From the NCBI GenBank assembly GCA_025351825.1, contig JANXVE010000093.1:1-33615 (forward strand): 33,615 bases of DNA, in the 5' to 3' direction. Shown here piece by piece: positions 1 through 33,615 of this stretch. The translations under genes and the position numbers were made by a program. Position 1 is the first letter of the stretch. Every line of letters begins with the position of its first letter. The stretch comes from Chamaesiphon sp. 341R_metabat_111. GTDB taxonomy: Bacteria; Cyanobacteriota; Cyanobacteriia; Cyanobacteriales; Chamaesiphonaceae. The notes under the pieces are model-generated. The model saw nothing but the letters and a program-made list of their open reading frames with translations, had not been told where the DNA came from and ran no database searches.

Positions 1-142
1 GTGACAAGTGGGGCAGGACGTGTACCTCACTATAAAACGCCGTAGAGGGAAAGAAGGAGTACCTTGAAGGAAGGTCTTGATATCCTTAACGGGACTCAGA
101 TGCCTACAACATACCGCTTGCGGTTGGTGTAGGAGCGTCACC
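1..142. other. Left edge, unassigned, with imperfect hairpin
   Basis: No gene can be supported here. Plus frame 1 is open only in short pieces, with TAG codons at 43-45 and 130-132. An imperfect hairpin runs from about 103 to 134 (CCTACA...TGTAGG arms around an inner CCGC/GCGG stem). It lies just past the stop of the minus-strand signal peptidase gene and could be part of a terminator or a mobile-element end. No T-run follows it, so I do not call it a terminator. Confidence 0.3.
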
Positions 143-730
143 CTACCTCATTCCGAAACGCTCCAACGGCCAAAAGCGGAAGCAAGCATGACCGATAATA
201 TTCGCACTGGGTAAGAAGCCCCAAACGTGAGAATCGTTGCTATTGTTACGGTTGTCACCCATCACAAATAGTTGCGCTGGGGGTACAACCATCGGTGACA
301 TGGGATAATTAGGTGCTTCGGCAATGTAGGACTCGGTTAGTAATTCACGGTTGATAAATACGCGCCCATTTTTGACCTCGACAGTATCACCAGGTAAACC
401 GATGACTCGTTTGATAAAAGCCTGATCTGGCTCAAAACCTTGCTCTTGCAATTGGGGCGGTGGTGCAAAGACGATAATGTCTCCTCGTTGGGGTGGGTGG
501 CTATAATAGGAGAGCTTTTCGACGATTAATCGATCGCCAACCTCTAATGTCGGTAACATTGACTCAGAAGGGATATAGCGTGGCTCGGCCACAAATGTCC
601 GAATAAAGAAGGCTAGTCCCAATGCCAGCACCAAAATCGTGATGTTTTCACCCCACTTTCCCCACAATCTCGCCAGTAATGATGGCGGTACTGTTGAAGG
701 TATGGGAGATTCATCAGGATTTGTCTTCAT
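143..730 (-). CDS. lepB: Signal peptidase I
   Basis: Cleaves signal peptides from proteins exported across the thylakoid or plasma membrane (family S26). The 195-residue protein has a cytoplasmic N-terminus, one membrane segment at about residues 30-47, then the catalytic serine in SESMLPTL (S57) and the general-base lysine in FIKRVIGLPGD (K107). The late motif MGDNRNNSNDSHVWG is also present. Length and order of boxes fit the short cyanobacterial LepB type with a single anchor. The start is the ATG at 730. It is divergent from menA across a 300-base gap, so each probably has its own promoter there. Confidence 0.95.
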   Translation of the reverse strand: MKTNPDESPIPSTVPPSLLARLWGKWGENITILVLALGLAFFIRTFVAEPRYIPSESMLPTLEVGDRLIVEKLSYYSHPPQRGDIIVFAPPPQLQEQGFEPDQAFIKRVIGLPGDTVEVKNGRVFINRELLTESYIAEAPNYPMSPMVVPPAQLFVMGDNRNNSNDSHVWGFLPSANIIGHACFRFWPLERFGMR

Positions 731-1034
731 GTAAGAGCTACTGGGAAAGATCGCGTTCTATAGTCATCCTAAATCATTTCAGAATCTTCATGTGTACTAC
801 CAAGTTGTAAAAGTAGTGAAGATCGGGGATCGGGCTTGTTAACTTTCTTTGTCAAGCCTAATTACCGAATTAGCGATCGTGGCATAGTTAGTTAGGCAAT
901 GTTTTACAGCCATTGGACTGCGGTTTAAATCCCTCAACGCTTAATTAAAACCGTAGCTAGTAACAATGCGAGGATATTTTTATTTCTCCCAGTCCCCCAG
1001 TCTCCCTATCTCCCTATCTCCCTATCTCCCCATC
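731..1034. other. Divergent intergenic region lepB/menA with CTCCCTAT tandem repeat
   Basis: About 300 bases between divergent genes. No further gene is seen. The last 50 bases before menA are a low-complexity run built on CTCCCTAT (about 985-1032), which resembles the C-rich tandem spacers seen elsewhere in the window. A stem CAATG/CATTG at about 897-915 followed by a T-loop-like TTTAAAT looks slightly tRNA-like but does not fold as a tRNA. Confidence 0.4.
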
Positions 1035-1934
1035 ATGGCTGTAATGAACACGATCGAACAACCTAAGTTTAAGCTCTGGTTGGCAGCAGTTAAACCACCG
1101 ATGTATACTGTGGCAATTATTCCAATTACGGTGGGTTCAGCGGTTGCTTATAGTCAGACTCAATCTGTGGATCTGACTATTTTGAGGACGTTTTTGGGTG
1201 CGGCAATTGCCATTGTTGCTTGGATGAATATTAGCAATGATGTGTTTGATAGTGATACGGGAATCGATATTAATAAAGCTGAATCGGTCGTCAATTTGAC
1301 TGGTAATCGCGATCTGATGTTTTGGCTGGGAAATCTATTTTTATTACTAGGTCTGGTGGGGATTGGATCGATCGCGTGGGGTCAACAGGATGTTACTGTG
1401 GTGGCGATCGTGTTGTTGTGTTGTTTACTGGGATACACGTACCAAGGCCCCCCATTTCGCTTGGGCTATAAGGGGTTGGGTGAAATAATTTGCACGATCT
1501 GCTTTGGACCATTGGCTCTGAGTGCAGCTTACTATAGTCAAACTCAATCCTGGTCGATCGCTAATTTGGTCGCTTCAATGATTATTGGGATTTCGACTAG
1601 TCTGATTTTATTTTGCTCACACTTTCATCAAGTCAAAGATGATTTAGCGGCTGGTAAATTGTCGCCAATTGTCAGAATGGGGACAAAAATGGGTGCGCGA
1701 GTATTGCAATGGAGCACGGCAAGTATTTATGTTTTGACAGTACTCGGAGTAGTTAGTAAACTGTTTCCGATCGCCACATTATTAATCTTGCTAAGTCTCC
1801 CATTAGCTTTTAAATTAACTAATTTCGTCTCCACATATCACGATCGACCAGAGATAGTTCGTACCTGTAAATATCTAGCGGTGAGGTTGCACTTTGTGAG
1901 TGGATTGCTGTTGGCTTTGGGATTTTGGTTGTAG
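1035..1934 (+). CDS. menA: 1,4-dihydroxy-2-naphthoate phytyltransferase
   Basis: UbiA-family prenyltransferase that joins a phytyl chain to 1,4-dihydroxy-2-naphthoate in phylloquinone synthesis, supplying the A1 cofactor of photosystem I. It is an integral membrane protein with 8-9 hydrophobic segments. The first Asp-rich motif is seen in NDVFDSDTGIDINK and the second in HQVKDDLAAGKLSPIVRMG. I start at ATG 1035 (299 residues; ATG 1044 is an equally good choice). The longer in-frame ORF from 966 would put the CTCCCTAT repeat into the protein and give an atypical Ser/Pro-rich N-terminus. MenA proteins normally begin close to the KPPMYT-like motif. The fit to the cyanobacterial MenA family is strong. 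Confidence 0.92.
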   Translation: MAVMNTIEQPKFKLWLAAVKPPMYTVAIIPITVGSAVAYSQTQSVDLTILRTFLGAAIAIVAWMNISNDVFDSDTGIDINKAESVVNLTGNRDLMFWLGNLFLLLGLVGIGSIAWGQQDVTVVAIVLLCCLLGYTYQGPPFRLGYKGLGEIICTICFGPLALSAAYYSQTQSWSIANLVASMIIGISTSLILFCSHFHQVKDDLAAGKLSPIVRMGTKMGARVLQWSTASIYVLTVLGVVSKLFPIATLLILLSLPLAFKLTNFVSTYHDRPEIVRTCKYLAVRLHFVSGLLLALGFWL

Positions 1935-2025
1935 GGTTAGGGGTTGGGGCATGGGGGTATGGGTGCATCGGTGCATCTTTCTCCCGCGCTCCGTTGCCCC
2001 GTCGCTCCCACGCCCTGTTCGCCCT

Positions 2026-2871
2026 CTAAAAAAAGCTCCGTAAACTCTGCTTATAGGTACTTGCATTCAAGCCATCAGTGCGATTGCGGTAAGCTGCGGG
2101 AATCATCCGCTGGAGATTGGCTACCCGCTCAGGGACGGCTGGATGACTGCTGAGGAATTCTGGAGACGATTTGCCGCTAATTAGCTTCTTCATGAACTCT
2201 GGCATGGCACTGGGGGCGTAGCCAGTTTGAATCATCGTGTTCAAGCCACGTCGATCTGCATCATACTCATCCTGGCGGCTGTTTGGTAGCGTCAGAGCCA
2301 CTTGTACGCCGATTTGGACGATCTGATCTCGATCGACACCCAACAGCGAAGTAACACCTTGAGCGATCGCTGCTTGTTTAATGTGTTGAAGCGAGTGACG
2401 ACCTGCGATGTGACCGATCTCGTGTCCGATCACGCTAGCTAATTGCGCTTCATTATCCGCTGCTTTCATCAAGCCAGTATTGACATAAACAAAGCCGCCC
2501 ATCGTCGCAAAAGCGTTGATATTGTCATCTTCTACGACTTGGAATGTATACTTGAGATTGGGTCTGGCACTGTTTCTAGCCAATCGCTGACCGATCCGAT
2601 CGATATAGCTCGTCATCGCTGGGTTGCGAGAGATCTTGACTTCATTACCGATGGATTGATTCGTCTGTTCGCCCAAAGCAGTTTCCTGGGCATCGCTCAT
2701 ATTCGACAGTTGAGCGATCTGGGCACCTTTGATCAGCAATTGCAGCAGGTCTGCCGATTGGCTCATCTGTGGTTGACCGATCGTAATTGTACCGATAGTC
2801 AGGAGACTAATACCTGCATACAACCAGCGTTGTGGCAACCACTGGCGGAGTGAAGCGACTCTGGCGAACAT
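2026..2871 (-). CDS. M48-family zinc metalloprotease, membrane/exported
   Basis: Peptidase M48 (Ste24/HtpX/BepA-like), probably acting in envelope protein quality control. A hydrophobic signal or anchor segment lies at about residues 16-34. The zinc site HEIGH is at 150-154, and the third ligand glutamate is E202 in DEYDADRRG, which also carries the family's downstream Asp. The C-terminus is short (281 residues) and lacks the TPR tail of BepA. I chose ATG 2871; a TTG five codons upstream is possible but has no advantage. The stop lies next to C-rich repeat sequence (1935-2025) that separates it from convergent menA. Confidence 0.9.
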   Translation of the reverse strand: MFARVASLRQWLPQRWLYAGISLLTIGTITIGQPQMSQSADLLQLLIKGAQIAQLSNMSDAQETALGEQTNQSIGNEVKISRNPAMTSYIDRIGQRLARNSARPNLKYTFQVVEDDNINAFATMGGFVYVNTGLMKAADNEAQLASVIGHEIGHIAGRHSLQHIKQAAIAQGVTSLLGVDRDQIVQIGVQVALTLPNSRQDEYDADRRGLNTMIQTGYAPSAMPEFMKKLISGKSSPEFLSSHPAVPERVANLQRMIPAAYRNRTDGLNASTYKQSLRSFF

Positions 2872-2965
2872 AGATTTTATTCCCAAAAAATAAGGTGAGT
2901 TGGCGCGAAAAGGGCTAAATTGATTCTAACAACTAGCACCTATACTGACGGTATTTTGGTAACTT

Positions 2966-3382
2966 ATGTTGCAAGAAGATGAGCCAATGATTGGAGTAGA
3001 AGCTCCCGAGCAAAATTTAGAGATGTTTGCAAATTCGATCGCTAAGTTAGGACTCGATCGAATTTCGCGCCATATCTTCATTTGTGCCGACCAAACTAAA
3101 CCGATATGTTGCTCCAAAGCCGATAGTATCGCTTCGTGGGACTACCTTAAACAAAGGTTGAGAGAATTAGGGCTAGATACTCCCGAGGCACCCCAGGAAT
3201 GCGTTTTTAGGACGAAGGCAAATTGTCTGCGGGTATGTCATCATGGGCCGATTGTAGTTGTCTATCCCGATCGAGTCTGGTATCATTCCGCTACGCCAGA
3301 AGTAATCGAGCGGATTCTGCAAGAGCATATTATTGGTAATCGAGTTGTGAAGGAGTACGCATTTTTAGGCTTTGGGCTTTAG
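2966..3382 (+). CDS. Thioredoxin-like [2Fe-2S] ferredoxin
   Basis: Small electron carrier of the thioredoxin-fold [2Fe-2S] type, common as a stand-alone protein in cyanobacteria; its partner is unknown. Likely cluster ligands are C40 and C49 (C-x8-C, FICADQTKPICC) and C87 and C91 (NCLRVC). C48 and C79 are additional cysteines. The conserved GPIVVVYPDRVWY stretch follows. The start is ATG 2966; ATG 2987 is possible. The last residues (FLGFGL) and the stop are encoded by the heptamer repeat that fills the downstream spacer, so the natural C-terminus has probably been overwritten (see findings). Confidence 0.88.
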   Translation: MLQEDEPMIGVEAPEQNLEMFANSIAKLGLDRISRHIFICADQTKPICCSKADSIASWDYLKQRLRELGLDTPEAPQECVFRTKANCLRVCHHGPIVVVYPDRVWYHSATPEVIERILQEHIIGNRVVKEYAFLGFGL

Positions 3383-3412
3383 GCTTTAGGGAATAGGCTT
3401 TGGGTTTTGGGG
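3362..3412. repeat. Short tandem heptamer repeat (AGGCTTT/GGGCTTT)
   Basis: Period-7 units AGGCTTT, GGGCTTT, AGGCTTT, AGGGAAT, AGGCTTT and GGGTTTT follow one another. The same heptamer, reverse-complemented as CCTAAAG, recurs at 30101-30134. This matches the known cyanobacterial STRR (short tandemly repeated repetitive) class. The repeat contains the ferredoxin stop codon. Confidence 0.8.
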
Positions 3413-3462
3413 GCGGTTGAGGGATAATTAAACAGATAAGTGATTTTAAGTTAGCAGTAATT

Positions 3463-3798
3463 ATGACTAATCGTGATGGATTTGGGGCGGGGTTTTGGTT
3501 GGGAACGCTGGTAGGGGGCGTAGTTGGTGGGGCGATTGGAGCATCGATCGTCAATCAAAGAGCAAATCGTACCTATGATGAATTAGACAATGGTGAAAAA
3601 AGACCGTTTAAATCCAGTCGGCGGCGGCAGATCGATCGAATGGAAGTGGCCAGACAGAGTTTGGATGATAAAATTAGCGATCTAAATAATACGATCGATG
3701 CCGTCAGATCGTCGATCGGTAATGCTGCTGAAGAGGTCATCGATCCGATCGTTCAAGAACTAGATCGAGGCGGAAAAACTCAGCAGTCAAAGGGTTAG
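3463..3798 (+). CDS. Glycine-zipper membrane protein, YtxH-like
   Basis: Function unknown. The 111-residue protein has a glycine-rich N-terminal membrane segment at about residues 7-30 (GxxxG-type pattern in GTLVGGVVGGAIGAS). A charged linker with an RRRQIDR cluster follows, then a predicted amphipathic helix of about 45 residues (SLDDKISDLNNTIDAVRSSI). This layout resembles YtxH/gas-vesicle-like small stress membrane proteins, but no diagnostic motif is present. The start is ATG 3463. The next gene is yggT, 115 bases downstream on the same strand. Confidence 0.7.
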   Translation: MTNRDGFGAGFWLGTLVGGVVGGAIGASIVNQRANRTYDELDNGEKRPFKSSRRRQIDRMEVARQSLDDKISDLNNTIDAVRSSIGNAAEEVIDPIVQELDRGGKTQQSKG

Positions 3799-3913
3799 CC
3801 GCCGAAAACCGACACGAGTTTAGTCGGTTAGTACGACATCTCCAGCTAGCCAGAAGTACTAGTCGATCGGTTAAAATGGGCATAGCAGATTTTCAGCAAT
3901 TCTAACAACTTTT

Positions 3914-4192
3914 ATGACCAGCGCAGATCTCCCACGGCTACTAATTGAGAGCTTCTCAAATTTTCTGAACTTTTACTTAGTGATTATTTTTGTGAGACTA
4001 CTTCTCACTTGGTTTCCCAATATTGACTGGATGCAGCAAATAGTCGGCTTTCTCAGTCCAGTCACCGATCCTTACCTCAATTTGTTCCGGTTTGTACCGC
4101 CCATCGGGACGATCGATCTCTCACCAATTATCGCAATTTTTGCGCTGAAATTTGCAATGCAAGCACTGACAACACTCGCGCCAATGTTTTAG
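3914..4192 (+). CDS. YggT family membrane protein (Ycf19-like)
   Basis: Small integral membrane protein of the YggT/Ycf19 family. Cyanobacterial and chloroplast members are linked to nucleoid distribution, division or cytochrome b6f maturation (CCB3). At 92 residues it has the usual length. Two hydrophobic segments (about 16-32 and 68-84) flank the family motif LLTWFPNIDW...LSPVTDPYLNLFRFVPP, followed by the typical IDLSPIIAI. The start is ATG 3914. Which family role applies cannot be told from sequence. Confidence 0.9.
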   Translation: MTSADLPRLLIESFSNFLNFYLVIIFVRLLLTWFPNIDWMQQIVGFLSPVTDPYLNLFRFVPPIGTIDLSPIIAIFALKFAMQALTTLAPMF

Positions 4193-4234
4193 TTTTAGCA
4201 TCGCACAACTCCCTCATCCCGAACCCCATTCACC

Positions 4235-4780
4235 GTGACAACGACAACAATAATTTACGTGGTACTACTACTGACGGCTCTTGTGGGAGTCGTCGGCGCG
4301 GTAGTGCCAGTGATGCCTGGGCCGATCTTAATTTTGGGTGCGTCAATTGCTGCCGGATTTTTGTATCAGTGGGATGATGTCACCGTCACATTAGTAGTGT
4401 CTAGTGTGGTGTTCTTGATGTGTTTTGCGATCGAGCAGTTATCGGGGATCTGGGGTGCCCAAAAAGCTGGAGCTAGCCATTGGGGTCAAATTGGTTCGAT
4501 CGTCGGTCTATTCCTCGGTTTCTTTGGGCTGCTGCCAGCTTTGCCATTGGGTGGGCCATTGGTGGGGATGTTTTTCGGGCCATTTATCGGCGCGGTGGTT
4601 GGGGAGTTATTTTATCCTCGTGAGGTGCCGATGGGGGAGAGGGTTAGTATTTCGGTCAAAGCTGGAGTTGGAATTGTTTTAGGTTCGGTGATTGGGTTGG
4701 TGCTGCAAGGTTTATTATCTTTGGTTGCGGCGATCGTTTTTGCTGTTACTACTTGGCATTTGGGGTTTGGGATTGTTTGA
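4235..4780 (+). CDS. DUF456 family membrane protein
   Basis: Integral membrane protein of unknown function (DUF456, about 160-180 residues; this one has 181). It has alternating hydrophobic and Gly-rich segments: VVGAVVPVMPGPILILGASI near the N-terminus, a loop with GAQKAGASHWGQIGS, then GPLVGMFFGPFIGAVVGEL, as in the family. Translation most likely begins at GTG 4235 because no ATG is available before the first conserved segment. It follows yggT by 42 bases on the same strand and may be co-transcribed with it. Confidence 0.85.
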   Translation: MTTTTIIYVVLLLTALVGVVGAVVPVMPGPILILGASIAAGFLYQWDDVTVTLVVSSVVFLMCFAIEQLSGIWGAQKAGASHWGQIGSIVGLFLGFFGLLPALPLGGPLVGMFFGPFIGAVVGELFYPREVPMGERVSISVKAGVGIVLGSVIGLVLQGLLSLVAAIVFAVTTWHLGFGIV

Positions 4781-4795
4781 ATGTTAGGCAGGTGG

Positions 4796-4965
4796 ATTAG
4801 ATTTGTAGGCTGGGTTGAAGAATGAAACCCAACATTTCTAGGATGTTTGAATGTTTGTTGGGTTGTCTCGTTCCGAGAGGCTGTGCCTAAGGCAGGCTGT
4901 GCCTAAGGCAGGCTTCGCCAACGCCAACGCCAACGCTATCGCTCTACCCAACCTGCAAATCTAAT
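4796..4965. repeat. Inverted-repeat element with TAGGYTGGGTT ends
   Basis: A 170-base element bounded by 20-base inverted arms, 4796-4815 and 4946-4965, with two mismatches (ATTAGATTTGTAGGCTGGGT against the complement of the right arm). The interior holds a second TTGGGTT pair, a direct duplication of GGCTGTGCCTAAGGCA, and CCAACG triplicated. Its ends resemble those of the repeats at 24290 and 24978. It is most likely a non-autonomous, MITE-like intergenic repeat. No ORF is seen. Confidence 0.7.
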
Positions 4966-5011
4966 TAACTAACGCGGTAACACACCCTACAATCTATCAA
5001 CTACTCACTAT

Positions 5012-6175
5012 TCACCGCTTACAAGTTGTTGGATCGAATTGAACTCGATATTGGTATAGTACTTTCTTGCCTTTATCTGCTGCTGGACGATCTTGGTCGG
5101 CTTTGTTTGCTGCATATAGAGCAGTATTGACTGCAAGTTCACCGAGTTTGCGGTTTTCAGGAGTATCTTTGTCTGCGGCGACATAGGGTTTATCGATCGA
5201 AGGTGCGGTAGAATCACCAAGCGGATTGCTATCAGCATTGTCAGGTACTTTATCAAAAGCCACCATCAATACAATAAAGGGGGATTGCTTGACCTTACTA
5301 CAAGGCGCACCAACAGGATAGCTTTGCTGTAATGTTGCTGGTGTATACAACTTAATGTCTGGATAAGCTTTCAAATATTGTTGAATGCGTTCGGTAGCTG
5401 CTGCCGCATATTTGCCATAAAACTGCGGAAAGCTATTGCTATCAGTACCAGGGGTACCAGATGGCTGAGTCCCTGACTGACCAGCGGGTCTGGTTGAGTT
5501 GGCAGTAGATGCGGGTGGTGTATTGGCTGGTTTTTGAGCTTGAGGAGTGGTAGTGGCTGGAGTGGTTGGCTGTGAATTGCCGCCATCGTCATCAGAATCG
5601 ACGGTGGGGATTGGATTAACGATTGTTTTTTTCGGTTTTTTGGCAATTGGCTGAGGTGCTGGCTTGGTGATTGGTACTGGTGTTGGTTTGGGTGTACCCG
5701 CTTTTTTATCCGGCGATTTAGCTGGTGTGGGTGTGGGATTGAGACTAATATTGCGATCGAAAAGTGGTGCAGTCGGTTGCTTCTGGGGAATCGCTGACTG
5801 GTCTTTTTTACCTTTGGCTGGTTGAGGATTGAGCTTGTCCAGCGGAATCCGAATCGGCGAGAATGGGATGGTGGGTGAGTTGGGCGAGATTGGTGGTGTG
5901 GCTGGCGGGATAACTGCTGGAGGACTAGGTACAGGCGTAGCAACCTGTGGCGCGGGAATCGGTGGTGCTTGGGGAATCCGTTGCAATTCGTTGGGAGTGA
6001 GCTGTACTACTTTCACAGTCCCAGGATCGGCTTTCTTGATTTCTTTTTCGAGCTGGGTGAAGAATGGTAAGCTTGCGCCAAGTATGGCATGTAAGGCGAT
6101 CGAACCGAGGATGGCGATCGCGGTTGGATCGATGAGAAAGTCTAAAAAGTTCTTGCGGGGGGAAGATTGATACAT
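5012..6175 (-). CDS. Proline-rich TonB-like periplasm-spanning protein
   Basis: Function not established. The 387-residue protein has the layout of a TonB-type energy transducer: a short cytoplasmic N-terminus, one membrane helix at about residues 17-36 (AILGSIALHAILGASLPF), a long Pro/Thr/Lys-rich extension at about 65-250, and a C-terminal globular region at about 255-387 with two cysteines (in GAPCSK and PTTCKR). The C-terminal domain does not show a clear TonB box-binding signature, so the ligand or partner is unknown. The start is ATG 6175. The open frame on the opposite strand is a by-product of the proline-rich composition. Partner genes exbB and exbD are not in the window. Confidence 0.72.
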   Translation of the reverse strand: MYQSSPRKNFLDFLIDPTAIAILGSIALHAILGASLPFFTQLEKEIKKADPGTVKVVQLTPNELQRIPQAPPIPAPQVATPVPSPPAVIPPATPPISPNSPTIPFSPIRIPLDKLNPQPAKGKKDQSAIPQKQPTAPLFDRNISLNPTPTPAKSPDKKAGTPKPTPVPITKPAPQPIAKKPKKTIVNPIPTVDSDDDGGNSQPTTPATTTPQAQKPANTPPASTANSTRPAGQSGTQPSGTPGTDSNSFPQFYGKYAAAATERIQQYLKAYPDIKLYTPATLQQSYPVGAPCSKVKQSPFIVLMVAFDKVPDNADSNPLGDSTAPSIDKPYVAADKDTPENRKLGELAVNTALYAANKADQDRPAADKGKKVLYQYRVQFDPTTCKR

Positions 6176-6274
6176 AGTTTGTCGTAAACACTAACGATCG
6201 AATGGATTGAATCAACCACCGATCGATTCCGCTCTCATTATTTTAGACTACATCTAACCGTTCGCGATCTGTGG

Positions 6275-7318
6275 CTATGCTGCGAGGTTTTGCTCGATAG
6301 CTGCAAATAACGCCTGGAAATTGCCGCGTCCAAATCCCTTGGCGCGATTACGGCGTTCGATCACTTCAAAAAAGAAGGTGGGAGATTCAAAAATCGGTTG
6401 AGTAAAGATTTGGAGTAAGACTGCTTCAGGGCTAGAATCAGACCAATCCGCCAAAATTTGAAGATTTTGAAGCTGGTGCCATTCCGTAGCAGTTAGAGCT
6501 GAATTTTGAGCAGTTATAGCTCTGATTTTTAACTGAGTATAGTAAGTTGGATCGATTTCTAGGAAAGCCAATTGTTGCTGTTGCATTCGATCGATCGTGC
6601 GAAAGATATCATTGGTCTGTAAGGCAATATGTTGAATTCCCGCACCATGATTGCGATCGAGAAAATCTTGAATCTGGGAATTATTGGAACTAGGTTGATT
6701 GATATTAAACCTAATCTTACCGCACGAACTAACAAGAGCTTTACTCGTCAATCCTGATGTCTGAGTTTGAATATCAAATGTTTGTTGTACCTGAAAATCA
6801 AATAGATTTTGATACCAAGTTGTGGCAGCGTCGAGTTCACCAGTAGCGACATTCAAAACCAGATGATCGATATCTGTAATCAGATCTTGACGATTGTCCC
6901 GAGGGAGCGGGCTTCCGCCAACAATCGTTGTCGTTTTTGATGCTGGTGAAGACTGAATAAAAGTATGCTCGACAGGTCCCCAACCCTGAATTTTCAGGTA
7001 AGGTAATTCAGTATCTGTAGAAGTTGCTAGAACCTCAAGCCCTAGTCGATCGACTCTGTGCCTAATCAAAGCCAAATCTGGCACCTGAAATGAAACACCT
7101 TTCACTCCTGATGGATGATCTTGAAGATACTTAGCCACCGGACTATCTGAACTCAGCGGTGATGAGATTGATAATAGTAAATTATCGTTACCAACTAAAT
7201 ACTCGATCGTATCTTCAGTAATTTTACTACCCAAATCGCGTAAACCGATTTGTCCGATCGATAAATCTTGGATTTGGGCAGCATTTGTAACGTAAAAATG
7301 AATGCAATCTATTTTCAT
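6275..7318 (-). CDS. hppD: 4-hydroxyphenylpyruvate dioxygenase
   Basis: Non-heme Fe(II) enzyme that turns 4-hydroxyphenylpyruvate into homogentisate, the head group of tocopherols in cyanobacteria. It has two vicinal-oxygen-chelate halves. The three iron ligands are visible: H152 (DIDHLVLNV), H230 (GIQHIAL) and E318 (FFFEVIERR), with the C-terminal GFGRGNFQALF motif closing the active site. ATG 7318 gives 347 residues and the usual MKIDxxHFYV beginning; a GTG nine codons upstream is less likely. It lies downstream of the tocopherol methyltransferase on the same strand, the same gene pairing as slr0089-slr0090 in Synechocystis. Confidence 0.93.
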   Translation of the reverse strand: MKIDCIHFYVTNAAQIQDLSIGQIGLRDLGSKITEDTIEYLVGNDNLLLSISSPLSSDSPVAKYLQDHPSGVKGVSFQVPDLALIRHRVDRLGLEVLATSTDTELPYLKIQGWGPVEHTFIQSSPASKTTTIVGGSPLPRDNRQDLITDIDHLVLNVATGELDAATTWYQNLFDFQVQQTFDIQTQTSGLTSKALVSSCGKIRFNINQPSSNNSQIQDFLDRNHGAGIQHIALQTNDIFRTIDRMQQQQLAFLEIDPTYYTQLKIRAITAQNSALTATEWHQLQNLQILADWSDSSPEAVLLQIFTQPIFESPTFFFEVIERRNRAKGFGRGNFQALFAAIEQNLAA

Positions 7319-7404
7319 AAAGTCAAATTTCAACGATCGGTTCACAGCAGTAACTGTAGTTGGCAGATTGTTGACTTAAATTACTCGATCGCCTCATCAA
7401 GTCA

Positions 7405-7447
7405 TTGATAGTAGGGGTAATTCATGAATTACCCTACTATCTATCAA
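7405..7447. repeat. Palindrome GTAGGGGTAATTCATGAATTACCCTAC
   Basis: Near-perfect palindrome centred on ATTCATGAAT, with arms 7407-7423 and 7426-7441 and one bulged base. It overlaps the stop of the methyltransferase gene and continues into the spacer before hppD. Similar GTAGGGG..CCCCTAC palindromes around AATTCATGAATT are a common dispersed repeat in cyanobacteria. The transcript could form a hairpin here, but no T-run follows on either strand, so it is not a clear intrinsic terminator. Confidence 0.75.
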
Positions 7448-8337
7448 GGACGAGAATCATACTCTAATTGTTCGCACCGAATGTATTTTGTCGCAGCAAT
7501 TAGCCCAAACCGAATCAACCCACTGCGATAACCATTGCCCATCAGTCTTAGAGACAATGCCGCTTCGATCGTTTTTCGACCCGCTTGAATCAACCCCACA
7601 ATTGCCTGCGGCGTAATTGCCGAGTCAATTACCACATCCCAAAAAGGCTCAACTGCCGTAGACCAATCAGCCACATTCAAATCCTTGAATCCACACTGGG
7701 TGGCAATCTCAGTGTATTCTGGCAACGAAATTACATAAGGCAAGCAATACACTCGATAAATATCTTGAAGGAGTTTTCGCTCTTCACTATTGAGCGGATT
7801 GGCTGCGGTTGTCGGGCGATGGCACCAAGTGACGAAGATCATCCTCCCCCCTGGCTTGAGCACCCGATAGCACTCTTGCAAGAACTTCGCCTTGTCCGGC
7901 ATGTGTTCGCCACTTTCTAGCGACCACAGCAAGTCAAAACTATTGTCATCAAATGGCATGTCTAGAGCGTTCGCCACCTGAAAAACAGCTTTTTCTTGGA
8001 AACCGATCGATCGAGCGCGTTCCCTAGCGCGATTTGCCTGAACGGGCGAGAGCGTAATCCCCGTCACATTTGCACCAAATTTCTTGGCTAGATACAGACT
8101 ACTACCACCAATCCCACAACCAACATCGAGAATATTTTGCGGCGGATTGGTAGTAAGGTCGCCCGACCATTTTAGTAGCTCATCGATCAGATTTATTTGA
8201 GCTTGACGACGGTCTAACTTGTAGTTACCATCTGGCCCATAGTAGCCATGATGCATGTGCTCACCCCAGATCCCTTCCCATAGATTGCTAGAAGCATCAT
8301 AAAATTCTTTGATTTCTTGGTAAAGTTTGGTGCTCAT
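7444..8337 (-). CDS. Gamma-tocopherol C-methyltransferase
   Basis: SAM-dependent methyltransferase of the VTE4 type, converting gamma- to alpha-tocopherol at the membrane. The N-terminal block EFYDASSNLWEGIWGEHMHH is the hallmark of tocopherol/MPBQ-type methyltransferases. Motif I is ILDVGCGIGGSS (69-80), followed by GITLSPVQANRA, SLESGEHMPDKAKF, and VLKPGGRMIFVTWCHR. The SLESGEHMPDKAKF and VTWCHR signatures and the downstream ADWS...PFWxxV pattern fit gamma-TMT better than MPBQ methyltransferase, which is the main alternative. At 297 residues it lacks a transit peptide, as expected. Adjacency to hppD supports a tocopherol role. Confidence 0.88.
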   Translation of the reverse strand: MSTKLYQEIKEFYDASSNLWEGIWGEHMHHGYYGPDGNYKLDRRQAQINLIDELLKWSGDLTTNPPQNILDVGCGIGGSSLYLAKKFGANVTGITLSPVQANRARERARSIGFQEKAVFQVANALDMPFDDNSFDLLWSLESGEHMPDKAKFLQECYRVLKPGGRMIFVTWCHRPTTAANPLNSEERKLLQDIYRVYCLPYVISLPEYTEIATQCGFKDLNVADWSTAVEPFWDVVIDSAITPQAIVGLIQAGRKTIEAALSLRLMGNGYRSGLIRFGLIAATKYIRCEQLEYDSRP

Positions 8338-8450
8338 TCTGGGAAAGTGTATCAGCCTGTATTTCTCCCTATTTTAACGGAATTGCCTGGATTGGGGGTC
8401 GATCTGAAATTTGAGGCTACTCTGTAGAGACAATTTGACACTTTTATTTG

Positions 8451-8603
8451 ATGATTGGCGTAGATCCAGAAGCCAGCGCCTCAACAGTAGAAATGCGATC
8501 GAGCATCCTCCGCGAAACCTGTCGCCTGATGAAACACAACAAAATAAATCTATTGGTCTATGAACCAGAGCAGGAGGTGATAATTCAATGGATAACTCAT
8601 TAA
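8451..8603 (+). CDS. Possible 50-residue ORF upstream of the aat cluster
   Basis: An ATG at 8451 opens a 50-codon frame that ends with TAA at 8601-8603 and overlaps the start of the next small gene by 16 bases. The product starts MIGVDPEASASTVEMRSSIL and ends with LLVYEPEQEVIIQWITH. It has no recognised domain. No strong ribosome-binding site precedes it. It may be a leader or translationally coupled peptide, a remnant, or chance; I lean to uncertain. Confidence 0.3.
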   Translation: MIGVDPEASASTVEMRSSILRETCRLMKHNKINLLVYEPEQEVIIQWITH

Positions 8604-8773
8604 GTTATGCAGATACGATCGAAGAGGATAATTTTGAAGAGGGATTAACTTCTTTGCTGATTGAAGCAGGTATTGATGCAAAGAATATTCATACGAGTAT
8701 GGCTCAATTATCGACCTCGTTGGCAGAGCCTATTGTTATACAGAGCGAGGACTTTGCTCAATTATCGCCTTAA
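8588..8773 (+). CDS. Small acidic hypothetical protein (61 aa)
   Basis: Not recognised. The 61-residue product is acidic (EEDNFEEG near the N-terminus), without cysteines or a membrane segment. The start at ATG 8588 is supported by a very strong Shine-Dalgarno, AGGAGGTGA, seven bases upstream, the best one in the window. It is followed after 17 bases by the 184-residue hypothetical gene and then by aat, so the three may form one transcription unit. Candidate roles include a small regulator or substrate, but nothing in the sequence shows this. Confidence 0.6.
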   Translation: MDNSLSYADTIEEDNFEEGLTSLLIEAGIDAKNIHTSMAQLSTSLAEPIVIQSEDFAQLSP

Positions 8774-8790
8774 ACTGGAAAATAAACATC

Positions 8791-9345
8791 ATGAAGATCG
8801 GCGTTAAATTCAATCAGTTAACTTATGCAGAGTATCTTCAGATTATTGAATACCATCAAAAATACACAGATTTTAATACACTGGGTCTATATCGATCGAT
8901 TCTCGAAAACGAAAAGCTAGACTTAGATCGTAAAATCGCGGTTAGAGATTTAGCCCATACTAAATTTCTCAAAACATTTGAATTTTTACAGATCAAAGAC
9001 CCGTATACTTATATTCAAGTATCCACGATCGGCGAAACATTGACCAAAGCTGATGAATACCAACTCTGGCAAGATGTCCGTATTAATCAAGAACAGATTC
9101 TCAAAGGCAAAAAAATCAAGCATCGCAATTTTGGGAATTATTCAAAACATAATTGTGGCTGTGATGATTGTCCCTATAATGGTGTGATGATCCGCCAAGG
9201 TGGTTTCCTGACAGAATCGACGATCCAGTTTGATTCAGACAATCATCGCTTGGCAAGACAATCGAAAGCACGTCGAGAAGCAGTAGAAAATAGAAATTTT
9301 AGAGATAATCGAGCAGAAACAGCGGATCGGCTCGCAATAGATTAA
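8791..9345 (+). CDS. Hypothetical protein with C-x-C-x2-C cluster (184 aa)
   Basis: Not recognised. The 184-residue soluble protein has a helical, charged N-terminal two-thirds and a compact cysteine cluster HNCGCDDCPYNG (three Cys plus His, at about residues 124-131) that could bind metal. A basic, Arg-rich tail follows (LARQSKARREAVENRNFRDN). There is no signal peptide. The start is ATG 8791. The stop is two bases before the aat start, which implies translational coupling and a possible link to the N-end rule pathway; that link is inference only. No transposase or toxin signature is visible. Confidence 0.72.
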   Translation: MKIGVKFNQLTYAEYLQIIEYHQKYTDFNTLGLYRSILENEKLDLDRKIAVRDLAHTKFLKTFEFLQIKDPYTYIQVSTIGETLTKADEYQLWQDVRINQEQILKGKKIKHRNFGNYSKHNCGCDDCPYNGVMIRQGGFLTESTIQFDSDNHRLARQSKARREAVENRNFRDNRAETADRLAID

Positions 9346-9347
9346 CT

Positions 9348-9923
9348 ATGACAAAATACCATCTAGCCGGAATCATTGAAGGTTACTCCCAGGGAAATTT
9401 CCTGATGTCCGAGGATGATGAGGATCTTCAGTGGTATTCCAGCAGCGAACATGCGCTGATTCCCCTCGACGATCGCTTCCGCTATCCGACATCTCTGCGG
9501 AGGGCGATCAATCAAAATCGCTTTTCAGTTAGGATTAACGGCGATTTTCGGGCGGTTGTGGCTGGTTGTGCCGATCGAGAGAGCACTTGGATTTCTGCGG
9601 AGCTTCAAGAAATCTATTGGGAGCTACACCAAGCGGGTTGGGCGTATAGCTTTGAAACTTGGCGGGGAACTGAGTTAGCTGGTGGAGTCTTAGGCATTGC
9701 GATTGGCGGTGCCTTTATTGGGGAATCGATGTTTTTTCACATCCCCGAAGGCTCCAAGGTGGCAATGGTGCTACTAGTCGAGCATCTGCGCCAGCAAAAC
9801 TTCACTTTATTCGATGCTCAGATGACTAATCCTCATCTCGAACGTTTTGGTTCCTACACGATCGAATCCCGACTGTATCAAAACTTGCTGAAAAAAGCAG
9901 TGCAGCACGAGTGTCAGTTTTAG
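9348..9923 (+). CDS. aat: Leucyl/phenylalanyl-tRNA-protein transferase
   Basis: Adds Leu or Phe from charged tRNA to proteins with N-terminal Lys or Arg, marking them for ClpS/ClpAP-type degradation. The 191-residue form is the short cyanobacterial type (E. coli Aat has about 234). Conserved blocks are seen: the N-terminal AGIIEGYSQGNFLM, RYPTSLRRAIN, GVLGIAIGGAFIGESMFF and the FDAQMTNPHLERFG loop. The GESMF motif is diagnostic of the family. The start is ATG 9348, two bases after the preceding gene, so expression is likely coupled to it. Confidence 0.92.
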   Translation: MTKYHLAGIIEGYSQGNFLMSEDDEDLQWYSSSEHALIPLDDRFRYPTSLRRAINQNRFSVRINGDFRAVVAGCADRESTWISAELQEIYWELHQAGWAYSFETWRGTELAGGVLGIAIGGAFIGESMFFHIPEGSKVAMVLLVEHLRQQNFTLFDAQMTNPHLERFGSYTIESRLYQNLLKKAVQHECQF

Positions 9924-9988
9924 GGTGATGGTGGGGACTGGGAGACTGGGGAATAGGTAGTTAAAATTTATCAACTATCAACTATCTC

Positions 9989-10411
9989 CTAACCTGTCCG
10001 AAGCTGTTGACGATCGCGGGAGTGGAGGAGTAAGCTTACTTTGCTGAGTAATTCCTCGATCGAGAAAGGTTTACCGAGCAAATCGTCGGCACCACATTCT
10101 AGCCCCAAGACAGCTTGAGCTGGATCGAGTGCGGTGTAGAGGAGGATAGGGGTGCGATCCCAAGCAGAGTTGCTCCTAATTCTTCTAGTCATCTCATAGC
10201 CATCGATGCGGGGCATATTGATGTCCAAAATAATCAAATCTGGTGGCATCAATTCCATAATTTGGAGCGCGATTAACCCATCGGTATGAGAGATCGTCTG
10301 ATATCCGGCAGAGGAGAGAATGGCTTCCGTAATTGACAATATTTCTGGAGCGTCATCAACGATCGATATTCTATTAGTGTTCAACCTTCCACTAGTAGCA
10401 ACTGCTTTCAT
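9989..10411 (-). CDS. Single-domain response regulator (CheY-like receiver)
   Basis: Stand-alone receiver of 140 residues with no output domain. Phosphorylation-site residues are all present: acidic pair D19/D20, phospho-acceptor D63 (LIILDINMP), the switch Thr in LLYTALD and K114 (LGKPF). The pattern MPRIDGYEMTRRIR is typical of PatA/CheY-type cyanobacterial receivers. No kinase gene is adjacent, so it may serve a distant kinase. The start is ATG 10411. A short spacer with GGGGACTGGGAGACTGGGG repeats separates it from convergent aat. Confidence 0.9.
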   Translation of the reverse strand: MKAVATSGRLNTNRISIVDDAPEILSITEAILSSAGYQTISHTDGLIALQIMELMPPDLIILDINMPRIDGYEMTRRIRSNSAWDRTPILLYTALDPAQAVLGLECGADDLLGKPFSIEELLSKVSLLLHSRDRQQLRTG

Positions 10412-10538
10412 TTATCAAAATTTTGTTTTAAAAGGAACGATGCCAATATAAGGTAACATCATAGCTGACGGGATACTCCTTGAATCAATCTTGACCTAAT
10501 TATTACAGATTTGGTGGTTGTCATCTTTTACTCGTCAC

Positions 10539-10600
10539 TCTCCGCTGAAGCAACTACGTCCACAACTATTCTCCGTTGGAGCAACCACGTCAACAAAATA
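10539..10600 (+). repeat. Imperfect 31-bp tandem duplication before dac start
   Basis: Two adjacent 31-base units, 10539-10569 and 10570-10600, both begin TCTCCG and share an AGCAAC-ACGTC core, with several substitutions. The second unit ends on the A of the ATG chosen for the carboxypeptidase. This makes the TTG start inside the repeat less likely. Confidence 0.5.
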
Positions 10601-11940
10601 TGCTGGAATTAGTTTCTTCGGGATTGGTGGGCATGTGGCTAAATCTCAGTGGTGTAAATACGCGGGGGATGGCTCCGGCTCAAGCTGTTACTTGGCAGGG
10701 ATTGTCGTGGGTGAATCCGCCGACTCCAGTAGAACCAAAGATTGAGACAACTATCGCCCAATATCTCCAAACACTCAAAGCTCAAGGCTTGAATCCCGAG
10801 CAACAGGCAGTCTGGCTCCGCACCGATAGTACGATGCTGATCGATCGAAATGGTACAATTCCAGTTTCGGCAGCATCCCTGACTAAAACAGCCACCTCTC
10901 TGGCAGCAATTACCAAGTGGGGCTTGGATAAAAAGTTTGAGACGATTGTTAGTGCCAACGGCAAGATCGATCGGGGGACACTGGTAGGTGATTTAGTGAT
11001 CCAAGGTGGTGGCGATCCCCTATTTGTGTGGGAAGATGCGATCTCATTGGCTCAGAGTTTAAATCAACTGGGCATTAATCGAGTTAGTGGCAATCTGGTA
11101 GTGGTGGATAAATTCCACATGAATTACAAAGCCGATCCTCAAAAAGCAGGTGAGTTTTTCAAGCAAGCTTTAACTGGGATTAACCTGCCACCAGCATTAC
11201 TCAATACCGAACTCAAAGACGTAAATATCGTCAAATTGCCCACAGCACCAACCGCAGCGGCAACCAAACTATCCCAAGTAGCAATTTCTGGCACAGTTGT
11301 CGTCAATAGCGCAGCTCCAACTGGAATTACGCTGCTGATTCGTCATCAATCACTCCCGCTAATTGATATCGTGCGGCAGATGAATATCTACAGTAATAAC
11401 GAAATTGCTCAAATCTTGGCTGATAGCGTCGGCGGAGCCGAGCAAGTGATGAAAATTGTCTCGACTACCGCCAAATTTCCACCTGCTGAAATTCAACTAA
11501 TCAACGGCTCTGGTTTGGGAGTCGAAAATCGCTTATCCCCCCGCGCTATCTGTCAGATCTTCCGCACCCTCCAACAAAATCTCCAACCGGCAAACCTCAA
11601 CCTCGCAGATATCTTCCCTGTAGCTGGAGCCGAATCTGTCGGCACGCTCAAAGATCGACGTTTGCCAGCAGGCACGACGATGAAAACAGGTACCCTAAAT
11701 GAGGTTAGCGCGTTGGGTGGTGTATTGCCCACACGCGATCGAGGATTGGTATGGTTTGTGATCCTCAATAAAGGCAGCCAAATCGCCAAGCTCCGCCAAC
11801 AGCAAGACACCCTGCTCCAAGCTCTCGTCAGCGAGTGGGGACAAGTAACACCCACTCCGCTAGTTGTCACGAAACACAACCGCCCGCCTGCTTATTTTGG
11901 AGATCCAGCTCGGAATGTTGCGATTGTACCTAAGCCTTGA
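10600..11940 (+). CDS. D-Ala-D-Ala carboxypeptidase / endopeptidase, PBP4 type (S13)
   Basis: Periplasmic penicillin-binding protein of family S13 (DacB/PBP4), trimming or cutting peptidoglycan cross-links. From ATG 10600 it has 446 residues. All three active-site boxes are visible: S93-L-T-K96 (AASLTKTATS), S265-N-N267 (IYSNNEIAQ) and K362-T-G364 (TMKTGTLNEVSALGG). The S13 insertion domain lies between the first two boxes. The N-terminus (LVSSGLVGMWLNL) is only weakly hydrophobic as an export signal, so export is inferred from the family. It is separated from neighbours by repeat-filled spacers and is probably monocistronic. Confidence 0.9.
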   Translation: MLELVSSGLVGMWLNLSGVNTRGMAPAQAVTWQGLSWVNPPTPVEPKIETTIAQYLQTLKAQGLNPEQQAVWLRTDSTMLIDRNGTIPVSAASLTKTATSLAAITKWGLDKKFETIVSANGKIDRGTLVGDLVIQGGGDPLFVWEDAISLAQSLNQLGINRVSGNLVVVDKFHMNYKADPQKAGEFFKQALTGINLPPALLNTELKDVNIVKLPTAPTAAATKLSQVAISGTVVVNSAAPTGITLLIRHQSLPLIDIVRQMNIYSNNEIAQILADSVGGAEQVMKIVSTTAKFPPAEIQLINGSGLGVENRLSPRAICQIFRTLQQNLQPANLNLADIFPVAGAESVGTLKDRRLPAGTTMKTGTLNEVSALGGVLPTRDRGLVWFVILNKGSQIAKLRQQQDTLLQALVSEWGQVTPTPLVVTKHNRPPAYFGDPARNVAIVPKP

Positions 11941-11949
11941 GGGGAGAGG

Positions 11950-11993
11950 GGATGGGGAGACTGGGGGACTGGGAGACTGGGGGACTGGGGAAA
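11950..11993 (+). repeat. GGGGACTGGGAGACT tandem repeat
   Basis: G-rich units of GGGGACT/GGGAGACT repeated about five times in the spacer between two convergent genes. A shorter copy is at about 9931-9951. This is one of the window's short tandem intergenic repeat types, with no coding content. Confidence 0.75.
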
Positions 11994-12034
11994 GAACATA
12001 GATATTCGCAAAACTCCGAACTCCGAACTCCTAA

Positions 12035-13207
12035 CTAGACCACTAAACCACTAAACTCCCTCCAACACATCAACAAAGCCCGTGGGACATGAAAACAACC
12101 TTTCCATTTACCGCCTTTGAGATCCAATAATACTTTGCCTTGTCGATCGAGATAGCCAAACCACTCGCCATGTTCGGGATCGGCGAAGTGTGTCCAGGTA
12201 TATTCATGCACTCGTTGGTACCAAGTCCAACATTCTTCCCTACCTGTGAGGCGATAACCCATTGCCAGGGCGACGAGGGTTTCTACATGTACCCACCACA
12301 GCTTTTGATTCCATTCCAATTGTTGGGGTGGATGTCCGTCGGCATCCATGAAATAATATATGCCCCCGTATTCGTCATCCCAGGCAAAGTTGAGGATATT
12401 TAAGACTACATCTACTGCTTGGTTAATCGTCACAGCATCCTGGCGACGATTGGCGATATCCATGATAAACCACATCGCTTCGATCCCATGCCCAGGATTG
12501 ATCGATCGACCCTCAAAGCAGTCCACATGACTACCATCGGGGGCGACATTTTCAAACATTAGCCCGCGCTCTTTGTCAAGGAAATCATTCATTACTTCCT
12601 GGACAGTCAGATCCAAAACTCTGTCTAGTTCTTCGCTCGGCAATAGCCAGGACATTTCCAGCGTCAGATTAGCGAGAATCATTGGTACAGCTAGTGATTT
12701 GAGCGATCGAGTGCCAGGATAGGTTTTATTATATCTACCCTTGGGATCGTCCTTGCGCCGCAAGACATTTTGATAGGCTTGGAGGGCGACATCTTTTGCC
12801 CAGGCTTCACCATCGGCGAGGGCGTATTGACTAAACGCCATTGCGGCAAAACAGTCGGAAAAAATATTGTAAGGCTGAATCAGGGGCTGTCCCGATCGAT
12901 CGAGTGAAAAGTACCAATTGCCCTGAGGATCGCGCCCATGCTCGGCGAGAAAGCTGGCACCATGTCCAGCAATCTTGAGCCAGTCACTTCGCTGTTCTAC
13001 CCGATTGTAGAGCATGGAGAATGTCCACACTTGGCGATTCTGAAGCCAGATAAACTTATCTGTATCGTATACCTTGCCAGCTCGATCGAGACAAGTAAAA
13101 TAGCCACCTTGCTCCCAATCGATCGAATTTTTCTCCCAAAATGGCAATACATCATTCAGCAGCGTATCTTTGTAAAGCTGTGCCAGTTCCTTAAAGTCGT
13201 AGTTCAT
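12035..13207 (-). CDS. N-acylglucosamine 2-epimerase
   Basis: Interconverts N-acetylglucosamine and N-acetylmannosamine (AGE / renin-binding-protein family, (alpha/alpha)6 barrel). The 390-residue length fits. The residues known to be essential in the Anabaena enzyme have counterparts here: R58 (NRQVWTF), H240 ([10 protein letters not shown]), E309 (WWVHVETL) and H373 ([11 protein letters not shown]), giving good reason to expect activity. The start is ATG 13207. It has no same-strand neighbours. A sugar kinase related to N-acetylhexosamine 1-kinase lies 3.5 kb away and peptidoglycan enzymes lie nearby, which suggests amino-sugar salvage, an inference. Confidence 0.93.
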
Positions 13208-13208
13208 G

Positions 13209-13413
13209 TTCTAAGAGTTGGGAGTTGGGAGTTCGGAGTTGGGATTGAAGAGTTCGGAACTGAGATAGCGCAAGCAACTCAATCCTGAAAATCCTGAAAT
13301 CCTGAAAATCCTGATTGAAGTTTGGGAGTTTTGAGAATTAGTAACACTGATTTTCAAGCAGCGTTAGTGTTATAACTATTCACTATCCACCATCCACTAT
13401 CCACCAATTTAAG
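13209..13413. repeat. Spacer of three stacked tandem repeats
   Basis: The roughly 200-base spacer between divergent genes contains GTTGGGA/GTTCGGA heptamers (13216-13245), an AATCCTGA unit repeated about five times (13281-13316), and CACTATCCACCAT repeats (about 13379-13405) that run up to the start of the next gene. Any promoter for either gene must lie within or between these repeats. No gene is seen. Confidence 0.75.
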
Positions 13414-14181
13414 TTGTCCAACGCTTATTTACTAGTATCTCATGGTAGTCGCGATCCGCGCCCACAGATAGCTATCGACCAATTAGCGGCTCGATTACGT
13501 TTGCACCTGGAACCAATTGCTCCAGGTAAATCACCAATATTAGTCGGTACAGCCCAACTAGAATTAGCAGCTAACCCACTACACTTACAAATTGATGAAT
13601 TCGCACGTCAATGTAGAGAGATTGGAATTAGTCGGATCGTGATTCTACCGCTATTTCTAATTCCTGGCGTGCATGTCATGGAAGATATTCCCGCCGAGGT
13701 AATTCTGGCAACCGACAAGATTGGTGACTTGGTGAAATTAGTAGTTTTACCTTTTCTGGGTGAAGACTCTAACTTTGCCGATCTGTTCGAGGCGAACCGT
13801 TCGTCATTGCCGAGTCAGAGTATTATTTTGGCTCATGGTAGTCGAAAAATTGGGGGCAATGCGATCGTCGAGCAACTAGCCAATCGGCTAGATTTGACAG
13901 CAGCATATTGGTCTGTCACACCAAGTTTAGCTGATACAGTGGCTCAATTAGTCGCTACAGGTGCAACAGAAATCGGGATCTTACCTTACTTCCTATTTGC
14001 GGGTGGAATTACTGATGCGATCGAGAAATTGGTTTCGGAACTAGGAGCGCAGTATCCGCAGGTACAATTAAGATTGGGTGAATCAGTGGGGAATAGTCCA
14101 GAATTGGTTGGTACGATCGGGAATATCTTGTTTGTGCCAGAAATCGATGGGCAAACCCGCCTGCACCAGCAGTCTAGTTGA
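13414..14181 (+). CDS. Sirohydrochlorin chelatase-like protein, CbiX/SirB
   Basis: Class II chelatase that would insert Fe(II) into sirohydrochlorin to make siroheme (or Co(II) for cobalamin). The 255-residue protein is two fused CbiX half-domains: LLVSHGSRDPRP with H10, the second-site PGVHVMEDIP with H87, and again LAHGSRKIGG with H141. Fe or Co preference cannot be told from sequence. The start appears to be TTG 13414, since the beta strand leading to H10 begins immediately after it and no ATG is available. The SUMT gene cobA follows 95 bases later on the same strand, which supports the siroheme branch for sulfite and nitrite reductases. Confidence 0.88.
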   Translation: MSNAYLLVSHGSRDPRPQIAIDQLAARLRLHLEPIAPGKSPILVGTAQLELAANPLHLQIDEFARQCREIGISRIVILPLFLIPGVHVMEDIPAEVILATDKIGDLVKLVVLPFLGEDSNFADLFEANRSSLPSQSIILAHGSRKIGGNAIVEQLANRLDLTAAYWSVTPSLADTVAQLVATGATEIGILPYFLFAGGITDAIEKLVSELGAQYPQVQLRLGESVGNSPELVGTIGNILFVPEIDGQTRLHQQSS

Positions 14182-14188
14182 GTGTTGC

Positions 14189-14236
14189 GGAGATCTTTAC
14201 CCCACCCTAGCCCTCCCCTTGGAAAGGGGAGGGGAT
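14189..14236 (+). repeat. GATCTTTACCCCACCCTAGCCC repeat, half element
   Basis: Starts GGAGATCTTTACCCCACCC and ends in a small CCCTCCCC/GGGGAGGG hairpin. It is related to the fuller inverted-repeat copy at 16511-16594 and to the tandem copies at 33267-33390. It lies between the chelatase gene and cobA. Confidence 0.7.
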
Positions 14237-14276
14237 AAGAAAGAAAGAAAATGAAACACGATCGATCTAAAAATTA

Positions 14277-15050
14277 GTGCAAGATCCAGATAGAAAGACA
14301 ATTGGTAAAGTTTATTTAGTTGGTGCGGGGCCTGGAGATCCAGGATTATTAACGATTAAGGGTAAGATTTTATTAGAATCTGCTGATGTCGTGATTTATG
14401 ATGCCTTGGTTAGTGCCGAAATCCTAGCGATAATCTCGCCTCATGCGGAGCAGATCGACGCGGGAAAGCGGATGGGCAGACATTCGCTATTGCAAAATGA
14501 AACCACCGAACTACTAATCGCCAAAGCTAGAGAACAGGCAATTGTGGTGCGGCTCAAGGGTGGAGATCCATTTATCTTTGGGCGTGGTGGCGAAGAAATG
14601 GAAGATTTGATCGCAGCGGGGATCCCTGTCGAAGTTGTACCTGGAGTGACTTCAGGAATTGCGGCTCCAGCCTATGCTGGCATCCCCCTCACCCATCGTC
14701 ATCATAGTTCTTCAGTTATTTTTGTAACTGGACACGAGATGGCTGGCAAATACCGTCCTGGGGTCAATTGGAGCGCGATCGCTCAAAGTGCTGAAACAAT
14801 TGTGGTGTACATGGGCGTTCACAATCTCGATCGAATTACCCACGAATTGATTGCAGCAGGATTGGCAAGTGATACGCCGATTGCCTTAGTCCGTTGGGGC
14901 ACCACGCCCAAGCAACAGGAACTAATCGCTACTCTAGCAACAGTAGTCGATCGAGTTGAGCTAGAGCAGTTTAGCGCGCCATCGATCGCCGTAATTGGCA
15001 ATGTGGTGAAACTCCACGAGACATTGGGTAGTCTGTACACACCTAAATAA
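14277..15050 (+). CDS. cobA: Uroporphyrinogen-III C-methyltransferase
   Basis: Makes precorrin-2 from uroporphyrinogen III with two SAM molecules, the entry to siroheme and cobalamin. The 257-residue single-domain SUMT shows KVYLVGAGPGDPGLLTIKG at the N-terminus, the GGDPFIFGRGGEE loop, VEVVPGVTSGIAAPAYAGIP and LTHRHHSSSVIFVTGHE. It lacks the CysG oxidase/chelatase fusion, consistent with a separate chelatase gene upstream. GTG 14277 is the likely start; the next in-frame ATG falls after the SAM-binding motif. The two genes together can supply most of siroheme synthesis, with the precorrin-2 dehydrogenase elsewhere. Confidence 0.93.
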   Translation: MQDPDRKTIGKVYLVGAGPGDPGLLTIKGKILLESADVVIYDALVSAEILAIISPHAEQIDAGKRMGRHSLLQNETTELLIAKAREQAIVVRLKGGDPFIFGRGGEEMEDLIAAGIPVEVVPGVTSGIAAPAYAGIPLTHRHHSSSVIFVTGHEMAGKYRPGVNWSAIAQSAETIVVYMGVHNLDRITHELIAAGLASDTPIALVRWGTTPKQQELIATLATVVDRVELEQFSAPSIAVIGNVVKLHETLGSLYTPK

Positions 15051-15103
15051 TGTGAGTTCGGGATGAGAAAAACTGATTTGCTCCGCTCAAGCACCGCCCC
15101 GAA

Positions 15104-15313
15104 CTAGAAGTGTCTCGACGCTAACTTTTCAAAATGTGCTTGAGTCTGATGCAGAAATACTTGGCGACTATCAACTGCATTCGTCAGCGTCGGAACTAGA
15201 TTACGAGCTTGAAGTGCCATGTGCATTTGGAGATGGGCTACATAGTCACTCATTTCTTCACCTGCGGCTAGTTGAGCCGAGCGGTTAGTTTGTGCGAAAT
15301 TATTTTCTATCAC
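15104..15313 (-). CDS. Small hypothetical protein (69 aa)
   Basis: Not recognised. The 69-residue product would be helical and soluble, rich in Ala, Gln, His and Met (MHMALQARN, FLHQTQAHFEKL), with no cysteine or membrane segment. Translation would begin at GTG 15313, preceded by the purine-rich AGAGAG; ATG 15253 is an alternative. It stands alone between cobA (convergent) and the HExxH protein gene (divergent). No stronger frame competes on the other strand. I give it moderate weight only. Confidence 0.45.
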   Translation of the reverse strand: MIENNFAQTNRSAQLAAGEEMSDYVAHLQMHMALQARNLVPTLTNAVDSRQVFLHQTQAHFEKLASRHF

Positions 15314-15521
15314 CGATCTCTCTTAAAAATTAAGGGTTGGTATCTATAGATGCAAATCTATCACACCCGATCGGCTTCAACTGGAGTGGCGCAACGAAGG
15401 TTAACAAATTTCGACAGATTCCGCCGTCCACCACTAGTACTCTATGGACACACAACGTAATCTATTGCTAGATTGAAGTGGGGACGATACACAAAATCCC
15501 AATCCTATCTTGATTTTTTGT
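15314..15521. other. Intergenic region without recognisable feature
   Basis: About 200 bases between divergent genes. No ORF, strong repeat or hairpin is seen. The promoters of the 69-residue gene and of the HExxH protein gene should be here, but no convincing -35/-10 pair can be pointed to. Confidence 0.3.
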
Positions 15522-16484
15522 ATGAAGTGGCTAAAACATTATCTCGGTAAGGCAGTTATTATTGCTGTCGTGATTATCGGGATTAGGTTTACTCAAGAGT
15601 TGGAGGATTGGAGTAAGCTACTTCACTATCAACCATCGCCAGTGGTTGCCAGACTTGCAATAACTACAACGATGACGGATACCGCCCGTCGGTTGTTTTA
15701 TGTCAATAATCCCACGATCGAAAGCCAAAAATTGTCACTCAATCTGTGCAAAAGTTCTGAGCATACGATCGTCCTCGGCTGCTATGTGCCGAGTAAAGGT
15801 ATTTTTCTTCAGGAAGTGGTAGATCCCAGGCTACAAGGCGTAATGGAAGTAACCGCAGCCCATGAAATGCTCCATGTTGTCTATCAACGGATGACGATGT
15901 TGGAACAAACCCAAATTAATAAGCAGTTGCAATCGGCATTGGAAAAACTTCAGAATCCCCGCATCTTGAAGCTAGTAGAGACATATCGATCGCAAGACTC
16001 TCGATCGGTAGATAATGAACTGCACTCAATTTTGGGAACTGAAGTGCTCAACCTCAGCTCTGAGCTGGAAGAACATTACCGAAAATATTTTACAGATCGA
16101 TCGACGATTGTATTGCTATCAGAAAAGTATGAGCGGGTATTCACGGCATTACGGAACAAGGCGAAAGTTCTAAATGTCCAATTGGGTGAGCGGAAATCAG
16201 CCCTAGAGCAATTAGCGGCGCAGGTAAAGCAAGAAGCTACATCAGTTGACGCAGAACGATCGAATCTCCAAAGTTCGATCTCTAGTAGTCCCCAAAGTGA
16301 TTATAACTTGCGTGTCTCTAGCTTCAACGATCGAGTCAATGGTTACAATCAACTAGTCGCCAGACTCAGAGAGCAGACTGAGACTTACAACCAAATGGTT
16401 AACGAGCATAATTCGATCGCTCTAGAAGAAAAGTCCCTGGTTGAATCGTTAGAAAATAAATCTACGGAGCAAAGTGGGCGATAA
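15522..16484 (+). CDS. Membrane-anchored HExxH protein with C-terminal coiled coil
   Basis: Probable exported metalloprotease-like protein, function unknown. From ATG 15522 it has 320 residues. A membrane anchor or signal lies at about residues 8-22. The central domain contains AAHEMLHVVYQRM, an HExxH zinc motif at 114-118. Downstream acidic candidates for the third ligand are E166 (DNELHSILGTE) and E174. The C-terminal third (about 210-315) is a coiled coil rich in Lys, Glu and Gln with repeated N-x-x-V-x-x-Y/L patterns. Two cysteines (C76, C87) could form a disulfide if exported. It matches no family I can name; a chance HExxH in a non-enzymatic protein is possible. Confidence 0.75.
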   Translation: MKWLKHYLGKAVIIAVVIIGIRFTQELEDWSKLLHYQPSPVVARLAITTTMTDTARRLFYVNNPTIESQKLSLNLCKSSEHTIVLGCYVPSKGIFLQEVVDPRLQGVMEVTAAHEMLHVVYQRMTMLEQTQINKQLQSALEKLQNPRILKLVETYRSQDSRSVDNELHSILGTEVLNLSSELEEHYRKYFTDRSTIVLLSEKYERVFTALRNKAKVLNVQLGERKSALEQLAAQVKQEATSVDAERSNLQSSISSSPQSDYNLRVSSFNDRVNGYNQLVARLREQTETYNQMVNEHNSIALEEKSLVESLENKSTEQSGR

Positions 16485-16510
16485 TTTAGAAGTATTTTGA
16501 GTGGCTGCGA

Positions 16511-16594
16511 AGATCTTTACCCCACCCCAGCCCTCCCCTTTCCAAGGGGAGGGAGCTAAAGCCCCCTTTCCAAGGGGGTTGGGGGTAAAGATCT
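16511..16594. repeat. Inverted-repeat element AGATCTTTACCCC...GGGGTAAAGATCT
   Basis: Perfect 13-base terminal arms at 16511-16523 and 16582-16594 enclose two further G/C-rich hairpins (CCCTCCCCTT/AAGGGGAGGG type). This is the complete form of the family seen as half copies at 14189 and near the right end. It fills the spacer before the kinase gene. Confidence 0.78.
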
Positions 16595-16656
16595 CAACCG
16601 GAACTAGTTTTGAGTTGTCGGTATGTAGTCTCTAATCCCTAACCCCTGAAATCACA

Positions 16657-17757
16657 TTGGATCGTCTGTCTACCATCGCCCAAAAGTTCTCTAAGTCCAG
16701 CCAAGTAAAAAATGTTCGTGCCTTTGGCAGTGGCAATATCAATGATACATTTCTCGTTACAGTAGCAGATGCTACCGAGCCGCATTTTGTGCTGCAACGG
16801 ATCAATACCCACGTTTTTTTGCAGCCCGAACTGGTGATGCAGAACATGCGAATTTTCACGAACCACATTTGTGACAAGTTGGAGTCAGAAACAAGCAATC
16901 CCGAACGACGATGGACGGTACCACGAGTATTATTAACCACCGAGGGCAAAGATGGCTGGTTAGAATCCGATGATACCTATTGGCGGGCGATTAGTTTTAT
17001 CGACGAATCAGAATCGATCGACGTTATCAAAGATATCGAACATGGGCGCGAAGTGGGCTATGCTCTGGGCAGATTTCACGCGCTGATCGGCGATCTCGAT
17101 CCCACCCAATTAGCCGATACATTACCAGGGTTTCACATTACGCCCCAGTATCTCGAATACTATCATCGGGTATTACCAACCTACACAGGCGCGGTAAATT
17201 CTGAAGTAGACTACTGTCTCAGATTCGTTCGAGATCGGCAGGAATGGGCACGAGTTTTGGAAGACGCTAAAAGTGCTGGCAAGCTACCACTAAGACCGAT
17301 TCACGGCGATCCTAAGGTCAACAACGTGATGATCTGCACTACGACTCAACGGGCGATCGGGATTATCGATCTAGATACCGTTAAACCAGGGCTAGTTCAC
17401 TATGATATCGGTGATTGTTTGCGATCGGGTTGCAATCCTCTCGGTGAAGAGACAAAAGATTGGGAACAGGTTTATTTTGATACGCAAATGTGTCGATCGA
17501 TTCTCCAGGGCTATCTGTCTCAAGCGAGTGGTTTCCTAACCGATTATGACTATGAATATCTGTTTGATGGGATTCGATTAATTGCCTTTGAATTGGGCTT
17601 GCGCTTTTTTACCGATCATTTAGCTGGCAACGTGTATTTTAAAGTTAAATATCCCACCCACAATCTCGATCGAGCCTTGGTGCAATTCAAACTAACCGCA
17701 AGTATCGAAGCTCAAGAACCAACTATTCGCAAAATCATTGAGGATCTGCGCCGATGA
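16657..17757 (+). CDS. Phosphotransferase related to N-acetylhexosamine 1-kinase
   Basis: Sugar or small-molecule kinase of the aminoglycoside-phosphotransferase fold. The 366-residue protein shows the nucleotide-loop FGSGNINDTFLV, the FVLQRIN lysine-region equivalent, the catalytic loop PIHGDPKVNNVMI (H-G-D-x4-N) and the metal-binding IDLDTVKPG. The HGDxKxxN...IDLDT combination is characteristic of the NahK-like group, which phosphorylates GlcNAc, GalNAc and similar at C1. The actual substrate is not determined by sequence. TTG 16657 is the only start codon between an upstream stop and the conserved region. Its TGA overlaps the next gene's ATG by four bases (ATGA), indicating co-translation. 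Confidence 0.82.
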   Translation: MDRLSTIAQKFSKSSQVKNVRAFGSGNINDTFLVTVADATEPHFVLQRINTHVFLQPELVMQNMRIFTNHICDKLESETSNPERRWTVPRVLLTTEGKDGWLESDDTYWRAISFIDESESIDVIKDIEHGREVGYALGRFHALIGDLDPTQLADTLPGFHITPQYLEYYHRVLPTYTGAVNSEVDYCLRFVRDRQEWARVLEDAKSAGKLPLRPIHGDPKVNNVMICTTTQRAIGIIDLDTVKPGLVHYDIGDCLRSGCNPLGEETKDWEQVYFDTQMCRSILQGYLSQASGFLTDYDYEYLFDGIRLIAFELGLRFFTDHLAGNVYFKVKYPTHNLDRALVQFKLTASIEAQEPTIRKIIEDLRR

Positions 17758-18290
17758 TCGTTAATTTCGAGCTCCAACCATTTCCCACCGATATTAAGTC
17801 ACCACAGATCGAAATTAATGGTCGAGTGAATAGAAAAGGTAATAATTTATCGATCGAGTATCAATTATTCGGCGATCTAAATGCCATCTCGATCGCGCCA
17901 CCCGCAAGCTCACCCAGTCGTAAGTTTCACCTGTGGGAAACTACTTGCTTTGAGTTCTTTATTGGTATTCCTGGCGATCGCAATTATTGGGAATTTAATC
18001 TCTCCCCGTCTGGTGATTGGGCTGTATTTGCTCTCGATGATTATCGGCAGGGTTTACGTGATGACTTAGCATTTACATCATTACCATTTAAGATCGATCG
18101 CTATCCCAATTACATTACACTCAGTTTAGAATTTGACCTGAGTGAACTGATTTTAGCCGAACAGGATTTGGAGATGTCGGTGACAACGGTGATTAAGTCT
18201 AGTCAGAATGAGTTAAGTTATTGGGCAATCGCTCATGGTGGCAAAGAAGCTGATTTTCATCTGCGGGATAGTTTTGCTATTAACTTCTGA
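17754..18290 (+). CDS. DOMON-like domain protein
   Basis: Protein of 178 residues from the DOMON-like group seen in cyanobacteria and proteobacteria (an immunoglobulin-like beta sandwich that may bind sugars or heme). Recognisable elements are the RKFHLWETTCFEFFIG block, YWEFNLSPSGDWAVFALDDYR and WAIAHGGKEADFHLRDSF near the end. There is no signal peptide, so it is likely cytoplasmic. It overlaps the kinase gene by four bases, and the pair may handle the same carbohydrate; this is inferred from coupling only. The start is ATG 17754. Confidence 0.82.
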   Translation: MIVNFELQPFPTDIKSPQIEINGRVNRKGNNLSIEYQLFGDLNAISIAPPASSPSRKFHLWETTCFEFFIGIPGDRNYWEFNLSPSGDWAVFALDDYRQGLRDDLAFTSLPFKIDRYPNYITLSLEFDLSELILAEQDLEMSVTTVIKSSQNELSYWAIAHGGKEADFHLRDSFAINF

Positions 18291-18299
18291 TAGTTACAG

Positions 18300-18434
18300 A
18301 TGCTCGATAAATTGCAATTAACAGAGTACAAACAAGCAATCGCCGAATCATACGATCTGCGAAGTCATCGCTATGAAGATAAAGCCTGTAGATTAAGTCG
18401 ATCGTTAAAATTCAACAACCTCAGTATTTTATGA
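18300..18434 (+). pseudogene. Remnant of a SAM-methyltransferase gene (N-terminus only)
   Basis: A 44-codon frame from ATG 18300 whose product begins MLDKLQLTEYKQAIAESYD and continues LRSHRYEDKACR, resembling the first residues of class I methyltransferases (the YDxRSxxYE pattern before motif I). After about residue 32 the similarity is lost, and a stop follows before any GxGxG motif. I read it as the 5' end of a gene whose body is deleted. The assignment rests on a short match. Confidence 0.45.
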
Positions 18435-18440
18435 GCATTA

Positions 18441-18665
18441 TTAGCGATCGAAAAAGATAGATGGTGAAACCTTGAAGAACTCACCTAGTGCTTTGGCCTG
18501 AGCTTTACTAATTCCGCGCTTGCCATAAATTGCTGTCTGCTCTTCAGGACTGCGGCTAATCACCAGGGATATTGCGGCGGAGACCCGATCGCGAGGTAAA
18601 ATAAAGCCAAGCCCATCGCATACTCCCCATCTCGCAAGTTTAGGAACTCTTAATCGTAATGTCAT
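18441..18665 (-). pseudogene. Remnant of a HigA-type antitoxin gene (C-terminus)
   Basis: The last 28 codons (18441-18527) read YGKRGISKAQAKALGEFF followed by KVSPSIFF, which is the C-terminal part of the helix-turn-helix domain of HigA-family antitoxins (typically xGKRGISKAQAKALGEFFHVSPxxF). The preceding part of the frame, which overlaps the accC start, does not look like HigA, and no toxin gene is adjacent. It is therefore most likely a decayed antitoxin fragment rather than a working gene. A short divergent regulator cannot be wholly excluded. Confidence 0.6.
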
Positions 18666-20011
18666 TTTCTAAAATCTTAATTGCCAATCGGGGCGAAATC
18701 GCTCTGAGAATCATTCGTACCTGTGGCGAGATGGGGATTGGGACAGTCGCCGTGCATTCAACGATCGATCGAAAAGCTCTGCATGTGCAACTAGCTGATG
18801 AGGCGGTGTGTATCGGCGAACCGATTGGTAGTAAAAGTTATCTAAATATTCCGAATATCATCTCGGCGGCATTGACTCGCAATGCGACTGCGATTCACCC
18901 AGGCTATGGATTTCTGGCTGAGAATGCTCGGTTTGCCGAAATATGTGCAGATCATCATTTGACATTTATTGGCCCCTCTCCAGAGGCAATGCGGGCGATG
19001 GGGGATAAGTCTACTGCCAAGGAGACGATGAAACGGGTGGGTGTGCCGACGGTACCTGGCAGCGATGGACTCCTTGCCGATGCCGAAGAAGCCCTAAAAG
19101 TCTCTGGCGAAATCGGCTATCCGGTGATGCTCAAAGCTACCGCTGGTGGTGGTGGGCGGGGGATGCGATTGGTACATGAGGAGGCGGATTTGGTACGCTT
19201 ATATCATGCTGCTCAGGGTGAAGCGCAAGCTGCATTTGGTAACGGTGGCGTATATGTGGAGAAATTTATTGAGTGTCCGCGCCATATTGAGTTTCAGATT
19301 TTAGCTGATAACTATGGCAATGTGATTTATCTGGGTGAGCGGGATTGCTCGATCCAGCGTCGGCACCAGAAACTGCTTGAAGAAGCTCCCAGTCCAGCAC
19401 TAAGTCCGGCACTCCGCAAGAAAATGGGGGCAGCAGCGATCGCAGCGGCTAGGTCGATCGACTATTCTGGAGTCGGGACGGTGGAATTTTTGCTCGACAA
19501 GCATGGGGATTTCTACTTTATGGAGATGAATACGCGGATTCAAGTCGAGCATCCGGTGACGGAAATGATTACCGGATTGGACTTGATCGCCGAGCAGATT
19601 CGGGTCGCTCAGGGTGAAAAGCTCTCTCTGACTCAGGAGCAAGTCACATTGAAGGGGCATTCGATCGAGTGTCGGGTCAATGCCGAAGATCCCAACCACA
19701 ATTTTCGCCCCTGTCCAGGTAGAATCACTGGTTATCTGGCTCCAGGTGGCCCAGGGGTGCGGATTGATTCCCATGTGTATACTGATTATGAGATTCCACC
19801 TTTTTACGACTCCCTGATTGGCAAATTAATCGTCTGGGGTGTCGATCGAGATATGGCGATCCGGCGGATGCGGCGGGCATTACGAGAATATGCGATTACA
19901 GGTGTCCCGACCACGATCGATTTTCATCAGCGCATTCTCGAACATCCTGATTTTATTAGGGGTGAAGTATATACCAACTTCGTCGAATTGATGATGGCGG
20001 AAGATAGTTGA
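18659..20011 (+). CDS. accC: Acetyl-CoA carboxylase, biotin carboxylase subunit
   Basis: ATP-grasp enzyme that carboxylates the biotin on AccB, the first half of the acetyl-CoA carboxylase reaction in fatty acid synthesis. The 450-residue protein is full length. The N-terminal biotin carboxylase fold starts [18 protein letters not shown], the ATP-binding Gly-rich loop is [12 protein letters not shown], and the catalytic region includes [20 protein letters not shown] and [20 protein letters not shown]. The start is ATG 18659. accB is not adjacent, as is common in cyanobacteria. The region just upstream is gene debris, so the promoter lies in former coding sequence. Confidence 0.97.
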
Positions 20012-20152
20012 AAGTTGATAGTTGAAAGCGAGGTTTTTAGGATGGGGATTTAGACCCCTAATTTTCGTTAAACAGTTTAAAGTATTTTTACTTCGGTCAT
20101 ATATAGTCCGTGAACAGTGACTACTCTACTAGCTTAATTTTCAACTTTCAAC
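20007..20152. repeat. Inverted GTTGAAAGTTGA repeat in accC-GH104 spacer
   Basis: GTTGAAAGTTGA at 20007-20018 is perfectly complementary to TCAACTTTCAAC at 20141-20152. A second GTTGAAAG follows the left arm. The accC stop codon lies inside the left arm. The spacer between carries no gene. The transcript of either convergent gene could form a long-range hairpin here. Confidence 0.65.
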
Positions 20153-20154
20153 TT

Positions 20155-20841
20155 TTATTTAGGTCTTGCTAATTCTTCTTTTAGTAAGATTTCATAGATT
20201 CCTGCTAATTGAGATGTCATGCTATTGGTCTCGATCCCGTAGCCCAAGCTAGTCCAAGTCTTGGATAGCCGCTTGCGTACTTTCTCCAGTTTGCCAGCTT
20301 TTAATAACTCTGGAACATTCATATTCCAAGCTTCAGGATCGCTGAGCCAAGCGTGAGTTACTTCATCTTGATACTGAGCTTCAAAACTATAGTCACACTG
20401 AAAAACAAACAAAATACAATCGCGCTGGGGGTGATATCTTTTGGAAAGTCGCTCCCAAGTGATATCGATCATCTGATATCGTCCGGCGGCAGTAGAACAT
20501 TTATTCATATTAGGGCCATTGACAATCTTCACACACTCACCAGGATGACGACGGGGATTGTCAAAATGTTTGCCACCATACAGCAATGTGTAGGGGCGGG
20601 CATCATTTGACTCACTCTTGGAAATCATCCGCATCAAGGCTCGAATATAGGGGTCGCCATCAGTCATTGCCAATGGCAGGGCGATCGAGTTTTCGTCGGG
20701 GATATGTGGTTTCTCGACATTCAAATATTCGGAGATCTGTGGTGGCGATAGTCGATCGCCGCGAGAGATTAAACCGATCGATAAGATACAACAGAGGGCG
20801 ATGTAAGTCGTTCTCAAACGTTTTTGTTGACGTTTATCCAT
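20155..20841 (-). CDS. GH104-type lysozyme-like glycoside hydrolase
   Basis: Lytic transglycosylase or muramidase of the phage-lambda endolysin-like group (GH104), acting on peptidoglycan glycan strands. The 228-residue protein has an N-terminal membrane segment at about residues 12-26, so it is membrane-anchored or exported. The catalytic glutamate is probably E77 in RMISKSESNDARPYTLLYGG. The conserved HFDNPRRHPG and STAAGRYQMIDITWERL blocks follow. Such enzymes are common as chromosomal genes in cyanobacteria, and no phage gene is nearby, so this is likely a house-keeping wall enzyme. The start is ATG 20841. Confidence 0.88.
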   Translation of the reverse strand: MDKRQQKRLRTTYIALCCILSIGLISRGDRLSPPQISEYLNVEKPHIPDENSIALPLAMTDGDPYIRALMRMISKSESNDARPYTLLYGGKHFDNPRRHPGECVKIVNGPNMNKCSTAAGRYQMIDITWERLSKRYHPQRDCILFVFQCDYSFEAQYQDEVTHAWLSDPEAWNMNVPELLKAGKLEKVRKRLSKTWTSLGYGIETNSMTSQLAGIYEILLKEELARPK

Positions 20842-20887
20842 GCAGGATTGGGGCGAAAGTGGAACCGTAACTAGTGGCTATCCATAG

Positions 20888-21544
20888 CTACACGCTGGCA
20901 AATAGATCTTCCCAACTTTTAGCGACTGCTGTGGGTTGACTGATGACTTCAAGCACCTTGTTTCGCGATCGACTATCGGTGAGTGACTCAACGCACACCT
21001 GAGCGACCTTTTGTCTGGGTATACTGCCATCAAAGAGGGTATCCGCGCCGGACATAACAATGGGATTGGAATTATCTTCGTTCTTGAGTCCGCCAGGACG
21101 CACGATCGTATAGTTAAGTCCGCTGGATTGAAGGTACTGCTCGGCTTGTTGCTTCCACCACAAAATCAACCAAAATAGATTGAGCGGATGGAAAAAATTG
21201 GATACACACAATGAGGAAACAAAGACAAACTGTTGGATGTCCTTGGATCTTGCCGCATCTACTAAATTTTTAGTGCCCTGATAATCTACCTGATAAGGGC
21301 CAGTCGGATCTAAACTAGGTTTGGCTCCCGTAGCGCAGAGAATTACTGTGCTGTCACCGATCGCTGTCACAATACTGCCAAGATTGAGGACATCACCAAC
21401 AATTAATTCCACTTCTGCTGGTAAAATGGCTTGTGCCTTGGCGATATCTCGAACCATCGCCCGCACTGGAATCTGCCGATCGACTAGTTCTTGGACGATC
21501 CGTCGGCCTGTTTCGCCTGTCGCGCCTGCTACAAATGCTTTCAT
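20888..21544 (-). CDS. Atypical short-chain dehydrogenase (NAD(P)H-binding)
   Basis: Rossmann-fold protein of the NAD(P)-binding 'NmrA-like/atypical SDR' group with the nucleotide motif GATGETGRRIV near the N-terminus, D-x-x-N-like VGDVLN, and the late VRPGGLKNE that is typical of Tic62/Ycf39-like plant and cyanobacterial members. No canonical YxxxK catalytic pair is evident, so it may bind rather than turn over substrate. From ATG 21544 it has 218 residues; the longer frame from 21577 adds an unusual MRFTVYCNQNF and is unlikely. The reaction is unknown. Confidence 0.85.
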   Translation of the reverse strand: MKAFVAGATGETGRRIVQELVDRQIPVRAMVRDIAKAQAILPAEVELIVGDVLNLGSIVTAIGDSTVILCATGAKPSLDPTGPYQVDYQGTKNLVDAARSKDIQQFVFVSSLCVSNFFHPLNLFWLILWWKQQAEQYLQSSGLNYTIVRPGGLKNEDNSNPIVMSGADTLFDGSIPRQKVAQVCVESLTDSRSRNKVLEVISQPTAVAKSWEDLFASV

Positions 21545-21681
21545 GAAGTTTTGATTACAATAGACGGTAAATCTCATTCTCTCACTACTTTAGATTGAAT
21601 AGTTTAAAATTTCCGGTTTTCATCAGCTATCGCTTGTAAATATATCTAAGCAGTCAGCATACTAACGGGATAATAAAGGGG

Positions 21682-22329
21682 ATGTCAGTAGAAACACTTG
21701 AGAAAAATAGCGTAAAAACAATTCCAGCTTTGATGAATTCTGAACTATCACCGCGAGATTTGGGATCGATCGATGCAGATCGGCTCCAACCATTCTGTTT
21801 TAGCTATCGCTTCACAGACGCGATGTTAATGGGCGCAGATGTCAAAACTGTGGGTAAATATTTGGATGCTCATCAGGGCTGGTTTACTAGGTGTGCTCAT
21901 CCCATGACTGTCAAACAGATTGGCGCGAATGGCTACGATCTGACAATCGGCAAATTTGAGTCCTTTGGCTATGCTGTAGAGCCAAAAATCGGTCTAGAAT
22001 TGTTGCCGCAGGAGAGTGCTGTTTATCGGATCCGCACTATTGAAGTCCCCGATTACACGCCACTGGGCTATGAAGTGAGTTTCAATGCCGAGATGCGGCT
22101 AGTCGAGACTGTGGACGGAGACAAGTTGGGCACTAAAGTAGACTGGGATCTCGATCTGCACGTTTACATCCACTTTCCCAAGTTTATCTACAAGCTACCG
22201 ACTAAAGTGATTCAGGCAACCGGAAATAAAGTTTTGAAGCAAATTGTCAATCGGGTTTCACGTCAGTTGACTCACAAGGTTCAGGAAGATTTTCACGGCA
22301 CTCTAGGCTTGAAAATTCCCAAGCGATAG
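21682..22329 (+). CDS. DUF1997 family protein
   Basis: A 215-residue protein of DUF1997, found in cyanobacteria and plant plastids, function unknown. Typical blocks are FSYRFTDAMLMGADVKTVGKYLDAHQGWFTRCAHPM, with the HQGWFTRCAHPM core, and YGVEVKIGLELLPQ-like YAVEPKIGLELLP. It is soluble, without a signal peptide. The start ATG 21682 is preceded by AAAGGGG. Its C-terminus converges with the HEAT-repeat gene, four bases away. Confidence 0.9.
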   Translation: MSVETLEKNSVKTIPALMNSELSPRDLGSIDADRLQPFCFSYRFTDAMLMGADVKTVGKYLDAHQGWFTRCAHPMTVKQIGANGYDLTIGKFESFGYAVEPKIGLELLPQESAVYRIRTIEVPDYTPLGYEVSFNAEMRLVETVDGDKLGTKVDWDLDLHVYIHFPKFIYKLPTKVIQATGNKVLKQIVNRVSRQLTHKVQEDFHGTLGLKIPKR

Positions 22330-22333
22330 AATT

Positions 22334-23029
22334 TTATTGACTTGCCCAGTGATTGGCAACCTCCAGAGCGGCTGCTACTACTCGAAAATGTTCATCGTGC
22401 TGGAGCTGGGCGATCGCAGCCTTTGTAGCTGGATTTTGGAGGCTTTGGAGGGCGATTGTTGCCCGCCAGCGATTGCGCCAGGATGGATCGTGACAGAGGG
22501 CTAGGAGTAATGGGAGTGCTTGGGCTTGGAATGGGGAAGTTAATAGAGATCCCAGGGCTAAAATCCCCACTTCTTTGACTGATTGGGTGTCATCGGCGAT
22601 CGCAATTTCGGCAGTAGTTAGCAGTTCGGCATGGGAATTGGTATCGATCAGCAGTGGAATAATACTCTGACGCACCAGCCAGTTGTCAGTTTTTTTGAAT
22701 AAATCTACCAGTAATGGGATTGCTCGATCGCCAAAATCGACGATCGCATTTGCCGCTTCACCCATCACACTGGGATCTTTGTCTGTGGTAATTACGGTTG
22801 CTAATAATTGAAATGAAGCTTCGACTTGGTAGTTGCCGAGTCCCATTACTGCCATCCGGCGGTGCATGAAGTCGCTGGAGTCTAGTAGACGAGCGAGGAG
22901 TGGTACTGCCAGATCGGCTGGAACCTGTGCTAGCCTGTCGAGTGCTGCTCTCTGGAGATCGATCGCGCTGCCACGCAAGTCTCGATCGATCTGCTCTAAA
23001 TCTGGGGGTAATCGATCGGTATCAGACAT
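22334..23029 (-). CDS. HEAT-repeat protein
   Basis: Made almost wholly of HEAT/PBS-lyase-like helical repeats (about six in 231 residues), for example DPSVMGEAANAIVDFGDRAIPLL and DPSWRNRWRATIALQSL. Such proteins act as scaffolds in cyanobacteria and include phycobilisome lyases and NblB-type degradation factors. No chromophore-binding or lyase-specific feature can be pointed to, so the partner is open. The start is ATG 23029. It is divergent from the livM-type gene. Confidence 0.85.
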   Translation of the reverse strand: MSDTDRLPPDLEQIDRDLRGSAIDLQRAALDRLAQVPADLAVPLLARLLDSSDFMHRRMAVMGLGNYQVEASFQLLATVITTDKDPSVMGEAANAIVDFGDRAIPLLVDLFKKTDNWLVRQSIIPLLIDTNSHAELLTTAEIAIADDTQSVKEVGILALGSLLTSPFQAQALPLLLALCHDPSWRNRWRATIALQSLQNPATKAAIAQLQHDEHFRVVAAALEVANHWASQ

Positions 23030-23156
23030 GAAGTTGGTAAGTCAGGAACAGATATCTAGATTTTACCAAATCAAAATTAATCTAAACAACTAAAGCGATC
23101 GCCAAAATAGTATTCTTAAAACTATCCACGCCCGAGTTAATTGATATTTCTGCCTG

Positions 23157-24281
23157 ATGGTCATCTATTTTGTCTTCTTGACGATTTCTGCTGCTACTTA
23201 CGCGCTGTTTAGTCTGGGGCTAAATCTCCAGTGGGGGGTGACGGGACTGATTAATTTCGGGCATGTAGCGTTTATGGCGATCGGTGCGTACAGTACCGTG
23301 TTGCTGTCGATGCAGGGGGTGCCAATGCCGATCGCGGTGCTGATTGGGGCTGGTTTATCGGCACTATTGGGCTTATTAATTGGCTTCTCGACCCTGCGGC
23401 TGCGGGAAGATTATCTGGGGATTGTGATGATCGGGGTGTCAGAATTAGTCCGATTGGTGGCAAAAAATGAGGCTTGGCTGACCAAGGGCACTTTTGGGGT
23501 GCAGGGTTATCCGATTCCCTTTACTTGTCGGGAAGAGTATTCGCTCAATTTGTTATCGCTGACTTGTCCGGTTAATTCTCAGCCAGAGTATCCAGTCAAG
23601 ATCTTCATGATTGTGTGGTTGACGGTGGTTTGTGGTTTGGCACTGTGGCGATTGTGGCTGTGGATACGAGCTGAAATATCGCGGGTGGTGGCTGGATCGA
23701 TCGCGGGTATTTTTGTTTTAACAGTGTATGTTTGCGGAGCTTTATCGCTGTACACTTACGATCCACGCGCGGGCTTGATGCTATTGACCTTGACGACGTT
23801 GTTAGTAGTTTATGTCGGCTTAGAAAAATTGGTTCATTCCCCGTGGGGACGGGTACTCAAAGCAATTCGAGAGGATGAAGAAGTGCCTAGAGCATTGGGC
23901 AAGAATGTGTTTTGGTATAAGTTGCAGGCATTCATGCTGGGTGGATCGATCGCGGGCATCTCTGGGGCGTTTTACGCTTGGCAGTTTAGTGTTTTCCCTG
24001 ACAATTTTGAACCGTTGGTTACTTTCAACGCCTGGATTATTATTATGCTTGGTGGAGCTGGAAATAATCTAGGGACGGTAATTGGCGCGGCGATATTTTG
24101 GGGTTACTATGAACTAACTCGGACTGATTTTTTCAAGGGGATATTTAATGCTTTACATCTGGATGATACTCAGCAGGGAGCCTTTCGGATCATGATTATT
24201 GGTTTGATTTTGATGTTGCTGATGGTATTGCGGCCCCAAGGTATTTTGGGTAAAAAAGAAGAATTAACACTAGGTAAGTAA
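23157..24281 (+). CDS. Branched-chain/neutral amino acid ABC transporter permease, LivM type
   Basis: Inner-membrane permease of the LivM family, equivalent to one of the two permeases of the cyanobacterial Nat-type neutral amino acid transporter. The 374-residue protein has about 9-10 hydrophobic segments. The early motif LGLNLQWGVTGLINFGHVAFMAIGAY and the ABC-contact loop GRVLKAIREDEEVPRALGKN are diagnostic. An insertion at about residues 120-150 (TCREEYSLNLLSLTCPV) is typical of cyanobacterial members. The start is ATG 23157. The ATPase gene lies 813 bases downstream, beyond an intervening opposite-strand gene, which is unusual for a liv operon. Confidence 0.92.
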   Translation: MVIYFVFLTISAATYALFSLGLNLQWGVTGLINFGHVAFMAIGAYSTVLLSMQGVPMPIAVLIGAGLSALLGLLIGFSTLRLREDYLGIVMIGVSELVRLVAKNEAWLTKGTFGVQGYPIPFTCREEYSLNLLSLTCPVNSQPEYPVKIFMIVWLTVVCGLALWRLWLWIRAEISRVVAGSIAGIFVLTVYVCGALSLYTYDPRAGLMLLTLTTLLVVYVGLEKLVHSPWGRVLKAIREDEEVPRALGKNVFWYKLQAFMLGGSIAGISGAFYAWQFSVFPDNFEPLVTFNAWIIIMLGGAGNNLGTVIGAAIFWGYYELTRTDFFKGIFNALHLDDTQQGAFRIMIIGLILMLLMVLRPQGILGKKEELTLGK

Positions 24282-24289
24282 TTAATTTA

Positions 24290-24349
24290 TAGGTTGGGTT
24301 GCGCGTCAGTATAGCCTACTGGATGTAGAGCAAAACCCAACGTACACAA
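24290..24349. repeat. TAGGTTGGGTTGCGCG...AAAACCCAACG repeat, left copy
   Basis: Starts TAGGTTGGGTTGCGCG at 24290 and ends with AGCAAAACCCAACGTACACAAC. Both end words recur in the copy at 24978. The two copies bracket the lipoprotein gene in the same orientation. It is a short palindromic repeat, related in sequence to the element at 4796. Confidence 0.75.
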
Positions 24350-24357
24350 CTATTACC

Positions 24358-24927
24358 TCAACTGAGAAATGCTGCGTAGTATTGTCGATAGTATAGGTAC
24401 CAAGTTGGTTCTATTTGCTTGAATCTCCACTCTTCTCTGATACTACGTTTTTCAAATAGTTCTGTATTGGCAAGTCGATCCAAAGAAACCTGCTCTAGCA
24501 AATCATTTTTAATCGGAGTCTCAGAAAAAACGTACCCCTTTTCTTCAATGAAAACATCTACACCAAGAGTTTCAACCTCATCAACCTTGAACAGAATTGG
24601 CGAACCTTGGAAAAAGTTAGAGTTACTAAGAGACTTTGCATATCCTTGCTCTACCCCTTGAACATTAGCTTCTTTCAATACTTTCAGGGCTATTTTACAA
24701 CTATTAAAGCTCTCGCCAGTATTCTCTTTGCTAGATCCTAATTCCGTCTCTTTGAGGGATTTACATTCCTTAATTATACTATTTATTACTGACTTATTTT
24801 TTTGAAAACTTTCTACTATTTTATCATCAGAGGTAAGTCCTGATAATTTAACAATGCCACATCCATCCATCAGCAGACACAATAATATAGTTAACGTTGA
24901 TTTTACGGAAATATTAAATATGCTCAC
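24358..24927 (-). CDS. Putative AT-rich lipoprotein, opposite strand within the liv locus
   Basis: Not recognised. The 189-residue product has a hydrophobic N-terminal segment (about residues 9-19) ending in LLMDGC, a possible lipobox with Cys23, although Asp at -2 is unusual. The rest is hydrophilic with Lys, Glu and Ser predominating, an EWRFKQ-like segment near the C-terminus and two more cysteines (C55, C77). The gene is visibly more AT-rich than its neighbours, has a GTG start (24927) and no ribosome-binding site. It lies between the permease and the ATPase genes on the opposite strand, flanked by repeats, so it looks acquired. Confidence 0.62.
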   Translation of the reverse strand: MSIFNISVKSTLTILLCLLMDGCGIVKLSGLTSDDKIVESFQKNKSVINSIIKECKSLKETELGSSKENTGESFNSCKIALKVLKEANVQGVEQGYAKSLSNSNFFQGSPILFKVDEVETLGVDVFIEEKGYVFSETPIKNDLLEQVSLDRLANTELFEKRSIREEWRFKQIEPTWYLYYRQYYAAFLS

Positions 24928-24977
24928 TAATAATTAAATAGATATTAATAATTATTGTATAATACTTTAATAAATTC

Positions 24978-25060
24978 GTAGGTTGGGTTGCGCGGAGCAA
25001 AACCCAACGCACACAACAACACCTTAAAAGTGTTGGGTTTCCTTCGTCAACCCAACCTAC
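24978..25060. repeat. GTAGGTTGGGTT...AACCCAACCTAC repeat, right copy
   Basis: Perfect 12-base terminal inverted repeats (24978-24989 and 25049-25060), with an internal CCCAAC/GTTGGG pair. The first part (TAGGTTGGGTTGCGCG and AGCAAAACCCAACG) is a direct copy of the left element at 24290. It sits just upstream of the ATPase gene and may form a strong hairpin in the leader. Confidence 0.8.
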
Positions 25061-25093
25061 AAATTCTCCCAGCTTTCAACTCCCAACTCTCCC

Positions 25094-25882
25094 ATGTCAA
25101 ACCAATACATACCAATGTCTACTCAACCATTACTTTCAGCGCAGGGATTGTGCAAAACTTTTGGTGGAGTGAAGGCTGTCCAGCAGGCAGGAATTGAAGT
25201 AGCGGCGGGAAGTATTACAGGGCTAATTGGCCCGAATGGAGCGGGAAAAACTACGTTCTTTAACTTATTATCTAATTTTATTCGGGCTGATGCTGGGCAG
25301 ATTGAGTTAAATGGAGAGAAGATTCATCATTTGCAATCACATCAAATTGCCAGATTGGGGATGATCCGCACATTTCAAGTTGCTAAAGCTCTCTCTCGGA
25401 TGTCGGTATTGGAAAATATGCTGCTGGGGGCTAGAGATCGGGCGGGTGAGAAAATTTGGGAAGTACTGTTGCAGCCGAAGCTGGTGCAGGCGCAGCAGCG
25501 GGAATTGAAGGATAAGGCAATGTCGATTTTGGAATCGGTGGGGTTGAGTGCGAAGGCGAATGATTATGCGGGGGGACTGTCGGGGGGACAGCGGAAGTTG
25601 CTGGAAATCGGACGAGCGTTGATGGCGGATCCGAAGTTGATATTATTGGATGAACCTGCGGCGGGGGTGAATCCTCGCTTGATTGAGGATATTTGTGGTC
25701 ACATTCTCAATTGGCGCAAGGAGGGGCTAACTTTTTTGATCATCGAGCATAATATGGATGTCGTCATGACTTTATGCGATCGAGTGTGGGTATTGGCAGA
25801 AGGAACTAATCTCGTGGATGGTACGCCAACTAAGGTGCAGAACGATCCGAGGGTAATCGAGGCTTATTTGGGGATTGATTGA
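25094..25882 (+). CDS. Branched-chain/neutral amino acid ABC transporter ATPase, LivG type
   Basis: Cytoplasmic ATPase of the LivG/NatA type that works with the permease encoded 0.8 kb upstream. The 262-residue protein has Walker A GPNGAGKT (46-53), the Q-loop in RTFQVAKALSRMSVLEN, signature LSGGQ (162-166), Walker B LILLDEPAAGVNP (182-194) and the H-loop HNMDVVM (219). The C-terminal AEGTNLVDGTP and DPRVIEAYLG are LivG-specific. ATG 25094 is used; ATG 25115 is also plausible. The second ATPase (LivF type), the second permease and the binding protein are not in the window. Confidence 0.93.
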   Translation: MSNQYIPMSTQPLLSAQGLCKTFGGVKAVQQAGIEVAAGSITGLIGPNGAGKTTFFNLLSNFIRADAGQIELNGEKIHHLQSHQIARLGMIRTFQVAKALSRMSVLENMLLGARDRAGEKIWEVLLQPKLVQAQQRELKDKAMSILESVGLSAKANDYAGGLSGGQRKLLEIGRALMADPKLILLDEPAAGVNPRLIEDICGHILNWRKEGLTFLIIEHNMDVVMTLCDRVWVLAEGTNLVDGTPTKVQNDPRVIEAYLGID

Positions 25883-26244
25883 TTTAAAACTTGTTTAAAT
25901 GCCTAAACACTAGACCTCTTGCATGAATATCAAATCATAGTGTTTTAGTTATTAGTTGTCAGTTACTAGTTATTAGCAATATGACTTGTAGATTCTAATT
26001 AACTAGTCAAAATATGAGCAGTTTTGGATTCACGCAAGAGGTCTACTACATGAAATCAGGCACAAAGCCATGCCTCATTCTAGAGATCCAGCTATCAACT
26101 CTCAACTATTCTCCAAATCCTCACAGTTTCCTCAAGTTTGTCCGCTAGGATATTGTCCAAGTAGTTGAGTTCCTAGATTGTTTCGTCAAGCGCAGACATC
26201 GAACCTTCACAATTGGCAATCGCACGGCAAAGGAATCTAACATC
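25883..26244. other. 362-base intergenic region; MITE-like element, remainder unassigned
   Basis: Contains the MITE-like element at 25911-26045 and about 200 bases before the phosphorylase-like gene with no ORF. I searched by eye for remains of a phosphorylase N-terminal region and saw none. The promoter of the gene at 26245 must lie here. Confidence 0.45.
25911..26045. mobile_element. MITE-like element with 18-bp terminal inverted repeats
   Basis: Arms TAGACCTCTTGCATGAAT (25911-25928) and its complement ATTCACGCAAGAGGTCTA (26028-26045) match at 17 of 18 positions. The 135-base unit is AT-rich, has no ORF, and begins and ends with TA, as expected if TA is the duplicated target (Tc1/mariner/IS630 style). 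It is probably a non-autonomous element moved by a transposase encoded elsewhere. Confidence 0.72.
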
Positions 26245-27474
26245 ATGATTGAAAATATTAATTTTCGGACAGGAATTAGCGCATCAATCCTACGGGCAGC
26301 TCAAGTAGCTTTAGCAGAAATCCCCCACAAATTTCATATAGTCAATCGTCAGCATCACCCTTCAAAACCTCAAGCTCCGACCCGAATCTTGGAGCGAGAT
26401 CGGGGTTTAGTTAGTGCAAAATTATTGGGTGTCGATCCCCAAACATGGGTTTCTGGTGCAGATCTGGAGTTCGATCCACGTCAATGGTTGCTCTTGGGAA
26501 ATCCACAGTTGGCGAACTTGGTGACAAAGACAATTGGCGATGACTGGATCGACCATTTAGATCGCCTTCAGCAGCTAGCACCGCTCGCGGAAGATCCGTT
26601 GCTCCAATCGCGGTGGCGGGCGGTTAAACAGATAAATAAGCAGGCTCTAGCTAGCTATTTGGAACGATCGCAGGGAGTCAAAATCAATGTCTCGTCGCTA
26701 TTCGATCTTCAGCTTCAACCGATTGTCGAACATCAGCGACAATTATTGAATATTTTGCATATTATTACGCTGTTTAATCAGATTAAGCAGCAGCCTGGGA
26801 TCAGTATTATGCCCCGCACGTTTATCTTTGGAGATTTGGGCGAAATTGAACCAAGTGCATCCGATCTAGATTGCCAATCGCAACCGAATACCAGTCGCGA
26901 GATTATTAGCTTAATTCAGTCGCTGGCACAAACTTTGGCGCAGGATCCCGATGTCAACGGGAAATTGCAGGTAGTCTATGTGCCGAACTCGGCGGGGTTG
27001 ACAAGCCAGATGTATGCGGCGGCGGATCTGACTCAAGAAATTGCAGCAGCAGCAGTTGAAGATGTCGATTTGAGTCGGGCGAAAGCGGCAGTTAATGGTG
27101 TATTGTCGATCGGTAGTTTGGGCAAAACTAATTATTGGTTGCAGCAAGCAGTGGGCGAGGAAAATTACTTCTGCTTTGGCTTGCCAATTCCAGAAATAAA
27201 TTTATTTAAGGAATATGGTTATGATCCTTATAACTATTACAAGCATTATCCAGAAATTCGGCAGGCGATCGATTGTTTATTAACTGGCTACTTTACACCA
27301 GAACATCCGACCCTGTGTCAATCTTTGCTCGATACACTCTTCGGTACCGACGAGCAGATGATCTTAGCTGATTATATTTTCTATATCGCTTGTCAAGCAC
27401 GAGTGAGTGCTACTTATCGACAACGATCGATGTGGACAAAGATGTCAATCTTGAACGTCGCTGGGGTAGGATAG
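26245..27474 (+). CDS. Degenerate C-terminal glycogen phosphorylase-like protein
   Basis: GT35 homologue containing only the C-terminal half. Residues 72-400 follow the glycogen phosphorylase order: DPRQWLLLGNPQLANLV, LFDLQLQPIVEHQRQLLNIL, MPRTFIFGD, AAADLTQEIAAAA, KAAVNGVLSIGSL, GEENYFCFG and a final WTKMSILNVAG. The family is about 840 residues; this has 409, and residues 1-70 are unrelated. The PLP-lysine position is kept (K280), but the phosphate-site stretch, RIHEYKR in true enzymes, is PIVEHQR, and the GTGNMKF motif is replaced. I expect no catalysis; a regulatory or binding role, or slow decay, are options. Frame and codon use look intact. ATG 26245 has no convincing ribosome-binding site. 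Confidence 0.8.
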   Translation: MIENINFRTGISASILRAAQVALAEIPHKFHIVNRQHHPSKPQAPTRILERDRGLVSAKLLGVDPQTWVSGADLEFDPRQWLLLGNPQLANLVTKTIGDDWIDHLDRLQQLAPLAEDPLLQSRWRAVKQINKQALASYLERSQGVKINVSSLFDLQLQPIVEHQRQLLNILHIITLFNQIKQQPGISIMPRTFIFGDLGEIEPSASDLDCQSQPNTSREIISLIQSLAQTLAQDPDVNGKLQVVYVPNSAGLTSQMYAAADLTQEIAAAAVEDVDLSRAKAAVNGVLSIGSLGKTNYWLQQAVGEENYFCFGLPIPEINLFKEYGYDPYNYYKHYPEIRQAIDCLLTGYFTPEHPTLCQSLLDTLFGTDEQMILADYIFYIACQARVSATYRQRSMWTKMSILNVAGVG

Positions 27475-27516
27475 AGAAAGATCGAAGTTGTGGGAAGTTA
27501 GGAGTGTTGAGAGTTG

Positions 27517-29595
27517 ATGAAAAACATCACCTCGTCGAAGATATCGATCGGGTTTGTGGTTGCGCTGGTAGTAATAATCATTAATGTAGTTGTTGCCAAT
27601 CGAAGTATCCAGAAGATTGCGGCTAATAATCGATCGATCGATCGGATTCACGATAGCGTGATGAAGATTAACTCACCCCAGGAGCGGCTTCGCCAACGAT
27701 TGCAAGCTGAGTCGATTCAGAGCCTAGAAGACACCAAAATTGCGGTTGAATTTTCCGGCTTATTAGACTTAATATTGCTGGTATTTCTTTACGGGCTAGT
27801 AAACTGGGATATCACCAAAAAACACCAGGCTGAATCAACGCTGCTAAGTTCGGTGGCTGAATTTGAAGAACTATATCACAGTGCGCCCTGCGGTTATCAT
27901 TCTCTAGATCTAACTGGGAAAATCATCAGAATTAACCGCACCGAACTGAAGATGTTGGGCTATGAAGAAGCCGAAATTTTGGGTAAAAATATTGCAGATT
28001 CGATCGCACCTGCGAGTATTGAAGCTTTGCATAAAAGTTTGTCACTACTAAAGACCCGTGGCTGGATTCATGATGTTGAGTTTGAAATGATCCGCAAAGA
28101 TGGTGGCATTGTCCCAGTCAGTGCCACCGTGGTGGCAGTTCATAATGCTCAAGGTGATTATCTCGGTTCACGGGCAACAGTGATTGATATTAGCGATCGT
28201 ATAAAGTCGCGCAAACAAGCTCGGCTATCGGCGGAAATCTCCCAAAAGATTCGGCAATCGTTGCAGTTAGATGAAATTCTGCAAACGGCGGTAGAAGAAG
28301 TCCAGAAACTATTGGAGGTCGATCGAGTTCTGATTTTTCGATTTGAGCGGGATGGATCTGGTAAAGTAGTCCAGGAAAAAGTTTTACCTGGCTATCCGGT
28401 AGTGATGGGTAGCAAGATTATCGATCCTTGTTTCGATCTCAGTTATCACGATCGATATCAACAGGGTCGAGTCTATAATATTGCTGATGTTACTCAAGCT
28501 GGATTCGCACCTTGTTATGTCGAATTTTTGCAGCAGTTTGATGTTAAAGCTAGTGCGATCGTGCCAATCTATTTGCGCGATCGATTGTGGGGACTATCGA
28601 TCGTTCACCACTGCCAATCGCCACGGGAATGGCAACCAAAAGAGGTGGAAACTCTGTCCCAAATTTCCGCTCAAATTGGGATTGCTCTTGCCCAAGCGCA
28701 ACTACTCGAACAAGAACAACTTCAGCGGCAAGAACTGACCCGATCGAATGCTGAATTGGAGCAATTCGCCCATATTGCTTCTCACGATTTGCAAGAACCG
28801 CTGCGGATGGTGATTAGTTATTTGCAACTACTAGAACGTCGCTATCAGGGCAAACTCGATCGGGATGCGGATGAATTTATCGGCTATGCGATCGATGGTG
28901 CGGTGCGGATGCAAACTCTGATTCAGGCATTACTCAGCTATGCCCGCGTTAGCAGCCGCAAGCAGCCCTTTGGAGAGGTTGACTGCGAAATTGTATTCCA
29001 AGATGCAATCTCCAACCTCCACGTCGCGATTAGGGACAGTGGAGCGATCGTTTCTCACGATCCATTGCCAGCAGTTTGGGGGGATGCCACTCAATTGACT
29101 CAGGTATTTCAAAATTTGATTGGCAACGCAATCAAATTTCGGCGGGAATCACCACCCAAAATTCATGTTAGTGTCCAGCCTGTCCAGCTAGAAACTGACG
29201 ATCTCAAGCCCATGACATCAACCCAGCTCACCATCGATCTCAACTTGTCCTCGACAACAGAGACAATTGCCGCCCCAACTGCTTGGTGCTTTGCTGTTGC
29301 CGATGATGGGATCGGGATTGAGTCGCAATATCTGGAGCGAATTTTTGCCATCTTTCAACGGTTACATACGCGAGTCACGTACCCAGGTACAGGGATCGGA
29401 TTAGCCATCTGCAAAAAGATCGTCGAACGTCATGGTGGTACAATCTGGGTAGAATCTAACCCCGTAGTATCTGAATCACCATTGTCACAATCTTTATCTG
29501 TGAAACCGGAATCTTATGGGTCGGTATTCTACTTTACAATCCCCGCGATAAGTAGTACTTCCACTCAATATGCCAACAAACAGCCGCACAATTGA
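27517..29595 (+). CDS. Membrane PAS-GAF histidine kinase, candidate DXCF cyanobacteriochrome
   Basis: Sensor kinase of 692 residues. Two membrane segments (about 9-26 and 81-96) bound a short extracytoplasmic loop. A PAS domain (113-228) is followed by a GAF (235-395) with DPCF at 303-306, the Asp-x-Cys-Phe signature of DXCF cyanobacteriochromes, and APCY with Cys333 at the canonical chromophore position. The usual His after this Cys is Tyr. The kinase part has the phosphoacceptor H423 (HIASHDLQEPLR), N-box NLIGNAIKF, and G-boxes DDGIGI and GTGIGLAICKK. ATG 27517 is used; a TTG one codon earlier is possible. Its 3' end overlaps the next gene by 26 bases. Bilin binding is inferred. Confidence 0.88.
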   Translation: MKNITSSKISIGFVVALVVIIINVVVANRSIQKIAANNRSIDRIHDSVMKINSPQERLRQRLQAESIQSLEDTKIAVEFSGLLDLILLVFLYGLVNWDITKKHQAESTLLSSVAEFEELYHSAPCGYHSLDLTGKIIRINRTELKMLGYEEAEILGKNIADSIAPASIEALHKSLSLLKTRGWIHDVEFEMIRKDGGIVPVSATVVAVHNAQGDYLGSRATVIDISDRIKSRKQARLSAEISQKIRQSLQLDEILQTAVEEVQKLLEVDRVLIFRFERDGSGKVVQEKVLPGYPVVMGSKIIDPCFDLSYHDRYQQGRVYNIADVTQAGFAPCYVEFLQQFDVKASAIVPIYLRDRLWGLSIVHHCQSPREWQPKEVETLSQISAQIGIALAQAQLLEQEQLQRQELTRSNAELEQFAHIASHDLQEPLRMVISYLQLLERRYQGKLDRDADEFIGYAIDGAVRMQTLIQALLSYARVSSRKQPFGEVDCEIVFQDAISNLHVAIRDSGAIVSHDPLPAVWGDATQLTQVFQNLIGNAIKFRRESPPKIHVSVQPVQLETDDLKPMTSTQLTIDLNLSSTTETIAAPTAWCFAVADDGIGIESQYLERIFAIFQRLHTRVTYPGTGIGLAICKKIVERHGGTIWVESNPVVSESPLSQSLSVKPESYGSVFYFTIPAISSTSTQYANKQPHN

Positions 29596-30010
29596 AATTT
29601 TATTGGTCGAGGACAATCCTGGTGATGTCAATCTCACCCGAATTGCCCTGGCAGATCGAGAAATCAATGTTAACTTAAGTGTGGTAACTGATGGTGTCGA
29701 AGCAATGAATTTTCTCCATCGTCAGGGCGAATATCTTCATGCTATTCATCCCGATTTGATTTTGCTAGATTGGAATTTGCCCCGCAAGGATGGACGGGAA
29801 GTATTAATTGAGATTAAAGCCGATGAAAGACTTCAGCGCATCCCCATTGTTGTCCTCACCACTTCTGAAGCTGAAGAAGATATTCTCAAGGCATACAATC
29901 TTCACGCCAACTGCTATATTACCAAGCCCGTAGATTTTGATAAATTTGTCCAGATCGTTCAGTCGATCGAGGATTTTTGGTTTAATATCGTTCAATTACC
30001 ACCAGGGTAG
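29570..30010 (+). CDS. Rcp1-like single-domain response regulator
   Basis: Receiver of 146 residues in the Rcp1 group, the partners of phytochrome-type kinases in cyanobacteria. Present are the acidic pair E14/D15 (LLVEDNPGDVNL), phospho-acceptor D67 (LILLDWNLPRKDG), the switch Thr in VVLTTSEAEEDI and K119 (ITKPVDFDKF). The VEDNPGDVxLxxxAL and C-terminal FxxxVxSIEDFW motifs are typical of the Rcp1 subfamily. The gene overlaps the kinase gene by 26 bases, which implies coupled translation and strongly suggests that it is the cognate partner. The start is ATG 29570. Confidence 0.93.
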   Translation: MPTNSRTIEILLVEDNPGDVNLTRIALADREINVNLSVVTDGVEAMNFLHRQGEYLHAIHPDLILLDWNLPRKDGREVLIEIKADERLQRIPIVVLTTSEAEEDILKAYNLHANCYITKPVDFDKFVQIVQSIEDFWFNIVQLPPG

Positions 30011-30100
30011 GGGCATGGGGCGTGGGGCATGGGAGTACGGGAGCATCGAACGATTAGAACTATTAATTACTAGAATATCAAACCACCAAATTATCATTCG

Positions 30101-30134
30101 CCTAAAGCCTAAAGCCTAAAACCTAAAGCCTAAG
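30101..30134 (+). repeat. CCTAAAG heptamer repeat
   Basis: Four to five CCTAAAG units directly before the ATG of the next kinase gene. They are the reverse complement of the AGGCTTT units at 3362-3412. The ribosome-binding site of the next gene, if any, must be inside the repeat. Confidence 0.8.
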
Positions 30135-31844
30135 ATGATTACTGTTCTGAACATTCTGCTTGTTGAAGACAATCCTGGTGATATTCGGCTATTACAGGAA
30201 ATTTTGCGCGAAGTAAAAACAACTCGATGTCAGATTACACCAGTAATGACCCTAGCCGCAGCGATCGAACAATTGTCGCTCACAACCCCTCATCCTTCCC
30301 ACACTCCCCACACCTCCCACACCCCCCACCCCCAAGCCCCCACGCTCCCACGCTACGCTCCCGCGCCCCCAAGCCCCCAAGCCCCCACGCCCACCCTCCC
30401 CCACTTCGACATCATCCTAGTCGATCTATCCCTACCAGATAGCCAGGGAATCGACTCTTTTCTAGCTTTGCGCGATCGATCTCAGAATATTCCGATTGTC
30501 GTGCTGACTGGCTCAGACGACCAGAATCTGGCGATTTTAGCGATGCAGCAGGGGGCACAAGATTACCTCATCAAAGGACAGGTCGATAGTAATTTATTGC
30601 TAAGATCGATTCGATATGCGATCGAGCGCGAACGTACAGAAACAGCTCTAAGACAAGCCAAAATCGAACTAGAACAGCGAGTAATCGAGCGCACTTGCGA
30701 TCTCCAACAAACACAAGATAGCTTACACGACGCGCTCCAGAAAGTGAATTTTCACTTTGAAAATTCACCGTTAGCAGCAATCGAATGGGATCGAGATTTT
30801 CGAGTAAGTAGATGGTCGGCAACCGCAGAACGAATTTTTGGCTGGTCATCATCGCAAATATTGGGAAAAAGACCAGATGACTGGAAATTTGTAGTCGAGG
30901 AAGATGCCGCACGAATCGCTCAAGTGATGAGTCGATTTATTACTGGTAGCGAGACTAGCAATGTCACGATCAATCGTAACTATTGTCAAGATGGAACGAT
31001 CGTCAATTGTGAGTGGTACAATTCGGTTTTGCTAGATGAAAATGGTCGAATGGAATCAGTTTTCTCATTAGCATTAGATGTGACTCATCGGCATCAAGTC
31101 GAAAAAATGAAGAATGAGTTTATTTCTATTGTTAGTCATGAATTGCGAACGCCACTAACGTCTATTTATGGTTCACTCAAGCTATTGGATAGTGGTTTAC
31201 TCATGCAAGAGCCAGAAAAGGAAAAACGACTGCTCACGATCGCCGTAGATAGTACCGATCGACTGATGCGGCTGGTAAATGATATTCTAGATATCGAACG
31301 GATCGAAAGTGGTACCGTGAAAATGGTCAAAGCTGTATGCGAGGTGTCTGAGTTGATGTCAAAAGTAGTCGATGAGATCGAACCATTAGCCGATAGTGCT
31401 GGAATTAAACTGAGTATCAGCAATTCGGGGGGAAATGTGTGGGTGGATATCGATCGGATGATTCAAACTTTTACCAATCTAATTGGCAATGCAATTAAGT
31501 TTTCACCCAGAGGCAGTACTATTTGGTTTACAGCTAGTAAACAAGCTGGTCAAATGTTATTTCAAGTTCGCGACAGGGGACGGGGAATTCCACCAGATAA
31601 ACTAGCAACTATTTTTGAAAGATTTCAGCAGGTAGATGCTTCGGATGCGCGAAGTGGTGAAGGAACAGGTTTGGGTTTAGCCATCTGTCGGAGCATTGTC
31701 GAGCAACATGGTGGACATCTCTGGGTCGAGAGTGTTCTGGGCGAAGGCAGCACATTTTCATGTATTTTAGCTCGTTCGCCAGCGAATAATGATAGTCAAC
31801 CAGCTAATTATCTGTGGAACTATTCCACCCAACAAAAAAATTAA
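30135..31844 (+). CDS. Receiver-PAS-histidine kinase with insertion in the receiver
   Basis: Signal-transduction protein of 569 residues: N-terminal receiver (1-165), coiled linker (165-200), PAS (about 203-320) and kinase (325-548). The receiver has E11/D12, D97 (FDIILVDLSLPDS) and K147 (YLIKG). The kinase has H335 (SIVSHELRTPL), N-box NLIGNAIKF, and GTGLGLAICRS. Residues about 50-89 are an out-of-place stretch (TPHPSHTPHT... PAPPSPQAPTP) inside the receiver, between the second helix and the beta strand carrying D97. The DNA there (about 30282-30401) looks like the C-rich intergenic repeats of this genome. The rest of the fold is intact. It lies 125 bases after the Rcp1-like gene. Confidence 0.9.
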   Translation: MITVLNILLVEDNPGDIRLLQEILREVKTTRCQITPVMTLAAAIEQLSLTTPHPSHTPHTSHTPHPQAPTLPRYAPAPPSPQAPTPTLPHFDIILVDLSLPDSQGIDSFLALRDRSQNIPIVVLTGSDDQNLAILAMQQGAQDYLIKGQVDSNLLLRSIRYAIERERTETALRQAKIELEQRVIERTCDLQQTQDSLHDALQKVNFHFENSPLAAIEWDRDFRVSRWSATAERIFGWSSSQILGKRPDDWKFVVEEDAARIAQVMSRFITGSETSNVTINRNYCQDGTIVNCEWYNSVLLDENGRMESVFSLALDVTHRHQVEKMKNEFISIVSHELRTPLTSIYGSLKLLDSGLLMQEPEKEKRLLTIAVDSTDRLMRLVNDILDIERIESGTVKMVKAVCEVSELMSKVVDEIEPLADSAGIKLSISNSGGNVWVDIDRMIQTFTNLIGNAIKFSPRGSTIWFTASKQAGQMLFQVRDRGRGIPPDKLATIFERFQQVDASDARSGEGTGLGLAICRSIVEQHGGHLWVESVLGEGSTFSCILARSPANNDSQPANYLWNYSTQQKN

Positions 31845-31874
31845 ATATTTGGATCTTCTTATCTTTTCACACCG

Positions 31875-32213
31875 ATGAACTTTACCGAAATCACCGTAAC
31901 TGAATTAGCAACAAAACTAGCCGATCGAGACCGACAATATCAATTTGTCGATGTGCGCGAACAACGAGAATTAGAGCTTGCGGCTTTACCAAAATTTATT
32001 CATCTTCCCCTGAGCGAACATGCCGAGTGGTCGTTAGAAATTCATACAAAATTAGATAAAGATGCCGAAACATTTGTATTGTGTCATCATGGCATTCGAT
32101 CGGCTCAAATGTGTCAATGGCTAATCGCTCAAGGTTTCACTCAAGTTAGCAATGTGATTGGGGGGATTGATGCCTATAGCGATCTGGTCGATCGGAGTTT
32201 ACCAAAGTATTAG
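31875..32213 (+). CDS. Rhodanese-like single-domain protein
   Basis: Sulfurtransferase-type domain of 112 residues. The active-site loop is C70 in FVLCHHGIRSAQM (six-residue loop with Arg), preceded by FVDVREQREL and followed by NVIGGIDAYS, all classic rhodanese features. The CHHGxRS loop is that of the cyanobacterial thiosulfate-type small rhodaneses. Sulfur donor and acceptor are unknown. It lies 30 bases after the kinase gene and may be co-transcribed with it. The stop codon (TAG, 32211-32213) lies within the left arm of an inverted-repeat element, so the last codons may have been altered. Confidence 0.9.
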   Translation: MNFTEITVTELATKLADRDRQYQFVDVREQRELELAALPKFIHLPLSEHAEWSLEIHTKLDKDAETFVLCHHGIRSAQMCQWLIAQGFTQVSNVIGGIDAYSDLVDRSLPKY

Positions 32214-32332
32214 GAATTAGCGTAGATTTAGGGCGGGCACAAGACCACGCCCCTACACAAGTTACCTGTAGGGGAACCCCAGAATGAAAACGCCGCTCGT
32301 TGGTACCCGAAGGTCTACGCTAATTCCTAATA
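32208..32332. mobile_element. Inverted-repeat element with 19-bp perfect arms
   Basis: Arms TATTAGGAATTAGCGTAGA (32208-32226) and its exact complement (32314-32332) enclose 87 bases with an internal GTAGGGG/CCCCTAC-type palindrome. There is no ORF. It is 125 bases in all and MITE-like. It overlaps the rhodanese stop codon. Confidence 0.72.
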
Positions 32333-32432
32333 TCTTTATACTGGTGCAAGATACGAGTAGATTCTGGCCGATCGAGCCAAACAGATCTAAAATAAAGATC
32401 GAATAGATCCCCAAATCTCAAGATTCTCCATC

Positions 32433-32606
32433 ATGCTAAAACAACCCACCGTCCAGCCCAAATTAGTTGTGACCAGATTTGGCTTTAATCGTTTTGCAGA
32501 GCGGCTTAATGGCAGAGCAGCAATGATTGGATTTGCTGCCTTGGTCATCATCGAATTCTTGACCGGACAAAGCCCGTTCGCGCTAGTGGGCATCCACTTC
32601 AATTAG
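32433..32606 (+). CDS. High-light-inducible protein (single-helix CAB-like)
   Basis: HLIP/SCP-type protein of 57 residues that binds chlorophyll and carotenoid in thylakoids and protects photosystem assembly under strong light. The chlorophyll-binding helix motif ERLNGRAAMIGF (E23, N26, R28) is followed by a hydrophobic helix, FAALVIIEFLTGQSP, in the usual order. The start ATG 32433 gives the normal length; the N-terminal extension before the helix is about 20 residues, as usual. It is about 100 bases downstream of the inverted-repeat element. Confidence 0.95.
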   Translation: MLKQPTVQPKLVVTRFGFNRFAERLNGRAAMIGFAALVIIEFLTGQSPFALVGIHFN

Positions 32607-32801
32607 GACACACGAAACTGTTCGGCGATCTTCAGCGATTATTTAGTGCTGAATTTGGGCACAATTATTAGAGCTACTTACGAGTATTGGCCAATTTTTA
32701 GGTAGGAGCCGATCGATCCCCCAGACTAAAACGGTAAAATGGGTCTATGGTTTCCATTGCCTTGCTTCTCAATCCACCAATCCTAGTTTCAATCCCCCTA
32801 A
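32607..32801. other. Intergenic region, no recognised feature
   Basis: About 195 bases between the HLIP gene and the next small gene. No ORF, and no clear repeat. TAAAAT-like -10 words occur near 32735, but no matching -35 can be supported. Confidence 0.25.
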
Positions 32802-33083
32802 ATGAACGCGATCTTCCCACCTGTGTTGAAACGACTTTATCGCAAAGAACCTATCTCTAGCTTTCTGATCGTTGTTGGTGCCGTTGATGCTGTCCTCGGT
32901 GGCGTAAATGGGATTGGAACACTGATGATTTTGGGCTTGCTGACTTCAGGGCTATCGCTCGGCTATCGCTGGTGGTGTATCCAGCAAGCTGAGACTAAGC
33001 TGGATTTCAATCCCAAGCAGCGATATCTCCCGCCCAGTTCTAATCCACTACCCAATTTAGACAGAAGAGATCGCCGTGAGTAA
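32802..33083 (+). CDS. Small membrane protein (93 aa)
   Basis: Not recognised. The 93-residue protein has a short cytoplasmic N-terminus (LKRLYRKEPI), hydrophobic segments at about residues 19-33 and 38-54 (GTLMILGLLTSGLSLGY) and a hydrophilic, Pro-rich C-terminus ending in DRRDRRE. The layout suggests a small thylakoid or plasma membrane protein. The start is ATG 32802. Its last eight bases overlap the GTG of the following PCP_red gene, so the two may be translated together. Confidence 0.8.
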   Translation: MNAIFPPVLKRLYRKEPISSFLIVVGAVDAVLGGVNGIGTLMILGLLTSGLSLGYRWWCIQQAETKLDFNPKQRYLPPSSNPLPNLDRRDRRE

Positions 33084-33243
33084 TAATCCGTCTTGGACGA
33101 CTGAAGCTGAAGCCAAGCTCAAAGAGATTCCCTTTTTTGTGCGTCCGGCTGCTCGGAAGAAAATCGAAAAATTTGCTCAGGAGAAGGGCGTGAGCGAGAT
33201 TACTGTCGAGATTTACGATTTAGCTAAAAAGCAATTTGGTTAA
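33076..33243 (+). CDS. PCP_red-domain mini-protein
   Basis: Product of 55 residues built entirely of a PCP_red-type domain, the C-terminal region of the light-independent protochlorophyllide reductase subunit ChlB. Matches include WTTEAEAKLKEIPFFVR, RKKIEKFAQEKGVSEITVE and IYDLAKKQFG. In ChlB this domain helps hold the substrate; stand-alone versions occur in cyanobacteria with unproven roles. Translation starts at GTG 33076, which overlaps the preceding gene by eight bases (frame +1), so coupling is likely. The gene is not seen among longer ORFs because of its size. Confidence 0.86.
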   Translation: MSNNPSWTTEAEAKLKEIPFFVRPAARKKIEKFAQEKGVSEITVEIYDLAKKQFG

Positions 33244-33266
33244 GAAGATCGAGCGGTTCTAATGAT

Positions 33267-33372
33267 CGTGCTTGAGTTCTTTTTAGTTGATGCGGAGATC
33301 TCTACCCCACCCTAACCCTCGTGCTTGAGTTCTTTTGAGTTGATGCGTAGATCTCTACCCCACCCTAACCCT
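33267..33372 (+). repeat. 53-bp tandem duplication
   Basis: Units 33267-33319 and 33320-33372 agree at 51 of 53 positions. Each carries the AGATCTCTACCCCACCCTAACC form of the element seen at 14189 and 16511, so one element arm with its left flank has been duplicated recently. Confidence 0.9.
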
Positions 33373-33535
33373 CCCCTTGGAAAGGGGAGGGGACAAGAGT
33401 CCCGCTGTTCAAGGGGAAATTCATTCCATATTAAGTCGAAGGTAGTCAACGATAACTCAGCTCCTCCCCTTTCTAAGGCTACCGTGTATACACAAGTCGA
33501 GAATCTGGTGAATACTCGATCGATTCGCCCCCCAG

Positions 33536-33585
33536 CCCCCAATTCTGGGGGAGCCAATCTCTGGAAAGTCCCCCAGAATTGGGGG
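33536..33585. repeat. Perfect 17-bp inverted repeat CCCCCAATTCTGGGGGA
   Basis: Arms 33536-33552 and 33569-33585 are exactly complementary, separated by 16 bases. A CCCCCCAG/GATTTAGGGGG shell continues on both sides. It can form a very stable hairpin, but no T-run follows; it is probably a dispersed palindromic repeat. Confidence 0.8.
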
Positions 33586-33615
33586 ATTTAGGGGGCAATT
33601 AACCTAGAAACGAAG

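Follow-up and report, generated by a model that had tools for sequence, protein, structure and literature searches.

A half-length GT35 phosphorylase homologue of Chamaesiphon, conserved, very probably dead as a phosphorylase and usually encoded beside a cyanobacteriochrome-type kinase

The window, a stretch of 33,615 nucleotides from Chamaesiphon sp. 341R_metabat_111 (genome G000 of our sample), carries a gene related to the C-terminal half of glycogen phosphorylase (GP), hereafter half-GT35, which is followed on the same strand by signalling genes. The features discussed below are:

26245..27474, plus strand: half-length GT35 pseudo-phosphorylase gene, 409 aa (open reading frame, Pfam and TIGR matches, seven complete orthologues, the window's included)
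26245..26472, plus strand: N-terminal extension, residues 1-76, variable (omega 0.43, pLDDT about 30-60)
26473..27471, plus strand: GT35 C-terminal (PLP) domain, residues 77-409 (PF00343 match, alignment, structure model)
26716..26739, plus strand: former phosphate-binding stretch, residues 158-165, QPIVEHQR replacing KRIHEYKR
27058..27087, plus strand: former PLP/glucose loop, residues 272-281, EDVDLSRAKA replacing EASGTGNMKF, with the K280 codon at 27082-27084
27517..29595, plus strand: membrane PAS-GAF histidine kinase with a CBCR-type GAF domain (DPCF and CY cysteines), the CHASE3 region missing in the window
29570..30010, plus strand: single-domain response regulator, 146 aa, syntenic in congeners
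30135..31844, plus strand: receiver-PAS-histidine kinase, third signalling gene of the block
31875..32213, plus strand: rhodanese-domain gene, lying directly 3' of half-GT35 in genome G004

As the first-pass annotation had described, the half-GT35 frame is uninterrupted from its ATG over 409 codons, with no internal stop, and encodes the C-terminal GT35 region alone. Its product is a significant member of the GT35 family, residues 78-409 matching positions 373-695 of the 713 of PF00343 (E-value 1.4e-83; 282 bits against a cut-off of 27). TIGR02093, which describes the full-length, two-domain enzyme, aligns over positions 464-786 of 804 and gives 271 bits, under its cut-off of 553, and the protein is thus no full-length phosphorylase by this model. 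The start is backed by the motif M-I/M-E-x-I/M-N, found at an ATG or GTG in all seven complete orthologues, and these first residues are the only conserved part of the extension; the nearest in-frame stop on the 5' side leaves space for just 32 extra residues. The earlier reading would have been challenged by an intact N-terminal half just upstream in other assemblies; tblastn searches with four N-terminal-half queries found none at any half-GT35 locus, congeners and window included. We likewise rejected a split enzyme whose N-terminal half is encoded elsewhere, since G000 has no PF00343 N-terminal half except in its TIGR02094 protein and the half-GT35 loci hold no remnant of one.

The same truncation is found in seven complete orthologues, the window's included, as the first-pass annotation had proposed to verify. 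All are 404-419 aa long and belong to Chamaesiphon, in named records to Chamaesiphon polymorphus CCALA 037 and Chamaesiphon MAGs, and the other six are 56-82% identical to the window protein. Among nine Chamaesiphon genomes, the gene is complete in seven, reduced by a contig edge to its 3' end in G007, and absent from G002. Across 291 genomes of the order, a half-GT35 model scored 728-806 bits in complete members and, among the matches listed, at most 345 bits elsewhere, in frames of about 650 aa or longer; in a class-level sample of 388 genomes, only the window's own genome passed an E-value of 1e-104. The half-length form was therefore not found outside Chamaesiphon among the order-level matches listed or at E <= 1e-104 in the class sample, limits within which a very divergent form could be missed. 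Some phosphorylase frames of the order measure ~650-680 aa (G020:C36, G236:C101, G267:C158, G271:C350) and may be N-truncated or lie at assembly edges.

An AlphaFold model, computed from an input alignment that combined half proteins with the C-terminal domains of phosphorylases, has a mean pLDDT of 78, with most of the core between 75 and 98 and values below 50 at residues 1-12, 22-74 and 200-213. Foldseek and VIA-align place it on glycogen phosphorylase (Z about 42, rmsd 1.7, 330 residues aligned), a match that is expected rather than independent because phosphorylase sequences were part of the alignment. With the GT35 phosphorylases of Crocosphaera subtropica (9wvu) and rabbit muscle, half-GT35 shares the C-terminal fold over 330 residues at 37-40% identity. 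It differs from them in lacking the N-terminal domain, which in characterised phosphorylases is the main binding place of the alpha-glucan substrate (PMC11046441), in its variable 76-residue N-terminal extension, in a longer variable loop around residues 200-213, and in the replacement of K568/R569/H571/Y573/K574 and of the SGTGNM loop.

These replacements, numbered here after rabbit muscle GP, bear out the two losses that had been noticed at first pass, those of the RIHEYKR phosphate-binding residues and of the GTGNMK context. In the window protein, K568, R569, H571, Y573 and K574 correspond to Q158, P159, V161, H163 and Q164, and the loop A673-S-G-T-G-N-M679 reads D-V-D-L-S-R-A. The sampled half orthologues have Q at K568, P at R569, Q or H at K574 and H or Q at Y573, four positions invariant in 22 of 22 sampled phosphorylases, and GTGNM is absent from every sampled half. 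Including H571 and the loop, the catalytic positions are invariant or nearly so across the 22 phosphorylases, and each of them is changed in the six half proteins of the alignment except the PLP lysine. That lysine (K680 in rabbit GP) aligns with K280, so its retention, also claimed at first, stands for the window and for six of seven complete orthologues (both figures including the window protein) and fails as a family-wide rule, G005 having a glutamate. The equivalents of W491, E672, N684 and G685 are retained. Because residues invariant or nearly invariant in 22 phosphorylases are replaced in the halves, their sequences indicate that phosphorolysis has very likely been lost.

Could the domain have acquired a different activity, perhaps still through K280 and PLP? 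Six of the seven orthologues keep the lysine, and conservation at the rebuilt positions of the old active site is not below that of the remaining core. Yet G005 has its glutamate, the PLP and phosphate ligands are gone, and so is the second domain that would close the cleft; we consider a new enzyme improbable. We also rejected a special freezing of the former active site: mean pairwise identity at its positions is 0.79 versus 0.70 for the core, and 88% of random samples gave the same or a lower value.

Truncation, loss of catalytic residues and a long stem in the tree (1.3 changes per site) might also be expected if a former glycogen phosphorylase had simply decayed, and a near-neutral substitution ratio or frameshifts in sister strains had been named as signs of this. 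Neither was seen. A codon model gave an omega of 0.200 over 396 codons (0.159 in the core, 0.425 in the extension), and freeing omega raised the log likelihood from -6381.6 at omega = 1 to -6112.5 (difference 269, 2 delta lnL 538). The genes of seven genomes contain no frameshift or stop although pairwise dS exceeds 1 for distant pairs, and 155 of 333 core residues are invariant. The relaxed or absent selection of a pseudogene is therefore not what we observe, and decay, which omega, the unbroken frames and the conserved core refute, is scarcely credible. The uninterrupted orthologues and the omega value instead argue for a maintained pseudoenzyme, in line with the first-pass view of a maintained gene, and we are highly confident that half-GT35 is both maintained and dead as a phosphorylase. 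Its tempo resembles that of the neighbouring kinase (omega 0.191; response regulator, 0.110), unlike that of a metabolic enzyme such as the TIGR02094-type alpha-glucan phosphorylase (0.045), which in G000 is an 853-aa protein (C23) of the same superfamily and a different subfamily.

A phosphorylase of this TIGR02094 type is present in all nine Chamaesiphon genomes (partial in one); PF00343 searches detected a classical full-length GlgP in G006 and none in the other eight. In the phylogenetic tree, the halves form a single clade and the GlgP of G006 clusters with the sister genus, apart from them, which speaks against simple decay and led us to reject direct descent by decay from the genus's own GlgP. 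The history reads as one old truncation with remodelling, followed by constraint; the stem is long, so the tree does not pin down the parent.

The kinase gene starts (ATG at 27517) 42 bases past the half-GT35 stop codon, the spacing first reported. The best solved-structure matches of its GAF domain include the cyanobacteriochromes RcaE (7ckv) and AnPixJ (3w2z), and of the chromophore cysteine motifs of this class, CY is present in every one of the seven kinases, DPCF in six of them; as far as sequence can tell, the name photoreceptor given to it at first pass is therefore a fair reading. In G000, G001 and G008, the kinase has lost a sensor region, CHASE3, and measures about 693-700 aa; in G003, G005, G006 and G007 it retains this region and measures 787-799 aa, with a Pfam CHASE3 match in G005 and G006 (loci L058, L059, L061-L064).

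The order half-GT35, kinase, regulator is found in G000, G001, G003, G005, G006, G007 and G008, with the second kinase next wherever the contig extends. The expectation of a constant neighbour is thus satisfied in all six other kinase-bearing congeners and not in G004, from which the block is gone. In G005, the second kinase appears as two overlapping frames of 153 and 548 aa (L063:4382-6453), possibly a frameshift or a gene fission. The block is present in two deep branches, and its flanks differ between them: upstream of half-GT35 lies a LivG-type ABC gene in G000, G001 and G008, a BMC-domain gene in G003, a YCII gene in G006 and a MenC-like gene in G005. In the window, a 189-aa frame (24358-24927, minus strand) without Pfam or NCBIfam match adjoins the ABC transporter genes. 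The gap between half-GT35 and kinase is 39-59 bp in four genomes and 142-247 bp in three; between the two genes of the window, promoter-like sites are as frequent as expected by chance, and the plus strand shows no terminator-like site. Cotranscription, suggested at first pass, is plausible. Kinase orthologues occur in seven genomes, each of which also has half-GT35; outside half-GT35 genomes, a search at E 1e-120 returned none but one 42%-identical protein, in G027.

On this gene order, half-GT35 may work with the kinase, to which we give a little less than an even chance. Against this partnership, the gaps vary (39-247 bp), the shared absence of both genes from G002, which retains the rhodanese region, rests on an assembly that is 92% complete, and G004 has half-GT35 without kinase or regulator. 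In this last genome, listed as 100% complete, neither orthologue was found, and about 30 bp separate the intact half-GT35 from the next gene, the rhodanese gene, whose place in the window is behind the second kinase. This junction marks a loss of the kinase block, the simplest reading because the other deep branch carries the block. A serine-recombinase gene lies between half-GT35 and the LivG-type ABC gene of G004 (L060:1800-3080). The G004 gene shows pairwise dN/dS values of about 0.14-0.18. Its product thus has some use where that kinase is missing, for a while at any rate, and the kinase is not an obligate partner.

The pseudoenzyme could therefore have a role of its own. It might, for example, bind a sugar phosphate or an enzyme of glycogen metabolism, such as the remaining TIGR02094 phosphorylase, and the kinase would then be no more than a frequent genomic neighbour. 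Constraint in G004 and the phosphorylase complement of the genus described above are consistent with such independence. On the other side, the block stays together in two deep branches whose flanking genes differ, and every genome in which the kinase orthologue turned up has half-GT35 too. We consider this possible rather than probable, and an independent binding role nearly as likely as that of a two-component accessory.

Since a dead half-enzyme is under purifying selection, usually beside light-sensing genes, half-GT35 is probably now a non-enzymatic regulatory or binding protein. Taken as a whole, the best explanation, on which we are about evenly divided, is a pseudoenzyme with a non-catalytic binding or regulatory function, probably as accessory to a light-sensing two-component system. 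It is the PLP-binding C-terminal Rossmann domain of a GT35 enzyme, separated from the N-terminal domain in which the glucan site mostly lies. The ligands for phosphate, PLP and glucose have been replaced, and purifying selection has since held the rebuilt sequence throughout Chamaesiphon. The protein may now act by binding, and as an accessory it might bind the kinase or regulator, or signal to the system that it holds a sugar phosphate or a partner enzyme. More speculatively, and in our opinion unlikely, a domain of a storage-polymer enzyme would in this one genus have been turned into a subunit devoted to signalling within a light-sensing two-component system, so that a pseudo-phosphorylase links light perception to carbon-reserve status.

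Our searches of a literature library, on glycogen phosphorylase in Chamaesiphon or in truncated form and on inactive paralogues with two-component systems, returned no paper on this protein, none on a phosphorylase-derived gene beside a cyanobacteriochrome kinase, and no description of pseudoenzymes derived from GT-B phosphorylases. If confirmed, half-GT35 would be a natural single-domain GT35 protein stripped of catalysis and reused, with a candidate partner in light signalling, in a genus without classical full-length GlgP in eight of nine sampled genomes; it offers a simple, testable system for the passage of a metabolic enzyme domain to a regulator. Its neighbour shares with cyanobacteriochrome kinases (RcaE, AnPixJ-type GAF) the CBCR-type GAF domain with DPCF and CY. 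That a signalling phosphocarrier can dock onto a phosphorylase has a precedent in Escherichia coli, where HPr regulates GlgP (PMC11046441), an active enzyme, which half-GT35 very probably is not.
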